From Methylobacterium radiodurans (GTDB taxonomy: Bacteria > Pseudomonadota > Alphaproteobacteria > Rhizobiales > Beijerinckiaceae), in contig NZ_CP029551.1 of assembly GCF_003173735.1 (NCBI RefSeq), positions 809,001 to 873,000 of the forward strand: a stretch of DNA of 64,000 nt, read 5' to 3'. Both the position numbers and the translations under genes were made by a program. The first letter of the stretch is position 1, and each line of letters opens with the position of its first letter. Of the stretch, positions 1 to 64,000 are shown piece after piece. The notes under the pieces were generated by a model that was not told where the DNA came from, made no database searches, and saw nothing but the letters and a program-made list of their open reading frames with translations.

Positions 1-453
1 GAACTCGTCGCCAACCTCGCGCCCGGCACGAACCTGACCCTGGCCTACACGCACCTGGATTTCCGGTTCCTGCGCCAGACCTCGCTGGTGGTGCCGAATC
101 TGCCGATCGACGGCAACGCGCTGTCGGGCATCCCGGGCGACAGCTTCAAGGCCTTCGCCACCTACCTGTTCCCGCCCTCCTCGCCGCTGTCCGGCCTCAC
201 CGTTGGCGGCGGCGTGCGCTACGCTGGCACGAGCTTCGCGAACGACGAGAACACCGTCCGCAATCCGACCGTGACGCTGTTCGACGCCCTTGTCGCCTAC
301 GACTTCGCGGCGCTCGATCCGAAGTACAAGGGCTTCCGCGCTCAGCTGAACGGCTTCAACATCTTCGATCGGGACTACACGAACTGCCAGGCCGGCTTCT
401 GCTACCGCGGCGCGCCCGCGACCGTGATCGGCAGCCTGATCTATCGCTGGTAG
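1..453 (+). CDS. TonB-dependent siderophore receptor, C-terminal end (partial)
   Basis: Open frame running in from before the window, 150 codons to the stop. It is the last part of an outer-membrane beta-barrel that imports ferric siderophores with energy from TonB-ExbBD. Visible signs are alternating barrel strands (GGGVRYAGTSFA, VTLFDALVAYDF, QLNGFNIFDRDYTNC), a Cys pair near the end (NCQAGFCYRGAP) as in the last loop of FhuA/FpvA-type receptors, and a terminal YRW whose final aromatic residue fits the barrel-assembly signal. The plug domain, TonB box and signal peptide lie outside the window. The exact siderophore cannot be told. It ends 123 bp before lptE and is probably an independent unit. 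Confidence 0.88.
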   Translation, partial: ELVANLAPGTNLTLAYTHLDFRFLRQTSLVVPNLPIDGNALSGIPGDSFKAFATYLFPPSSPLSGLTVGGGVRYAGTSFANDENTVRNPTVTLFDALVAYDFAALDPKYKGFRAQLNGFNIFDRDYTNCQAGFCYRGAPATVIGSLIYRW

Positions 454-576
454 GGCAGGGGGATTGTCACCACGCTCCCGCCGCAGAGAAATCGTAACGC
501 CTGTGCCTCAGGCTGATGGCGCCGCGCCTGGCGCGCGCGTAAAGAGCGGATCGGTATAGGGCTGGGGCGCGGGCGC

Positions 577-1134
577 ATGGTTCGTCGGGCAGGGCAGGGA
601 TTTCGGCGGGGGTTCCGGATCACGAGTCGGCTCGCCTGCGCGGGCGCGCTGGTGCTCGGCCTCTCCGCCTGCTTCCGCCCGCTCTACGGGCCGACCGCCT
701 CCGGCGAGTCGATGGGCGCGCTGCTCGCCGCCATCCAGGTGGACGAGATCAACATGGCGCAAGGTCAGGAGCGCCTGGGCCACTACCTGCGCAGCGAGCT
801 GATTTTCGACCTCGACGGCTCGGGCCAGCCCGCGCCGAAGCGCTATCGCCTGAAGATGCAGGGCAGCGAGACGATCCAGACGCCGATCGTCTCGACCCAG
901 ACCGGCCGGGCCGAGGCCGGCACCATCGTGGGCAGCGTGCGCTACAGCCTGGAGAGCCTCGACGGGCTCAAGGTGATCACCGAGGGCGTGGCCACCTCGA
1001 CCGCGACCTATGACCGCTCGATCCAGCGCTTCGCCAGTCAGCGTGCCGCGCGCGACGCCGAGATCCGCCTCTCGAAGGTGCTGGCCGAGCAGATCAAGAC
1101 CCGCATCGCCTCCGTGCTCTCGGCCAAGCCTTGA
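577..1134 (+). CDS. lptE: LPS-assembly lipoprotein LptE
   Basis: 185 aa. LptE plugs the LptD barrel and helps deliver LPS to the outer leaflet. The N-terminus is basic, followed by a hydrophobic stretch and the lipobox LSAC with the lipidated Cys at residue 32; the next residues FRPLYGP are typical of alphaproteobacterial LptE. The rest is a small alpha/beta domain with no catalytic motif, as expected. It is followed after 13 bp by holA, the usual lptE-holA pairing in Hyphomicrobiales. In many relatives leuS lies upstream; here a TonB receptor does instead. The ATG start is supported mainly by the well-formed signal peptide, since the ribosome binding site is poor. Confidence 0.88.
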   Translation: MVRRAGQGFRRGFRITSRLACAGALVLGLSACFRPLYGPTASGESMGALLAAIQVDEINMAQGQERLGHYLRSELIFDLDGSGQPAPKRYRLKMQGSETIQTPIVSTQTGRAEAGTIVGSVRYSLESLDGLKVITEGVATSTATYDRSIQRFASQRAARDAEIRLSKVLAEQIKTRIASVLSAKP

Positions 1135-1147
1135 TTGGGCAGGGCGC

Positions 1148-2182
1148 GTGACGGCCGTCAAGGCGCACGAGGCCGAAGCGCTGATCCGGCGCGGGCCCGA
1201 TCCCCGCCTCCCCGTCATCCTCGTCTACGGGCCCGATACCGGCCTCGTGGTCGAGCGCGCCAAGCGTCTCGCCGAGAGCTTCGTCACCGATCCGAACGAC
1301 CCCTTCGCCCTGGTAAAGATCGACGGTGACGCGCTCGCCTCCGATCCGGGCCGCCTCGTGGACGAGGCTGGCACGGTCGGCCTGTTCGGCGACAAGCGCA
1401 CCATCTGGGTCCGGCCCGGCAGCCGCAACTACGCGCCCGCGGTCGAGGCTGTGCTGAAGGCGGAGGTCGCCGATACCCGCATCGTGGTGGAGGCGGGGGA
1501 TCTCGCCAAGTCCGCGCCCCTGCGCACCCTGTGCGAGCGATCCCCGAAGGCGCTCGCCATCCCCTGCTACCCCGACGACGAGCGGGCGCTGGCCGACCTG
1601 ATCGACCGCACCCTGCAGGAGCGGGGCCTGCGCATCGCCCGCGAGGCCCGCGAGGTGCTGAGCCAGAGCCTGGGCGGAGACCGGCGGGCCAGCCTCGCGG
1701 AGATCGAGAAGCTCGCCCTCTACGCGGCCGGGCAGGGGAGCGTGGAACTCGACGACGTCGAGGCGATCGTCAGCGATGTCGGGGCGAGCGTGCTCAACAC
1801 CCTGATCGATGCGGCCTTCGTGGGGCGCGCCGGCGAGGTCGAGCGCGAGTATCGCCGCTTCCGTCACGAGGGACTCGATCCCTCGATGATGCTGGGCTCC
1901 GCGCTCCGCCACGCGCTCGCGCTGCTGGCGAGCCGCCTGGAGGGACCGGACAAGAGCCCAAGCCTGCTCGTCGCCTCCTGGCGCGGCCTGCACTTCAAGC
2001 GGAAGGCCGCGGTCGAGGCGCAACTCGGCCGCTGGAGCCCGGCCGCGCTCCGTCAGGCCGTCCAGATCCTGCAGGAGGCGGTGCTGGCCTGCCGTAGGGC
2101 GGATGCCGAACTCGCCCACGCCCATGCCTCCGCGGCGCTCCTGCGCATCGCCGCGGAGGCGGCCCGGCGCCGCGGCGGCTGA
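1148..2182 (+). CDS. holA: DNA polymerase III subunit delta
   Basis: 344 aa from the GTG at 1148 (MTAVKAHEAEALIRRG). This is the clamp-loader delta subunit, which opens the beta sliding clamp. The frame is open further upstream but that part overlaps lptE in another frame and looks non-coding; the GTG lies just after an AGGG and 13 bp past the lptE stop. The N-terminal VILVYGPDTGLVVERAKRL matches the delta N-terminal region, which resembles an AAA+ fold without a functional P-loop. The middle has the AEIEKLALYA helix and the C-terminus the helical collar domain. Length fits the family (about 340 aa). Confidence 0.93.
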   Translation: MTAVKAHEAEALIRRGPDPRLPVILVYGPDTGLVVERAKRLAESFVTDPNDPFALVKIDGDALASDPGRLVDEAGTVGLFGDKRTIWVRPGSRNYAPAVEAVLKAEVADTRIVVEAGDLAKSAPLRTLCERSPKALAIPCYPDDERALADLIDRTLQERGLRIAREAREVLSQSLGGDRRASLAEIEKLALYAAGQGSVELDDVEAIVSDVGASVLNTLIDAAFVGRAGEVEREYRRFRHEGLDPSMMLGSALRHALALLASRLEGPDKSPSLLVASWRGLHFKRKAAVEAQLGRWSPAALRQAVQILQEAVLACRRADAELAHAHASAALLRIAAEAARRRGG

Positions 2183-2279
2183 CACATCTGCGCGAGTTCG
2201 GGCGCGCGGGGACGCCCCGCGAACGCTCCGTTAATTCTGTTCGGTCCAATCTTCCGGCATCTCGATCCGCCCAAACGCA

Positions 2280-3206
2280 ATGTCGTCCTACTTCTTCCGG
2301 CAGCGCCAGAGTGAACCGGCCGACGCGCCCGATCCCGAACCGGATCTGGCGGCGCTGAAGCGGGAGGTTCAGCGCCTGCGGGAGATGCTCGACCTCAATT
2401 CGGACTGGATCTGGGAGGTCGATGCGGCCGGCCGCTACACCTACGTCTCGCTCCACTGCCTTCCCCTGCTCGGCTACGCGCCGGAGGAGATGCTGGGGCG
2501 CACGCCCTTCGACTTCATGCCGGCGGACGAGGCCGCCCGGGTCGGGGCCGCCTTCGCGGCGATCGTCGCCGAGAAGCGCAGTTTCTCCCACCTCCTGAAC
2601 CGCAACATCCGCAGCGACGGCCGCATCGTCGTGCTGGAGACCAGCGGCGTGCCGCTGCTCAACCCGGACGGCAGCCTGCGCGGCTATCGCGGCATCGACC
2701 GGGACATCACCGAGCGCGAGGCGGCGACCGAGCGCCTGCGCCACGCGGCCCGGCACGACTCCCTCACCGAGCTGCCGAACCGGCTCTATCTGCGCGAGCA
2801 TCTCGAGGCGCGGCTCGGCGGAACGGGCTGCTGTGCTCTGGCGATCGACCTCGATCGCTTCAAACCCATCAACGACCGGCTCGGCCACGAGGCCGGGGAT
2901 CTGGTGCTCCGGGAGATCGGCCGCCGCCTGGTGGGTCTGGCGGCAGCGCGCCGGGTCTTCGCCGCGCGGCCGGGGGGAGACGAGTTCGTCGTCGTCGCCG
3001 ATGCCCCGACGCCGGACGCGGCCGGCCGACTGGCCGTAGACCTGCGTGCGGCAATTGCCGGCCCAATCGCGCTCGCCGGCGAGACGGTCGCGGTCGGGGC
3101 GAGCGTCGGCATCGCGCATGCGCGGGACGGCGACACGGTCGACACCTTGCTGGCCGCTGCGGACCGGGCGCTCTACCGCGCCAAATCCGAACGCGACGCC
3201 ACCTGA
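2280..3206 (+). CDS. PAS-GGDEF diguanylate cyclase
   Basis: 308 aa, predicted cytoplasmic with no membrane segment. A short coiled-coil-like stretch (residues 22-40) precedes a PAS domain (about 40-145, ending in the PAC motif RGYRGIDRDITERE) and a GGDEF domain (about 155-305). The active-site loop is intact GGDEF at 232-236 and the metal-binding Asp is in AIDLDRFKPIND (about 190). Cyclic-di-GMP synthesis from two GTP is therefore expected. The product-inhibition I-site (RxxD five residues before GGDEF) is absent: the residues there read RRVFAARP. The PAS ligand is unknown. It stands alone, 97 bp after holA and convergent with parB. Confidence 0.9.
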   Translation: MSSYFFRQRQSEPADAPDPEPDLAALKREVQRLREMLDLNSDWIWEVDAAGRYTYVSLHCLPLLGYAPEEMLGRTPFDFMPADEAARVGAAFAAIVAEKRSFSHLLNRNIRSDGRIVVLETSGVPLLNPDGSLRGYRGIDRDITEREAATERLRHAARHDSLTELPNRLYLREHLEARLGGTGCCALAIDLDRFKPINDRLGHEAGDLVLREIGRRLVGLAAARRVFAARPGGDEFVVVADAPTPDAAGRLAVDLRAAIAGPIALAGETVAVGASVGIAHARDGDTVDTLLAAADRALYRAKSERDAT

Positions 3207-3218
3207 CGGCGGCTCAGC

Positions 3219-4124
3219 TCAGTCCGCGTCCGGGATCTGGAAGCGGCGGCAGAGGGCGTCGAGTTCCTCAGCCGTCTGGTAGCGGATACGGATCTCGCCC
3301 TCGTTCGGGTTCTTCGCCTTCAGGCTGACGCCGACGCCCAGCGCCCGCGCGAAGCGGCGCTCCAGGCTGCGAACCTCCTCGGAGCGTTCGCCGGCCCCAC
3401 GAGGACGGCCGGGGCGGGGGCCCTCCTGCTCCGGCACCTCGGCGGCGGCGATCGCCTCCACCTCGCGGACCGACAGCCCCTCCTCCACGATGCGGCGCCC
3501 GACGGCCTCGGGGTCGCGCACGGCGAGGAGCGCGCGCGCATGGCCCGCGGTGATCTCGCCCGCGATCACCCGCTCCTGGATCGTGGGTGGCAGGTTGAGG
3601 AGGCGCAGCGTATTGGCGAGATGGCTGCGGCTCTTACCCAAGATCTCCGCGAGCTCGCGCTGGCTATAGGCGAACTCACTCATCAGCCGCTCGTAGCCGG
3701 CCGCCTCCTCGATCGCGTTGAGATCGGTGCGCTGCACGTTCTCCAGGATCGCGAATTCGAGCGAGGCGCGGTCGTCGATCTCCACGACGACCACCGGAAC
3801 TTCGTCCAGACCCGCGCGCTGCGCCGCGCGCCAGCGGCGCTCGCCGGCCACGATCTCGAATGCGCCCGGCACGTCGGCGAGCGGGCGCACGACGATCGGC
3901 TGGATCAGCCCGCGCGCCTTCAGTGAGACGGCGAGTTCGTCGAGATCGGTCTCGCTGAAGCGGCGGCGGGGATTGCGCGGGTTGGGGCGCAGGAACTCGA
4001 CCGCCACCCGGCGCTGCGGGGCAGGGGACTTGGCACCGTCAGCGGCGGGTTCTGCCGCGCCGAAATCACCGATCAGAGCCGCGAGCCCGCGCCCCAGCCG
4101 GGGCCGTGCGCCCTCTTCCGCCAT
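3219..4124 (-). CDS. parB: Chromosome-partitioning protein ParB
   Basis: 301 aa from MAEEGARPRLGRGLAALIGD; an ATG three codons earlier (4133) is possible. ParB is a CTPase that loads at parS sites and spreads on origin DNA. The N-terminal LGRGLAALIGD is the ParA-stimulating peptide region. The CTP-binding box is GERRWRAAQRAG, the helix-turn-helix lies in YSQRELAEILGKSRSHLANTLRLLNLP, and the C-terminal dimerisation domain ends in LDALCRRFQIPDAD. It is the last gene of mnmG-rsmG-parA-parB, 82 bp after parA. Targets are present in the window (parS at 5644, 45385 and a degenerate copy at 23866). Confidence 0.96.
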   Translation of the reverse strand: MAEEGARPRLGRGLAALIGDFGAAEPAADGAKSPAPQRRVAVEFLRPNPRNPRRRFSETDLDELAVSLKARGLIQPIVVRPLADVPGAFEIVAGERRWRAAQRAGLDEVPVVVVEIDDRASLEFAILENVQRTDLNAIEEAAGYERLMSEFAYSQRELAEILGKSRSHLANTLRLLNLPPTIQERVIAGEITAGHARALLAVRDPEAVGRRIVEEGLSVREVEAIAAAEVPEQEGPRPGRPRGAGERSEEVRSLERRFARALGVGVSLKAKNPNEGEIRIRYQTAEELDALCRRFQIPDAD

Positions 4125-4206
4125 CACCGCCACCCATTCACTCCGTTACGCAACCTGCGGCGCCGCCCTTGGATCGACCGGGACCCGCCGCCCTGGATTT
4201 CGCCGC

Positions 4207-5061
4207 TCAGGCCGCCGCGGGGGCCGGCACCCGGCCTTCCCGCTGGATCACCTCGGAGGCGAGGCGCAGATAGGCCTGGGACCCCGCGCATTTGAGGTCG
4301 TAGAGCAGCGCCGGCTTGCCGTGCGAGGGCGCCTCCGAGATCCGCACGTTGCGCGGGATCATCGTCTCGTAGACCTTCTCGCCCATGAAGCTGCGGACAT
4401 CCGCCACCACCTGGTTCGAAAGGTTGTTGCGGGGATCGAACATCGTCAGCACGACACCCTGGATCGTCAGCTTCGGGTTGAGCGCGGCGCGCACCTGCTC
4501 GACGGTGCGCAGGAGCTGGCTCAGGCCTTCCAGCGCGAAGAACTCGCATTGCAGCGGCACCATCACGGCGTCGGCCGCGACCAGGGCGTTGATGGTCAGG
4601 AGGTTCAGCGAGGGCGGGCAGTCGATCAGCACGTAGCTGAAACCGGCGGTCTCCGGCGCGTCGGCGAGTCCCTTGAGCACGTTGCGCAGGCGGTGGGCCC
4701 TGTCGGGGCTCTGGGCCATCTCCAACTCGAGGCCGAGCAGGTCCATGGTGGAGGCCGCGATCGACAAGCGCGGCACGGCGGTCGGCACCACGGCCTGGGC
4801 GAGCGTCGCCTCGCCGGCCATCACCTCGTAGGTCGAGACGCGCCGGGCGCGCCGGTCGATGCCGAGCCCCGTCGAGGCGTTGCCCTGCGGGTCGAGGTCG
4901 ATCACCAGCACCTGCTCGCCGATCGCGGCAAGCGCGGTGCCCAGGTTGATCGCCGTCGTGGTCTTGCCGACGCCGCCCTTCTGGTTGGCGAGCGCGAGGA
5001 TCCGCAGCGGGCGCGCGGAAGCGGCCGGCTGGACGGGGGAGGGGAGGACGTCGCTTGTCAT
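4207..5061 (-). CDS. parA: Chromosome-partitioning ATPase ParA
   Basis: 284 aa from the ATG at 5061 (MTSDVLPSPVQPAA). ParA forms ATP-bound dimers on the nucleoid and moves ParB-parS complexes. The deviant Walker A is ANQKGGVGKTTTAINLG with the signature Lys, Walker A' is VIDLDPQGNAST, and Walker B is VLIDCPPSL. The frame is open about 110 codons further upstream, but that part overlaps rsmG and is an antisense-type artefact; the chosen ATG overlaps the rsmG stop by 4 bp (ATGA), arguing for translational coupling. A Pro/Ala-rich N-terminal extension of about 20 residues precedes the core. Confidence 0.96.
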   Translation of the reverse strand: MTSDVLPSPVQPAASARPLRILALANQKGGVGKTTTAINLGTALAAIGEQVLVIDLDPQGNASTGLGIDRRARRVSTYEVMAGEATLAQAVVPTAVPRLSIAASTMDLLGLELEMAQSPDRAHRLRNVLKGLADAPETAGFSYVLIDCPPSLNLLTINALVAADAVMVPLQCEFFALEGLSQLLRTVEQVRAALNPKLTIQGVVLTMFDPRNNLSNQVVADVRSFMGEKVYETMIPRNVRISEAPSHGKPALLYDLKCAGSQAYLRLASEVIQREGRVPAPAAA

Positions 5062-5702
5062 GGGCTCGATCGGTGACTCGCTGGCGCGAGATCGGTGACC
5101 CGCACGATCCGGGCCATCGACTCGGTTCGGCTCGGAACGAGGTCGTAGGCGACTGTCCACCGTGCGGCCGCCCGGGTCAATTCCGCTTCGACCTCGCGCC
5201 CTTTCGGAAACAGGCCGGTGGTGCCCGATTTCAACAGCGGTTCGGTCCAAGCGATGAGCTGTTCGAGCGGCGCGAGCGCCCGGGCGCAGACCACGTCCAC
5301 ACCCTGGAAATTCGGGATGACTGCCTCGATCCGCGCGGCGTGGACCCGCGCCCGCGCGCCGGTCAGCCGGGCGGCCTCGGTGAGGAAGGCGCATTTGCGC
5401 GCGTTGCTCTCGACGAGGTCGACGCTGATATCGGGGCCGCCCGCGATGGCGAGGATCAGCCCCGGGATGCCGGCCCCGGAACCCAGATCGAGCCAGCGCC
5501 GTGCATCCGGAGCCAGCGCGAGCAGCTGCAGGGCGTCGGCGACGTGGCGGGTCCAGACCTCGGCGAGCGTTGCCGGGCCGACGAGGTTCTTGACCGATTG
5601 CCAGCGCCGGAGCTGCGCGACGTAGATATCGAGTCGCTCGGCCGTTTCACGTGAAACACCGGCTTCGGCGAGGACGCGGTCCCGATCATCCAGCCTTGCC
5701 AT
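5058..5702 (-). CDS. rsmG: 16S rRNA m7G527 methyltransferase RsmG
   Basis: 214 aa. It methylates N7 of G527 in 16S rRNA using SAM. The SAM-binding motif is WLDLGSGAGIPGLILAI; VESNARKCAFL and VVCARALAPLEQL are family hallmarks. The stop of mnmG and the start of rsmG share one base (TGATG-type overlap), and the rsmG stop overlaps the parA start by 4 bp. The peptide VSRET at residues 16-20 is encoded by the parS core at 5644-5657, so this stretch is under selection for both protein and ParB binding. Length is normal. Confidence 0.95.
   Translation of the reverse strand: MARLDDRDRVLAEAGVSRETAERLDIYVAQLRRWQSVKNLVGPATLAEVWTRHVADALQLLALAPDARRWLDLGSGAGIPGLILAIAGGPDISVDLVESNARKCAFLTEAARLTGARARVHAARIEAVIPNFQGVDVVCARALAPLEQLIAWTEPLLKSGTTGLFPKGREVEAELTRAAARWTVAYDLVPSRTESMARIVRVTDLAPASHRSSP
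5644..5657. other. parS: parS centromere site inside rsmG
   Basis: Perfect 14-bp palindrome GTTTCACGTGAAAC, the canonical chromosomal parS core. It lies in the 5' part of rsmG, where it encodes VSRET, and about 1.5 kb upstream of parB in the same operon. ParB is expected to nucleate here; it is about 6.5 kb from the putative origin. Confidence 0.93.
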
Positions 5703-7576
5703 CAGGCGCGCACCGCCGCGCGGTTGTCGCGGCGCGCGTGAGCCGCCAGCAGGGTCAGGGCGGCCGGTGTCACGCCCTCGATGCGCGCGGCCTGCCCGAG
5801 CGTACCGGGCCTGACGGCCTCCAGCTTCAGCCGCATCTCGTTCGAGAGGCCGCTGATCCGGGCATAGTCGAGACCTGACGGCAGCCGCACCGCCTCGTCG
5901 CGCCGGAAGGCCGCGATGTCCGCCTGCTGCCGGTCGAGATAGACCGCGTAGGTCGCGTCCGTGCGCAGGCGCTCGGCGATCCGCGGCGTCACCGCGGCGA
6001 GTTCCGGCCAGACGCTCGCGAGCCGCGCCCAGTCGAGTTCGGGATAGGAGAGGAGTTGGAAGGCGCTGCGGCGGATGCCGTCCTGGTTCAGGACGATCCC
6101 GTGGGAACGAGCCTGGCTCGGCGTGAGACTGAGCGCGTCGAGCTGGGCTCGAACGGCGGCAAGCTCCCCCTGGGAGGCGGCGAAATGCGCGGCGCGCGTC
6201 CCGCCGACGCAGCCCAGGGCGATGCCGCGCGGGGTCAGCCGCTCGTCGGCATTGTCGACGCGCAGGCTCAGCCGGTACTCCGAGCGCGAGGTGAACATGC
6301 GGTAGGGCTCGCTCACCCCGTGGGTGACGAGGTCGTCGATCATCACGCCAAGATAGGATTCGGCCCGGTCAAACGCCGTGACTGCCTGGCCGCCCGCGAG
6401 ACGGGCCGCGTTGAGGCCGGCCACGAGCCCCTGGGCTGCAGCCTCCTCATAGCCAGTGGTGCCGTTGATCTGGCCGGCGAGGAACAGGCCGGGCAGGCGC
6501 TTGGTCTGGAGCCCAGTATCGAGTTCGCGCGGATCGACGTAGTCGTACTCGATGGCGTAGCCCGGTCGCACGATGCGGGCCTTCTCCAGGCCCGGGATCA
6601 GCGCCACGATGGCGCGCTGCACGTCCTCGGGCAGGGCGGTCGAGATGCCGTTCGGGTAGACGGTCGGGTCATCGAGCCCCTCGGGCTCCAGGAAGATCTG
6701 GTGCCCCTCGCGGTCGCCGAAGCGCACCACCTTGTCCTCGATCGACGGGCAGTAGCGCGGGCCGCGGCTGCTGATGCCGCCCGAGTACATCGGCGAGAGG
6801 TGGAGGTTCGTCCGGATCAGGTCGTGCACGCCCTGTGTCGTCCGGGTGATGCCGCAGCGGATCTGCGGCGTGGTGATCCGCTCGGTCAAGGTCGAGAACG
6901 GCACCGGCTCGGCGTCGGCCTCCTGCATCTCCAGGGCGGCCCAGTCGACGGTGGTGCCGTCGAGGCGCGGGGGCGTACCGGTCTTCAGCCGGCCGAGGCG
7001 GAAGCCGATCCGATCGAGGGTGCGGGCGAGGCCGATTGCGGGCGCCTCGCCGACGCGGCCGGCCGGCACCTGAACCGGACCGATATGGATCAGCCCGCGC
7101 AGGAAGGTGCCGGTGGTGATCACGACCGCGCCGCAGGAGCGGGTGCGCCCGTCCCCCAGCACCACGCCCGCGACGCGGCCCTGCGTCACGACCAGATCCT
7201 CGCACGCGCCTTCGATCACCGTGAGCCCATGCGTCTCGGCGACCGCCACCTGCATCGCGGCGGCGTAGAGCTTGCGGTCGGCCTGGGTGCGGGGTCCGCG
7301 CACGGCCGGTCCCTTGCGGCGGTTGAGCAGGCGGAACTGGATGCCGGCGGCGTCCGCGACCCGGCCCATCAGCCCGTCGAGCGCATCGACCTCCCGCACG
7401 AGATGGCCCTTGCCGAGGCCGCCGATCGCCGGGTTGCAGGACATGGCGCCGATGGTGGCCGCCGAATGGGTGACGAGCGCCGTGCGCGCGCCGCAGCGGG
7501 CAGCGGCGGAGGCGGCCTCGACGCCGGCATGGCCGCCGCCGATGACGACGACGTCGAAGGAGGTGATGTCGGACAT
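5702..7576 (-). CDS. mnmG: tRNA uridine-5-carboxymethylaminomethyl modification enzyme MnmG (GidA)
   Basis: 624 aa. With MnmE it installs the cmnm5 group on U34 of several tRNAs using FAD and methylene-THF. The FAD-binding motif is [19 protein letters not shown] near the N-terminus; [22 protein letters not shown] follows, and [18 protein letters not shown] is the late FAD motif. The C-terminal helical domain ends in [11 protein letters not shown]. It is the first gene of the mnmG-rsmG-parA-parB run. Its partner mnmE is not next to it but at 45.4-46.7 kb. The ATG is the natural start because it sits directly before the FAD motif. Confidence 0.97.
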
Positions 7577-7625
7577 GCCGGTGATTAGGCGCGCGGACGC
7601 GGGATCGTCAACGGATGCGGCGCGA

Positions 7626-7652
7626 GGGTGCGGGTGCGGGTGCGGGTGCGGG
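7626..7652. repeat. Tandem hexamer repeat, (GGGTGC)4GGG
   Basis: Four perfect adjacent copies of GGGTGC followed by GGG, about 50 bp upstream of the mnmG start codon. A simple-sequence tract of this kind can change copy number by slippage; any effect on mnmG expression is speculation. Confidence 0.85.
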
Positions 7653-7771
7653 ACGGCGGAGCGTGGGAGTTGCGGTGGGCGGCGCCGACCCCGCGGATCA
7701 TAATCCTTGTGCGCTCGCCTCCCCGGAGAGCCGCGGAATTCAGGCGCTGAGTACCGACAGCCACGTCGCTT

Positions 7772-7794
7772 TCCCTCCCGCTAGGCGCGAGGGA
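7772..7794. repeat. Small palindromic unit, possible member of the CCCTC/GAGGG element family
   Basis: TCCCTC and GAGGGA arms separated by 11 bp. In composition it resembles the elements at 35462-35500 and 20091-20120, and it reads FPPARREGE in one frame, close to the PPSAGEG peptide of those copies. Membership in the same family is a guess. Confidence 0.4.
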
Positions 7795-7967
7795 GAGATG
7801 GTTAACATACCGATTCCAAGGGGGAGATTGAGCCTATCCTGCCCCAACCATGCGCCAGCCCACACCTCCGGAGAAACGGCATTAATATTGCTTCGCTTAA
7901 CCCGTTCCGCGCGTGGCTGATCCGTGGGGCGATGTCTTACGCGTCCTGGCACTCTTGAGGAGGCGGC

Positions 7968-8114
7968 ATGCATTTCCTGGCCATCAGCCTCGGTACCCTG
8001 TTCTGCGTGGGCGGGGCCGCCGCGCATTTCATCGAAACCGCACGCCGGCACGAGGGCACGCTCGGGCTCGCGGGCCTGGGCTTCCTGCTGGCAGGGCTGT
8101 TCCTGGGACGATAG
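7968..8114 (+). CDS. Small hydrophobic protein, 48 aa (hypothetical)
   Basis: ATG preceded at good spacing by GAGGAGG (7957-7963), encoding 48 residues that begin MHFLAISLGTLFCVGGAAAH and end LGFLLAGLFLGR. Two hydrophobic segments (about 3-19 and 31-46) flank a charged turn (ETARRHEGT), so a two-helix membrane hairpin is predicted. No family was recognised. The strong ribosome binding site and clean hydrophobic pattern are the reasons to call it. It stands alone between mnmG and hisS. Confidence 0.5.
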   Translation: MHFLAISLGTLFCVGGAAAHFIETARRHEGTLGLAGLGFLLAGLFLGR

Positions 8115-8373
8115 GCGCCTGCAGACGCATCCGATGCCGGCCGCAGTGCCGTCATCCGGACAAGCTCCCAACCTTGTCGCGGACGCCCGGAGCGCAGTGC
8201 AGGGTGATCCGGGGTCCAGCGCACGCCGGCACGCAGGGTCCGAACGCTGCAACGTTTGCTGAGATAGCGCCGCTTCGTGGCCTTTCAGTCGCTGGGCACC
8301 GGACGCACACCACGCGCTCCGTGGGCAGGCGCGTCCCGGCCGGGTGAGATCCGGCGAACGGTTCGGCCTGATC

Positions 8374-8559
8374 CTACGCCGCAGCGCTCAGCTGCTTCAG
8401 CCAGAGATCGGCCGAGAGTTCGGCGCCGCCGCGCGTCGTGAAGGCGTAGGGCGCGTGAACGACGCTGCCGTCCTCCAGGCGGATATGCCAGCGGAACGTA
8501 CCGGGCTTGTCGGGGCAGGGCTCCACGCGGGGACGCCCGGGTTGCTGTGAACTGACCAT
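8374..8559 (-). CDS. Small hypothetical protein, 61 aa
   Basis: 61 aa from the ATG at 8559 (MVSSQQPGRPRVEPCPDKPG); a TTG three codons earlier is less likely. The middle reads FRWHIRLEDGSVVHAPYAFT, an alternating pattern suggesting a small beta-sheet, followed by a helix ending LWLKQLSAAA. It is soluble with no signal peptide. No family was recognised with confidence. Codon use looks like its neighbours. It lies alone, divergent from hisS. Confidence 0.5.
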   Translation of the reverse strand: MVSSQQPGRPRVEPCPDKPGTFRWHIRLEDGSVVHAPYAFTTRGGAELSADLWLKQLSAAA

Positions 8560-8727
8560 GATGGACAAAGCTCACGAAGCCGTGAGGTTCCGCGGTCGGG
8601 CACGTCGAACTGCGTAGCCCGGAGTAGCGGGGCAGGGGAGGGCGGGCATGTCCGCGCCGGTTGCCGTGCGCGGGCGCCCTGCGTTAGAGCCCGGGCAACG
8701 CGTTCCTACACATAGCGAAGTCCCGAT

Positions 8728-10275
8728 ATGTCCAAGGCCGAAGCCCAGAAGGCCGACCCGAAGAAGGCCGGCGCCCTGAAGCCCCGCCTGCCGCGCGGCT
8801 TCGTCGACCGGCGCGAGGACGAGATCGCGGCCCAGCACCGGATGCTGGAGCGCATCCGCGAGACCTTCGAGCTCTACGGCTTCGAGGCCCTGGAGACGCC
8901 CTTCGTCGAGTACACGGAGTCGCTCGGCAAGTTCCTGCCCGATCTCGACCGGCCGAACGCGGGCGTGTTCTCGTTCCAGGACGACGACGAGTCCTGGCTG
9001 TCGCTCCGCTACGATCTGACAGCGCCACTCGCCCGGTTCGTGGCCGAGCACTACGACAGCCTGCCCAAGCCCTACCGGAGTTTTCGGGCCGGCTACGTCT
9101 TCCGTAACGAGAAGCCGGGGCCGGGCCGCTTCCGCCAGTTCATGCAGTTCGACGCCGACATCGTGGGCGCGGCCTCCGTGGCGGCGGACGCCGAGACCTG
9201 CATGCTGATGGCGGACACGCTGGAGAAGCTCGGGCTCGCGGGCCAGTTCGTCGTCAAGGTCAACAACCGCAAGGTGCTCGACGGTGTGATGGAGGCGATT
9301 GGTCTCGCGGGCGACGACCGGGCCGGCCAGCGCCTGACCGTGCTCCGCGCCATCGACAAGCTCGACCGCCTCGGCGCCGACGGCGTGCGCCAGTTGCTGG
9401 GCGCCGGCCGCAAGGACGAGAGCGGCGACTTCACCAAGGGCGCTGGCCTCGACGAGGAGCAGATCCGCCGCATCCTGGCCTACGTGGCCTTCCAGCCCTC
9501 GGCGGACGCGGGCGCCGACCGGCTGGCCTTCTGGGAGCAGTTCTTCGGCTCCTGGCGGGACGTGGTCGGCACATCCGAGACCGGCCGCGAGGGCATCGCG
9601 GAGCTGCACGCGATCATGCGGCTCTGCGAGGCGGCGGGCTACGGCCACGACCGCATCCGGGCCGATGCCAGCGTGGTGCGCGGGCTCGAGTACTACACGG
9701 GCCCCGTCTACGAGGCGGAGCTGACGTTCCCGGTGACCAACGAGGAGGGCCAGGTGGTGCGCTTCGGCTCGGTCGCGGGCGGTGGGCGCTACGACGGGCT
9801 CGTGGGGCGGTTCCGGCCCGAGCCGGTGCCGGCGACCGGCTTCTCGATCGGCGTCTCGCGCCTGTTCTCGGCGCTCCAGCTCGTCGGCAGCCCGCTGCTC
9901 GGCGGGGCGGCCAAGCCCGGCCCCGTGGTGGTGCTGGTGCTCGACCGCGAGAACATCGCCGACTACCAGCGCCTCGTGGCGGCGCTGCGCGCCGAGAACA
10001 TCCGGGCCGAGCTCTATCTCGGCGGCGCCGGCATGAAGGCGCAGATGAAGTACGCCGACCGGCGCCGGGCCCCGGTGGCGATCATCCAGGGCTCGAACGA
10101 GCGGGCGGCGAACGAGGTGCAGGTCAAGGACCTGATCGAGGGCGCGCGCGCGGCCGAGAGCATCGCCAGCAACGCCGAGTGGAAGGCCGCGCGGCCCGCG
10201 CAGTTCTCCTGCCCCGAATCCGAGATGGTCGCCCGCGTGCGCGAGGTGCTGGCCCGGCATTTTCCGCAGGCCTGA
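8728..10275 (+). CDS. hisS: Histidyl-tRNA synthetase
   Basis: 515 aa, class II aminoacyl-tRNA synthetase charging tRNA-His. Motif 2 is [32 protein letters not shown]; the histidine-specific motif is [16 protein letters not shown]; motif 3 is in [14 protein letters not shown]. The C-terminal anticodon-binding domain starts near [18 protein letters not shown] Lys-rich leader of about 20 residues precedes the core. In many relatives hisS is next to hisZ-hisG; here those are 46 kb away. It ends with a strong hairpin shared with the convergent hemJ. Confidence 0.96.
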
Positions 10276-10288
10276 AACCGGGCAGGAC

Positions 10289-10314
10289 ACCCGGCGGGAC
10301 CGAACCCGCCGGGT
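10289..10314. terminator. Bidirectional terminator between hisS and hemJ
   Basis: Perfect 10-bp GC-rich stem (10289-10298 with 10305-10314) and a 6-nt loop, 13 bp after the hisS stop and 6 bp before the hemJ stop. There is no real T-tract on either strand, so strength is uncertain. Confidence 0.65.
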
Positions 10315-10320
10315 ACCGCC

Positions 10321-10752
10321 TCAGAAACCCGGCTTCACCACCGCCAGGATCACGATGCCGATCATCAGGAGCGTCGGCACCTCGTTGATCACGCGGTAGA
10401 ACCTGTCCCCCCGCGTGTTCCGGTCGGCGGCGAAGTCCTTCACGGCGCGGGCGAGGAAGCCGTGCGCGCCGCTCATCGCCAGCACCAGCACGAATTTCAG
10501 CTGGAGCCAGAGGCTCGCGTAGTAGCCGCTCATCCAGGCGAGCGTCAGGCCGAAGACCCAGGTGGCGATCATGGCGGGCGTCATGATCGCCTTGAGCAGG
10601 CGCCGCTCCATCACCTTGAAGGTCGCCGATTGCGCCTCCGAGCCCGGCGGCAGCGCCGCGTGGTAGACGAAGAGCCGCGGCAGGTAGAGCATCGCCGCCA
10701 TCCAGGCGATCAGCGCGATGATGTGGAGCGCCTTGATCCAGTCGTAGAGCAC
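10321..10752 (-). CDS. hemJ: Protoporphyrinogen IX oxidase HemJ (UPF0093)
   Basis: 143 aa, four predicted membrane helices. HemJ oxidises protoporphyrinogen IX to protoporphyrin IX, the penultimate heme step, in bacteria lacking HemG and HemY. Hallmarks are the N-terminal WIKALHIIALIAWMAAMLYLPRLFVYH with the conserved His, the central LKFVLVLAMSGAHGFLAR with a second conserved His, and FYRVINEVPTLLMIGIVILAVVKPGF at the C-terminus. It follows hemE on the same strand, 56 bp downstream, so the two probably share a transcript. A palindromic repeat occupies the gap. Confidence 0.93.
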   Translation of the reverse strand: MLYDWIKALHIIALIAWMAAMLYLPRLFVYHAALPPGSEAQSATFKVMERRLLKAIMTPAMIATWVFGLTLAWMSGYYASLWLQLKFVLVLAMSGAHGFLARAVKDFAADRNTRGDRFYRVINEVPTLLMIGIVILAVVKPGF

Positions 10753-10769
10753 CGGTCAGTTCTCTCCCC

Positions 10770-10808
10770 GCATGATGTCTCCGGAAAACCGGCGGCCACT
10801 TTTCCGCA

Positions 10809-10814
<6 letters not shown>
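10770..10814. repeat. Interspersed palindromic repeat of the Hyphomicrobiales type
   Basis: 45-bp element with terminal arms GCATGATG (10770-10777) and CATCATGC (10807-10814) around an inner part containing CCGGAAAACCGG and CACTTTTCCG. This resembles the GATCATGC...GGAAAACCGG...CACTTTTCC elements scattered through many Hyphomicrobiales genomes. The right arm overlaps the end of hemE and supplies its TGA stop. Confidence 0.7.
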
Positions 10815-11957
<1,143 letters not shown>

Positions 11958-12159
11958 CCCGCTCCCCGATCGCGGCGCCCGACCGGCGCCGTCCTTGCGA
12001 AAACCCTTCGGCACCCGAGGGCACCGTCTCTCGGAGGTCCTCGGCTCCGCCCGCAGGAGGGAGCGCGACGGCTCCGTCCCCACACCGGCCCTATCTAAGA
12101 GAAGAGAGAATCTAGGACTCTGTTTTTTCTATTGGAGGCTGGATGACGGGACCGCAACC

Positions 12160-12168
12160 GTGTCCACA
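12160..12168. promoter_or_regulatory. DnaA-box-like 9-mer
   Basis: GTGTCCACA, 7 of 9 matches to TTATCCACA, located between the AT-rich run and the CtrA box. Weak on its own; significance comes from context. Confidence 0.4.
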
Positions 12169-12190
12169 GGCCGTCCCCGCCGCCGCGACG

Positions 12191-12206
12191 TTAAGAGGGC
12201 TTTAAC
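12191..12206 (+). promoter_or_regulatory. CtrA binding site, full consensus TTAA-N7-TTAAC
   Basis: TTAAGAGGGCTTTAAC is an exact match to the CtrA consensus TTAA-N7-TTAAC. In Caulobacter, CtrA boxes in the origin block initiation in swarmer cells. Placement in the hemE-ppsR gap, in DNA that is otherwise very GC-rich, makes a chance match unlikely. It could also control the hemE or ppsR promoter. Confidence 0.75.
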
Positions 12207-12394
12207 AGGTTCGCTCTAATGTCCGGGATAGGCTCGGCCCCAGAAGGCCTTGGGCGCAGGCGATGCGCGGAACGCGTGCCGGCGTCCCGGATTCTCCCAC
12301 GCACCCGGATTCCGGGTCGTTTGCCGACGTGCCTGTTGAGCGCGGAGTCGACGAGCGGGACGGAGCCGGCGCTGGACCCCGCCGCCGGGGCATC

Positions 12395-12403
12395 CTATCC
12401 ACA
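12395..12403. promoter_or_regulatory. DnaA box (8 of 9)
   Basis: CTATCCACA differs from TTATCCACA only at the first base. It is the best DnaA-box match in the hemE-ppsR gap, 58 bp before the ppsR start. Confidence 0.55.
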
Positions 12404-12428
12404 TTCATCGACTCCCCTGACGGCTCCC

Positions 12429-12437
12429 GGTGGACAA
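12429..12437. promoter_or_regulatory. DnaA-box-like 9-mer
   Basis: GGTGGACAA, whose complement TTGTCCACC matches TTATCCACA at 7 of 9 positions; opposite orientation to the box at 12395. Weak on its own. Confidence 0.35.
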
Positions 12438-12460
12438 GCGCGGAGCGCCGAGGCGACCGG

Positions 12461-13291
12461 ATGAGCCGCAGCTACTTCCACCTCCACCTCGTCTCGGACT
12501 CCACCGGCGAGACCCTGATCAATGTCGGCCGCGCGGCCGCCGCCCAGTACGAGGGCGTCTCGGCGATCGAGCACGTCTACCCGCTGGTGCGCTCCGCCTC
12601 CCAGCTCGAGCGGGTGATCTCCGAGATCAAGGCCGCGCCGGGCCTCGTGCTCTACACGCTGGTCGGCGGCGACCTCGGCGAGCGGCTCGAAGGCGCCTGC
12701 CGCGAGAGCGGCTCGCCCTGCCTCTCGGTGCTCCAGCCCGTGCACGCGTTGCTGCAATCCTATCTCGGCGCTCCCGTCGCGGCGCGGCCCGGCGCCCAGC
12801 ACATGCTGAACGCCGAGTACTTCAAGCGCATCGACGCGATGAACTTCACGCTCGCGCACGACGACGGCAACCTGCCGCACGATCTGGAAGAGGCGGACGT
12901 GATCCTGCTGGGCGTCAGCCGCACCTCGAAGACGCCGACCTCGATCTACCTGGCGAACCGCGGGCTGAAGACCACGAACCTGCCCCTCGTTCCCGGCGTC
13001 CCCCTGCCGCCGGAACTGGAGCGGGCCCGGCGCCCGCTGATCGTCGGGCTGTTCGCGAGCCCCGAGCGGATCGTGCAGATCCGCCAGAACCGGATCCTCA
13101 GCCTGCAGGCGGACGAGTCGACGACCTACGTGGACCGCACGGCCGTCGCCGACGAGATCACGGCCTCGCGCCGGCTCTTCACACGCAATCGCTGGCCGAC
13201 CATCGACGTGACCCGCCGCTCCATCGAGGAGACCGCCGCGGCGATCCTCGATCTCTACCGCGACCACCGCCTGAAGTTCATCGCGGTGTGA
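12461..13291 (+). CDS. ppsR: Pyruvate,phosphate dikinase / PEP synthase regulatory protein (DUF299)
   Basis: 276 aa from the ATG at 12461 ([18 protein letters not shown]); the frame is open 66 codons upstream but that part lies in the origin candidate. The family is a bifunctional ADP-dependent kinase and phosphate-dependent pyrophosphorylase that switches PPDK or PEP synthase off and on. The family motif VSDSTGET is at residues 11-18 and the P-loop [15 protein letters not shown] starts at 151. Which dikinase it controls cannot be read from the window. It is the alphaproteobacterial gene next to the origin (RP001-type). Here maf, aroE, coaE and dnaQ, which often follow it, are 39-42 kb away. 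Confidence 0.93.
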
Positions 13292-13361
13292 GGATGACCC
13301 GGATCCTGTGATCCGCGGTTCCTGAGGGTGGCCGGCTCTCACGGACGAGCCCCGTCGCGAC

Positions 13362-14558
13362 CTAGGTGTGGGCCGCCCGGAGCGCCGCGTCGAGGTCGGC
13401 GAAGAGGTCGTCCGGGTCCTCGATGCCGGTCGAGAGGCGCAGGAGATCCGGCGGGCAGGGCGTGCCCGGCCCCTCGACCGAGGCGCGGTGCTCGATCAGG
13501 CTCTCGACGCCGCCGAGCGAGGTCGCTCGCTTCCACAGCCCGACCCGGGCGGCGGTCGCGATCGCCGCCGCCTCGCCGCCCCGGACCCGGATCGACAGCA
13601 TGTAGCCGAAGCCGCTCTCCATCTGCTGGGCGGCGACCGCGTGGCCGGGATCGTCGGGCAGGCCCGGATAGAGCACGCGCGCGACGTGCGGGTGGCGGCT
13701 CAGCCGGGCCGCGAGGTCCATCGCGCCCGCCGCCTGCCGCTCCGCCCGGAGGTGCAGGGTGCGCAGCGAGCGCGTGAGCAGGTAGGCCTCGAACGGCCCG
13801 AGGATCGCGCCCCCGCTCGCCCGGATCGCGCCGATCCGAGCCCAGAAGGCGTCGGCCTCCCGGGCAGCCAGCACGCCCGCGACCACGTCCGAGTGCCCGT
13901 TGAGGATCTTGGTGCCCGAATGCATGACGAGGTCGGCGCCGAGCGCGAGCGGCCGGGTGTGGACCGGCGAGGCGGCGGTGGAGTCGACGGCGAGCCGGGC
14001 GCCCGCGGCGTGCGCGATCTCGGCCGCGCCCGCGATGTCGGTGACGGTCCAGAGCGGGTTGCCGGGCGTCTCGATCCAGACGAGCTTCGTCCGCCCCGGC
14101 TGCACGGCCGCGCGCAGGCGTTCCGGATCCTCCGCGTCCACGAAGTCGACCGCGAGGCCGCGGCGCGGCCCCTCCTCGCGCAGCCAGCGCTTCAGGGCCC
14201 AGTACATGACGTTGGGCGCCACCACGTGGTCGCCGGGCTCCAGCGCGCCGAAGACAGTGGTGGCCGCCGCCATGCCGGAGCCGAACAGCAGCGCGCCGGC
14301 TTGCGCCTCCTCCAGCATCGCCAGCACGGCCTCGGCCTCGCGCACGGTGGCGTTGTCGGGCCGCGCGTAGGCGAAGCCGGAGGAATAGGCGTTGTCGGGA
14401 TCGCGGATGAAGGTGGTGGCGACGTGGAGCGGCGGCACCACGCCCTTGGTGACCGGGTCGATCCGGCCGAGCGCCTGCGCGGCGCGGCTGCGGCGGGAGA
14501 ACGCCTGCGCCGGCCCGTCCGCATCCTCGGGGCCGGGCGGCGCGTTGGTCCTTGACAT
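13362..14558 (-). CDS. Cys/Met metabolism PLP-dependent enzyme (cystathionine gamma-synthase/lyase-like)
   Basis: 398 aa from the ATG at 14558 (MSRTNAPPGPEDADG). Fold-type I PLP enzyme of trans-sulfuration. Visible motifs: YARPDNATVREAEAVLA and FGSGMAAATTV (phosphate-binding), WIETPGNPLWTVTDI, the PLP-contacting Asp in AVDSTAASPV, and the Schiff-base Lys at 217 in VMHSGTKILNGHSDV. The C-terminal domain contains SLGGVESLIEHRAS, with SLGGVES as in cystathionine synthases and lyases; the usual following SHPASMTH is altered to IEHRASVE. Synthase, lyase or O-acetylhomoserine activity cannot be settled by eye. It stands alone between ppsR and tspO. Confidence 0.88.
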   Translation of the reverse strand: MSRTNAPPGPEDADGPAQAFSRRSRAAQALGRIDPVTKGVVPPLHVATTFIRDPDNAYSSGFAYARPDNATVREAEAVLAMLEEAQAGALLFGSGMAAATTVFGALEPGDHVVAPNVMYWALKRWLREEGPRRGLAVDFVDAEDPERLRAAVQPGRTKLVWIETPGNPLWTVTDIAGAAEIAHAAGARLAVDSTAASPVHTRPLALGADLVMHSGTKILNGHSDVVAGVLAAREADAFWARIGAIRASGGAILGPFEAYLLTRSLRTLHLRAERQAAGAMDLAARLSRHPHVARVLYPGLPDDPGHAVAAQQMESGFGYMLSIRVRGGEAAAIATAARVGLWKRATSLGGVESLIEHRASVEGPGTPCPPDLLRLSTGIEDPDDLFADLDAALRAAHT

Positions 14559-14692
14559 GGCGGTCTCCCGTTCGGTCGCTGCCCCTGCCCGAGCGCCGGT
14601 CGGCGCGCTAGGTGGCGGCGTGGACGGCGCCTGACACGATCCGCCCCGGGACGGCAAGGCGGGCGACCGACACGACCTGCGCGAGCCCCAGC

Positions 14693-15211
14693 ATGAGCAC
14701 CGCCCTCCACGTTCCCGAAGAGCCGGCCCTGCGGCCCGGGCTGCGGCTCGCCGTGGCCGTCCTGCCGGTCGTCGTCACCGCCGCCCTCGGCTCCGCCTCG
14801 ACGCAGGCCGAGATCCCGGGCTGGTACGCCGGCCTGAACAAGCCGGGCTTCAACCCGCCGAACTGGGTGTTTCCGGTCGCCTGGACCATCCTCTACACGA
14901 TGATCGCGGTCTCGGCCTGGCGGCTGCTCGGCGCGATGCCGCGCACGGGCCCCGCGCGCCAGGGCTGGTGGCTCGCGGTCGCGGCCTTCGCGGTGCAGCT
15001 CGTGCTGAACGCCGCCTGGACGCCGGTCTTCTTCACCGCCCACGCGATCGGCGCCGCGCTCGTCGTGGTGGTGGCTCTTCTCGTGATGGTGCTCTGGACC
15101 ATCCGGCTGAGCTGGCGCTTCGACCGGATCGCCGCCTGGCTCCTCGTGCCCTATGCCGGCTGGGTCGCCTTCGCGAGCTTGCTTAACGCCGCGATCCTGC
15201 GCCTCAACTGA
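14693..15211 (+). CDS. tspO: TspO/MBR family tryptophan-rich sensory protein
   Basis: 172 aa from the ATG at 14693 ([20 protein letters not shown]), five predicted membrane helices. TspO proteins bind porphyrins and influence tetrapyrrole and stress responses. Hallmarks are WYAGLNKPGFNPPNWVFPVAWTILYTMIA and QLVLNAAWTPVFFTAHAIGAALVVV. The start was chosen because the upstream codons are not gene-like. It is transcribed away from the PLP enzyme gene, 60 bp before tex. A link to porphyrin metabolism is plausible given hemA, hemE and hemJ within 10 kb, but nothing in the sequence proves it. Confidence 0.9.
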   Translation: MSTALHVPEEPALRPGLRLAVAVLPVVVTAALGSASTQAEIPGWYAGLNKPGFNPPNWVFPVAWTILYTMIAVSAWRLLGAMPRTGPARQGWWLAVAAFAVQLVLNAAWTPVFFTAHAIGAALVVVVALLVMVLWTIRLSWRFDRIAAWLLVPYAGWVAFASLLNAAILRLN

Positions 15212-15271
15212 CCCTGGCTTGACGCCCGCCCAAGGCCGGCGCCACACCCCCCCTCCAGCCAGGGAGGGACC

Positions 15272-17593
15272 ATGACCGGCATCAACGGGCGCATCGCGGC
15301 GGAACTCGGCGTGGCCGAGAGCCAGGTGAAGGCGGCGGTCGATCTCCTCGACGGCGGCGCCACGGTGCCGTTCATCGCCCGCTACCGCAAGGAGGCCACC
15401 GGCGCGCTGGACGACGCCCAGCTGCGCACGCTCGAGGAGCGCCTTGCCTACCTGCGCGACCTCGAAGGGCGTCGCACCGCGATCCTCGACAGCATCCGCC
15501 AGCAGGGCAAGCTCGACACGGATCTGGCCGCGCAGATCGCCCGAGCCGACACCAAGGCGCGACTCGAAGACCTCTACCTGCCGTACCGGCCCAAGCGCCG
15601 CAGCAAGGCGCTCGCCGCCCGCGAGGCCGGGCTGGAGCCGCTGGCCGAGGCTCTCGTCGCCCGGCCGGATCTCGATCCCGTGGTGCAGGCGAGTCGATTT
15701 GCCGGCAAAAATGATGTTCCGGACGCGGAGGCGGCCCTGGAGGGTGCCCGCGCGATCCTCATCGAGCGTGCCTGCGAGAGCGCCGAACTCGTCGGATCGC
15801 TGCGCGAGACCGGCTGGCAGCGGGGCCGCATGACGGCCGCTGTTCGCAAGGGCAAACGCGAGGTGGGTGAGAAGTTTGCCGACTATTTCGAGTTCTCCGA
15901 GCCGCTGACCAAGCTCCCGTCGCACCGCATCCTCGCCCTGTTCCGGGGCGAGAAGGAGGAGGTGCTGGACCTCGATATCGCCGACGGCGAGGAGCCGCGG
16001 CCCGGTGCGCTCGCCTGGCAGGAGGCGCGGATCGCGCAGGTGCTCGGCGTCGCCGACCGGGGCCGTCCCGGTGACCGCTTCCTCCTCGACAGCGTGCGGC
16101 AGTGTTGGCGCAAGCGCCTGAAGCCCGCCACCGACACGGATCTCCGCGCGCGTCTCTGGGCGGTGGCGGAGGAGGGGGCCGTCACGGTCTTCGCCCGCAA
16201 CCTGCGCGACCTGCTGCTCGCCGCGCCGGCCGGCGCGCGGCCGACCCTCGGGCTCGATCCAGGCTACCGCACTGGCGTGAAGGTCGCGGCGGTGGACACC
16301 ACCGGCAAGGTGGTGGCGATCGACACGATCTATCCCCACGAGCCGCGGCGCGACTGGAACGGCGCGCTGGCAGCGCTCGCCAAGCTGGTGCTGGCGCACA
16401 AGATCGAGCTGATCGCGGTCGGCAACGGCACGGCCTCGCGCGAGACCGACCGGCTCGCTGCCGAACTCGTCGCCAAGCTCCCCGACGCCAAGCTCACCAA
16501 GGTCCTCGTCTCGGAGGCCGGCGCCTCGGTCTACTCGGCCTCGGCCTACGCCTCGGCCGAGCTGCCGAACCTCGACGTGACGCTGCGGGGCGCGGTCTCG
16601 ATCGCCCGGCGGCTGCAGGACCCGCTGGCCGAGCTGGTGAAGATCGAGCCGAAGGCGATCGGCGTCGGGCAGTACCAGCACGATCTGGCGGACGGAAAGC
16701 TCGCCCGCTCCCTCGACGCGGTGGTGGAGGATTGCGTGAACAGCGTCGGGGTCGACGTGAACAGCGCCTCGGCCCCGTTGCTCGCCCGGGTCTCGGGCCT
16801 TTCGGAGCGGGTGGCCTCGAACATCGTCGTCCACCGCGACGCCAACGGGCCGTTCCCCAAGCGGGCCGCTTTACGCAAGGTGCCGGGCCTCGGGCCGAAG
16901 GCCTATGAGCTGGCCGCGGGCTTCCTGCGCATCCGCGGCGGCGCGGACCCTCTCGACGCCTCCGGCGTCCATCCGGAAGCCTATCCGGTGGTGAAGCGGA
17001 TCCTGGCGGCGACGGGCCGGCCGATCGAGGCCCTGATCGGCGACGGCGCCACCCTGCGCGGCCTCGCGCCCAACGCCTTCGTGGACGAGAGCTTCGGCCT
17101 GCCGACGGTCACCGACATCATCGCCGAGCTGGAGAAGCCCGGCCGCGACCCGCGCCCGAGCTTCCGCACTGCCGCCTTCGCGGAGGGCGTCGAGACGATC
17201 GGCGACCTGCGGCCCGGAATGCGGCTGGAGGGTGTGGTGACGAACGTCGCGGCCTTCGGCGCCTTCGTGGATATCGGCGTGCATCAGGATGGGCTGGTGC
17301 ACATCTCGATGCTGGCCGACCGTTTCGTGAAGGACCCGCGCGAGGTGGTGAAGCCCGGCGACGTGGTGCAGGTGCGGGTGCTGGAGGTCGATGCCGCCCG
17401 CAAGCGCATCGCGCTCAGCATGCGCTCGGACGAGGCGGCGCGTCCCGCGCGCCGAGAAGGACCCGCACCGGCCGCGGGCCGGCCGGCCCCGCGCCCGCAG
17501 GCCGAGCGCGCGCCGGCCGCGAGATCCGATCCGGCTGGCGCGCTCGCCGACGCCCTGCGCCGGGCGGCCGAGGGCAAGCCGCGCGGCCGATGA
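15272..17593 (+). CDS. tex: Tex-like RNA-binding transcription accessory protein
   Basis: 773 aa. Tex binds RNA and affects transcription; it is related to eukaryotic Spt6. The N-terminal domain begins MTGINGRIAAELGVAESQVKAAV and has TVPFIARYRKEATGALDDAQL. The YqgF/RNase H-like domain contains PTLGLDPGYRTGVKVAAVD. Two helix-hairpin-helix motifs follow (FPKRAALRKVPGLGPKAYELAAGFLRI). The S1 domain is about residues 645-720 (GMRLEGVVTNVAAFGAFVDIGVHQDGLVHIS). The C-terminal 50 residues are Ala/Pro/Arg-rich. Its stop abuts the stop of the next, convergent gene with no gap. Confidence 0.96.
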   Translation: MTGINGRIAAELGVAESQVKAAVDLLDGGATVPFIARYRKEATGALDDAQLRTLEERLAYLRDLEGRRTAILDSIRQQGKLDTDLAAQIARADTKARLEDLYLPYRPKRRSKALAAREAGLEPLAEALVARPDLDPVVQASRFAGKNDVPDAEAALEGARAILIERACESAELVGSLRETGWQRGRMTAAVRKGKREVGEKFADYFEFSEPLTKLPSHRILALFRGEKEEVLDLDIADGEEPRPGALAWQEARIAQVLGVADRGRPGDRFLLDSVRQCWRKRLKPATDTDLRARLWAVAEEGAVTVFARNLRDLLLAAPAGARPTLGLDPGYRTGVKVAAVDTTGKVVAIDTIYPHEPRRDWNGALAALAKLVLAHKIELIAVGNGTASRETDRLAAELVAKLPDAKLTKVLVSEAGASVYSASAYASAELPNLDVTLRGAVSIARRLQDPLAELVKIEPKAIGVGQYQHDLADGKLARSLDAVVEDCVNSVGVDVNSASAPLLARVSGLSERVASNIVVHRDANGPFPKRAALRKVPGLGPKAYELAAGFLRIRGGADPLDASGVHPEAYPVVKRILAATGRPIEALIGDGATLRGLAPNAFVDESFGLPTVTDIIAELEKPGRDPRPSFRTAAFAEGVETIGDLRPGMRLEGVVTNVAAFGAFVDIGVHQDGLVHISMLADRFVKDPREVVKPGDVVQVRVLEVDAARKRIALSMRSDEAARPARREGPAPAAGRPAPRPQAERAPAARSDPAGALADALRRAAEGKPRGR

Positions 17594-18577
17594 TCAGTTG
17601 ACGAGCCCGCGCTGGGCCTTCGACTTCAGGCGCTGCCCCTGGAAGACCAGGGTCACCGAGAAGGTCCCGCCGCGGTCGGTCCAGCTATAGGTCTCGAAGG
17701 TGCCGAGCCCCGGGATCGTCGCGGTGCCGTCGCTCGCGCCGCGGCAGCCGAGCAGGCTCTCGACCTCGGGCATCCGCATGTCGGCCTGAAGCAGCTCGAA
17801 GCTGCGCAGGCCGACGGCGCAGTTCGGGCTGCCCGCCGGCCGGGGCTCGCCCGCGTCGGGCGCGAACGCCGCATGCCGCGGAGCCCCAAAGGCTGCCGAC
17901 AGGGCGAGCTGGGGCCCACGCTCCCTGTTCGCTCCGCTGGCCGTCCCAGCCCCCGGCCCTGCGGCCGGCATATCGGCCGATGTGGCCGCTGGGGTCTCGG
18001 CCCGCTCGATTCGCTCCGCGTCCCGGAAGGCCTCGGCGGCCATTTGGCTGGGATCGCGCGCAGGCGCGGCCGTGCTGCCGGGCCCCGCCTTGCCGGCCGT
18101 GACCTTGGCGGGGATGAAGGCGGCGCCCTGGCGCAGGCCGCGCTCGCCTGGACGGGGTGCCGTCCGGGCGCTTCCGTCGGCCGCGCGCTGCTGTGGGACC
18201 TCGGAGACTTCCTCCGCGGGCTCAAGCGCGCGGGCAAGGATCACCGTCCGGCGCAAGGCTGACTCGAAGCGGCGCACCGGCCCCGGATCGGCGTGGGCGC
18301 CGGACAGGCGCGCCTCGCAGGCCGCGAAGGCCGCACCGGCATCACGGATCTCCGCCTCGCTCCACGCGCTCGCAGCCTTGCCGAACAGATCGACGTCCCG
18401 TCTCTCGCCCGGGCGCGCGACCGGGTCGCCGTCGAGTGACCCGAGCAGGTCGGCGGCGAGCGCGCGGTGCCGGCCGCAGCCGCCGCCCGCTGCGAGGGCC
18501 GCACGGAACGGGGAGGCCTCCGCCGCGGCGGAGGCGCAGCCTGCCAGGAGCAGGACCAGGGCGAGACGCTTGCGCAT
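17594..18577 (-). CDS. Putative lipoprotein with SmpA-like C-terminus (hypothetical)
   Basis: 327 aa. The N-terminus MRKRLALVLLLAGCASAAAEA gives a lipobox LAGC with Cys at about 14. The first half is helical and Ala-rich with a Cys pair; the middle (about 130-230) is low-complexity Pro/Ala/Gly and probably disordered. The last 80 residues (CAVGLRSFELLQADMRMPEVESLLGCRG, then GTFETYSWTDRGGTFSVTLVFQGQRL) look like the small SmpA/BamE-type fold, in which an LLG motif is followed by a beta hairpin. No specific function is known. It converges directly on tex. Confidence 0.65.
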   Translation of the reverse strand: MRKRLALVLLLAGCASAAAEASPFRAALAAGGGCGRHRALAADLLGSLDGDPVARPGERRDVDLFGKAASAWSEAEIRDAGAAFAACEARLSGAHADPGPVRRFESALRRTVILARALEPAEEVSEVPQQRAADGSARTAPRPGERGLRQGAAFIPAKVTAGKAGPGSTAAPARDPSQMAAEAFRDAERIERAETPAATSADMPAAGPGAGTASGANRERGPQLALSAAFGAPRHAAFAPDAGEPRPAGSPNCAVGLRSFELLQADMRMPEVESLLGCRGASDGTATIPGLGTFETYSWTDRGGTFSVTLVFQGQRLKSKAQRGLVN

Positions 18578-18676
18578 GAGGCGGTGTCCGGATGCGGTTC
18601 AGGTCATCCGGCCATGCGGCCCCAGGTCTATGAAGGCTCCGTTAAAACCACCCTCGGTTGCTGTGGGCGGCCTCTC

Positions 18677-19231
18677 TCAGAACAGGTGCAGGGCGTGGGG
18701 TGCTAGGAAGCCGAAGCCCAGCATCACCGCGCCGGCCGCGCCGAGGAGGCCGCCCGCCACCGCGAGCGCCACGATGCCGGTGATGACCTGGGCCGAGGCC
18801 AGCACGATGCCGATCTGGAAGGCCGCCGAGGCCAGCTCGTAATGGTGGTAGCGGTGGAGCGAGAGGTCGCGCTTCTCCTGGTTCGCCTTGGCCTTCTCGG
18901 CGAGTTCCTTGCGGCCCTCGCCGGTCGCGGGCTCCGAGTCCCAGCGCGCCATGGTCTTGGCCCACTCGGCGCGCTTGGCCTGCACCGCCTCCTGGTTCGG
19001 CCCGGGGGGCGCGAGCGCCACCATCTCGTCGGCTGTCTTCAGCACCGTGCTGCGGATGGTGCGGGCCTGGAAGAAAGCCCACTGGTTGGCGGCCTCGATA
19101 TTGGCACCGATCGCCTCGGTCTGCGCCGCCTTGCCCAGCGTCTCGCTGAAGGCCAGGAACAGCGCCAGCACCGAGATCAGCAACGCTACCCGCTTGTTGG
19201 AACCCTCGATCGCCCCGTGACCGCCCGACAT
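18677..19231 (-). CDS. DUF4337 family membrane protein
   Basis: 184 aa from the ATG at 19231 (MSGGHGAIEGSNKRVALLISV). One N-terminal helix (about 15-33), then a long soluble helical region with the typical ANIEAANQWAFFQARTIRSTVLKTADEM, then two C-terminal membrane helices (about 135-180). This layout and the NQWAFFQAK-like motif are characteristic of DUF4337. The function of the family is not known. It stands alone; the divergent MBL-fold gene starts 119 bp away. Confidence 0.8.
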   Translation of the reverse strand: MSGGHGAIEGSNKRVALLISVLALFLAFSETLGKAAQTEAIGANIEAANQWAFFQARTIRSTVLKTADEMVALAPPGPNQEAVQAKRAEWAKTMARWDSEPATGEGRKELAEKAKANQEKRDLSLHRYHHYELASAAFQIGIVLASAQVITGIVALAVAGGLLGAAGAVMLGFGFLAPHALHLF

Positions 19232-19350
19232 CCCCGATCCCCCTGATTCGTGAGCGGGGGAGCTACAGCGCATCTCCTGCGGCGGTGCAACAGCCACGGG
19301 AGCGCGGGCGGGCGTCGCCGCGTTGGTCCCGGAACGCGGAGGGTCCGGCC

Positions 19351-20082
19351 ATGCGACTGACGGTTCTGGGTTGCGGCGACGCCTTCGGCTCGGGCGGGCG
19401 CCTGCACACCTGCTTCCACATCGCCGGGGAGGGCACCGGCTTCCTGATTGATTGCGGAGCCTCCGCCCTCATCGCCATGCGCCGCTTCGGCGTCGATCCA
19501 AACGGGATCGACACGGTGTTCCTCACGCATCTGCACGGCGACCATTTCGGCGGCCTGCCCTGGCTGATTCTCGACGGGCAGCTCGTGAGCGGCCGGACGA
19601 CGCCGCTGACCATCGTCGGGCCGCCCGGGATCCGGGAACGGCTTCCCGCCGCGATGGAGGTGCTGTTCCCGGGATCCAGCACGGCGGAGCGGGCCTTCGC
19701 GGTCACGGTGCGGGAGATCGCGGCCGGCGCCCCGGCGGCGTTCGGCCGGGTCGTGGTGGAGGCCTTCGCGGTCGAGCACCCCTCCGGCGCTCCGTCGCAC
19801 GCCCTGCGGCTCACCCATGCGGGACGCGTGGTGACCTATACGGGCGACACGCAGTGGGTCGACGCGCTGATCCCGGCTGGCCGGGACGCCGACCTGATGA
19901 TCGCCGAGGGCTACACGGTGGAGCGGCCGGTGAAGTTCCACCTCGACTGGGCGACGCTCAACCACAACCTCTCGGAGATCGCGCCGAAGCGGCTCATGCT
20001 CACCCACATGAGCCCTGAGATGATCGCCCATCCGCCCGACGGCTACATCGCTGCGGAGGATGGGCTGGTACTGGAGCTGTGA
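19351..20082 (+). CDS. MBL-fold metallo-hydrolase
   Basis: 243 aa from the ATG at 19351 (MRLTVLGCGDAFGSGGRLHT). Metallo-beta-lactamase fold of the RNase Z/arylsulfatase-like type. The metal-binding motif THLHGDHFGG is intact, the bridging Asp is in VVTYTGDTQWVD, and further His residues are in FAVEHPSG and LMLTHMSPEM. It is shorter than true RNase Z, so a hydrolase of unknown substrate is the safer name. Predicted cytoplasmic. It is followed by convergent hemA after 47 bp. Confidence 0.85.
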   Translation: MRLTVLGCGDAFGSGGRLHTCFHIAGEGTGFLIDCGASALIAMRRFGVDPNGIDTVFLTHLHGDHFGGLPWLILDGQLVSGRTTPLTIVGPPGIRERLPAAMEVLFPGSSTAERAFAVTVREIAAGAPAAFGRVVVEAFAVEHPSGAPSHALRLTHAGRVVTYTGDTQWVDALIPAGRDADLMIAEGYTVERPVKFHLDWATLNHNLSEIAPKRLMLTHMSPEMIAHPPDGYIAAEDGLVLEL

Positions 20083-20090
20083 GCACTTGG

Positions 20091-20128
20091 CTCCTTCACC
20101 CGCAGAGAGGGGAGGGAGAAAACGGGTG
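20091..20128. repeat. Palindromic-element remnant or terminator between the MBL gene and hemA
   Basis: Gap between two convergent genes holding inverted arms CACCCG (20097-20102) and CGGGTG (20123-20128). Read on the minus strand it encodes PPLSAGEGA, matching PPSAGEGS of the element inside batD at 35462-35500; the two are probably copies of one family. It may act as a terminator for both genes. Confidence 0.5.
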
Positions 20129-20129
20129 C

Positions 20130-21425
20130 TTACTCCGCCGCCTCGACGAAGACCGTGCCGGCGCGCGGCAGGTCGAGCGCGTCCCAAGTCTCGGCCAGCG
20201 CCGCGGTGAGCTTGTGGATCTGCGCCTCGTCGTGGAACGGTGAGGGCGTGATGCGCAGGCGCTCGGTGCCGCGCGGCACGGTGGGGTAGTTGATCGGCTG
20301 GATGTAGATGCCGTGGCACTCCAGCAGGTGGTCCGCGGCCGCCTTGCACAGCTCCGCGTCGCCTACCATCACCGGCACGATGTGCGTCTCGGTGTGCAGC
20401 ACCGGCAGGCCCGCCGCCTCCAGGGCCGCCTTGGTCTGCCCCGCCTGGCGCTGGTGCGCCTCGCGCTCGACCTGCGAGCGCTTCAGGTAGCGCACCGAGG
20501 CGCGGGCAGCCGCCGCCACCGCGGGCGGCAGCGCGGTGGTGAAGATGAAGCCGGCCGCGAAGGAGCGCACCGCGTCGAGCACCGCGGCCGATCCCGTGAT
20601 GTAGCCGCCGACGCAGCCGAAGCCCTTGGCGAGCGTGCCCTCGATCACGTCGACCCGGTGCATCACCCCGTCGCGCTCGGCGATGCCCGCGCCGCGCTCG
20701 CCGTAGAGGCCGACCGCGTGGACCTCGTCGAGGTAGGTCATGGCGCCGTAGCGGTCGGCGAGGTCGCAGATCTTGCCGATCGGCGCCACGTCGCCGTCCA
20801 TCGAGTAGACGGACTCGAACACGATGAGCTTCGGCCGGTCGCCGGCCTCGATCAGAAGCTCTTCCAAGTGCCCGAGATCGTTGTGGCGGAAGATGCGCTT
20901 CTCGCAGCCCGAATGGCGCACGCCCTCGATCATCGAGTTGTGGTTGAAGGCGTCCGACAGGATCAGGCAGTTCGGGATCAGCTTGGCGATCGTCGAGATG
21001 CCGGCCTGGTTCGAGACGTAGCCGGAGGTGAAGACGAGGCCCGCCTCCTTGCCGTGGAGATCCGCGAGCTCGCGCTCCAGGTCGACCAGCGGCGAGTTGT
21101 TGCCGGCGATGTTGCGGGTGCCGCCCGCGCCGACGCCGCAGCGCCGGGCCGTCTCGGTCATGGCGCCCACCACCTCGGGGTGCTGACCCATGCCCAGATA
21201 GTCGTTCGAGCACCACACGGTGATCTCGCGGGTCGAGCCGTCCGGGCGGCGCCAGTTCGCCTGCGGGAAGCGGCCGGCCACGCGCTCGATATCGGCGAAG
21301 ACGCGGTAGCGGCGCTCGCCGTGCAGCTTGTCCAGCGCGGCGCGGAAGTAGCCCTCGAAGTCGGTCTTGATGCCGGGTCCGGACGATGCGGTCTTCGGGG
21401 CAGCGGGCATCCGGGTCACGGGCAT
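20130..21425 (-). CDS. hemA: 5-aminolevulinate synthase
   Basis: 431 aa from the ATG at 21425 ([14 protein letters not shown]), which has AAGGAT at good spacing; an ATG eight codons earlier is possible. It condenses glycine and succinyl-CoA to 5-aminolevulinate with PLP, the first heme step in alphaproteobacteria. Motifs: [28 protein letters not shown], the PLP Asp in [13 protein letters not shown], and the Schiff-base Lys in [16 protein letters not shown]. The C-terminal region [16 protein letters not shown] is typical. With hemE, hemJ and tspO nearby the window holds several tetrapyrrole genes, but not in one operon. Confidence 0.96.
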
Positions 21426-21747
21426 GAGGATCCTTCGGGTGGCTGGCACGGACGGACGAGCCGTCGCGGCGCGGGATCGTTCGGCACGCGAGACCCACGC
21501 GGGCCTCCGGCGAGCATCGGACGTTTGGATTGACGTCCGCTGAACCTAGAGAGAGGCCCCGGACGCAGGCTGGCGGTTTCCTTGAGCGTTCTTGCGGCAG
21601 CGTCTTTGGGCGCTGTCGGGGAGGAAGATACAGGCGGATCTGGAATGGGTTCAAGGTGAGTTCTAACATTCCTGCCCTGTGCGGGGCAGAAGTGCGGGCT
21701 CAGGGTGACGATGCGCCGCGCGCGAGCGCCGCGATGACGGGACGACG
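21426..21747. other. Divergent upstream region of hemA and the murA operon
   Basis: 322 bp between hemA (leftward) and a 64-aa ORF (rightward). It should hold both promoters. A modest dyad CTGCCC-tgtgc-GGGGCAG is present near 21670. No gene and no known riboswitch was recognised. Confidence 0.4.
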
Positions 21748-21942
21748 ATGGCGGATACGGGCGAGACGCGCGCGGAGCGGTTGAAGGCGGCGCTGCGCGA
21801 CAACCTGCGGCGGCGCAAGGCGCAGGAGCGCGCCAAGGCGCCGGACCGGGTGCAGGGCGGGACGGCCCCACAGCCCCGCTCCGACGCGCCGGGTACCGAT
21901 GCGTCCGGCTCCGGTCCCGATTCCGACAAAACTGGACTATAG
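21748..21942 (+). CDS. Small conserved hypothetical protein, 64 aa, upstream of murA
   Basis: 64 aa. The first half (MADTGETRAERLKAALRDNL then RRRKAQERAKA) is a highly charged helix; the second half is Pro/Gly/Ser-rich and probably disordered. Proteins with the ERLKAALRDNLRRRKAQ pattern are common small hypotheticals directly upstream of murA in Hyphomicrobiales. No function is known. It ends 84 bp before murA and probably shares its transcript. Confidence 0.65.
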   Translation: MADTGETRAERLKAALRDNLRRRKAQERAKAPDRVQGGTAPQPRSDAPGTDASGSGPDSDKTGL

Positions 21943-22026
21943 CCTGCGGACAAGCATGGGCGCACCGTCGCGCCCGACGGGACGACAGGCGCCGCGCGAG
22001 GCCGCGGGGCGCCTCAGGGAACCAGC

Positions 22027-23316
22027 ATGGACCGCATCCACATCACCGGTGGCACCGAGCTGCACGGAACCATCCCGATCTCGGGCGCCAAGAACGCGGC
22101 GCTGCCGCTGATGATCGCGAGCCTGCTCACCGGGGAGACGCTGGAACTCGTCAACGTGCCGCGGCTCGCCGACATCAACGCGCTGACCCGCATTCTCGGC
22201 AACCACGGCGTCGACCAGACGGTGGTTGGCAAGCGCCCCGGGCAGACAACCGAGACCGGCCAGACCGTCCGGCTCACAGCCTCGAACGTCATCGACACGA
22301 CCGCCCCCTACGAGCTGGTCTCGACGATGCGGGCGAGCTTCTGGGTGGTGGCGCCGCTGCTTGCCCGCTTCGGCGAGGCCAAGGTCTCGCTGCCGGGCGG
22401 CTGCGCCATCGGCACGCGGCCCGTGGATCTCCTCATCATGGCACTGGAGCGTCTCGGCGCGCAGATCGAGATCGACGGCGGCTACGTGGTGGCCAAGACC
22501 AAGAACGGCCTGCGCGGCGCCGAGATCAGCTTCCCGAAGGTTACGGTCGGCGGCACGCACGTCGCCCTGATGGCGGCCGCGCTCGCCTACGGCACCACCG
22601 TGATCGAGAACGCCGCCCGCGAGCCCGAGGTGGTCGATCTCGCCGAGTGCCTCACCAAGATGGGCGCGCGCATCAAGGGGGCGGGCACGCCGCGCATCGA
22701 GATCGAGGGCGTGGCGCGGCTCAACGGCGCCCGCCACGAGGTCCTGCCCGACCGGATCGAGACCGGCACCTACGCCATGGCGGTGGCGATGACGGGCGGC
22801 GACGTGGTCTTGGAGAACACCCGCGCCGACCTGCTGCACGCGGCCCTCGACGTGCTGGCCACGACGGGCGCCGAGGTGACGCAGGTGCCGGACGGCATCC
22901 GGGTGCGCCGCAACGGCGCCGGCATCGCGGCGGTGGACGTGACCACCGACCCGTTCCCGGGCTTCCCCACCGACCTGCAGGCGCAGTTCATGGCGCTGAT
23001 GACGCTGGCCAAGGGGAGTTCGCGCATCCGCGAGACGATCTTCGAGAACCGCTTCATGCACGTGCAGGAACTGGCCCGCCTCGGCGCCAGGATCCGCCTC
23101 GACGGGGATGCGGCGATCGTCGAGGGCGTCGAGCGCCTGAAGGGCGCGCCCGTGATGGCGACGGATCTGCGCGCCTCGGTGTCGCTGGTGATCGCGGGCC
23201 TTGCCGCCGAGGGCGAGACCCAGATCAACCGGGTCTACCACCTCGATCGTGGCTTCGAGGCGCTCGAGGCCAAGCTCGGCCGCTGCGGCGCCCGGATCGA
23301 GCGCGTGCGGGCTTGA
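22027..23316 (+). CDS. murA: UDP-N-acetylglucosamine 1-carboxyvinyltransferase
   Basis: 429 aa. It transfers enolpyruvate from PEP to UDP-GlcNAc, the first committed step of peptidoglycan synthesis. The start [20 protein letters not shown] and the substrate Lys-Asn in [11 protein letters not shown] are canonical. The catalytic Cys is in [13 protein letters not shown] (about residue 118), so fosfomycin sensitivity would be expected from this target. [29 protein letters not shown] and [13 protein letters not shown] are C-terminal hallmarks. It heads the conserved run murA-DUF2948-hisD-UPF0262-phosphatase, although a terminator-like hairpin and an opposite-strand gene separate it from DUF2948. 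Confidence 0.97.
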
Positions 23317-23324
23317 GCCAATGA

Positions 23325-23354
23325 AAGGGGCGCCCGATCGCTCGGGCACCCCTT
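23325..23354. terminator. Bidirectional terminator after murA
   Basis: Stem of 13 bp with one mismatch (AAGGGGCGCCCGA at 23325-23337 with 23342-23354) and loop TCGC. It starts 9 bp after the murA stop and lies between murA and the convergent gene at 23381; A-rich and T-rich flanks on the two strands fit termination in both directions. Confidence 0.75.
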
Positions 23355-23380
23355 CAAACCTCTCGAGGGATTGGACGGCG

Positions 23381-23704
23381 TCAGCCGCCGATCGCACCGC
23401 GTTTGAAGCCGAAGCCCGGAATCTCGCAGCCGCAGGGCGCGTTGAACGGGGCCGGACGGGTCGGGCAGTTGCCGCGCGAGGTCACGCAGATGCTGCCGCC
23501 GCGCCGCCCGAAATCCCGGCGCCGCTCGTAGCGGTCGTCGTAGTAGTCGTCCCGGCGGCGGCGCTCGTAACGGTCGTAGCGATCCTCGTAGCCGCGATCG
23601 AACCGGCGCGGGCCGTCATCGTAGTACTGCGCGCTGGCCGGCACGGCGGCCAGGGTCGTTCCCAGTGTCAGGGCGGCGAGAGCCGCGAGCGTGAAGCGCG
23701 TCAC
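23381..23704 (-). CDS. Secreted Arg/Tyr-rich small protein (hypothetical)
   Basis: 107 aa from the GTG at 23704, preceded by GAGGAG at good spacing. The N-terminus MTRFTLAALAALTLGTTLAA ending PASAQ is a clear Sec signal peptide with cleavage after ASA. The mature part is rich in Arg, Tyr and Asp in runs such as YEDRYDRYERRRRDDYYDD, followed by a Cys-containing tail (ICVTSRGNCP and APCGCEIPGFG). It is probably a periplasmic low-complexity protein. No function is known. It is inserted, in the opposite direction, into the murA-hisD run. Confidence 0.65.
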   Translation of the reverse strand: MTRFTLAALAALTLGTTLAAVPASAQYYDDGPRRFDRGYEDRYDRYERRRRDDYYDDRYERRRDFGRRGGSICVTSRGNCPTRPAPFNAPCGCEIPGFGFKRGAIGG

Positions 23705-23865
23705 CGGTCGGTCTCCTCGAACGTCGTTCGTGTTGTGAGGCCGAGATAGCGGGCGTTGCCTGAACGGCACCTGATCCTGATGACCGACATGTCGCGACGG
23801 CATGCGGGCGCCTGCGTCGGTGCCCGTTGTCGATCCCCTGTGCCACCGCTACCTACGCCCCAGCG

Positions 23866-23879
23866 TTTTCACGTGAAAT
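23866..23879. other. parS: Degenerate parS site
   Basis: TTTTCACGTGAAAT keeps the inner 12-bp palindrome TTTCACGTGAAA of parS; only the outer base on each side differs from GTTTCACGTGAAAC. It lies in non-coding DNA 59 bp upstream of the DUF2948 gene, about 11.5 kb to the right of the origin candidate. It may be a weak ParB site. Confidence 0.55.
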
Positions 23880-23937
23880 TTACCCTCCGGCCAAGCATCC
23901 GGATCCGCCGGATGCGCCATCCAGCCAAGGTGTCCGC

Positions 23938-24372
23938 ATGGAGCTCTTGAAGCTCACCGCCCTCGATGCCGAAGACCTCACGGTGATCTCCGCCCATTTG
24001 CAGGACGCTGTCCTGCGGGCCGGCGACCTGACCTATCTGGCGGCAGAGCATCGCTTCGTCCTCGTGGCCCGGCGCTTCGACTGGTCGGTCGGTCCCGGCG
24101 AGCTGGAGCGGCGGCGGCTTACGGGCGTGCATTTCGAGCGGGTGCTCGGCGTGCGCACCCGCGGCATCGCGCCGGGCGGGAACGCGGACACGGCGCTGAA
24201 CCTGCTCGCTGTCACCTTCACGCCGGGCGAGCCGCCCTCCGGCACCGTGACGCTGATCTTCTCAGGGGACGCCGCGATCCGGCTCGACGTGGAGTGCGTC
24301 GAGGTGCAGATGAAGGATCTCGGCCCGGTCTGGGAGGCCGAGAGCCGGCCCGGCCACGGCGACGCGGCCTGA
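23938..24372 (+). CDS. DUF2948 family protein
   Basis: 144 aa from the ATG at 23938 (MELLKLTALDAEDLTVISAH). Family members occur almost always between murA and hisD in alphaproteobacteria and have no assigned function. Typical features are LTALDAEDLTVISAHLQDAV at the N-terminus, FVLVARRFDW, LLAVTFTPGEPPSGTVTLIFSGDAAIRLDVECVE and a conserved DLGPVW near the C-terminus. Soluble, with no signal peptide. hisD follows after 38 bp. Confidence 0.88.
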   Translation: MELLKLTALDAEDLTVISAHLQDAVLRAGDLTYLAAEHRFVLVARRFDWSVGPGELERRRLTGVHFERVLGVRTRGIAPGGNADTALNLLAVTFTPGEPPSGTVTLIFSGDAAIRLDVECVEVQMKDLGPVWEAESRPGHGDAA

Positions 24373-24410
24373 TCACCACCGGCTCCCGCAACACGAAACG
24401 ACACGGCTCC

Positions 24411-25706
24411 ATGGTTCGTCTCGACAGCTCCGCCCCGACCTTCCAGGACGACTTCGCGCGCCTCCTCACCGTGAAGCGCGAGATCGCCGAGGATGTGGAC
24501 GAGGCCGTGCGCGGCATCATCGCGGGCGTGGTCGCAGGAGGCGACGCCGCCCTCGTCGACTACACCCGCCGCTTCGACCGGCTCGGCGAGGACTTCACCG
24601 AGGGCAGCCTGCGGGTCACGGAGGCGGAGATCGCGGCGGCCGTCGCGGCCTGCCCGGCCGACCAGATCGAGGCCCTGACGCTCGCGGCCGAGCGGATCGA
24701 GCATTTCCACCGCGCCCAGGTACCCGCCGACCACCGCGAGACCGACGCGCTCGGCGTCACCGCGGGGTGGCGCTGGACGGCGCTCGAATCGGTCGGCCTC
24801 TACGTGCCGGGCGGCACCGCGAGCTATCCTTCGTCCGTCCTGATGAACGCGGTGCCGGCGCGCGTCGCGGGCGTGCCGCGCATCGTCATGGTGGCGCCCG
24901 CGCCCGAGGGCCGGATGAACCCGCTGGTTCTGGCCGCCGCCCACCTGTCGGGCGTGCACGAGGTCTACCGCGTCGGCGGCGCCCAGGCGGTCGCGGCGCT
25001 GGCCTACGGCACCCGGACCATCGCGCCGGTTGCCAAGATCGTCGGTCCCGGCAACGCCTGGGTGGCGGCAGCCAAGCGCCGGGTCTTCGGGCAGGTCGGC
25101 ATCGACATGATCGCCGGTCCCTCCGAGGTGCTGATCCTGGCCGACGGTCACGCCAACCCGGACTGGATCGCCGCCGACCTCCTGGCGCAGGCCGAGCACG
25201 ACACCGCGGCCCAGGCCATCCTGATCACCGACAGCGCGGACCTCGCCGAGGCCGTCGAGGCGGCGGTCGAGCGCGCGCTCACCACGCTGCCCCGCCAGGA
25301 GATCGCGCGGGCGAGCTGGCGCGATTACGGCGCGATCATCCGGGTGCGCGACTTCGACGAGGCCGTGCCGCTCACCGACCGCCTCGCTCCCGAGCATCTG
25401 GAGATCGAGACCGCGGACCCGGAAGGCCTGGCCGCCAAGGTCCGCAACGCGGGCGCGATCTTCCTCGGCTCGCACACGCCGGAGGCGATCGGCGACTACG
25501 TGGGCGGTCCCAACCACGTGCTGCCGACCGCCCGCTCGGCCCGCTTCTCCTCCGGCCTCGGCGTGCTCGATTTCATGAAGCGCACGACGATCCTCGCCTG
25601 CACGCCGGAGAGCTTGCGGGCGCTCGGCCCGGCGGCGATAAACCTCGGCCGGTCGGAGGGCCTGGAGGGCCATGCCCGCTCCGTCGCGATCCGGCTGAAC
25701 CTGTGA
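24411..25706 (+). CDS. hisD: Histidinol dehydrogenase
   Basis: 431 aa from the ATG at 24411 ([19 protein letters not shown]); the open frame upstream overlaps DUF2948. It carries out the last two steps of histidine synthesis, histidinol to histidine, with NAD and zinc. Motifs: [52 protein letters not shown], the zinc/catalytic region [12 protein letters not shown], and [10 protein letters not shown] with the catalytic Glu-His. [23 protein letters not shown] is also typical. It is cotranscribed with DUF2948 and UPF0262. Confidence 0.97.
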
Positions 25707-25718
25707 GGCAGGCTTAAG

Positions 25719-26210
25719 ATGTCGGAGGCCAGGAACGAGCGCTCGCCGCACCGCCTCGTCGCGGTGACGCTCGACGAGGATTCGATCGGCCGCGGCAACC
25801 CGGACCAGGAGCACGAGCGCGCCATCGCGATCTTCGACATCCTGGAGGACAACCAGTTCGTCATCCCGGGCCGGGACGAGGGGCCGTACCGGCTGCATCT
25901 CGGGCTCGTGGAGAACAAGCTCTCCTTCGCGATCAGCACGGAGTCGCGCGAGCCGGTGATGACGCATCTCCTCTCGCTCACCCCCTTCCGGCGGGTGATC
26001 CGCGACTACGAGATGATCTGCGAGAGCTACTACAACGCGATCCGCACGGCCTCGCCGACGCAGATCGAGGCGATCGACATGGGTCGCCGAGGCCTGCACA
26101 ACGAGGCCTCCGAGACCCTGAAGCAGCGCCTCGAGGGCAAGGTCGACCTCGACCACGACACGGCGCGGCGGCTCTTCACCCTGATCTTCGCCCTGCACTG
26201 GAAGGGCTGA
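25719..26210 (+). CDS. UPF0262 family protein
   Basis: 163 aa. Recognised by [36 protein letters not shown] and [20 protein letters not shown]. These proteins are alphaproteobacterial and nearly always follow hisD; their function is unknown. Soluble, mixed alpha/beta. It begins 12 bp after hisD and ends 25 bp before the phosphatase gene, consistent with one operon. Confidence 0.9.
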
Positions 26211-26235
26211 CGGCGTGGGGCGGGGCTAGGCTCCG

Positions 26236-26706
26236 ATGGACGAGACCGCGCCGGGCCTCGCACCGAAGAAGAAACGGGTCCAGTCGGTCCTGTTCATGTG
26301 CAACTTCAACGCCGTGCGCTCGCCCGCCGCGGAGGCGATCGCGCGTCACTATTTCGGCAAGTCGATCTACGTCCAGTCGGCGGGCGTGCGCGAGGGCGAG
26401 CCGGTCGATCCCTTCATGGTGGCGGCGCTGGACGAGATCGGCATCGACGCCAAGAAGCACCGGTCCCGCACCGTCGAGCAGCTGGAGGAATGGGAGGGGC
26501 TGAACTTCGACCTCATCGTCACCCTGGCGCCCGAGGCCCACCACGCCGCCCTGGAACTGACACGGACGCTCGCGGCGGACGTGGAGTACTGGCCCACGCC
26601 CGACCCCACCGCCCTCTACGAGGCCTCGCGCGAGCAGCGGCTCGACGCCTACCGCGACGTGCGCGACGGGCTGATCCGGCGGATCAAGAGCCGGCTGAAG
26701 GGGTGA
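26236..26706 (+). CDS. Low-molecular-weight protein tyrosine phosphatase-like protein
   Basis: 156 aa. The phosphate loop is MCNFNAVRSPAAE, a CX5R(S) motif near residues 22-29, and the general-acid Asp is in PTPDPTALYE. An arsenate reductase of the same fold is an alternative, but the Cys relay of ArsC is absent. A short Lys-rich extension precedes the core. It follows UPF0262 as in other Hyphomicrobiales; infA and maf, which often come next, are missing here. Its last 23 bp overlap the end of the convergent NlpC/P60 gene. Confidence 0.85.
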   Translation: MDETAPGLAPKKKRVQSVLFMCNFNAVRSPAAEAIARHYFGKSIYVQSAGVREGEPVDPFMVAALDEIGIDAKKHRSRTVEQLEEWEGLNFDLIVTLAPEAHHAALELTRTLAADVEYWPTPDPTALYEASREQRLDAYRDVRDGLIRRIKSRLKG

Positions 26707-27547
26707 GCGGCAGCCGCCGCACGGACGTCACCGGCCCGTAGCTCTTCTCCAGAATGCGCGCGACGGCCGTCTGCAGCGGCTCGACCGCCACCGCCATGTG
26801 GTGCCCGTTGGCGTGGATCAGGCGCGTCCCGTCGAGCATCATCCCGACATGGCCGCGCCAGAACACGAGGTCGCCCCGGCGCAGGTCGGCGAGGTCGTTC
26901 GGGAGGGCTTCCCCCAGCGCCCGCTCCTGCTGGTCCGCGTCGCGCGGGCAGGTCCGCCCGGCAAGCTCCAGGCAGAGCTGGACCAGCCCCGAGCAGTCGA
27001 GCCCGAGCGTGGTGCGACCGCCCCAGAGATAGGGCGCGCCGACGAGGCGCTCCGCCGTGCCGGCGAAATCCGGCTCGACTTCGTGAATCGGGCGGCAATG
27101 ACCGGCGAAGACGTAGCCGTCAGCGACCCTCAGGTAATCGCCCTCGGTCCCCGTCACCGCGAGCGCCGCGCCGAGCCCGAGATGGGCGCGGGGCGGGCGC
27201 TTCAGGTCGGGCGCCGGATAGAGGAAGGTGCGCAGCGCCGCGACGCGATGGGTCGGCGCCGGGTCGGCGGGTCCGAGGCTGTCGGCCGTCAGATAGCCCA
27301 CATAGCCGTCATGGACGAGCTGGACCCAGGTGAAGCCGTCGCGCACCTCGTAGACCTGCACGGCGTCGCCCAGAACGGCCTCGGTGTCGATGCCGGATTC
27401 CATAGACGGCGCCCGGCGCAGGGGCGCGGAGGGCACGACGACGCGACGCGCATCCCCGGCGACGAAGCGCCGGGCCTTCACCCGGCCCTCCAGGACGATG
27501 TCGGCTAGGTCCGGTCGGGCGGGGGTGAGGCGCGGGTCGAGGGGCAT
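26684..27547 (-). CDS. NlpC/P60 family peptidase with SH3 domains
   Basis: 287 aa from MPLDPRLTPARPDLADIVLE, which has GGAAG upstream; an ATG eight codons earlier (27571) is possible. SH3-like segments (about 35-155: TWVQLVHDGYVGYL and DYLRVADGYVFAGHC) precede the Cys peptidase domain (about 165-285). The catalytic Cys is in GLDCSGLVQLCLELAG, the His in GDLVFWRGHVGMML, and the third residue in HANGH. Such enzymes cleave D-gamma-Glu-diaminopimelate bonds in peptidoglycan peptides. No signal peptide is evident, suggesting recycling in the cytoplasm. Confidence 0.87.
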   Translation of the reverse strand: MPLDPRLTPARPDLADIVLEGRVKARRFVAGDARRVVVPSAPLRRAPSMESGIDTEAVLGDAVQVYEVRDGFTWVQLVHDGYVGYLTADSLGPADPAPTHRVAALRTFLYPAPDLKRPPRAHLGLGAALAVTGTEGDYLRVADGYVFAGHCRPIHEVEPDFAGTAERLVGAPYLWGGRTTLGLDCSGLVQLCLELAGRTCPRDADQQERALGEALPNDLADLRRGDLVFWRGHVGMMLDGTRLIHANGHHMAVAVEPLQTAVARILEKSYGPVTSVRRLPLTPSAGS

Positions 27548-27864
27548 GGGATCTTCCGGAAGCGGTGACACCGGTGATTCTCCCGCTTCGCGGCGGTTCG
27601 TTGACGATCGCGATGAACGATGATGCGCCCAGCCCGTTGACGACTGATCAAGACGTCAGGCGCTGCGGGACGTCGATCCCCTGCTCTGTGGCACCGCACA
27701 AGCCGACGAGTCCCGCATCGGCGCGACATCGGTCAATCCTGATACGGCGGCGCCTAAAGTCTAGGCGTTCGGCAAGAGCCGAGCCAGCCGCCATGCATGC
27801 GAAAAAATCTTTCCTTCCATTTTGATGCGGTGCACAATCGGCCGCAACACCCTATGTTCGGCCC
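27548..27864. other. Intergenic region without a recognised gene
   Basis: 317 bp between divergent NlpC/P60 and a 117-aa hypothetical gene. It must contain both promoters. An A/T-rich patch near 27800-27825 stands out. Nothing else was recognised. Confidence 0.4.
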
Positions 27865-28218
27865 ATGAACCGTGCGAGCCGTGCCGTGAAGAAATCGCCG
27901 AAGAGCTTCGCTGACCTGCCACCGATCCGGGTGCGTCGCGAACCGCCGACCATCGCCGAGGCGGTCGCCGCCGCCCAGGACCTCGCGGACGACATCGAGC
28001 AGCAGGTCGAGATCGCCTGCGGGCTGATCGGCTTGTCCGCGGAGGAGGTGCGCCCGCATGTGCTGGCCGCCGCCCGCAAGAAGCCCGAGCGGGTGCCGGA
28101 GCGGATCATGAGCCCCGGCAGCCCGAGCCGGGCGCCCCGCACCGTCATCGTCGAGCGCCGCACCCGGGCGCCCGTGGTGGTGGAGCGGCGCGGCCGCCCC
28201 CTCGACCCGCGCCGCTGA
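27865..28218 (+). CDS. Hypothetical protein, 117 aa
   Basis: 117 aa. The middle (AEAVAAAQDLADDIEQQVEI then ACGLIGLSAEEVRPHVL) is a predicted helical domain; the ends are basic (MNRASRAVKKSPKS and a tail with VIVERRTRAPVVVERRGRPL). The high Arg/Lys content hints at nucleic-acid contact but no known domain was recognised. It is preceded by an A/T-rich stretch that could be its promoter. It converges on the SDR gene with a 6-bp gap. Confidence 0.55.
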   Translation: MNRASRAVKKSPKSFADLPPIRVRREPPTIAEAVAAAQDLADDIEQQVEIACGLIGLSAEEVRPHVLAAARKKPERVPERIMSPGSPSRAPRTVIVERRTRAPVVVERRGRPLDPRR

Positions 28219-28224
28219 CCGGGC

Positions 28225-28914
28225 CTACCAGGCCAGGGTCTCGCCCCGGTAATCGACATAGGCCACGCCCGGCTCGCCCAGCCGGGCCTCGATCACGTCC
28301 GCCATGCCGGTGACGCTGGTCGCCACATCGATATCGGCCTCCGCGCCTCCCATGTCGGTGCGGACCCAGCCCGGATGGACCAGAAAGACGCTGATCCCGC
28401 TGTCGCGATGGCGGACCTCGAAGCTGCGCGCCAGCGTGTTCAGCGCCGCCTTGCTGGCCCGGTAGGTCTCCCAGCCGCCCGACTCGTTGAGCCCGACGCT
28501 GCCGAGGATCGAGCTCATCAGCGCGAGGCTGCCGCCCGGCGCCAGCCGATCGCGAAAGGCCTCGGCGAAGCGGATCGGGCTGATCGCGTTCGTCAGGTAG
28601 ACCTGGGCGGCGACGTCCCGGGGCACCGTGTGGGCCGGGTCGTGCGCCTGTGTCGCCACGCCCGCCACCACGAAGATCACGTCGTAGGCCTGCGACCCAA
28701 GCCGCTCGTGCAGGCCGGCCACGCCCGCGTCGTCGTCGATATCGACCGTTTCGACGGTGAGGCCGTCCGCCTTCAGCCGTTCCAGATCGGAGCCGGCCCG
28801 GCGCTGCGTGGCCGTAACGGTCCAGCCTCGCCGCAGCAGGGTCTCGGCGAGGCCTAGGCCGAGCCCGCGCGAGGCTCCGACGATCAGGGCGCGCTTGGAT
28901 GAGGTGTCGCTCAT
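28225..28914 (-). CDS. Short-chain dehydrogenase/reductase
   Basis: 229 aa, Rossmann fold. The cofactor motif is ALIVGASRGLGLGLAETLL near the N-terminus, with Arg residues after beta-2 (ATQRRAG) suggesting NADP. The catalytic Ser is in LMSSILGSVG and the Tyr-Lys pair in WETYRASKAALN. VHPGWVRTDMGG is the usual C-terminal motif. This pattern resembles C-factor-like SDRs. The substrate is unknown. It stands alone. Confidence 0.88.
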   Translation of the reverse strand: MSDTSSKRALIVGASRGLGLGLAETLLRRGWTVTATQRRAGSDLERLKADGLTVETVDIDDDAGVAGLHERLGSQAYDVIFVVAGVATQAHDPAHTVPRDVAAQVYLTNAISPIRFAEAFRDRLAPGGSLALMSSILGSVGLNESGGWETYRASKAALNTLARSFEVRHRDSGISVFLVHPGWVRTDMGGAEADIDVATSVTGMADVIEARLGEPGVAYVDYRGETLAW

Positions 28915-29171
28915 AGGAGAATCTCCGGCGGGCGCCCGGCGCCCCGCTTGCCAGGGGCGAGGTCGGTCGCGGGCGGGGTTCGGTGAAGGGACCGCGCGCG
29001 CGGCGCGTGTGCCGGCGCACGCGGAGTCGGGATTAGGGAGCAGCCGGCTGTGATCGGTAGCCCCTCGACCGACCGTGATACGGAAGCGCCGCCCCTTTCC
29101 CGGATCACCCTCCGCTCGTGCTCCGGATGTCCGGGAAAGCGGCGCGAATGCGTTGGAGGCCGATCAGCTCC

Positions 29172-29882
29172 TCAATCCGCCGCCCGAACCGACCACGTCG
29201 CGTGACGGATGCGCGGGTCGCGGGCGAGGTCGTCCGTGACGGCGTCGAGTTCCCCGCCCTCGACCGCGTCGGCGAGCAGCGTCGCCACCACGTCGACCGC
29301 GTCCTCGCCGCGCTCCACAACTTCGACGCCGCGCACCGGGTAGCTCGCCGCCTCCAGCCGATCGACCAGGAGATCGCGGGCCGGCCCCGCCGCCTCGGTC
29401 GCGGTGGTGACCTGCACCTCGTAGGTCGCCTCGGTCTGGTCCTCGCGGATCGGCGCCCGGTTGATGGCATTCACGAGCGGGCGCAGCAGCGTGTTGCAGG
29501 CGAGCACCGCCGCGGTGACGAAGCAGGCCTCCAGCGGCAGGTCCGCTCCGGCGAAGGCGCCGACGGAAGCCGAGCACCAGAGCGTCGCGGCCGTGTTGAG
29601 GCCGCGCACGTTCATGCCCTCCTTCATGATCACGCCGGCGCCCAGGAAGCCGATGCCGGAGATCACGTAGGCCACGGTGCGGGTCGCGCCCTCGCCGCCG
29701 GTGAGCCGCATGCCGAGATCCACGAAGGCCGCCGCGCCCAGCGCCACCAGAACCGTGGTGCGCAGCCCCGCATTGCGCTGCCGGTACTGCCGCTCGGCAC
29801 CGATGAGCGTGCCGAGCCCGAAGGCCACGGCGAGGCTGATGGCCGAGTTGACGGTCTCGGGAAGCGGCGTGAGCGAGATCAT
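29172..29882 (-). CDS. MgtC/SapB family membrane protein
   Basis: 236 aa from the ATG at 29882, preceded by GGAGG. Four to five N-terminal membrane helices carry family motifs: GLGTLIGAERQYRQRNAGLRTTVLVALGAAAF and VISGIGFLGAGVIMKEGMNVRGLNTAATLW. A soluble C-terminal domain (about 150-236) with an ACT-like pattern follows. MgtC proteins affect growth at low magnesium and inhibit the F-ATPase in some pathogens; the role in this organism is unknown. It stands alone, divergent from the moxR operon. Confidence 0.9.
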   Translation of the reverse strand: MISLTPLPETVNSAISLAVAFGLGTLIGAERQYRQRNAGLRTTVLVALGAAAFVDLGMRLTGGEGATRTVAYVISGIGFLGAGVIMKEGMNVRGLNTAATLWCSASVGAFAGADLPLEACFVTAAVLACNTLLRPLVNAINRAPIREDQTEATYEVQVTTATEAAGPARDLLVDRLEAASYPVRGVEVVERGEDAVDVVATLLADAVEGGELDAVTDDLARDPRIRHATWSVRAAD

Positions 29883-30107
29883 GGCGCCTCCTAGGCGCGG
29901 GCCGATGACGGAACCGTGACAGCCGGCTCTAGGGCAAATTGCCCGAGGCGGCACGATCCAGGGTTGCCGGGATTGACGCTTCCCCGGTCCGGCAGGCACA
30001 CCGGTTTCCTATGGACCGATTAAGAGTCCGGCGCCCCGGCAGCGGCGCCCGAGGAGACGGCCAAGCATGACGCATCGTCCGGTCGCGACGGCGGGATTTC
30101 CCCGCGC

Positions 30108-31121
30108 ATGAGTGGCATCAGTCTCGCCACCCGCACACCACCGTCCGAACAACCCGCCGCAGACGAAGCGTTGCGCGCCCGCATCCTGGGTCTGCGCGAC
30201 GGGCTCCTCCACGGCCTGATCGGTTCGGACCGCCTCGTGGAGCGCCTGCTGATCGGCCTGCTCACCGGCGGCCATCTGCTGATCGAGGGCGCGCCCGGCC
30301 TCGCCAAGACGCGGGCGGTCAAGCGCCTCGCGGACGGGCTCGACGGTTCCTTCGCCCGGGTACAGTGTACGCCGGACCTGATGCCCGCCGACCTTACCGG
30401 CACCACGGTCTGGCGCCAGGACGCAGGCACCTTCGAGTTCCTGGCCGGCCCCCTGTTCCACGCGCTGATCCTCGTGGACGAGGTCAACCGCGCCCCGCCC
30501 AAGGTGCAGTCGGCGCTGCTCGAAGCGATGGCGGAAAGGCAGATCACGGTAGCGGGCCACACCCATCCGCTGCCCGACCCCTTTATGGTGGTGGCAACCC
30601 AGAACCCGATCGAGCACGCGGGCACCTTCCCGCTGCCGGAGGCGCAGCTCGACCGCTTCCTGCTCCACGTCGTGGTGGAGATGCCCGACGAGGCCGCCGA
30701 GCGCCGGATCCTCGATCTCGTCGAGGGTGAGCTGACCCACCATGCCGAAGCGATGCCGGCCAAGCTCAGCCTCGACGACGTGCGCGCCGCCCGCGAGGCC
30801 GCGCTCGCCACCTACGTCTCGCCCGCGCTGAAGGACTACTTGGTCCGCCTGGTCGCCGCGACGCGGACCGACGCGGCGGCGCCGGACCTGCGCGCCGCGA
30901 TTGAGCACCCGGCCTCGCCCCGCGGGACGCTGGCGCTGATGCTCGCCGGCAAGGCGCGCGCCTACCTGCACGGGCGCGACCACGTCGTGCCGGAGGACAT
31001 CGCCGACCTCGCCGCCGACGCGCTCTCCCACCGCATCGGCCTCACTTGGCGGGCCGCCGCCGAGGGGCGGACGACGCGCGACATCGTCGCCGGCCTCGTG
31101 CAGCGGGTGCGGGCGCTCTAG
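30108..31121 (+). CDS. MoxR family AAA+ ATPase
   Basis: 337 aa. Walker A is GAPGLAKT at 61-68, Walker B is LILVDEVNRAPP (about 120-131), and sensor 1 is VVATQNPIEHAGTFPLPEAQLDRFLL. MoxR ATPases act as chaperones with vWA-domain partners, inserting metals or assembling complexes at the envelope. It heads a seven-gene run (MoxR, DUF58, DUF4381-like, two vWA proteins, TPR, BatD), with gaps from -4 to +45 bp. The mxa operon for methanol dehydrogenase has related genes (mxaR, mxaS, mxaC, mxaK, mxaL), but the structural genes mxaF, mxaJ, mxaG and mxaI are absent here, so this is a general Bat-type operon. Confidence 0.93.
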   Translation: MSGISLATRTPPSEQPAADEALRARILGLRDGLLHGLIGSDRLVERLLIGLLTGGHLLIEGAPGLAKTRAVKRLADGLDGSFARVQCTPDLMPADLTGTTVWRQDAGTFEFLAGPLFHALILVDEVNRAPPKVQSALLEAMAERQITVAGHTHPLPDPFMVVATQNPIEHAGTFPLPEAQLDRFLLHVVVEMPDEAAERRILDLVEGELTHHAEAMPAKLSLDDVRAAREAALATYVSPALKDYLVRLVAATRTDAAAPDLRAAIEHPASPRGTLALMLAGKARAYLHGRDHVVPEDIADLAADALSHRIGLTWRAAAEGRTTRDIVAGLVQRVRAL

Positions 31122-31123
31122 GG

Positions 31124-32053
31124 GTGGGGCAGAGGACGGACAGCAGGGCGGACGCTCCGGAGGATCCCGGCATCCACCTGTCGGGCGAGGCGCTGATGGG
31201 CCTGCGCCACCTCGCGCGCCGGGGCTCGGCGCCCGTGACCCGCACGCTCGCGGGCCTGCCCGGCGGCATCGTCACCCGGCGGCGCGGGCGCGGCTCGGAG
31301 CCCGACGACGTGCGGCTCTGGTCGGAGGGCGACGACATGCGCCACATCGACCGCAACGCCACCGCCCGCACGGGGCAGCTCCACACGCGCACCCACCACG
31401 ACGAACGCGACCGCGCCGTAGTGCTCCTGGCCGATTTCCGGCCCTCGATGCTGTTCGGCACCCGCCGCACCCTGCGCTCGGTGGCCGCCGCCGAGGCGCT
31501 GGCGCTGCTCGGCTGGCGCGTCGTCGGCGACGGCGGCCGCGTCGGCCTCGTGGCAGCCCGAGCCGGTGAGCCTACGGCGCTGCGCCCGGCCGGTGGTGAG
31601 CGCGCGATGACCGCGGTGACCGGCGCCCTCGCCCTGGCGCACGCGCAGGCCTTGGCCGCACCCGACACGGCCGACCCGCCGCTCACGGATCTCCTCTCCG
31701 TGGCGGCGAGCCTGCTGCCGTCGGGCGGCCATCTCGTGATCGCGAGCGCGCTCGACGCGCCGGGCCCGGACTTCGAGCACCTGCTGACGCTCGCGGCGGA
31801 GCGGATCGCGATCCGGTTGATTCTCGTCAGCGACGCGTTCGAGCGGGCGCGGCCTGCTGGCCTCTACCCCTTCGCCCTACCGGACGGCCGCCGCGGCCTC
31901 CTCGACGGCGGCCGGCGGGCGCGGCCGGGCGCAACCGCCGAGGACCGCCTCGCCGAATACGCCCGCCGCGGCATCGCGGGCCTGCGCCTCGACGTCGAGG
32001 CGGGGCCCGAGGCCTACGCCCCGCTGATGGAGCGCCTCGATGCGGTGCTGTGA
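31124..32053 (+). CDS. DUF58 domain protein of the MoxR operon
   Basis: 309 aa from the GTG at 31124, two bases after the moxR stop; the frame is open further up but there it overlaps moxR. The DUF58 signature is RLWSEGDDMRHIDRNATART, followed by LVLLADFRPSMLFG, a vWA-like strand with the altered metal motif DFRPS. The C-terminal half has a second Rossmann-like unit (GHLVIASALDAPGPDFEHLL). No membrane helix. It corresponds in position to MxaS. DUF58 proteins are thought to be MoxR partners. Confidence 0.85.
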   Translation: MGQRTDSRADAPEDPGIHLSGEALMGLRHLARRGSAPVTRTLAGLPGGIVTRRRGRGSEPDDVRLWSEGDDMRHIDRNATARTGQLHTRTHHDERDRAVVLLADFRPSMLFGTRRTLRSVAAAEALALLGWRVVGDGGRVGLVAARAGEPTALRPAGGERAMTAVTGALALAHAQALAAPDTADPPLTDLLSVAASLLPSGGHLVIASALDAPGPDFEHLLTLAAERIAIRLILVSDAFERARPAGLYPFALPDGRRGLLDGGRRARPGATAEDRLAEYARRGIAGLRLDVEAGPEAYAPLMERLDAVL

Positions 32054-32098
32054 GGGGCGCTGTTTACACGGTGCGAAGCGCGCACGGGATCAGGTCGC

Positions 32099-32563
32099 AT
32101 GAATCCTGAGACCGCTGCCGCCCTCGACCAGCTCCGCGGCCTGCACCTGCCGGGCAACGCCGCCGGCGCGCTGCAGGGCGAGGTCGTGGCCGCCGCCTTG
32201 GTCGGCTTCGCGACCGCGCTCGGTATCGGGCTGTTCCGCTTCCTCCGGTCCAGAGCCGGTACCACTCTGCGTCGGTCGGCGCTCCGCGAACTCGCGGCCA
32301 CGCGCGAGCTTCCGCCCGAGGCCCGGCTCGTGGCGCAGGCGCGCCTGCTGCGCCGGATCGCGCGCACTCGCCTCGGCGAGGAAGCCGCCGCGGCTCATGG
32401 CGCCGAATGGGCGGCCCGGCTCGATCGCCTGTTCGCGACCGACCTCTTCAGCGCGGGCGCTGGCCGCGTGCTGGTGGACGGCCTCTACCGCCGCCACGCG
32501 GCGCCCGACGCCGCCGCCCTCGACGCGGAACTCGGCCGCCTCATCGGCCGGATGCGGGCCTGA
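32099..32563 (+). CDS. DUF4381-like membrane protein of the MoxR operon
   Basis: 154 aa. The start MNPETAAALDQLRGLHLPGN followed by one membrane helix (about 28-46) and an Arg-rich helical cytoplasmic part matches DUF4381, a small anchor protein found between DUF58 and vWA genes in these operons. Motifs such as LRGLHLPG and the C-terminal VLVDGLYRRHA support this. No enzymatic residues. The next gene begins 4 bp after its stop. Confidence 0.75.
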   Translation: MNPETAAALDQLRGLHLPGNAAGALQGEVVAAALVGFATALGIGLFRFLRSRAGTTLRRSALRELAATRELPPEARLVAQARLLRRIARTRLGEEAAAAHGAEWAARLDRLFATDLFSAGAGRVLVDGLYRRHAAPDAAALDAELGRLIGRMRA

Positions 32564-32567
32564 CGCG

Positions 32568-33593
32568 ATGGCCCTTCTTCCGGCTTCCGCCAGCGCGCTC
32601 CTCTCCGCCCTCGACCTTGCGACCCCGCTGGCGCTCCTGCTGCTGCCCCTGCCCTGGCTCGCCGCGCGGCTCCTGCCCGCGGAGGCCGAAGGATCGAGCG
32701 GGGCGCTGCGCGTGCCGGCCTCGCTCGTGCCAGACGCGGGAGAGGCCGGTGCCATCGCCTCCCGCGGGCGGCGCCGGACCTGGCTGATCTGGACGCTCTG
32801 GGCCGCGCTCGTCCTCGCGGTGGCAGGCCCGCGCCTCGTCCTTTCCGGTGTTGCTTTGCCGGCTTCAGGTCGCGAGATCATGCTGGCGATGGACCTCTCC
32901 GGCTCGATGGAGCGCCGCGACTTCGCCCTCGACGGTGAGACGGTGAGCCGGCTCCAGGCCGTCAAGCGCGTCGGCGCCGACTTCATCCGCCGCCGGGCCG
33001 GCGACCGGATCGGCCTCGTGATCTTCGCAGACCAAGCCTACGTCGCGGCGAGCCCAACCTTCGACACCGCGAGCGTCGCGCGCGCCCTGGAGGAAGCCGG
33101 CATCGGGCTCGTCGGCCGCTCGACCGGCATCGGCGATGGGCTCGGGCTCGCGCTCCGCCGCCTCGACCCGCGCGATGCCGGGACGGAGGCCGGCCAGCTG
33201 GCCCCAGTGAGCGCCAAGGTCGTGGTCCTGCTCTCGGACGGGGCCAACAATGCTGGCCAGACGGCTCCGCGGGACGTGGCCGCGCTCGCCCGGGACCTCG
33301 GCATCCGCGTACACACCATCGCGCTCGGTCCCCGCGACCTCGCCAACGCGGACGGCGAGCAGGACGTGGTAGACACCGAGACCCTGCGGGAGATGGCGGA
33401 GGTCAGCGGCGGCCGCGCCTTCCGGGTGAAGACCACCGAGGATCTCGTCGCGGTGGCCGACAGCATCGACGCGATCGAGGGCGGCCGCGCCAAGGCGCCG
33501 CCGGTGCCGCTGCGGCGCGACCTCTGGCCCTGGCCCGCCGCCCTGGCGCTCCTCTGCGCCGCGGCCCTCCTCGCGAGCCGGAGGCGGGCATGA
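32568..33593 (+). CDS. vWA-domain membrane protein, BatA-like
   Basis: 341 aa from the ATG at 32568 (MALLPASASALLSALDLATP). Two N-terminal helices (about 20-38 and 72-92), a periplasmic or cytoplasmic vWA domain (about 103-305) and a C-terminal helix (about 320-337). The metal-ion-dependent adhesion site is complete: DLSGS at 109-113, with the later Thr in STGIGDGLGLAL and Asp in VVLLSDGANN. Its stop overlaps the start of the next vWA gene by 4 bp (ATGA). BatA and BatB are believed to form a membrane complex. Confidence 0.88.
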   Translation: MALLPASASALLSALDLATPLALLLLPLPWLAARLLPAEAEGSSGALRVPASLVPDAGEAGAIASRGRRRTWLIWTLWAALVLAVAGPRLVLSGVALPASGREIMLAMDLSGSMERRDFALDGETVSRLQAVKRVGADFIRRRAGDRIGLVIFADQAYVAASPTFDTASVARALEEAGIGLVGRSTGIGDGLGLALRRLDPRDAGTEAGQLAPVSAKVVVLLSDGANNAGQTAPRDVAALARDLGIRVHTIALGPRDLANADGEQDVVDTETLREMAEVSGGRAFRVKTTEDLVAVADSIDAIEGGRAKAPPVPLRRDLWPWPAALALLCAAALLASRRRA

Positions 33594-34516
33594 GCCTGGA
33601 CAGCTTCACCCTGCTGCGGCCCTGGTGGCTCCTCGCCCTCCTGCCGCTCGCGCTCCTCGTCCTGCGGGCGACGTGGCGCGCGGCGCCGCTCGGCGACTGG
33701 CGTCGGGCGGTGGATCCGGCCCTGATGCGGCTGATGGAACGGCGCGGCGCCGTTCTCGGCGGACGGCGACAGGCCAACCTCGCGGCAGCGGTGGCGGCCG
33801 CCCTGATCGCGCTGGCGCTGACCGGCCCGGCGGTCGAGCGCCAGGATGCCGCGACCTTCCGCAACCTCGACGCCACCGTGATCGTGCTCGACCTCTCACG
33901 CTCGGTGACGGAGGGCGGCAGCCTGAAGGAGGTCCGCCAGACCGCGCAGGCCGTGGCGGAGGCTGCCGGCACCCGCTCGGTCGCGCTGGTCGTCTACGCG
34001 GGCGACGCCTACCTGGCGATGTCGCCGACGACCGACCGCGACAGCCTCGGCACCACCCTGTTCGCCCTAGACGCCGACACCGTGCCCGACCGGGGCAGCC
34101 ATCCCGAGCGGGGTCTCGCGCTCGCCCGGCGCACGCTGGCCGAAGCCGATGTCGTGGCCGCCGACGTCGTGCTGATCAGCGACGGGGACGGACTCGGCGA
34201 GGCAGCCCGGCGCGAGGCCCGCGCCATCGCCGAGCGCGGCTGGCGCCTGCAGGGCCTGTTCGTGCCGACGACCCGACCCCTGCCTCCGGGCGCGCCGCGG
34301 CCCGATCGCGCGGCGCTGGATTCCATCGTGCGCGCGGGCGGCGGCTTGACGGCGGATCTCGACGCGCCGGCCCCCGTGCTTGACGCGGTCGGCGCCAGCA
34401 CCGCCCAGCACCTCGCGGCCGGCGGCTACACGGTTCTGGCGTTCGCCGATCTCGGGCGCTGGCTGCTCCTGCTCGCCGCGCTCCCCGCCCTCCTGCTCTT
34501 CCGCCGGAGCGCCTGA
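33590..34516 (+). CDS. vWA-domain membrane protein, BatB/MxaL-like
   Basis: 308 aa. N-terminal helices at about 10-27 and 63-81, a vWA domain (about 95-270) with the adhesion motif DLSRS at 101-105, and a last helix (about 288-303) before RRSA. The Thr in SHPERGLALARRTL replaces the usual TxxGxAL pattern, so metal binding may be partial; the DVVLISDGDG motif is present. It overlaps both neighbours by 1-4 bp, indicating coupled translation. Confidence 0.83.
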   Translation: MSLDSFTLLRPWWLLALLPLALLVLRATWRAAPLGDWRRAVDPALMRLMERRGAVLGGRRQANLAAAVAAALIALALTGPAVERQDAATFRNLDATVIVLDLSRSVTEGGSLKEVRQTAQAVAEAAGTRSVALVVYAGDAYLAMSPTTDRDSLGTTLFALDADTVPDRGSHPERGLALARRTLAEADVVAADVVLISDGDGLGEAARREARAIAERGWRLQGLFVPTTRPLPPGAPRPDRAALDSIVRAGGGLTADLDAPAPVLDAVGASTAQHLAAGGYTVLAFADLGRWLLLLAALPALLLFRRSA

Positions 34517-35427
34517 TGCGCGGCCCCGTCTCCTTCCCCCTGCCGGCTGCCCTGGCCCTTCCGCGCCGCTGGCTCCGCTACGCCCGCGGGTCGGGACTGG
34601 CGATCGCGGGAGCAGGCCTCCTCGCCCTCGGCGCCCTGTCGGAGCCGCGCACGGGCCTCGGCCGGCTGCTGATGGGCATCGGCCTGCCGGGGCTGGCCGC
34701 CGAGATCATCGCCGATCCGGCCTGGCGCGGGCCCGCCCTCTACGCGGCCGGCGACTATGGCCAAGCGGCCGCGATCTTCCGCAACGGCGGCCGGCGCAAC
34801 GCCTACAACCTCGGCAACGCGCTCGCCCGCGCAGGCGACCTCGCGGGCGCGGTCGCGGCCTACGATCAGGCGCTGCAGTACAACCCGCGCGACGCCGACG
34901 CGCAGGCCAACCGTTCGCTGATCGCCCGGCTCATGGAGGAGGCGATCGACCGCGGCCCCGGCGGAGGCCTCGCCAACGGCACGGCGCAGTACGGGGCGCG
35001 CTACAACAACACGCGCAACCACGACCAGAGCGACGACATCCGGGCCACGTCGAGCGGCGAGGGTCTGGCCGGCAACAAGGAGGCCGGGTCGAGCGCCTCG
35101 CTGCCCGGCAACAGCAAGGTGGCCCGCCGCGGCCGGGCCGAGCAGCAGGCGGTGGATTCCGGCCGCGGCGAGGCCCGCGGCTCGGCGAGCGACGCGGCCG
35201 GGCGCGGGCGCACCGGCAGCGGCTCGGCCATGGTGGCGGCCGCCCCAGAGCGCGAGGTGCGGCGCGTGACCAAGAGCTTCGAGGCCCACGAGATCCGTCC
35301 CGACCGGCTCTGGCTCCAGACCCTGCCGGACGATCCCGGCCGCTACCTGAAGCTGCGCCTCAAGGCCGAGCAGACCCGCCGCATCGAGGCCGGCACCAAC
35401 ATGCCCGCCGGGAGCAACCCGTGGTGA
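34516..35427 (+). CDS. TPR-repeat membrane protein, BatC/MxaK-like
   Basis: 303 aa. Two hydrophobic segments near the N-terminus (about 26-42 and 50-66), one clear TPR unit (RNAYNLGNALARAGDLAGAV then AAYDQALQYNPRDADAQANR, about 94-132), then a long Gly/Ser/Asn-rich linker and a conserved tail FEAHEIRPDRLWLQTLPDDP. The tail with LQTLPDDPGRYLKLRL is a hallmark of BatC-type proteins of these operons. The stop shares one base with the batD start (TGATG). Confidence 0.8.
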   Translation: MRGPVSFPLPAALALPRRWLRYARGSGLAIAGAGLLALGALSEPRTGLGRLLMGIGLPGLAAEIIADPAWRGPALYAAGDYGQAAAIFRNGGRRNAYNLGNALARAGDLAGAVAAYDQALQYNPRDADAQANRSLIARLMEEAIDRGPGGGLANGTAQYGARYNNTRNHDQSDDIRATSSGEGLAGNKEAGSSASLPGNSKVARRGRAEQQAVDSGRGEARGSASDAAGRGRTGSGSAMVAAAPEREVRRVTKSFEAHEIRPDRLWLQTLPDDPGRYLKLRLKAEQTRRIEAGTNMPAGSNPW

Positions 35428-36758
35428 TGCGTTTGGAACTTCGCCGCGCGATCGTCCCTCCTCCCTCTGCGGGGGAGGGTAGCCTGCGAAGCAGAGGGGA
35501 AGAGACCGCGCGGTTCTGGCTCGCCCTTCCTCTCCTCCTCCTCGCCACCGCGGCCCACGCCGAGATCGAGCCCGGCGACCTCACCCTCACGGTGACGGCG
35601 GAGCGGGCCGGCAACGCGGCGCCCTACGCTCGCGAGATGGTGCTGCTGCGCATCCGCGGGCTCTACCGCCAGCAGATCCTGCTGGAGGAGGTGGTGCAGC
35701 CGACGCTCGCGAACTTCAGCTGGACCCAGCTCGGGCGCGACAACTGGCGGCGCGAGCGCTTGCCGGACGGGCAGGTGGGGCTCGCTTTCGACCGAACCGT
35801 GGCGATCTTCCCGCACCACGCGGGCGACTTCACCCTCGACCCCTTCGTGCACCGGCTCACCGTCAACGACGCGGGCACCCGCCGGGTGGTCGACGTGCGC
35901 TCGAACCCGATCCCGCTCCCCGTCGCGGCCTGGACGCAAGCGACCGGCGGTCCCGAGGCGAAAGAGCCCTGGTGGCTGCCCGCCCGCGACGTCAGCATCA
36001 CCGATTCCTGGAGCCCCGACCCGGAAACGCTGAAGATGGGCGAGACCGGGCGGCGGATCGTGACGGTGGAGGCGCAGGGCATGGTGGCGGAGGGCCTGCC
36101 GCCCCGGCCGGTGATGCGCACCCGCGGCATCATCACCTTCGCGGGCCCGGTGACCCGCGAGACCATCCTCACACCCACCGGCCCGGTGGCGCGCGCGACC
36201 TACCAGTGGGACGTGCGACCCGGCGTGCCGGAGGTGATCCCCCTCGACGCGATCAGCATACCCTGGTTCGACACGGTCTCGCGCATGATGCGGGAGGCCG
36301 AGATCCCGGCCCGTCAGATCGGCGGCGGCCTCGTGGATCAGGGGGAGGCGGGCGCGGCGCCGGTCGCCCGCTCACCCCTGATCGCCGCGGCGGCAGGGCT
36401 GGCGGCCTTCGGGCTCGGGCTTCTGCTCCTCGGCTTCGGCCCCGGCGGCGCCCGCCTGCGCCTGCCTGGTCCTCATCGCCGCGCCCTGAAGCGCGCCGCG
36501 GCCGAGAATGATCCGGTGGCCTTCCGGGCAGCAGTCGCGGCCGCGACGCAGGCCGAGCCGGAGCTGGCGGCGCTCTGGCGCGCCCGGCCCGAGATCGTCG
36601 CAGGCCTGGCGGCGCTCGACCGGGTAGTCTACGCGCCCGCCGGCCGCGAGACGCCCGACCTCGCCGGCCTTGCCCGGCTGCTCGGCCGGTCCGAGCGCGC
36701 ACCCCGCGCCGCTGGCACCGGGCCAGACCGGCTCAAGCCTATCGACGGACCAGCCTGA
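35427..36758 (+). CDS. BatD-like protein with oxygen-tolerance domain
   Basis: 443 aa from the ATG at 35427; a GTG one codon earlier is possible. BatD proteins are exported and anchored by a C-terminal helix (here about 315-335). The signal peptide core FWLALPLLLLATAAHA is preceded by 29 residues, far longer than usual, because a palindromic element encodes residues about 11-26 (PPPSAGEGSLRSRGEE). The mature part is beta-sandwich-like (GDLTLTVTAERAGNAAPYA onward), ending in a cytoplasmic tail of about 100 residues. It is the last gene of the MoxR operon and converges on higA with a 6-bp gap. Confidence 0.82.
   Translation: MRLELRRAIVPPPSAGEGSLRSRGEETARFWLALPLLLLATAAHAEIEPGDLTLTVTAERAGNAAPYAREMVLLRIRGLYRQQILLEEVVQPTLANFSWTQLGRDNWRRERLPDGQVGLAFDRTVAIFPHHAGDFTLDPFVHRLTVNDAGTRRVVDVRSNPIPLPVAAWTQATGGPEAKEPWWLPARDVSITDSWSPDPETLKMGETGRRIVTVEAQGMVAEGLPPRPVMRTRGIITFAGPVTRETILTPTGPVARATYQWDVRPGVPEVIPLDAISIPWFDTVSRMMREAEIPARQIGGGLVDQGEAGAAPVARSPLIAAAAGLAAFGLGLLLLGFGPGGARLRLPGPHRRALKRAAAENDPVAFRAAVAAATQAEPELAALWRARPEIVAGLAALDRVVYAPAGRETPDLAGLARLLGRSERAPRAAGTGPDRLKPIDGPA
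35462..35500. repeat. Palindromic element inside the batD coding sequence
   Basis: Arms CCCTCTGC (35463-35470) and GCAGAGGG (35491-35498) with a 20-bp centre containing GGGGGAGGG. It is in frame and adds PPPSAGEGSLRSRGEE to the cytoplasmic end of the signal peptide. A related sequence at 20091-20128 encodes PPLSAGEGA on the minus strand. Confidence 0.7.
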
Positions 36759-36764
36759 CTTCTC

Positions 36765-37061
36765 TCAGGCCGCCTGTCCCAGCGTCTCTTCGACGAGGCG
36801 CGGATTGCGTTCGAGCAGGGCGAGCAGAACCAGCGCGGCCCCACGCGGTTGGCGCCGCGACTCCCACTGCCGCAGCGTTCCGACCGGGACGCCAATACTC
36901 TCGGCGAATGCGGTCTGCGCCTTGCCGGTCCGCTTGCGGATTGCTGCAACGTCGATGCTCGGGGGAACATGGAGCACCAATCCCGCTGCTGTCTCACCCC
37001 GCGCATGGGCACCGGCTCCTCGCAGGCCCGCAACGATGTCGCCGAACACGTCGTCCGTCAC
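36765..37061 (-). CDS. XRE-type antitoxin, HigA-like
   Basis: 98 aa from the GTG at 37061, preceded by GGAGGAGG. The C-terminal half is a Cro/C1-type helix-turn-helix (AAIRKRTGKAQTAFAESIGV then PVGTLRQWESRRQPRG), ending in ALLERNPRLVEETL. The WESRRQPRGAA pattern is typical of HigA antitoxins encoded downstream of a RelE/HigB toxin. Here the upstream toxin gene is frameshifted, so the antitoxin may be an orphan that still represses its own promoter. Confidence 0.85.
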   Translation of the reverse strand: MTDDVFGDIVAGLRGAGAHARGETAAGLVLHVPPSIDVAAIRKRTGKAQTAFAESIGVPVGTLRQWESRRQPRGAALVLLALLERNPRLVEETLGQAA

Positions 37062-37459
37062 ATCGGACCTCCTCCGCCTCCTTCATCTGCCGGGACCAGC
37101 ATCTCTTCAGGTTCTTCGTGAGGTCGTGCATCGCTGCGACCTGTGCGGGCGTGAAGTTCGCTTGCTGCCCTTTCGACAGGATCGACAGCAGGTAAGCCGG
37201 CACCTTCGGCCCGTGATCGGCGACCATCACGCGGTAGCCGCCCGATCCGCCGAAGCGCACCTTTCGCATGCCGCCGGAGCCGCGGACCCGGTCGCCATCG
37301 CCGTTCGCCATCGCTCGGATCGGCCGCGACCTGATCGACGATCGCGGCACGCTCCGCATCGGTCACACCAAGCGTTCGGCACCGCGCGAGATAGGCCGAT
37401 GTCTCGGCGACCGTGTGCAGCCTGTCCCCCATGCGCCAAGCTAGGATGGCGATCGACAT
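36994..37459 (-). pseudogene. RelE/HigB-type toxin gene, frameshifted
   Basis: The toxin is split over two frames. The first half starts at 37459 (or 37432) and reads AETSAYLARCRTLGVTDAER then AAIVDQVAADPSDG; the second half, in another frame, reads GGMRKVRFGGSGGYRVMV and AYLLSILSKGQQANFTPAQV. At the junction lies a 13-bp near-perfect tandem duplication (37289-37314). Removing one copy restores one frame through ADPSDGDRVRGSGGMRKVRF, the expected toxin core. RelE-fold toxins cut mRNA on the ribosome; this allele should be inactive unless frameshifting occurs. The exact C-terminus is unclear because the restored frame overlaps the antitoxin start by 68 bp. Confidence 0.82.
37289..37314. repeat. 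13-bp tandem duplication in the toxin gene
   Basis: Two adjacent 13-mers, CGGTCGCCATCGC (37289-37301) and CGTTCGCCATCGC (37302-37314), identical at 12 of 13 positions. One extra copy adds 13 bp and shifts the toxin frame by one base. Confidence 0.9.
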
Positions 37460-37501
37460 GCGTCAGTGACGTAGGCGACAACGCATCCCGGAAAGCAGAA
37501 A

Positions 37502-37530
37502 CGGCGCCGGACCCCGAGGGTCCGACGCCG
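37502..37530 (-). terminator. Intrinsic terminator of rho
   Basis: Stem of 13 bp with one mismatch (37502-37514 with 37518-37530), 3-nt loop. On the rho transcript the hairpin is followed by TTTCTGCTTT, a usable U-rich tail, and it lies 28 bp after the rho stop. Confidence 0.8.
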
Positions 37531-37558
37531 CGCGAAGGCTTCAGCGATGCGACGCCGC

Positions 37559-38911
37559 TCAGGTGTTCATCGAGTCGAAGAAGTCGCCGTTGCTCTTGGT
37601 CTGGCGCAGCTTGTCGAGCAGGAACTCGATCGCGTCGGTGACGCCCATCGGGTTGAGGATGCGGCGCAGCACGTAGGTCTTCTTGAGCGCGTCCGGCGGG
37701 ACCAGCAGCTCCTCCTTGCGGGTGCCGGAGCGGGTGATGTCGATGGCCGGGAAGATGCGCTTGTCCGAGACCTTGCGGTCCAGGATGATCTCGGAGTTGC
37801 CTGTGCCCTTGAACTCCTCGAAGATCACCTCGTCCATGCGCGAGCCGGTGTCGATGAGCGCGGTGGCGATGATCGAGAGCGAGCCGCCCTCCTCGATGTT
37901 GCGGGCGGCGCCGAAGAAGCGCTTCGGGCGCTGGAGCGCGTTGGCGTCCACGCCGCCGGTGAGCACCTTGCCGGAGGACGGCACCACCGTGTTGTAGGCG
38001 CGGCCGAGGCGTGTGATCGAGTCGAGCAGGATCACCACGTCGCGGCCGTGCTCGACCAAGCGCTTGGCCTTCTCGATCACCATCTCGGCGACCTGCACAT
38101 GGCGGGTGGCCGGCTCGTCGAAGGTCGAGGCGATGACCTCGCCCTTCACCGAGCGCTGCATGTCGGTGACCTCCTCGGGACGCTCGTCGATGAGCAGCAC
38201 GATGAGGTAGCACTCGGGGTGGTTGAGGGTGATCGACTGCGCGATGTTCTGCATCAGCACGGTCTTACCCGTGCGGGGCGGCGCCACGATCAGGGCGCGC
38301 TGGCCCTTGCCGATCGGTGCGACGATGTCGATGATGCGGGGGCTGAAGTCCTTCTTGGTCGGGTTCTCCAGCTCCAGCTTGAACCGCCGCGTGGGGAAGA
38401 GCGGCGTCAGGTTGTCGAAGTGGACCTTGTGCTTGATCTTCTCAGGCGACTCGAAATTGATCGTGTTGACCTTGAGGAGCGCGAAGTAGCGCTCGCCGTC
38501 CTTCGGTCCGCGGATCGGGCCCTCGACGGTGTCGCCGGTGCGCAGGCCGAAGCGGCGGATCTGGGTGGGCGAGATGTAGATGTCGTCCGGGCCCGGCAGG
38601 TAGTTCGAGTCGGAGGAGCGCAGGAAGCCGAAGCCGTCCTGCAGCACCTCGACCGTGCCGGAGCCGATGATCTCGATCTCCTTGGCAGCGAGCTGCTTCA
38701 GGATGGCGAACATCAGCTCCTGCTTGCGCATGGTCGAGGCGTTCTCGACCTCGACCTCCTCCGCGAAGGCGATGAGGTCGGTCGGCGTCTTGGCCTTGAG
38801 GTCCTGGAGCTTGACCTCCTTGACGCCGGCGAGCACCGCCGGGACGGGCGCCTGGGCAGCCGGCTCCTCGGTCTCGGGGGCGTCGGCGAAAGCGTCGGGA
38901 TGTGCAGTCAT
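37559..38911 (-). CDS. rho: Transcription termination factor Rho
   Basis: 450 aa from the ATG at 38911 ([20 protein letters not shown]). Rho is a hexameric RNA helicase that ends transcription of untranslated RNA. A Glu/Ala-rich N-terminal extension of about 30 residues precedes the usual [20 protein letters not shown]. The RNA-binding CSD has [23 protein letters not shown]. Walker A is [15 protein letters not shown], and [12 protein letters not shown] and the Q- and R-loop regions are intact. In many relatives rho is followed by mnmE and mnmG; here both lie elsewhere, and higBA is its downstream neighbour. Confidence 0.97.
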
Positions 38912-39245
38912 GGAGTGTCTTGAACCGACGTGGGACGTGAGGGGGAAGATCGGGGACGTTCGGGATGGAAGATCCGGGCGTGGCAACGCGGAGGTTGATC
39001 CGCGCGGGCCTCGGGGTGAGGCACCGGACATCGGGCTCGCGTGTCGCGAGGGGACCCGTGGCATCGGTGAAACGGAGCCGCCTGGGCTCGCGGATGCGGT
39101 GCGGCGCTCGGTCTTTTGAGGAGGGCAACTGACGCATACAGCGTTTCCGCCGTCGGCTCAAGTCCCGGACCTGCTGGCTGCGAGCATCCAGAACCCGGAA
39201 CCGCGGAGCGCGTTGAGCGAGGGTTTCCACCCTCTCGGATGTCCG
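38912..39245. other. Upstream region of rho
   Basis: 334 bp between divergent rho and a small secreted-protein gene. It should contain the rho promoter and a long leader; rho leaders are often autoregulated, but no specific structure was recognised here. No gene seen. Confidence 0.4.
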
Positions 39246-39488
39246 ATGCCGACACGCTTCGCCCACCGCGCGCTCCTGCTGGCGCCCGCTCTCCTCGTGG
39301 GCCTCGCGGTCCTGCCGGCCGGCCCGGCCGCCGCCGAGAGCCCGGCCAAGGCCTACCAGTACGGCCGGCAGCTCGGCGCCGCCTGCCGGCCGCCGCTGAA
39401 GTTCGCGGCCGGCGCCTGCGTGCGCCGCTGCCCGGCCGGCTTCGAGGACAACGGCCGGACCTGCCGCCGTCGCACCATGCGCTGGTGA
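39246..39488 (+). CDS. Small secreted Cys-rich protein (hypothetical)
   Basis: 80 aa from the ATG at 39246; a TTG 11 codons earlier is less likely because it would precede the signal peptide. The N-terminus (MPTRFAHRALLLAPALLVGL, ending PAAAES) is a Sec signal peptide. The mature part (about 45 residues) has four Cys in CRPPLKFAAGACVRRCPAGF and NGRTCRRR, a spacing that suggests two disulfides, and is strongly basic. No function is known. It ends 4 bp before the stop of the convergent smr gene. Confidence 0.6.
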   Translation: MPTRFAHRALLLAPALLVGLAVLPAGPAAAESPAKAYQYGRQLGAACRPPLKFAAGACVRRCPAGFEDNGRTCRRRTMRW

Positions 39489-39492
39489 GCGC

Positions 39493-40239
39493 TCAGCGAC
39501 GCCGGAGCCGGACATAGAGGGCGCCCCCGCCGCCGTGGTGGCGGGCCGCCTCCTCGAAGCCCAGCACGAGGCCGCGCAGGTCCGGCCCGCGCAACCAGTG
39601 CGGCACGCTGCGGCGCAGGACGCCGCGCTCGGAGAACGGATCGGCGAAACCCTCTCCGCCCTTGCCCGTCACCACGAGGACGTGGGCGTGGCCGGCGGCG
39701 CGGGCGCGCATCAGGAAGCCGGTAAGCGCCGCGTGCGCCTCGCTCTGGATCATGCCGTGCAGGTCGATGCGCGCCTCCACCGCGAGGGTGCCGCGCCGCA
39801 GGGCGAGGCGTGCCTGCCGGTCCAGTCCGGCCGGCGGGCGCGGCGCCTGCGGTGGCGCCTGGTAGGGGGCGGCGCTCGGGGGCCGCGGCGCGGGCTTCGC
39901 CGGTGACGCGCCGGGCGCGGGATCGCGTGGGACCGTCGGAGCCTTGGAGACCTTGACGGTCGCGGCGCGCGCGGGGCGTTTTGCGGGCGCGGTCGCCGCC
40001 AACTCCTCCGCGAATTCCCGGGCCAGGGCACCCGCGGTGGGAGGGACCGGCATGCGGACGGAACTCTTCGCCGCACTCTTCGCGGCCGTGCCGACGGAGG
40101 GCTTGGCCGGCTCCATCTTCGCAGCCGGCTCCGCCTTCGGCCGGCCGCGGCCGCGCAGCGGCGTGATCAGCTTGGCGATCTCGGCCCAGAGGCGGGCTTC
40201 CTCGCCGGTGAGCGTCGGGGAGCGGCGCGGGCGGCGCAT
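39493..40239 (-). CDS. Smr-domain protein
   Basis: 248 aa. A long Pro/Ala/Lys-rich N-terminal region (about 1-150), probably disordered, precedes a C-terminal Smr domain (about 155-245). Smr hallmarks are EARIDLHGMIQSEAHAALTG and HVLVVTGKGGEGF, and the end QSPHWL-like segment is RSVPHWLRGPDLRG. Smr domains are nucleases or nucleic-acid binders; in other bacteria SmrB cuts mRNA at stalled ribosomes. It follows mltA by 9 bp, so timA-mltA-smr form one operon. Confidence 0.9.
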   Translation of the reverse strand: MRRPRRSPTLTGEEARLWAEIAKLITPLRGRGRPKAEPAAKMEPAKPSVGTAAKSAAKSSVRMPVPPTAGALAREFAEELAATAPAKRPARAATVKVSKAPTVPRDPAPGASPAKPAPRPPSAAPYQAPPQAPRPPAGLDRQARLALRRGTLAVEARIDLHGMIQSEAHAALTGFLMRARAAGHAHVLVVTGKGGEGFADPFSERGVLRRSVPHWLRGPDLRGLVLGFEEAARHHGGGGALYVRLRRR

Positions 40240-40248
40240 GGCGGCTCC

Positions 40249-41463
40249 TCAGCGCTCTGGCTCGGTGGCCGGCGGGGCGGCCTTGGGCAGCAGCACTACG
40301 AAGCCGACGGCGTCGCGCAGGTTGCCGGCGGCGATCCCGGCCTCCGCGCCGGTGCCGAGATAGAGGTCGCCCCGGGCCGGACCGACGATGGCCGAGCCCG
40401 TATCGGCCGCGACCACCAGCCGGCCGGTCTCCGAGGTCGCCGCGCCCGGCAGGCGCCCCTCCAGCCAGAACGGCAGGCCGTAGCGCCAGAGATTGGCATC
40501 GACCGCGATGCTGCGGCCGGGGCTGAGCGGCGCGCCGGCCGCCCCTTGCGGCCCGAGCGCCGGATCGGCCACGGGGGCGAGGCGGAAGAAGATGTAGGAG
40601 GCGTTGGCGCGGATCAGCCGGCGGGCGATCTCTGGGTTCTGCCGCATCCAGGCCGTCCAGCGGGCGAGCGTCAGCCCCTCCAGCGGCAGGTGGCCCTCCT
40701 GCACGATCAGCTTGGCCACCGCCGTGTAGGGCCGGCCGTTGCGCCCGTCGTAGAGCACGCGCACGCCGCTGCCGTCCGGCAGCCGCACCCGCCCCGAGCC
40801 CTGGACCTGCAGCACCAGAAGATCGACGGTATCCCGCAGCCAGAGCAGCGGGCGGGCGCGCTCGCCCAAGGCACCATCCTCGATCGCGGCGCGGTCCGGA
40901 TAGGGCTCCAACCTTTCGCCGACCGCGCGGCCCGCCCGCAAGCCGGGATCGAGCCCGGGCCGCACCTCGCCGGGTGCGAGGCTGACGAGATCGTCTGGCC
41001 GGGCAAGGACGGGCGCGTCGTAGCCCGGCGCGCGGGTGAGCGAGCCCGCGAGTTCCGGCTCGAAATAGCCGGTGAGGAAGCCGGCGCGACGCTCCGGCTC
41101 GCCGCCCTCGGCCGGGCGCACCACCCGGTAGGCGTCGAAGCGCTCGGCGAAGAAGGCGCCGGCCCGCTCAGGCGGCGCGTCGGCCGCCAGCGCGCAGGCG
41201 GCGGCGAGGTCCGGCGCCGAGCCCGTGGCGGTTGGGGGAACGGGCGCGGCGGGGGCGGGCGCCGCGCAGACCCGCCGGAAGGCGTCGAGGGCGGCGGCCG
41301 GGTCGGGTCCGGGAAAGCCCGGTAGCGACGTGGTCGCGACCGGCTCCAGCACGGCGCCGCCGACGCGAAGCGGCCCGGCCGCTTGGGCGGCCGGGCCGGC
41401 GAGGAGCGTTCCGGTCAGGAGGGCGGCGCTGAGAAGGCGCCCTCCGCGTCTTGGGCGTGGCAT
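40249..41463 (-). CDS. mltA: Membrane-bound lytic transglycosylase A
   Basis: 404 aa from the ATG at 41463 (MPRPRRGGRLLSAALLTGTL); the 32 codons upstream look non-coding and overlap timA. MltA cleaves peptidoglycan glycan strands with formation of anhydro-muropeptides. A signal peptide ends near PAAQA. The MltA domain has FLTGYFEPELAGSLTRAPGY, LQVQGSGRVRLPDG and GRPYTAVAKLIV; the 3D domain near the C-terminus contains LVVAADTGSAIVGPARGDLYLG with the two catalytic-type Asp residues. No lipobox Cys was seen, so anchoring by a lipid is doubtful despite the name. Confidence 0.92.
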   Translation of the reverse strand: MPRPRRGGRLLSAALLTGTLLAGPAAQAAGPLRVGGAVLEPVATTSLPGFPGPDPAAALDAFRRVCAAPAPAAPVPPTATGSAPDLAAACALAADAPPERAGAFFAERFDAYRVVRPAEGGEPERRAGFLTGYFEPELAGSLTRAPGYDAPVLARPDDLVSLAPGEVRPGLDPGLRAGRAVGERLEPYPDRAAIEDGALGERARPLLWLRDTVDLLVLQVQGSGRVRLPDGSGVRVLYDGRNGRPYTAVAKLIVQEGHLPLEGLTLARWTAWMRQNPEIARRLIRANASYIFFRLAPVADPALGPQGAAGAPLSPGRSIAVDANLWRYGLPFWLEGRLPGAATSETGRLVVAADTGSAIVGPARGDLYLGTGAEAGIAAGNLRDAVGFVVLLPKAAPPATEPER

Positions 41464-41482
41464 CACCGCGTCACACGGGGGA

Positions 41483-42196
41483 TCAGGCGCCCGCCTCGGT
41501 CGCGACGAGCTGCCAGTTCGGGTCGCGGGAGCCGAGCGTCCGGGCGAAGGTCCAGACATCCGGCACCTCGACCACGGTCTCGGCGCTGCCGTCGATGACC
41601 GCGCCGTTGGCGTCGCGGGTGGCGGTGATCAGGTTCGAGAGGAAGCGCACGGTGATCTGCGCGACGCGGTTGCGCACCTCGACCGCGACGATCTCGGCCT
41701 TGTCGATCGACACGAAGGTGGTCTCCAGCGTCTGCCGATTGCGCTCGCGCTCGGCGATGGCGCCCTCGAAGGCCTCTCCGACCTCCTTGGAGAGCAGGCT
41801 GCGCAGGGTCTTCCGGTCGCCCTTGGCGAAGGCGATCATGATCGCCTCGTAGGCGCTCTTGGCGCCCTCCAGGAAGGCGCGCGGGTCGAAGCTCGGCTCC
41901 GCCTGAACGGCCGCCTCCAGCCCGCGGGCGACTGCGGAGCCGGGCTCGGCGATGCCGCGCCAATCGCGGGCGGGCGGCGCCTGCGTCCGCTCGGGCGAGG
42001 CGCGGTCGGCACCGGGCAGGCGGACCACGTTGTCGCCCTCGCTGCGGGCCTGCGGCTCCGCGCGGCCCCGTTCCACCGGTTTGAACGGCGAGCGCTCGGT
42101 CCCCGTCTTCTGGCCGAGCACCGAGCGCAGGCGCCAGATCACGAAGACCGCAAGCGCCAGGAAGATGATGGTCGTGAGGTCGAAGGTATCCTGCAT
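41483..42196 (-). CDS. Tim44-like protein TimA
   Basis: 237 aa from the ATG at 42196 (MQDTFDLTTIIFLALAVFVI). One N-terminal membrane helix (about 7-24), a charged linker rich in Glu/Arg/Pro, and a C-terminal Tim44/TIM44-like domain (about 100-235: FLEGAKSAYEAIMIAFAKGD and DVWTFARTLGSRDPNWQLVATEAG). These proteins are related to the mitochondrial Tim44 C-terminal domain and occur next to secB in alphaproteobacteria, suggesting a role at the membrane in protein export. It is first in timA-mltA-smr and divergent from secB. Confidence 0.92.
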   Translation of the reverse strand: MQDTFDLTTIIFLALAVFVIWRLRSVLGQKTGTERSPFKPVERGRAEPQARSEGDNVVRLPGADRASPERTQAPPARDWRGIAEPGSAVARGLEAAVQAEPSFDPRAFLEGAKSAYEAIMIAFAKGDRKTLRSLLSKEVGEAFEGAIAERERNRQTLETTFVSIDKAEIVAVEVRNRVAQITVRFLSNLITATRDANGAVIDGSAETVVEVPDVWTFARTLGSRDPNWQLVATEAGA

Positions 42197-42686
42197 CACC
42201 GATCCGAGTGCCGGCCATTGCGGGCCGGCGTCCAGAGAATTCCGCGCGGGGATCCGTGAGAACCTAGCCCGCGGCGCCCCGTGAGAGTCCCCCGCGGAAC
42301 GCCGCACCGTGGACCGGGCAGACGTCGCACGACACTGCTCTTACCCGACCGCCGCGCGAGGTGCGAGCCGGATTCGCCGGACGCGAGGCCCTGACGATCT
42401 CCGCCATATGGGACGAAGGCCCGGCCGGTTCCAGCCGCCCCGGCCCGCTTCCGTGCGTCGCGTCACCTCGGTCGCCCGCGGCCTGTCGTCCGAAGGGATG
42501 ACTTGTGAGGGACGACTTGTGACGACGGCGACCCGGCGCCGGCCTGCTCGCTTGTTCCAGTGGAACGGGCATGTTAGCGGCCAGCCCGCCCGAAGCGCGG
42601 GCCGCGCGGCCCCGAATACCCGGCGCGCTTCGCACGACGGTGTCCGGCCCCGGCGCCGGCGCGACACTTTGAGGAGGATAACCGCC
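42197..42686. other. Divergent promoter region of timA and secB
   Basis: 490 bp with no convincing gene; the secB frame is open through much of it but lacks gene-like content. It should contain both promoters. A tandem pair of 14-bp repeats is at 42495-42522, about 165 bp upstream of the secB start. Confidence 0.45.
42495..42522. repeat. Tandem 14-bp repeat upstream of secB
   Basis: GGGATGACTTGTGA directly followed by GGGACGACTTGTGA, one mismatch. Two in-phase copies (14 bp apart) in a promoter region could be regulator half-sites or a simple duplication. Confidence 0.75.
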
Positions 42687-43190
42687 ATGGCCGACTCTCC
42701 GGCTCCGAACGGCAACGGCGGCGCGCCGCAGGGCGAGGCTCCGCCCACCATCAACGCGCTGGCGCAGTACGCCAAGGACCTGTCGTTCGAGAACCCGAAC
42801 GCGCCGCGCTCGCTCCAGCCCCAGGAGGGCCAGGGCCCGCAGATCAACATCCAGGTCAACGTCAACGCGCAGCAGCTCTCGGAGACCGACTTCGAAGTGG
42901 TGCTGGCGCTGGAGGGCGATGCCAAGGTCAACAACGAGGTGCTGTTCGCCTTCGACCTGAAATATGCCGGCATCTTCCGCATGCTCAACATCCCGGACGA
43001 CCAGATGCACCCGGCAGTGATGATCGAGTGCCCGCGCCTGCTCTTCCCCTTCGCGCGCCAGATCGTCGCCGAGGCGGTGCGCAACGGCGGCTTCCCGCCC
43101 CTCTACATCGACCCGATTGATTTCGTCGGTCTCTACCGCCAGCGCGCCTTCGAGGCCCAGCAGCAGGCCGGCGGCCCGCTCGCCTCCTGA
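42687..43190 (+). CDS. secB: Protein-export chaperone SecB
   Basis: 167 aa from the ATG at 42687, preceded by GAGGAGG. SecB is a homotetrameric chaperone that keeps preproteins unfolded and hands them to SecA. Hallmarks: [48 protein letters not shown] and [32 protein letters not shown]. The first 25 residues are a flexible Gly/Pro/Ala-rich leader. A strong terminator follows. Its usual neighbour dnaQ is 8 kb away. Confidence 0.97.
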
Positions 43191-43220
43191 TCCGCCGCGC
43201 GACGGTCCGACGAGCCTCAC

Positions 43221-43251
43221 AACCCCGGCCCCACCCGCGGCCGGGGTTTTT
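43221..43251 (+). terminator. Intrinsic terminator of secB
   Basis: 10-bp stem AACCCCGGCC (43221-43230) with GGCCGGGGTT (43239-43248), 8-nt loop, and a run of five T at 43247-43251. The best rho-independent terminator in the window, 30 bp after the secB stop. Confidence 0.92.
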
Positions 43252-43444
43252 CGTGCGCCGATCCAAGTTGCCGATGAAAGGACCGTTCGATGGGTCCGTT
43301 TCGGCCCCTCCGGCGTTCCTCCCAGCGCCGCCACGCTTCGGCGTGGCCCCTTCGCCGCACTTGGCCGCACCCCGCCGCGGCCGGGCTTGACCGTGCGGCA
43401 GCGCGGCACAGGTCCCGCCCCTGACGCCGGAACCCCAGGATCGC

Positions 43445-44674
43445 ATGCTCGCCACCCATCACCTCGCCCTGATCAACGTCTTCACCGGCGATATCCAGGG
43501 CGGGCTCGGGCCATTTCTCGGGACATGGCTCGCGGAGGCGGCGCAGTGGAGCCCGGCGCGGGTCGGCTTCGTCACGACGCTCGTGGGTGTCGGCGCGCTG
43601 CTGCTCAGCGGGCCCTTCGGGGCCCTGGTCGACCGGCTCGGGCGCCCGCGCCTCCTGATCGGCATCGCCTGCGCGGCGATCCTCGGCGGGACTTTGCTGC
43701 TGCTCCCGGCCCGCAGCGTGCCGGGAGTGTTCGCGGCGCAGATGCTGGCGGCGGCCGGCGGGACCCTGCTGCTGCCCGCCGTGACCGCGCTGACGCTCGG
43801 AATCGTCGGCAAGGAGCGCTTCCCGAAGCAGCAGGGCCGCAACCAGGCCTTCAACCATCTCGGCATCCTGCTGGCGGCCGGGCTGATCAGCCTGGGCACG
43901 GGCTGGTTCGGGCCGGCGGTCGCCTTCTGGGTGCTCGGCGGCATGGCGGTGCTGGCGATCGTCGCCACCGCGACCACGCCCGGCCACTGCTACAACGAGC
44001 GCCGGGCGGTCGGCTGGAAGGAGGATGCGGACGACAAGCCGCAGCGGGCCGGCCTGATGAGCGTGTTCGGCAACCGCAAGCTCCTGGTGCTGGCGGTGGC
44101 GCTGGCCCTGTTCAACCTCGGCAACGGCGGCATGCTATCGCTGCTCGGCCAGAAGCTGGTGGCGACCGCCGCCGACGCGACCAGCTGGACCGCGCGCTAC
44201 GTGATGGTGGCGCAGCTCGTGATGGTGCCGGTGGCCCTCTTCGCCGGCTCGCTCGCCGACCGCAGCGGGCGCCGCAAGCTCCTGATGCTCGCCATCGCCG
44301 TGCTGCCGGTGCGCGCGGCGCTCTCCGCCTTCATCGACGACCCGTACTGGCTGATCCTCGCCGAGATCCTCGACGGCGTCGGCTCCGGCATCGTCGGAGT
44401 GGCGGTGCCGGTCGTGGTCGCCGACCTGACCTGGGGCTCGGGCCGCACCCAGACTGCGCTCGGCGCCCTCAACGCGGTGCAGGGCATCGGCGGTGCCCTC
44501 TCGGCGTGGTACGGAGGGCTCGCCCAACAGCTCCTGGGCTGGACCGGGTCGTTCCTGGCGCTTGGAGCGCCCGCCCTCGCGGCGCTGGCGCTGGTCGTCT
44601 GGCTCGACGCCACGCCCGAGCCAGGCCGGCGATCCCGGCGGCGTCAGGCCCGATCCGCGCCTCACCCGGCCTGA
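43445..44674 (+). CDS. MFS transporter
   Basis: 409 aa, about eleven to twelve predicted membrane helices. The major-facilitator signature between helices 2 and 3 is GALVDRLGRPRLLIG; the equivalent in the second half is GSLADRSGRRKLLML. The central cytoplasmic loop is charged (NERRAVGWKEDADDKPQRAG). A C-terminal Arg/Pro tail ends the protein. The substrate cannot be inferred; the general form is drug/sugar-exporter-like. It stands alone after the secB terminator, and the start ATG directly follows a GC-rich gap without a clear ribosome binding site. Confidence 0.9.
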   Translation: MLATHHLALINVFTGDIQGGLGPFLGTWLAEAAQWSPARVGFVTTLVGVGALLLSGPFGALVDRLGRPRLLIGIACAAILGGTLLLLPARSVPGVFAAQMLAAAGGTLLLPAVTALTLGIVGKERFPKQQGRNQAFNHLGILLAAGLISLGTGWFGPAVAFWVLGGMAVLAIVATATTPGHCYNERRAVGWKEDADDKPQRAGLMSVFGNRKLLVLAVALALFNLGNGGMLSLLGQKLVATAADATSWTARYVMVAQLVMVPVALFAGSLADRSGRRKLLMLAIAVLPVRAALSAFIDDPYWLILAEILDGVGSGIVGVAVPVVVADLTWGSGRTQTALGALNAVQGIGGALSAWYGGLAQQLLGWTGSFLALGAPALAALALVVWLDATPEPGRRSRRRQARSAPHPA

Positions 44675-44856
44675 GCCGGCTTGACCCGGCCTCACGAAAT
44701 GTCGAGACCCGGAACCCTAGCAGTCCGGGCCTGTTGCGCCCGAGATGCCCGCTTCGGGCCGCTCCGATCGGACGCGGCCCGAGGCACCTGTCTTGCCGCG
44801 CTCCCGCGCCGAACCGGCATCCGCGGCGACGGAGAGCGCTCCAGCCCGAGGCCCAG

Positions 44857-45360
44857 ATGCTCGAGAATGCCACCGGCCGCACGCTGATCACCGAGGAGCC
44901 GCGCGAGACGCCCTGGCTCAGCGTCGTCTTCGGCTACGGGCCGATGCTGCCCTTCGTGGCCGGCGCGGCCGGCGCGTGGTGGCAGCGGGGCGCGCTCGAT
45001 TTCCTGATCACGCTGGTCACCATCCTGTACGGCGCCGCGATCCTGCTGTTCCTCTCGGGCGTCCGCCGCGGCGTGAGCTTCCGGACCGAGGGCGGCCCGA
45101 CCGTGGCGCAGATCGCCACGATGCTCGGCCTGTTCTGCTTAGGGTTCGGCGCCCTCCTGACGGGGGTGATCCAGGGCAAGCAGGACATCGCCCTCGACAT
45201 GCTCATCGCGGGTTTCGTGGCGATCGCGATCCTCGACCCGATCGCGGCGCGCCGGGGCGAGGCGCCGCTCTTCTTCGCGCGGCTGCGCCCGCTGCAGATA
45301 CCGATCGCGATCCTCAGCCTCGTCGCGCTGCTCGTGCTGAAGCTGATGTCGCCCTACTGA
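44857..45360 (+). CDS. DUF3429-like membrane protein
   Basis: 167 aa from the ATG at 44857 (MLENATGRTLITEEPRETPW). Five predicted helices (about 30-42, 48-66, 80-102, 107-125, 145-163). The segment LYGAAILLFLSGVRRGVSFR matches the YGAVILSFLGGIRWG motif of DUF3429; the substitution of W by R is a difference. DUF3429 has no assigned function. It is separated from the MFS gene by 182 bp. The parS palindrome begins 19 bp after its stop. Confidence 0.72.
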   Translation: MLENATGRTLITEEPRETPWLSVVFGYGPMLPFVAGAAGAWWQRGALDFLITLVTILYGAAILLFLSGVRRGVSFRTEGGPTVAQIATMLGLFCLGFGALLTGVIQGKQDIALDMLIAGFVAIAILDPIAARRGEAPLFFARLRPLQIPIAILSLVALLVLKLMSPY

Positions 45361-45378
45361 CCGGGTGGCGACCGAAAG

Positions 45379-45404
45379 CCGTTCGTTTCACGTGAAACGA
45401 ACGG
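45379..45404. other. parS: parS centromere site in a 26-bp perfect palindrome
   Basis: The core GTTTCACGTGAAAC (45385-45398) is flanked by CCGTTC and GAACGG, so the whole 26 bp is a perfect inverted repeat. It lies between convergent genes (DUF3429-like and mnmE) and may also form a hairpin in both transcripts. About 33 kb from the origin candidate. Confidence 0.92.
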
Positions 45405-45438
45405 TTCACCATACCGGCCCGGCCTCGCGCCTCGCTTG

Positions 45439-46749
45439 TCACTTTCCGATGCAGAAGCTGGAGAACAAGCGGTCCAGCACGGCCTCGACGCTGACCCGGC
45501 CGCTGACCTCGCCGAGCGCGCGGGCGGCGAGCCGGAGATCCTCCGCCACGAGTTCCGGCGGCGCCGCCGCGCCGGCCCCGACGACCCGGTCGAGATGGGC
45601 GGCACAGCGGGTGAGGGCCTCCCGGTGGCGCTCGCGGGTGACGATGCCCTCGCCGCCGATCGCCGCCTCCGCCCGCGCCCGGATCGCCTCCAGCAGGGCG
45701 TCCATCCCGGAGCCGGTCAGCGCCGAGATCGCGAGCGTGCCGGCGGCGTCCGCCGCCACGCCGAGATCCGCCTTGGTCCGCACGCGGAGGATCTCGGCCG
45801 CCTCGGTCAGCGTCTTCGCCCCGTCCCCCGCGTCGAGCAGCACGACGAGATCGGCCTGAGCGATCCGGCGCCGGGTGCGGGCGATGCCCTCCGCCTCGAG
45901 CGCGTCCTCGGTCTCGCGCAGGCCGGCCGTGTCCACGAGCAGCACGGGGAGGCCGCCGAGGTCGAGCCGCACCTCGATGACGTCGCGGGTCGTGCCGGGC
46001 CGGTCGGAGACGATCGCCGCGTCGCGCCGGCTCAGCGCGTTGAGCAGCGTCGACTTGCCGGCATTCGGCGCGCCCGCGAGGACCACGGTGTAGCCCTCGC
46101 GCAGGCGCTCGCCCCGGCGCCCGTCGGCGAGCGCCGCCGCGACCGCGTCGCGCACCGCCGCCGCCCGCCGGATCAGGGCCCGGTCGAGGGCCGCGTCGTC
46201 CACGTCGCCCTCGTCGGAGAAGTCGAGCGCCGCCTCGGCGCCCGCGAGGCAGGTGAGAATCTCCTCCCGCCACGCCTCGACCTGGCGCCCGAGCGCGCCG
46301 TCGAGCTGCCGCAGGGCCTGCCGGGCCTGGGCCGCCGTCTCGGCCTCGATCAGGTCGGCGACCCCTTCGGCCTCGGTGAGGTCCATGCGGCCGTTGAGCA
46401 CCGCGCGCCGCGTGAAGGCGCCGGCCTCGGCCGGGCGGCAGCCGGGCAAGCCGGCAAGGACCCGGATCACGCCGGCGCGCACCGCGGCGCCGCCGTGCAG
46501 GTGCAGCTCGGCCATGTCCTCGCCGCTGAAGGTGCCCGGTCCCGGCATCCAGCAGACCAGCGCCTTGTCGAGCACGGCGCCGTCCCCCGGGTCGCGCAGG
46601 GTCCGCAGGGCGAGGCGGCGGGGCGGCGGCAGCGTTCCACTCAAGGTCGTCAGCACGGCCGCGCAGGCCGGGCCGCTGAGCCGGATCACCGCGACCGCCG
46701 CCCGCCCGAAACCGCTCGCCGGCGCGAAGATGGTGCTCTGGTCGTCCAT
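45439..46749 (-). CDS. mnmE: tRNA modification GTPase MnmE (TrmE)
   Basis: 436 aa. MnmE binds methylene-THF and GTP and works with MnmG on U34 of tRNAs. The N-terminal THF domain begins STIFAPASGFGRAAVAVIRLSG. The GTPase motifs are G1 AGAPNAGKSTLLN, G2/G3 GTTRDVIEVRLDLGGLPVLL with DTAGLRETED, and the degenerate G4 VLLDAGDG region. The catalytic C-terminal CIGK is intact. The gene usually precedes mnmG; here it is 38 kb away but keeps a parS site just downstream. Confidence 0.96.
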   Translation of the reverse strand: MDDQSTIFAPASGFGRAAVAVIRLSGPACAAVLTTLSGTLPPPRRLALRTLRDPGDGAVLDKALVCWMPGPGTFSGEDMAELHLHGGAAVRAGVIRVLAGLPGCRPAEAGAFTRRAVLNGRMDLTEAEGVADLIEAETAAQARQALRQLDGALGRQVEAWREEILTCLAGAEAALDFSDEGDVDDAALDRALIRRAAAVRDAVAAALADGRRGERLREGYTVVLAGAPNAGKSTLLNALSRRDAAIVSDRPGTTRDVIEVRLDLGGLPVLLVDTAGLRETEDALEAEGIARTRRRIAQADLVVLLDAGDGAKTLTEAAEILRVRTKADLGVAADAAGTLAISALTGSGMDALLEAIRARAEAAIGGEGIVTRERHREALTRCAAHLDRVVGAGAAAPPELVAEDLRLAARALGEVSGRVSVEAVLDRLFSSFCIGK

Positions 46750-46881
46750 GCGCCGTTGCTCCCGGAACCCGGGCGGGCTCTACCACACCCCGCGGCGCGG
46801 CGTGCGGCACGGCACCGTCGCGGCGGAGACCCGGTGCAGAATGACGCGCCGCCGTGGCGGCTTGAAGGGGGAGGACGGATC

Positions 46882-47799
46882 ATGACCCATCTGGGTTCGG
46901 GGCCCACGCGCCGCGGCGTCTCCGGCTGGATCGGCGGCGGTCTCGCACTCGCGGCCACAGGGCCGCTCCAGGCGGCTGGCCCGGAGGCAGCGCCCGCGGC
47001 GCGCCTCGCGGCGCTCGCCGCACGGGTCGGCGGGCGCGTCGGCGTGGCGCTGCGCGACACCGCGATCGGCGAGACCCTGCTGTCCCTGCGCGCGGAGGAG
47101 CGCTTCCCGCTCTGCAGCACCTTCAAGGTGCTCGCCGCCGCCGCGATCCTGGCGCGCGTCGAGCGGGGGGCCGAGCGCCTGGAGCGCGCGCTGCCGCTCG
47201 GCCCGGAGGACCTCCAGAGCTACGCGCCCGTCGCCCGCGCCAAGGTCGAGGCGGCCGGCGGCCGGACCGCGATGACCGTGGAGGAGGCTTGCGCCGCCGC
47301 GCTCCTCTGGAGCGACAACACTGCCGCGAACCTCCTGCTCGCCGCGCTCGGCGGCCCGGGGGCGCTCACCGCCTTCCTGCGGGAGCAGGGCGACGCGACC
47401 ACCCGCCTCGATCGCACGGAGCCCGACCTGAACACCGCGATCCCGGGCGACCCGCGCGACACCACGACCCCCGCCGCGATGGCCGCGACCCTCGACCGGC
47501 TGTTGCTGGGCGACGGCCTCGCCCCGGCCTCCCGGGCGCGGCTGGAGGGCTGGATGGTCGAATCGCGCACCGGGCTGAAGCGCCTGCGCGCGGGCCTGCC
47601 CGCCGCCTGGACGGTCGGCGACCGCACCGGAACCGGCGAGAACGGCACCGCCAACACGGTGGCCCTGCTGCGCCCGCTGGGGCGTGCGCCACTGATCGCG
47701 ACGGTCTACATCACCGGGTTGGACGGGCCGGTCGAGGCGCGCGACGCGCCTCATGCCGAGATCGGCCGGATCGTCACGGCGCGCGTCGCAGGATCCTGA
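46882..47799 (+). CDS. Class A beta-lactamase
   Basis: 305 aa from the ATG at 46882, with GGGGGAGG upstream. Signal peptide with an Arg pair (TRRGVSGWIGGGLALA), possibly Tat-dependent, ending near LQAAG. The active-site motif is STFK at 79-82 (nucleophile S79), SDN is at 144-146, and the Omega-loop Glu is E180 in EPDLN. The third box is R248-T-G instead of K-T-G, a change seen in some carbenicillinase-type class A enzymes. Hydrolysis of penicillins is likely; the spectrum cannot be read. It is probably chromosomal and intrinsic: codon use matches the neighbours and no mobile element is near. ybaK follows after 5 bp. Confidence 0.92.
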   Translation: MTHLGSGPTRRGVSGWIGGGLALAATGPLQAAGPEAAPAARLAALAARVGGRVGVALRDTAIGETLLSLRAEERFPLCSTFKVLAAAAILARVERGAERLERALPLGPEDLQSYAPVARAKVEAAGGRTAMTVEEACAAALLWSDNTAANLLLAALGGPGALTAFLREQGDATTRLDRTEPDLNTAIPGDPRDTTTPAAMAATLDRLLLGDGLAPASRARLEGWMVESRTGLKRLRAGLPAAWTVGDRTGTGENGTANTVALLRPLGRAPLIATVYITGLDGPVEARDAPHAEIGRIVTARVAGS

Positions 47800-47804
47800 A
47801 CCCC

Positions 47805-48290
47805 ATGGCCAAGGCCACACCCGCCACCCGGGCGCTCGACAGGCTGGGCATCCCCTACAGCCTGCACGCCTACGCCTACGACCCGGAGGCGCCGCGCATC
47901 GGCCTCCAGGCCGCCGAGGCGCTCGGCGTCGGCCCGGACCGGGTACTCAAGACCCTGATGGCCGCGGTGGACGGCAAGCCGGTCTGCCTGCTCGTCGCCT
48001 CCGACCAGGAGGTCAGCATGAAGCGGGTCGCCGCGGCCTTCGGGGGCAAGGCCGCCGCGATGCTCAAGGTGCCCGACGCCGAGCGCCTGACCGGCTACCA
48101 TGTCGGCGGCATCAGCCCGCTCGGGCAGAAGAAAGCGGTGCCGACCCTGGTCGATGCCGGCTCCCTGGCGCCGGAGGGGGAGATCCGCGAGGAGGTCTAC
48201 GTGAACGGCGGCGGGCGGGGGCTCCAGATCCGCATCCGCCCCGACGACCTCCTGCGGGCGCTGGGCGCGCGCACGGCCGCGCTGATCTGA
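47805..48290 (+). CDS. ybaK: Cys-tRNA(Pro)/Cys-tRNA(Cys) deacylase YbaK
   Basis: 161 aa from the ATG at 47805 (MAKATPATRALDRLGIPYSL). YbaK hydrolyses Cys mischarged on tRNA-Pro. Hallmarks: AEALGVGPDRVLKTLMAAVDGKPVCLLV, VSMKRVAAAFGGKAAAML and YHVGGISPLGQKKAVPTLVD (catalytic Lys and Gly-Gly motifs). It starts 5 bp after the beta-lactamase gene and is probably cotranscribed with it, though no functional link is known. Confidence 0.92.
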   Translation: MAKATPATRALDRLGIPYSLHAYAYDPEAPRIGLQAAEALGVGPDRVLKTLMAAVDGKPVCLLVASDQEVSMKRVAAAFGGKAAAMLKVPDAERLTGYHVGGISPLGQKKAVPTLVDAGSLAPEGEIREEVYVNGGGRGLQIRIRPDDLLRALGARTAALI

Positions 48291-48369
48291 GGGTTAACCG
48301 CGCGTTTACCTCGATCCCGACAGGTTCGGCGGGATGCCGGAGCGGGGCGCGGGTGAGGTTCAGGAACGG

Positions 48370-48717
48370 ATGCGCGCGCACCTCGCCCTCGGCCTCCTTC
48401 TGCTCGGGGCCTCGCCCCTCGGCGCGGCCGACCTCCTCGGACGACCTCCCGTTCCGGCGGGAGCCGGACCACGCTGCGGCGCGCCGCGCTACTTCCCCCG
48501 CGGCGAGGGCGACGAGGTGGTGCCGCGCTGCGCCGCCCCCATCCCCGCGCCGGTCGGCTGTGTGCCGCGGCGGGTGCCGGTACCGACGAACGCGCCCGGC
48601 GATCCGAGCTATGTCGGGTCGGCCTACGGCCTGGGCAAACCGAGCTACTACGGCTTCACCCCGCCGCTCGGCTGGGACGACCCGTTCGACCGCGCCGTGC
48701 TGCCGTACTGTCCCTGA
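48370..48717 (+). CDS. Secreted Pro-rich small protein (hypothetical)
   Basis: 115 aa from the ATG at 48370 (MRAHLALGLLLLGASPLGAA); an ATG-type start 12 codons earlier (48334) would put charged residues before the signal peptide and is less likely. After the signal peptide the protein is rich in Pro, Gly and Tyr with five Cys (CGAPRYFPRGEG, CAAPIPAPVGCVPRR, terminal YCP). Probably periplasmic or surface-exposed. No family was recognised. Upstream at 48294 is a CtrA-like motif with one mismatch, which may be chance. Confidence 0.5.
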   Translation: MRAHLALGLLLLGASPLGAADLLGRPPVPAGAGPRCGAPRYFPRGEGDEVVPRCAAPIPAPVGCVPRRVPVPTNAPGDPSYVGSAYGLGKPSYYGFTPPLGWDDPFDRAVLPYCP

Positions 48718-48814
48718 GGGGATGCTCCTATGAGGTCACCGCCGACGGGCGGGCTGGTGCGGCACGGAAGGGCGGATTAAGTCACCGGCACCGTCCGAGC
48801 CGGAGCCCTGTCCC

Positions 48815-49666
48815 GTGTCGCGTTCCCCCCTGCCGCCGCACCGCTTCTCCGATCCCGACGCCATGCGGGCGCAGGTCGCGGCGTGGCGCGCGGCCGGCGA
48901 GCGGGTCGTCTTGGTGCCGACCATGGGTGCGCTGCATGCCGGCCACCTCGCCCTGGTGGCGGAGGCCCGGCGCGAGGGCCGGGCTGTCGTCAGCATCTTC
49001 GTGAACCCGACCCAGTTCGGCCCGAGCGAGGACTTCTCCCGCTACCCGCGGGACGTGGAGGCCGATCTCGCCCGCCTCGCCGAGGCCGGCGCGGACGCCG
49101 CCTGGACGCCCGAGGTCGTCACCATGTACCCGCCGGGCTTCGCCACCCGCATCGAGGTCGCCGGGCTGACGGACGGGCTGTGCGGCGCCTTCCGGCCCGG
49201 CCATTTCTCGGGCGTCGCCACGGTGGTGACGAAGCTCCTTAATCAGGTCCGGCCCGACGTCGCGCTGTTCGGCGAGAAGGATTTCCAGCAACTGCAGGTG
49301 ATCCGGCGCGCCGTGGCGGATCTCGACATGGGCATCGAGATCCGCGGCGTGCCGACGATCCGCGAGGCGGACGGCCTCGCCCTCTCCTCGCGCAACCGCT
49401 ACCTCACACCGGAGGAGCGCTCCGCCGCGCCGCGGCTCCACGCGGTGCTCGCCGCCGTGGCCGCCGCCGCGCGCAACGGGGCCGAGACGGCGGAGGCCTG
49501 CGCCTCCGGCATCGCCGAGCTGGAAGCGGCGGGCTTCCGGGTGCAGTACCTCGCGGTCTGCGACGCCGGCACGCTGGAGCCCGTGGCCCGCGTCGCGGGA
49601 CCGGCCCGCGTCCTGGCGGCGGCCTATCTCGGCCGCACGCGCCTCATCGACAATCTGCCCGTCTAG
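48815..49666 (+). CDS. panC: Pantoate--beta-alanine ligase
   Basis: 283 aa from the GTG at 48815 (MSRSPLPPHRFSDPDAM). It joins pantoate and beta-alanine with ATP to make pantothenate, the CoA precursor. The nucleotide-binding motif is VLVPTMGALHAGHLALV (HxGH), SIFVNPTQFGPSEDFSRYPR binds pantoate, LFGEKDFQQLQVI and LALSSRNRYLTPEE are conserved active-site segments. Length is normal. panB is not nearby. It converges on the esterase gene with a 12-bp gap. Confidence 0.96.
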   Translation: MSRSPLPPHRFSDPDAMRAQVAAWRAAGERVVLVPTMGALHAGHLALVAEARREGRAVVSIFVNPTQFGPSEDFSRYPRDVEADLARLAEAGADAAWTPEVVTMYPPGFATRIEVAGLTDGLCGAFRPGHFSGVATVVTKLLNQVRPDVALFGEKDFQQLQVIRRAVADLDMGIEIRGVPTIREADGLALSSRNRYLTPEERSAAPRLHAVLAAVAAAARNGAETAEACASGIAELEAAGFRVQYLAVCDAGTLEPVARVAGPARVLAAAYLGRTRLIDNLPV

Positions 49667-49678
49667 AGCACGCTGTTC

Positions 49679-50962
49679 TCAGATCCGATCCGGCAGCCGG
49701 TGCTGGGCGAAGAAGTCGAGCATCGCCCGGGAGGCGTCCGGCCCGCGTGGGTCGGTGTAGCTGCCGCGCGGGCTGCCGCCCGACCAAGCGTGGCCGGCCC
49801 CGCGCACGCGCCAATCCTCCACCAGGACGCGGCCGGACCGGTCGCGGTAGCGGGTGCGGGTGTAGGGATGCCCCTCCGCCCGGATGCGCTCGGGCGCGGC
49901 GTCGAGGTCCGCGATCCCCGCCTGTGCCAGGACGAGATCCGCGTTGCGGGCGCTCACCGTGCCGTCCTCGTCGCCGTGGAACACAATGGTCGGCAGGCGC
50001 CCCCCGGATCCCCCGGAGCCGGAAACCTCGCTGCCCGCCGCGCCGGACCGCATCGCCATCAGGGCGGAGGGGAGGTCCCAGGCGCAGCCCGCCGCCAACC
50101 CAGAATGGACGCCGACCGCCGCGTAGAGGTCCGGATAGGCGCGGGCGACGTTCACGGCCGCGGCGCCCCCAGCCGAGAGGCCGGCGATATAGACCCGGGC
50201 CGGGTCGATCGCGTGCTCGGCCATGATCGCGCGGGTCAGGCCCGCGATGATCGCCGATTCGCCGGCCTCGCGGCCCTGGTCGCGCGGCTCGAACCAGTTC
50301 CAGCAGCGCTGGCCGTTGGCGCGGCGCGACTGGCCCGGATAGACGACGTAGAGCCCGTCGCGCTCCGCCAGGGCGTTCATGCCGGTGCCCAGGGCGAAAT
50401 CCTCGGGCGTCTGGGTGCAGCCGTGCAGCATGACCACGAGCGGCGCGGGCCGGCGGGGCCGGCTCGGGACGAAGAGCTTGTAGTCGCGCTCACCCGCCGT
50501 GCAGGCGAAGTGACCGTCCGCGAAGCCGCCACCGGGACCCGGATCGGGTGTGTGGGTTGCCGGTTGCGCAGGGCCGGGCGCTCGGGCCGAGCCGGGCAGG
50601 TGGTCGAGGCCGAGCCCCTCCAGACCCTTCAGCACCGGCGCCATGCCACGCCCCAGCCCCCGCACGACGCCCTCGACCGCCGCGCGCACCCGCTCGGGCG
50701 AGAGCGCGGACTGGGCGGGTTCAGGGGAAGCCACCCCCGGGGTGTCCGTACCCCGTGCGGGTGGCGGCAGGGCGGGGGTGCCGGCAGGCGCAGCGGCAGG
50801 AGCCGCGTTCTGGGCCGAGCCCTGTGCCGGACGGTTGCCGAGACCGAGCAGGGTCCGCTGGATCAGCGCCGTCGATTCCTCCAGGCGACCGAGGCCCGTC
50901 AGGCGCGTCGCCTCGAACATGGCCTCGAGAGGGGCCTGCCTCCGATGGTCGGAGTCGGTCAT
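49679..50962 (-). CDS. PHB depolymerase-family esterase
   Basis: 427 aa from the ATG at 50962 (MTDSDHRRQAPLEAMFEATR); the frame upstream overlaps the CopG gene and looks non-coding. An N-terminal helical region and an Ala/Pro-rich linker (about 45-90) precede the alpha/beta-hydrolase domain (about 150-420). The nucleophile is S263 in GLSAGGAAAV; the oxyanion part is VVMLHGCTQTPEDFA; the Asp is in IVFHGDEDGTVS and the His in GAGHAWSGG. No signal peptide was seen, so intracellular granule-associated or general ester hydrolysis is likelier than extracellular PHB degradation. The substrate is unproven. Confidence 0.88.
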   Translation of the reverse strand: MTDSDHRRQAPLEAMFEATRLTGLGRLEESTALIQRTLLGLGNRPAQGSAQNAAPAAAPAGTPALPPPARGTDTPGVASPEPAQSALSPERVRAAVEGVVRGLGRGMAPVLKGLEGLGLDHLPGSARAPGPAQPATHTPDPGPGGGFADGHFACTAGERDYKLFVPSRPRRPAPLVVMLHGCTQTPEDFALGTGMNALAERDGLYVVYPGQSRRANGQRCWNWFEPRDQGREAGESAIIAGLTRAIMAEHAIDPARVYIAGLSAGGAAAVNVARAYPDLYAAVGVHSGLAAGCAWDLPSALMAMRSGAAGSEVSGSGGSGGRLPTIVFHGDEDGTVSARNADLVLAQAGIADLDAAPERIRAEGHPYTRTRYRDRSGRVLVEDWRVRGAGHAWSGGSPRGSYTDPRGPDASRAMLDFFAQHRLPDRI

Positions 50963-51017
50963 GGGGGGGCCTCGCGGTTCGGTGGAGCGGGATGCGGCGA
51001 AGGTTTTGGTGCGCGTC

Positions 51018-51482
51018 TCAGCGCAACCGGTCGGCGAGGGCGGCCCGGACCGGGGGACTGGCCTGCAGGCTGCCCAGCACCTCCAGGGAGGCGATGGCCG
51101 CGCGGGCGAGATCGGGGGTGACGTCATGCGCGATGCTGGCGAGGCCGAGCACGCGGATGTCGAGGCGGCGCCCCTCGGCCAGCGCAGCCTCCAGGTCGGC
51201 GCGCGCGATCCGGCGCAGGCCGAGCTCCACGCTGCGCCGCGCCAAGGACTGGCGCGTCACCTCGGCGTGGCGCTCGATCTGGTTGCGGATCGCGGTGCGG
51301 ATGAAGTCGCTGCGGTTGGCGTAGACACCCTCGGCCACCAGCAGGTCGACATGGCCGAGATCGATCGGGCCGAGATTGATCGTGATCTTCTCGCTCTCGC
51401 CGATCCGCGCCTGCGCGCGCCCCTCGGGCCGGGCCGCTTCGGGTGTCGGATCAAGCGGCCTCTCGATCGACAGGTCGAGCAT
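51018..51482 (-). CDS. CopG-type ribbon-helix-helix protein
   Basis: 154 aa. After about 30 variable residues comes a ribbon-helix-helix unit: beta strand EKITINLGPIDLGHVD, then helices DLLVAEGVYANRSDFIRTAI and RNQIERHAEV. This is the DNA-binding fold of CopG/ParD regulators. The remaining 75 residues are helical with no known domain. It lies 55 bp upstream of the esterase gene on the same strand, so it may regulate that gene. No toxin partner is present. Confidence 0.8.
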   Translation of the reverse strand: MLDLSIERPLDPTPEAARPEGRAQARIGESEKITINLGPIDLGHVDLLVAEGVYANRSDFIRTAIRNQIERHAEVTRQSLARRSVELGLRRIARADLEAALAEGRRLDIRVLGLASIAHDVTPDLARAAIASLEVLGSLQASPPVRAALADRLR

Positions 51483-51585
51483 CGAACCATCCTCTCACCA
51501 TCCAGGTGGATGGATATGGGATGTTCGTTGTGCGCCGCAATAGGCCGTGACGCAGTGCAGCAACGACGCGAGCGCCGGGCACGTC

Positions 51586-52311
51586 TCAGGCCGGCTCGTC
51601 GGCCCCGATATACTCCGACCAGATCGCGCTCGCGCCCAGGCTCGCCCGGAACGCGTCGTGCCGCGCACGCTCCTCCGCGGTGAGGCGCGCACGGTACGGC
51701 CGGGGACCGCGATCGCGCGGGCCCGCCTCGCCGGACGCGGCCTCCGATCCTCGCTCCTCGACGGCCGCGCCGAGGGCGAGGCCGGTCTGCTTCCCGCCGA
51801 GCAGCTCGACATAGACCTCGGCCAGGATCTGCGCGTCGAGGAGCGCGCCATGCTTGGTGCGGCGGCTGCGGTCGATGCCGTAGCGGTTGCACAGCATGTC
51901 GAGGCTGTTGCCCGCGCCCGGATGCTTCTTGCGGGCGAGGATCAGCGTATCGACCACGTCCTCCAGCCGGATCGGCGGCGGGGCGACAGCGCCCAGCCGG
52001 CCGTACTCCATGTTGAGGAAGCCGACGTCGAAGGGCGCGTTGTGGATCACCAGCGGGGCGTCGCCACAGAAGGCCACGAAGTCGGAGACGATGTCGGCGA
52101 AGAGCGGCTTGTCGGCGAGGAACGCGTCGGACAGCCCGTGCACCGCGAAGGCGTCCGGATGCACCGCCCGCTGCGGATTGACGTAGCGGTGGAAGGTGCG
52201 CCCGGACTGCACGTGGTTGACGAGCTCGACGCAGCCGACCTCGATCAGGCGGTCGCCGTTCTTCGCGTCCGTGCCGGTGGTCTCGGTGTCGAGAACGATT
52301 TCGCGCAGCAT
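51586..52311 (-). CDS. dnaQ: DNA polymerase III subunit epsilon
   Basis: 241 aa. The 3'-5' proofreading exonuclease. Exo I is IVLDTETTGTDA, Exo II is VIHNAPFDVGFLNMEY, and Exo III-epsilon is RTKHGALLDAQILAEVYVEL with the catalytic His and Asp. The last 60 residues are charged and probably contact the alpha subunit. It is last in the maf-CDF-aroE-coaE-dnaQ run, 142 bp after coaE. Confidence 0.95.
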   Translation of the reverse strand: MLREIVLDTETTGTDAKNGDRLIEVGCVELVNHVQSGRTFHRYVNPQRAVHPDAFAVHGLSDAFLADKPLFADIVSDFVAFCGDAPLVIHNAPFDVGFLNMEYGRLGAVAPPPIRLEDVVDTLILARKKHPGAGNSLDMLCNRYGIDRSRRTKHGALLDAQILAEVYVELLGGKQTGLALGAAVEERGSEAASGEAGPRDRGPRPYRARLTAEERARHDAFRASLGASAIWSEYIGADEPA

Positions 52312-52453
52312 TGTCCAGCACCCGTGGCCCGGCCGAGCCTAACGGATAAGCGCGGCCGGGTTAACCGAGTGCGCGGCGTAGGCGGGCGTAGGACTGGGTG
52401 TCGTCCGCCACAGCCTTCCCTGCGGAGGGGCGGGGCGTCAGGGGGCCCGGGCG

Positions 52454-53098
52454 TCAGGCGGGAGCCGGACACGTTTCCCCGTCCCGTGCGCCCGTTCCAC
52501 CGACCGCCGCGATCACTCGGTCCACTTCGGCCTCCGCCACGGCGAAGCCCCGGCTCGTGTCGATCACGAAATCGGCCCTCGCCCGCTTCTCGGCGTCCGG
52601 CATCTGCTTGGCGAGAATCGCCTCAAGGGCGGCCTCGGTCATGCCGGGGCGGGCGAGCACCCGGGCGCGCTGCACCGCGGGCGGCGCGGTGACCACCAGC
52701 ACCGCGTCGCAGCGGCCCTCGCCCCCGGTCTCGTAGAGGAGCGGGATGTCGAGGAGCACCAGTGGCGCCTCGGCGTGGCGCGCGAGGAAGTCCCGCGCCA
52801 CTTGCCCGACGAGGGGATGCACGATGCGCTCCAGCGCGGCCAGCCGCTCCGGCCGTTCGAGCACTGCCGCGCGCAGGGCGGCGCGGTCCACCGAACCATC
52901 GGACGCCAGGGTGCCGGGGAAGGCCGCGCCGATCGCCGTGGCCGCCGCGCCGCCCGGCCCGTAGAGGCGGTGCACGGCGGCGTCCGCGTCGTGGACCGGC
53001 ACGCCGCGCGCCGCGAACATCGCCGCCGTCGCCGACTTGCCCATGCCGATGGAGCCGGTGAGGCCGAGCACGAAGGGGCGGCGCGGGCCGCTCATCAC
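52454..53098 (-). CDS. coaE: Dephospho-CoA kinase
   Basis: 214 aa. It phosphorylates the 3'-OH of dephospho-CoA, the last CoA step. The P-loop is [35 protein letters not shown] and [23 protein letters not shown] follow, and the lid region is [22 protein letters not shown]. The start overlaps the aroE stop by 4 bp, indicating translational coupling. With panC in the window, two CoA-pathway genes are present but not linked. Confidence 0.95.
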
Positions 53099-53931
53099 GA
53101 TGCCAGATCGGCGACGATCGCCGCGCGCAGCTCCGGCGTCACGGCTGGGCGTAGGCCGAACCAGGTCTCGAAGCCGGGCACCGCCTGGTGCAGCAGCATA
53201 CCGAGACCGTCGACCGCCGCGAGGCCGCGGGCGCGGGCGGCGGCGAGCAGCGGCGTCTCCAGCGGCGCGTAGACGATGTCGGCGACCGCCGCCCGCGCCG
53301 GCAGGGGCGCGAGGTCGAGCACGAGCGGCGGCTGCCCCTTCATGCCGAGCGCGGTGGTGTTCACGAGGAGGCCCGTGTTGTGGAGGGCGGCCGGGATCTC
53401 CGCCCAGGGCAGCGCCTCCGCGATTCCGGGCGCGAGCGCCGCCACGGCCTCGGCGCGCTCGGGGCTGCGGTTGGCGACGCGAATCCGCGCGAGCCCGCGC
53501 TCGGCGAGCCCGACGACGACGGCGCGCGCCGCCCCGCCGGCGCCGAGCACCAGCGCGGTGCCGCCGGTGCGGTCCGGCCAGTCCGCCCCGAGGCTCTGGT
53601 CGAGATGGGCGACGAAGCCCGGCGCGTCGGTGTTGTCGCCCAGGATCGTGCCGTCCGGCCGGACCACCAGCGTGTTGACGGCGCCGATGCGCTCCGCCCG
53701 CGGCGTCAGCGCATCGCTGAGTGCGTGCGCCGCCTCTTTGTGTGGGATCGTGACATTGCCGCCCGCATATCCGGAGGTGGCTAAATCACGTACGAAGCCG
53801 GCGAAACCCTCGGGCGCCACGTCCACGCGCTCGTATGTGCCCGCGATCCCGTGCAGGGCGAGCCAGTGCCCGTGGATCAGCGGGGAGCGCGAGTGGGCGA
53901 TCGGGTGTCCGACGACGAAGGCGCGTCTCAT
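53095..53931 (-). CDS. aroE: Shikimate dehydrogenase
   Basis: 278 aa. It reduces 3-dehydroshikimate with NADPH in aromatic amino-acid synthesis. The shikimate site has [12 protein letters not shown] near the N-terminus and the catalytic Lys in [13 protein letters not shown]. The NADP-binding motif is [19 protein letters not shown] followed by [12 protein letters not shown], whose Asn-Arg pair favours [17 protein letters not shown] is also typical. It is coupled to coaE by a 4-bp overlap and begins 13 bp after the CDF gene. Confidence 0.96.
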
Positions 53932-53944
53932 CGAGAGGGTCCGG

Positions 53945-54955
53945 TCACGGGTGGCAGGCCGCGTCGAGCCGGCAGGGCGGACCGCCAGCCTCCTCGATCT
54001 GCAGGGTGGCGTGGGCGATGCCGAAGCGGGCGCGCAGGCCCTCCGCGGCCTCGACGAGGAAGTGGTTGCCCGGGTGGCTCCCTGCCATCACCAGATGGGC
54101 CGTGAGCGCCGTCTCGGTCGTGCTCATCGGCCAGATATGGAGGTCGTGCAGCCCGCTCACGTTCGGCCGCGCACGGAGCCAAGCGGCCACCGCCTCCGGG
54201 TCGATGCCGGGCGGCACCGCGGCGAGCGACATCGCCACGCTGTCGCGCAGGAGGCCCCAGCTCGCCCAGACGATCAGCCCGCCGATGGCGAGGGTGACCG
54301 CTGGATCGATCCAGGTCCAGCCCGTGAGCCAGATCGCGAGGCCCGCCAGCACGACCCCGGCCGAGACCGCGGCGTCGGCCACCATGTGCAGGAAGGCGCC
54401 GCGGATGTTGATGTCGCCCTTGGCGCCCGAGGCGAAGAGCCAGGCGGTAAGGCCGTTGATCAGGATGCCGATGCCGGCCACCACCATCACGGTCACGCCC
54501 GCGACGGGCTCGGGATGGACGAGGCGCCAGGCGGCCTCCCACAGGATGGCGCCGACCGCGACGAGCAGGAACACCCCGTTGAACAGGGCGGCCAGGATCG
54601 ACGAGCCGCGCAACCCGTAGGTGAAGCGCGCGCTCGGGCGCCGCCGCACCAGCACCGAGGCGGTCCAGGCGACGAGGAGGCCGAGCACGTCCGAGAGGTT
54701 GTGGCCGGCATCCGCCACCAGCGACATCGCGTTGCTGGCCCAGCCGTAGCCGGCCTCGACCGCCACGAAGGCGGTGTTCAGCCCGATGCCGAGCGCGAAG
54801 GCGGTGCCGAAGCTCGCCGGCGCGTGGCTGTGCCCCGCGCCGCCGTGGCTGTGACCGTGGCTGTGACTATGACTGTGCCGGCGGACGCCCGACCCGGTCC
54901 CGGAGCCGTGATCCGCGTGGTGGTCGTGCGCGCCGTGATCGTGGTGATCGTCCAA
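53945..54955 (-). CDS. CDF family cation efflux protein
   Basis: 336 aa. A His/Asp-rich N-terminus (HHDHGAHDHHADHG and HSHSHSHGHSHGG) is a metal-binding tail. Six predicted membrane helices follow. The two HxxxD zinc-site motifs are HNLSDVLG in helix 2 and HMVADAAVS in helix 5, which favours Zn/Co/Cd over Mn. The C-terminal cytoplasmic ferredoxin-like domain contains VSGLHDLHIWPMSTTETALT. It exports divalent metal in exchange for protons. It interrupts the usually adjacent maf and aroE genes. Confidence 0.93.
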   Translation of the reverse strand: MDDHHDHGAHDHHADHGSGTGSGVRRHSHSHSHGHSHGGAGHSHAPASFGTAFALGIGLNTAFVAVEAGYGWASNAMSLVADAGHNLSDVLGLLVAWTASVLVRRRPSARFTYGLRGSSILAALFNGVFLLVAVGAILWEAAWRLVHPEPVAGVTVMVVAGIGILINGLTAWLFASGAKGDINIRGAFLHMVADAAVSAGVVLAGLAIWLTGWTWIDPAVTLAIGGLIVWASWGLLRDSVAMSLAAVPPGIDPEAVAAWLRARPNVSGLHDLHIWPMSTTETALTAHLVMAGSHPGNHFLVEAAEGLRARFGIAHATLQIEEAGGPPCRLDAACHP

Positions 54956-54967
54956 GCGGAACGCTCC

Positions 54968-55588
54968 TCAGAACCGCAGCCAGCCGTCGGCGCGCAGATG
55001 CGCCAGCAGCGGCAGGAGCGGCAGGCCCAGGATCGTGCTGTGCTCGCCCGCGACCGCCTCGAACAGGTGGATGCCGAGCCCTTCGAGCTGGTAGCCGCCG
55101 ACGCTCGCGCAGACCCGGGCCTCCCCCGCGCAGGCCACATAGGCCGCGATCTGGCGCTCATCGAGGGGACGAACGGTGAGGCTCGCCGTCTCGACGCCGC
55201 CCGCCACGATCGCGCCCCCGTGCGCCAGCACGTAGGCGGCGTGGAGCTGGTGGGTGCGGCCCGCCAGCCGAGCGATCTGGGCGCGTGCGGCCTCGGCGTC
55301 GGTGGGCTTGTGGAGGACGTGCCCATCCAGAGCTAGCACCTGGTCGGCGCCGACGACGATCCGGTCCGGGCGGCGGCGCGCCACCGCCAGGGCCTTGGCC
55401 TCGGCGAGCCGCCGGGCGAGGTCGGCGGGCGGCAGGCCAGCGCTCTCCGCCTCGACCGCGCGCTCGTCCACCTCCGGCGCCTCGGTCTCGACGGCGAGCC
55501 CGGCCCCTTCGAGGAGGGCGCGGCGAGTCGGGCTGGTGGAGGCGAGGAGAAGCGGCTTCGGGCCGAGCCAGGGCGAGGACGGGGTCAT
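54968..55588 (-). CDS. maf: Maf-type nucleoside triphosphate pyrophosphatase
   Basis: 206 aa from the ATG at 55588 (MTPSSPWLGPKPLLLASTSP); an upstream start seven codons earlier is possible. Maf enzymes hydrolyse non-canonical or specific nucleotides (dTTP/UTP or m7GTP) to monophosphates. Hallmarks: LLLASTSPTRRALLEGAGLAVE, IVVGADQVLALDG, LHKPTDAEAARAQIARLAGRTHQL and GGYQLEGLGIHLFEAVAGEHSTILGLPLLPL. It is first in the minus-strand run ending with dnaQ. Confidence 0.93.
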   Translation of the reverse strand: MTPSSPWLGPKPLLLASTSPTRRALLEGAGLAVETEAPEVDERAVEAESAGLPPADLARRLAEAKALAVARRRPDRIVVGADQVLALDGHVLHKPTDAEAARAQIARLAGRTHQLHAAYVLAHGGAIVAGGVETASLTVRPLDERQIAAYVACAGEARVCASVGGYQLEGLGIHLFEAVAGEHSTILGLPLLPLLAHLRADGWLRF

Positions 55589-55885
55589 CGGCCCAGTGTC
55601 ACGGATCACGGCGCTGCCGCAAGCAGCAGCGCGGTTCCGCTAGCAAGCGGGCCGCGAACCCCGCCGCCCCGAGGAGGGAAGGGGCGGCGAGGCTGCCGGG
55701 GAGCCGGTACGCGACGTGGCCCCTGAGCCCAAGCTGCCAGGACGGGGTTAGCCAAAGGTCAACGGAGAGCGCGGGCGGTGTCCCCATCCGGGCGAGTGGC
55801 GCGGTATCCAGACGCGGTACTCTAAACGGTCGCCAAGCCCCATCGCGATTGCTACAGAGCCGCCGGACACGGGCTGGTGGAGCCG

Positions 55886-57019
55886 ATGACACGACCGGAA
55901 GCGGAGACGGGAACGGACGGGACCGCGCAGGCGCGGCTGCTCGCGCATCTGACGGCGGCCGGCTACGCGCCGGTGACGCCGCCCGTCCTGCAGCCGATCG
56001 AGCCCTTCCTCGAACTCTCCGGCGAGGACATCCGCCGACGCATCTTCGTGACGCAGGACGTGTCCGGCGCCGAGATGTGCCTGCGGCCGGAATTCACCAT
56101 TCCGGTCTGCCGCCTGCACCGCGCCCGCGCCGCGGGCGGCAGCGCCGATTACAGCTATCTCGGCCCCGTCTTCCGGCTCGCCGCGGACGAGCCCGACGAG
56201 TTCCTGCAGGCCGGCATCGAGTCGATCGGGCGCGCCGACATCCCGGCGGCGGACGCGGAGGTGCTGGGGCTCGCCCTCGACGGGCTCGCCCTGTTCGGCC
56301 ACGCGAGCCCGACCGTCCGCCTCGGCGACATGGGGCTGACCGTGGCGCTCCTCGACGGGCTCGGCGTGCCCCCGGCCGCCAAGCGGCGCACGCTCCGCGC
56401 GCTCGCCGCCGGCCGCTCCCTCGACGGCATCACCAACGCGGCCACGCCCGAGGACCCGCATGCGGGCCTGCTCGCGGCGATCCAGGGCCAGGACCCGCGC
56501 GGCGTGCGCGCCTTCGTGGAGGATGTGCTGGCCATCGCCGGCATCTCGGCGGTGGGCGGGCGCTCGGCCGGCGAGATCGCCGAGCGCTTCCTCGCCAAGG
56601 CCGCCGCGCAGGCGAGCGGCGGGGCGGGGCTCAACGTCGAGAACCGCGCGGTGATCGAGCGCTACAGCGCGATTGCCGGCGATCCGGACGCGGCGGCGCG
56701 CAGCCTGCGGGCGCTGGTCGCGGAGGCCGGCATCCGGCACGACGCGGTCGCGGCGGCGCTCGACCTGTTCGAGGAGCGCAACGGCTTCATCGCGGCCCGC
56801 GGCCTCGCGCTCGATGCCTTCCGCTTCAGCGGCGGCTTCGCGCGCAACCTCGACTACTATTCGGGTTTCATCTTCGAGGTGACGGGGGGGGAGGGGATGC
56901 CCGTCCTCGTCGGCGGCGGGCGCTACGACGGGTTGCTGACCCATCTGGGAGCGCCCGAGCCGCAGCCGGCGGTGGGCTGCACCTTCTGGGTCGATCGCGT
57001 GGTGGGAGGGGCCCGGTGA
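55886..57019 (+). CDS. hisZ: ATP phosphoribosyltransferase regulatory subunit HisZ
   Basis: 377 aa from the ATG at 55886; a GTG three codons earlier is possible. HisZ is a paralogue of histidyl-tRNA synthetase without tRNA charging activity, required by short-form HisG. The class II-like motif 2 is QDVSGAEMCLRPEFTIPVCR; the later FARNLDYYSGFIFEVTG and [14 protein letters not shown] correspond to the HisS histidine and motif 3 regions. No C-terminal anticodon domain is present, as expected. Its stop overlaps the hisG start (GTGA), so the two are coupled. Confidence 0.93.
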   Translation: MTRPEAETGTDGTAQARLLAHLTAAGYAPVTPPVLQPIEPFLELSGEDIRRRIFVTQDVSGAEMCLRPEFTIPVCRLHRARAAGGSADYSYLGPVFRLAADEPDEFLQAGIESIGRADIPAADAEVLGLALDGLALFGHASPTVRLGDMGLTVALLDGLGVPPAAKRRTLRALAAGRSLDGITNAATPEDPHAGLLAAIQGQDPRGVRAFVEDVLAIAGISAVGGRSAGEIAERFLAKAAAQASGGAGLNVENRAVIERYSAIAGDPDAAARSLRALVAEAGIRHDAVAAALDLFEERNGFIAARGLALDAFRFSGGFARNLDYYSGFIFEVTGGEGMPVLVGGGRYDGLLTHLGAPEPQPAVGCTFWVDRVVGGAR

Positions 57020-58014
57020 GCCTGTCGGAGACCTCTTCCGTGGATCCGCTCGTCCTGGCCGTCCCGTCGAAGGGCCGGCTACAGGAGAACGCCAACGCCT
57101 TCTTCGCCCGGGCCGGGCTGAAGCTCGCGCAGGGCTCGGGCGCCCGCGACTACCGCGGCAAGCTCGTCGGTGTGCCGAATGTCGAGGTGCGCTACCTCTC
57201 GGCCTCCGAGATCGCGAGCCAGCTCGCCTCGGGCGCGGCCCATCTCGGCATCACCGGCGAGGACCTGATCCGCGAGAGCCTGCCGGACGTGCGCGGGCAG
57301 GTCGAGCTCCTGACGCCGCTGGGCTTCGGCAACGCCACTGTGGTGGTCGCCGTGCCCCAGGCCTGGATCGACGTGCGCGCCATGAGCGACCTCGACGAGG
57401 TCGCGGCCGAGATGCGCGCCCGCCACGGGCGCCGTCTGCGCATCGCCACCAAGTACGTGAACCTGACCCGCCGCTTCTTCGCCGAGAAGGGCGTCGCCGA
57501 CTACCGCATCGTGGAGAGCCTGGGCGCCACCGAGGGCGCGCCTGCTGCAGGCTCGGCCGAGATCGTCGTGGACATCACCACGACCGGGGCGACGCTCGCC
57601 GCCAACGCCCTGAAGATCCTCGACGACGGGATCATCCTGCGCTCGGAGGCGAACCTCGTCGCCTCGCTCAACGCCGCCTGGGGCGAGGGCCAGCGAGCCG
57701 CCTTCCGGGCCGTGATGGGCCGGATCGCCGCCGAGGAGCGCGCCCGCACCACCCGCGAGGTGCGGGCCGGTCTGCCCGAGGACGGCACGATCGACCTCGC
57801 GACGATCGCCGGGCTCCACGAGGCCGAGCTGCCCTACGGCGCGCCGCGGTGCGCGGACGGCGAGATCGTGCTGCGCTGCCCGGAGGCGGCGGTCTTCGAC
57901 CTCGCCGACGCGCTGGTGCGGGCCGGCGCCCGGGCGGTCAGCGTGCGCCGCATCGACTACGCCTTCGCGGCTGAAAACCCCCTGGCCGAGCGGCTGCTGG
58001 CGCGGCTGCCTTAG
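57016..58014 (+). CDS. hisG: ATP phosphoribosyltransferase HisG
   Basis: 332 aa from the GTG at 57016 (MSLSETSSVDPLVLAVPSKG). First enzyme of histidine synthesis: ATP plus PRPP to phosphoribosyl-ATP. Motifs: LAVPSKGRLQENANAFFARAGL, GITGEDLIRES, and the PRPP loop IVVDITTTGATLAANALKIL. Classical short HisG is about 210-235 aa; this one is about 100 residues longer and ends in a region (DGEIVLRCPEAAVFDLADAL then RRIDYAFAAENPL) that looks like an alpha/beta regulatory domain, yet it is still paired with HisZ. Confidence 0.94.
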   Translation: MSLSETSSVDPLVLAVPSKGRLQENANAFFARAGLKLAQGSGARDYRGKLVGVPNVEVRYLSASEIASQLASGAAHLGITGEDLIRESLPDVRGQVELLTPLGFGNATVVVAVPQAWIDVRAMSDLDEVAAEMRARHGRRLRIATKYVNLTRRFFAEKGVADYRIVESLGATEGAPAAGSAEIVVDITTTGATLAANALKILDDGIILRSEANLVASLNAAWGEGQRAAFRAVMGRIAAEERARTTREVRAGLPEDGTIDLATIAGLHEAELPYGAPRCADGEIVLRCPEAAVFDLADALVRAGARAVSVRRIDYAFAAENPLAERLLARLP

Positions 58015-58021
58015 GGTCGTC

Positions 58022-58375
58022 TCACTGCCCCTGCTTGGCGAACTCCGAGAGCAGGCCGCGCAGGGTCTTCAGCCGGACGTCGTAGAGGTCGCGCAGGCAG
58101 GCGGTGTCGGGCCCGCAGGCGCGGCGCTCCTTCAGCCACGCCTCCTGGTCCTCCTGCATCTTGGTGCGGCCGCCCATCGGCAGCACCTCCTTCAGGATCT
58201 CGAAGCGCGTCGCCATCTCCACGTCGCGGTCGTTGAGCGCGAGCGTCCTGCAGATCGCCGTCTCGTCGGGCGTCTCGGCCTTGTCGCAGGGGAAGCTCGC
58301 GGCCCGCGCGGAGTCGGACAGGAGCGGGCTCGCCAGCAGGGCGAGGAGCGGCAGGGTGCGGATCAGAGCGGGCAT
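58022..58375 (-). CDS. LprI/DUF1311-like secreted protein
   Basis: 117 aa from the ATG at 58375 (MPALIRTLPLLALLASPLLS). A Sec signal peptide ends near ARAAS. The mature part FPCDKAETPDETAICRTLAL followed by LNDRDVEMATRFEIL matches the DUF1311/lysozyme-inhibitor LprI pattern, with Cys pairs including ACGPDTACLRDLYDVRLKTL. It may be a periplasmic lysozyme inhibitor, but this is known only for a few family members. It converges on hisG with a 7-bp gap. Confidence 0.78.
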   Translation of the reverse strand: MPALIRTLPLLALLASPLLSDSARAASFPCDKAETPDETAICRTLALNDRDVEMATRFEILKEVLPMGGRTKMQEDQEAWLKERRACGPDTACLRDLYDVRLKTLRGLLSEFAKQGQ

Positions 58376-58422
58376 GCGCGACAACGGGGAGAAGCCGCGA
58401 AGGCTCCCATCCGCGTCCCGGA

Positions 58423-58629
58423 TCATAGTCCGTCGCGCTCCGGGCGGCGCCGCGCCTCGGACCGCCCCTGCGCCGCCCGCGGGAACAGGGTCGCGCCCGC
58501 CGCGGCGCCGAGGATCGCCGCGAGGCCGAGCCTGAGCCAGCCCGCTGCCGCGGCCCTCGGGCCGGTGCGGGCGCTCCGGCCGGCATCGACCGGCGCGCGG
58601 TCCCCGTCGGGGCGCTTCGTTCGACCCAT
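58423..58629 (-). CDS. Small hypothetical protein with one membrane helix
   Basis: 68 aa from the ATG at 58629 with GAGG a few bases upstream. Basic N-terminus (MGRTKRPDGDRAPVDAGRSA), one hydrophobic stretch (about 30-48, WLRLGLAAILGAAAGATLF) and a basic tail. It may be a real small membrane protein or a chance frame in GC-rich DNA. Confidence 0.35.
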   Translation of the reverse strand: MGRTKRPDGDRAPVDAGRSARTGPRAAAAGWLRLGLAAILGAAAGATLFPRAAQGRSEARRRPERDGL

Positions 58630-58859
58630 CACCTCGTGTCTCTCCGCAGCCTCGCGGCAGCAACGCTCGGGCGTCCCCGATCTTTCCGGTGCCCTCCGAC
58701 AGGGATCGCGCGTCGGCGCGGACCAAGCCCGCGTTGCCTCGCCGACGAGCGCCGGCCTATAACCTGCGGATTCGCGACCCGTGCGGCGTCGAGGGCCAGG
58801 ATCTCCCTGAGAGGATTTCCGAGCCGGTCTCTCCGCCGCGGCAGACAGCCTGAAGAGAC

Positions 58860-59606
58860 ATGGCCGGCCATTCCCAGTTCAAGAACATCATGCACCGCAA
58901 GGGCCGCGTCGACGCGGTCCGCTCGAAGGTGTTCGGCAAGCTCGCTCGCGAGATCACGGTGGCGGCCAAGCTCGGCACGCCCGATCCGGCGATGAACCCG
59001 CGCCTGCGGGCGGCCATCCTGGCCGCCCGGGCCGAGAACATGCCGAAGGACAACATCGAGCGCGCCATTAAGAAGGCGGCCGGCGCCGAGGGCGAGAACT
59101 ACGAGGAGATCCGCTACGAGGGCTACGGCCCGGGCGGCGCCGCGCTGATCGTTGAGGCGCAGACCGACAACCGCAACCGCACGGCGTCCGACGTGCGCTC
59201 GGCCTTCACCAAGTCCGGCGGCAGTCTCGCGGAGACCGGGGCGGTCGCCTTCATGTTCGACCGGGTCGGCGTCATCGCGTTCCCGGCCGCCGTGGCCGAC
59301 GCCGACACGATGCTGGAGGCCGCGATCGAGGCGGGTGCCGACGATGTGCGCTCGGACGAGAACGGCCACGAGGTCACCTGTGCCCAGGACGCCTACGGCG
59401 AGGTCGGCAAGGCGCTCGAAGCCCGCTTCGGCGAGCCCGTGCGCACCGGCCTCGTCTGGAAGGCCCAGAACACGATCGACGTCGACGACGAGACCGGCGA
59501 GAAGCTGGTGCGCCTTGTCGAGGTGATCGAGGACCAGGACGACGTGCAGAACGTCTACGTCAACTTCGCGCTCTCCGAGGCGCTGATGGCCAAGCTCGAG
59601 GCCTGA
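58860..59606 (+). CDS. YebC/PmpR family protein (transcription or translation factor)
   Basis: 248 aa. The start [20 protein letters not shown] and later [43 protein letters not shown] and [20 protein letters not shown] are diagnostic. Family members have been described as transcription regulators and, more recently, as translation factors that relieve stalling at proline stretches. Its usual neighbour ruvC is not in the window. A short GC-rich hairpin lies just after it. Confidence 0.95.
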
Positions 59607-59616
59607 TCGGGGCGGT

Positions 59617-59632
59617 CCCCGCCGCCGCGGGG
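59617..59632. terminator. Possible weak terminator after yebC
   Basis: Stem CCCCGC/GCGGGG with loop CGCC, 10 bp past the yebC stop. There is no T-tract, so function is doubtful. Confidence 0.3.
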
Positions 59633-59682
59633 GCCGAGCGCCGGAACGGCCGGGCAGCGCGCCCGATCGTCCCGGGTTCCCG

Positions 59683-62388
<2,706 letters not shown>

Positions 62389-62417
62389 CGGGCGGTCTCC
62401 CCTCGTCCGGACGATCG

Positions 62418-63455
62418 TCAGGCCGCGAGCCTGCGGCACTGGTCCTCGACCTCGTCCCAGCCCTCTAGGAAGGCCGCGACGCAGGCCGGGTCGAAGTGCT
62501 GGCCGGCCTGCTCGTGCAGGAAGGCCTTCGCCCGCTCCAGCGGCCAGGCCTCCTTGTAGGGCCGGTCCGAGACGAGGGCGTCGAACACGTCGGCCACCGC
62601 CACGATGCGGCCGGGGAGCGGGATCGCCTCGCCCCTGAGGCCCGCCGGGTAGCCCTGTCCGTCCCAGCGCTCGTGGTGGCTCGCGGCGATCTCGGCGGCG
62701 AGCCGCACCACCTCGGAGGTGCTGCCCTCCAGGATGCGACGCCCGCGCTCGGCATGAGCCTGCATCTCGACCCGCTCCTCGGCCGTGAGGGGACCCGGCT
62801 TCAGCAGGATCGCGTCCGGCACGCCGATCTTGCCGACGTCGTGCATGCTGGCGGCGAGCTGGAGGGTCCGCACGCCCGCGGGATCGAAGCCGAGGCGCCG
62901 GGCGATGATGCCCGCATAGGCCGAGACCCGGGCGACGTGGTTGCCCGTATCGGTGTCGCGGTGCTCGGCCGCCCGCATCAGGAGCGCGATGATCTCGCGC
63001 TCGCGCGCCTCGATCACCGAGACGGCGGCGGCGACCTCGCGGGCGAGCCAGGCCGCCCGGTCCTGCTCCTGCCGGTGGGCCGCCGAGATCTTCATCAGGT
63101 TCGTCACCCGGGCCCGGATCTCGACCGGGTCGCAGGGCTTGCCGAGAAAGTCGGTGGCGCCCGCCGCCAGGGCCTCGCGGCGCAGGCTCTGCTGGTCGAG
63201 GCTCGTGACCATCACGATCGGCACGTGGGCGAAGCCCTCCACCGCGCGGGCGGCCCGGATCACCTCGAGGCCGTTCATGCCCGGCATCTCGTAGTCGGTG
63301 ACCGCGATGCCGATCCGCTCGACGTTGCCGCGCAGGAAAGCCAGCGCCTCGACAGGGCAGGTGAAGTCGACCGGCTCGCAATCGGGCACGGCCTTCAGAG
63401 CCTGCGCCATCAGCAGGTTGTTCATCTCCGAATCGTCGAGGATTAGGGCGAGCAT
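62418..63455 (-). CDS. Response regulator with HD-GYP cyclic-di-GMP phosphodiesterase domain
   Basis: 345 aa. A receiver domain (1-120) with phospho-acceptor D54 in [11 protein letters not shown] and Lys in DFLGKPCDP is followed by a coiled-coil linker and an HD-GYP domain (about 155-340). The metal-binding HD is at 205-206 ([18 protein letters not shown]), and [11 protein letters not shown] (260-270) retains the GYP signature. This RpfG-like arrangement should hydrolyse c-di-GMP. It is upstream of and cotranscribed with the hybrid kinase, whose Hpt domain is a plausible phosphate donor. It opposes the GGDEF enzyme at 2.3 kb in function. Confidence 0.94.
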
Positions 63456-63477
63456 AGGGGTTTCCGGCGGCGTGTCG

Positions 63478-64000
63478 CTACTGGCTCAGCATGAGCTTGC
63501 CTGAGAGCGGGCCGACGCCCTTGGGCACCGGCACGCTCGTCTGGTCGTAGTTCGCGTTCAGGTAGAGGTTCGGCCCCTCGTAGAGGTTGACCTGCTGGGC
63601 CACCACGACGGTGTAGGCCGAGCGGTCCGCCACCGGCTTGTCCGCGTCGATCACCACCCGGCCGGCCGGGAGGTAGATCGTGCCCAGCATGGTGCGGGCG
63701 TTGTCGCTGATGATCCGGTAGATCCGCATCGGCTTGGTCAGGCCGACCGGCGGGGGGGTCGGGGTCGGCGGCAACTCGCCGTCGCCCGTCAGTCCCGAGA
63801 CGAGGTCGGTCACCCCGCCGACGGTGGTCCCCACGGCACTCAGCAGGGCCAGGACGGGATCGACCGGGTTGTTGACGCTGCGCTCCTCCATCATCAGCAG
63901 TCCGGCCATCACGCCGCTGGTGGGGGCGGCGAGACTCACCGTGCTGCCCTTGCTGAACAGCAGGCCGCCCTTGTCTCCGGTGAAGTAGAACGCCACGCCG
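63478..64000 (-). CDS. TadG-like pilus-assembly protein, C-terminal part (partial)
   Basis: Truncated at the window edge; 173 codons and the stop are visible. The frame continues before the GTG at 63994-63996, which is an internal Val. The sequence (GVAFYFTGDKGGLLFSKGST, SGVMAGLLMMEERSV, then RIYRIISDNARTMLGTIYLP and YLNANYDQTSVPVPKGVGPL) matches the C-terminus of alphaproteobacterial TadE/TadG-type Flp-pilus proteins with a beta-helix-like end. A Pro/Thr-rich linker (ELPPTPTPPPVGLTK) sits in the middle. It stops 22 bp before the HD-GYP gene start. Confidence 0.7.
   Translation of the reverse strand, partial: GVAFYFTGDKGGLLFSKGSTVSLAAPTSGVMAGLLMMEERSVNNPVDPVLALLSAVGTTVGGVTDLVSGLTGDGELPPTPTPPPVGLTKPMRIYRIISDNARTMLGTIYLPAGRVVIDADKPVADRSAYTVVVAQQVNLYEGPNLYLNANYDQTSVPVPKGVGPLSGKLMLSQ

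Follow-up and report, generated by a model that had tools for sequence, protein, structure and literature searches.

The hemE-ppsR gap of Methylobacterium radiodurans as a probable chromosomal origin, with a second copy of its core in a nearby island

Where does the chromosome of Methylobacterium radiodurans start to replicate, and does it have a single place at which it could do so? The textbook view is that a bacterial chromosome has one origin. In Caulobacter crescentus (Cori) and other alphaproteobacteria with an origin of the hemE-RP001 type, it lies between hemE and the gene for a DUF299/RP001 protein, and the Sinorhizobium meliloti origin is also found at hemE. A literature search at the level of titles and abstract openings, with subscription papers outside its scope, returned no mapped Methylobacterium origin. 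We analysed a window of 64 kb (C1:809001-873000) of the single-contig, 5,539,695-bp chromosome (C1), in which hemE and ppsR flank a gap that an initial annotation, made from the letters alone, had proposed as a candidate origin. Our analysis leads us to hold with confidence that this gap is oriC and that a second, motif-complete copy of its core is found at a distance of 112.7 kb, within an island that carries transposition genes. The features discussed below are collected in Table 1.

Table 1. Features of the candidate origin, its surroundings and its second copy (window positions unless preceded by C1).
Feature	Position	Strand	Evidence or remark
hemE-ppsR intergenic gap, candidate oriC	11958..12460 (C1:820958-821460)		anatomy, conservation, parS-like sites, octamer polarity
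hemE (uroporphyrinogen decarboxylase), left neighbour of gap	10809..11957	-	TIGR01464, 345.7 bits (cut-off 302.95)
ppsR / DUF299 (RP001-type), right neighbour of gap	12461..13291	+	NF003742, 337.6 bits (cut-off 225)
Origin core	12057..12437	+	90% identical to C1:933764-934147; ends at last DnaA-like box
AT-rich run with conserved 20-base element TCTAGGACTCTGTTTTTTCT; candidate unwinding element	12092..12133	+	GC, conservation
DnaA-like box GTGTCCACA, 7/9	12160..12168	+	TCCACA part invariant in 40-sequence alignment
CtrA-type box TTAA-N7-TTAAC	12190..12206	both strands readable	motif count
DnaA-like box CTATCCACA, 8/9	12395..12403	+	motif count, alignment
DnaA-like box TTGTCCACC, 7/9	12429..12437	-	motif count, alignment
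GANTC sites 1 and 2	12108..12120 (12108, 12116)		motif count
GANTC sites 3 and 4	12290..12312 (12290, 12308)		motif count
GANTC site 5	12345..12349		motif count
GANTC site 6	12410..12414		motif count
ParA-family ATPase gene, near first parS-like site	4207..5394 (longest open frame)	-	ParA-type models below curated cut-offs
parS-like site, 1 mismatch	5643..5658 (C1:814643)		6.3 kb left of gap
parS-like site, 2 mismatches	45384..45399 (C1:854384)		33 kb right of gap, between both origin copies
Second origin core copy	C1:933764-934147	same direction as native core	90% identical to 12057-12437
dif-like site CGTTCGCATAAGATATATTATGGAACAT, at octamer switch	C1:3789871-3789898	-	6 mismatches to E. coli consensus

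Anatomy and conservation of the hemE-ppsR gap

The anatomy described in the initial annotation was borne out: all the features that it names are present. Both neighbours of the gap were confirmed by profiles above their cut-offs, and motif counts recovered the three DnaA boxes (one at 8/9, two at 7/9), the six GANTC sites and the exact TTAA-N7-TTAAC box, which occurs nowhere else in the window. The AT-rich run was recovered as well: the lowest-GC 40-mers of the gap, starting at 12092-12094, are 32.5% GC against a gap mean of 68%. The chance level of these motifs was estimated with 1000 dinucleotide shuffles of the gap. At least six GANTC sites arose in 47 shuffles, one DnaA box with at most one mismatch in 36, and three DnaA boxes with at most two mismatches in 33; none matched the CtrA count of the gap. 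The annotation had also expected one to two GANTC sites per 500 bp, a figure lower than the shuffle mean of 2.7 and higher than the window background of 0.61 per 503 bp (78 sites in all); among 1270 overlapping 503-bp segments of the window, four contain at least six sites, all of them at the gap. Neither the GANTC count nor the number of DnaA boxes is more than modestly unusual on its own, and none of the small set of DnaA boxes is a perfect match. The case for an origin anatomy comes instead from the conservation of the motifs and the core across species.

The gap was matched in all 111 genus genomes searched. In a GTDB contig scan, M. gregans was the sole named genome to match a 27-base piece of the gap exactly. 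One alignment holds 71 of these genomes, M. radiodurans included, plus its duplicate core (72 rows), and a second alignment holds 40 sequences. Over the 70 genomes other than M. radiodurans, 89 of the 349 core columns are at least 97% constant. A TTAA-N7-TTAAC box is present on the minus strand in every row of the first alignment, that is, in 71 of 71 genomes and in the duplicate, and can also be read on the plus strand in 47 of the 72 rows; its spacer occurs in 15 different versions, the half-sites being kept while the spacer drifts. The 20-base element of the AT-rich run was found with at most two mismatches in 83 of the 111 genomes, twice in M. radiodurans and once in each of the other 82, a copy-number count that covers these 83 genomes only, since 28 have no match.

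This arrangement suggests a scheme for the control of initiation. DnaA bound to the three divergent boxes would open the AT-rich run, and the CtrA-type box, which lies between the DnaA boxes, together with the clustered GANTC sites, would gate initiation through CtrA and CcrM methylation. Genes of both the ccrM and gcrA types are present in the genome. The former carries a RAMA domain (PF18755) above cut-off and matches the CcrM model NF050803 with an E value of 1.3e-182 and 606 bits, below the strict cut-off of 830; the latter matches PF07750 above cut-off. The gap is thus consistent with Caulobacter-like CtrA/CcrM/DnaA control. Like Cori, it is flanked by hemE and the DUF299/RP001 gene and has a CtrA-type box, an AT-rich run, weak DnaA boxes and GANTC sites, whereas Cori has several CtrA-type boxes and the Methylobacterium gap has one, and the likeness is one of features and not of aligned DNA. 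That hemE adjoins the C. crescentus oriC is also stated in PMC4403523. The comparison is different within the order of Methylobacterium, to which S. meliloti and Brucella abortus belong. The S. meliloti origin is reported to be without CtrA motifs (PMC4433202), and binding of B. abortus CtrA to the origin is described as not demonstrated (PMC2877005). The box of the Methylobacterium genomes, present in all 71 aligned, unlike in the S. meliloti origin, is therefore notable within the order.

The place of the origin on the chromosome

Several lines of evidence at the scale of the chromosome point to the same region. A scan of the whole 5.54 Mb found only two parS-like sites with at most two mismatches, one on each side of the gap, and its reversed control found none. 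The strand polarity of GGGNAGGG, which we take to be the guide-octamer pattern from FtsK work, was tested on about 1.44 Mb of the 5.54 Mb. The best strand switches fell at 0.80 and 3.78 Mb (dLL 29.6), with maxima of 9.5 in 200 letter permutations and 22.4 in 200 random flips of 20-kb blocks; a control octamer reached a dLL of 4.3, equalled by 100 of 200 block flips and so at chance level. At the second switch lies a dif-like site (3,789,871), the sole site with at most eight mismatches in the roughly 1.44 Mb scanned, the next best having nine; the octamer and dif lines each cover roughly one quarter of the chromosome. Complete 16S genes lie at 3.78 Mb (+) and 5.47 Mb (-), and a broken one at 4.04 Mb (-); with a terminus within 3.78-4.04 Mb, all would run in the direction of forks that leave 0.82 Mb. 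The GC skew of the sampled stretches was too weak for a usable signal and did not point to the gap.

Many bacteria have oriC next to dnaA, which in M. radiodurans lies at the contig start (C1:82-1488), and the chromosome could accordingly begin replication there, with the hemE gap conserved as a regulatory region for hemE and ppsR only. The same data make this most improbable. With the origin fixed at the gap (820,958) the polarity dLL is 25.5; fixed at dnaA it is 15.6, and even then the fit places a switch at 800 kb. The dnaA neighbourhood has no parS-like site in the whole-genome scan, and the core is also found motif-complete at an ectopic place, with neither hemE nor ppsR in the flanks searched. 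As an origin site, dnaA, 0.82 Mb from the gap, fits poorly.

With the origin fixed at the second core copy (934 kb) the octamer dLL is 25.2, and a stricter octamer gave 18.3 at 821 kb against 16.0 at 934 kb; the highest of ten origin places tried, 33.2 at 809 kb, owes part of its score to octamers that follow one another at 809-818 kb. A polarity switch opposite dif with parS nearby is thus found, with 821 kb and 934 kb inseparable. In its position between hemE and ppsR and its genus-conserved, non-coding core, the gap is like an oriC of the hemE-RP001 type. The claim that it is the chromosomal origin agrees with the parS-like sites, the octamer switch, the dif-like site, the orientation of the 16S genes and the conservation in 111 of 111 genomes, and we conclude that the gap is very probably the replication start of the M. 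radiodurans chromosome.

A second copy of the core and its island

A search of the genome with the gap found a second copy of the core, about 380 bp long, 112.7 kb from the native one and outside the window, with edges that fall close to those of the conserved core. Searches for hemE within the 3.4 kb around the copy and for ppsR within the 20 kb around it were both negative. The copy has lost none of the motifs: a script counted all six GANTC sites, the CtrA-type box and three boxes of the DnaA type. None of the 89 columns conserved at 97% or more deviates, and its private changes number 0 in the 166 columns conserved at 80% or more and 9 in the other 183 (about 0.003 by a simple calculation). 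With profile R1, the copy scores 254.9 bits and the native gap 254.7.

Second gap matches were listed in 16 genomes besides that of M. radiodurans. Seven belong to the gap itself, as additional pieces of it, eight are short pieces (31-41 bp) elsewhere, and one, in the draft genome G041 of another species, is a longer match at a separate place. M. radiodurans is thus alone among the 111 genus genomes with an intact second copy, in a search that scored the best six first-look candidates per genome, so that weak copies may escape. This singularity could be taken as a sign of misassembly or contamination; however, the genome is a single contig with completeness 100 and contamination 0.52, and the copy shares only 90% identity with the native gap and is embedded in unbroken sequence with flanks of its own, which makes an artefact scarcely credible.

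The match in G041 lies on a 17-kb contig (11774-12109 of C112), is nearly full-length and scores 158.3 bits with R1; neither hemE nor ppsR was found on that contig. Judged from its sequence, this copy is partly decayed, because it deviates at 10 of the 89 highly conserved columns, and its four DnaA-like sites are none better than two mismatches. By script count it keeps the minus-strand CtrA-type box and four GANTC sites, for which reason we rejected the idea that it is dead. Contamination of the draft is a possible explanation of its presence. Near it are a umuC-like fragment and a chemotaxis-receptor-like gene, both named by reading and not by profile.

In a tree from 351 columns, the native core of M. 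radiodurans groups first with that of genome G021, taken to be M. gregans from the agreement of match position and gap sequence, then with the second copy and then with that of genome G023 (support 96/92 and 95/90). A clade of the native core and the copy was disfavoured by the AU test at a borderline p of 0.043, and a clade of the copy and G023 weakly so (p 0.068). Since the copy branches outside M. radiodurans and M. gregans, it is probably, on this borderline evidence, not a recent local duplication, and it appears to have split from the native core before these two species diverged. From this early split, horizontal transfer from a close relative is the most likely origin of the copy, and an old duplication followed by losses is less likely. 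The G023 lineage, which has the highest identity to the copy (94.0%), was at first considered as donor; the tree puts the copy between G023 and the pair of M. radiodurans and M. gregans, and with the weak result against a clade of the copy and G023, this lineage is one candidate donor among others.

The surroundings of the copy form a low-GC island at about 923-963 kb, with 60-67% GC in a chromosome of about 0.71 G+C. In the island, TniQ and TniB genes were identified with Pfam scores that exceed the cut-offs. A transposase gene falls short of the Pfam cut-offs but matches a TnsB model, and the island further encodes an ImmA-like protein and one of the TPR-GreABC-PIN type. We infer that the copy arrived with the island from a relative. 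A search for the ends of a transposition element found no convincing terminal repeat with a target duplication, and the copy is therefore only a candidate for its cargo. Among the matches listed for the 7 kb around the copy, other genomes share the core, the adjoining plasmid-type gene and short pieces.

That adjoining gene (C1:932962-933444, minus strand) encodes a 160-aa protein of a family found on 17 records of a plasmid collection, 16 from Methylobacterium and one from Methylorubrum, one of which looks chromosomal. The protein has no match in Pfam, PHROGs, PADLOC or NCBIfam, and the family has no constant neighbour in the five plasmid regions examined among the 17 records. Just upstream of the gene is a 22-bp inverted repeat, 95% complementary (933482-933530). 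The core itself was found in the plasmid, phage and viral collections in one record, a 2.83-Mb plasmid of M. bullatum (NZ_LR743510.1). It was set aside as a case of a plasmid-borne core because hemE and ppsR accompany it there, and in spite of its label the record is probably chromosomal DNA.

Other features of the region were observed in passing. The 1506-aa TPR protein (C1:925921-930441, plus strand), with its PIN-TPR-GreABC domain, is encoded near the ImmA-like regulator; the two are possibly a defence cargo, and the TPR protein has no PADLOC match. Phage-tail-like genes at C1:912000-923200 resemble, by eye, a gene transfer agent cluster that seems to end where the island starts. Farther away, a 20-kb stretch (C1:2062001-2082000) has a G+C of 0.45 in the chromosome of about 0.71, for which masked N could be the cause.

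What the second copy may do, and what it means

The reading towards which we lean somewhat treats the second copy as an inert passenger of a plasmid- or transposon-derived island, free to decay, with all initiation at the native gap. The TniB and TniQ genes, the family of the neighbouring gene on 17 plasmid-collection records and the extra copy of G041, whose 10 deviating columns of 89 resemble decay, all favour it. Against it stands the distribution of private changes, which spare the conserved columns; the motifs may nevertheless have been conserved during the time when the copy was the donor's chromosomal origin.

The island copy could also work as a second origin or serve as a spare one; the chromosome would then hold two homologous oriC 113 kb apart. 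All the motifs are kept, the octamer polarity fits both sites, and the copy lies within 112.7 kb of the native core, for which a random insertion would have a chance of about 4% by a simple calculation. Such closeness would be expected if the chromosome tolerates an additional working origin solely in the vicinity of the first. However, this is a prediction from sequence, the 4% figure is weak as it concerns a single insertion, and an alphaproteobacterial origin may need context beyond 380 bp, and we regard a second origin as unlikely, if well worth considering. A fuller and rather more speculative version is that the island captured the oriC core of a relative and delivered it in working order near the native origin, giving two homologous origins under DnaA/CtrA/CcrM control. 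As the copies form a direct repeat that encloses a parS-like site, recombination could also release a 113-kb circle with an oriC and parS of its own. Capture of the origin core may recur in the genus, as the G041 copy would suggest.

Engineered second origins have been studied in E. coli. PMC4403523 describes natural origin pairs as few and mostly untested, and lists putative double oriC from DoriC in Dehalobacter sp. CF, Ochrobactrum anthropi, Ralstonia pickettii and Acidaminococcus fermentans; the second predicted origin of Dehalobacter lies 150 kb away, in a putative genomic island. The pairs of Dehalobacter, Ochrobactrum and Ralstonia are there described as one site beside dnaA and another beside parB or hemE, whereas the second site of M. 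radiodurans is homologous to the native hemE-type core, at 90% identity. The same source names Mycobacterium bovis BCG Pasteur 1173P2, whose natural chromosome has the origin region in two homologous copies; these are identical copies of a whole gene block that arose by chromosomal duplication, in contrast to a core of about 380 bp, 90% identical, in an island. At the level of titles and abstract openings, and with subscription papers outside the scope, the literature returned no mobile element carrying a homologous chromosomal oriC.

The genome of M. radiodurans is a test case for the acquisition of an origin with a mobile island. The 89 of 349 core columns that are at least 97% constant offer a handle on the bases that an alphaproteobacterial origin needs and, with its box in 71 of 71 genomes, Methylobacterium provides a test of CtrA gating of the origin in the order of S. 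meliloti.
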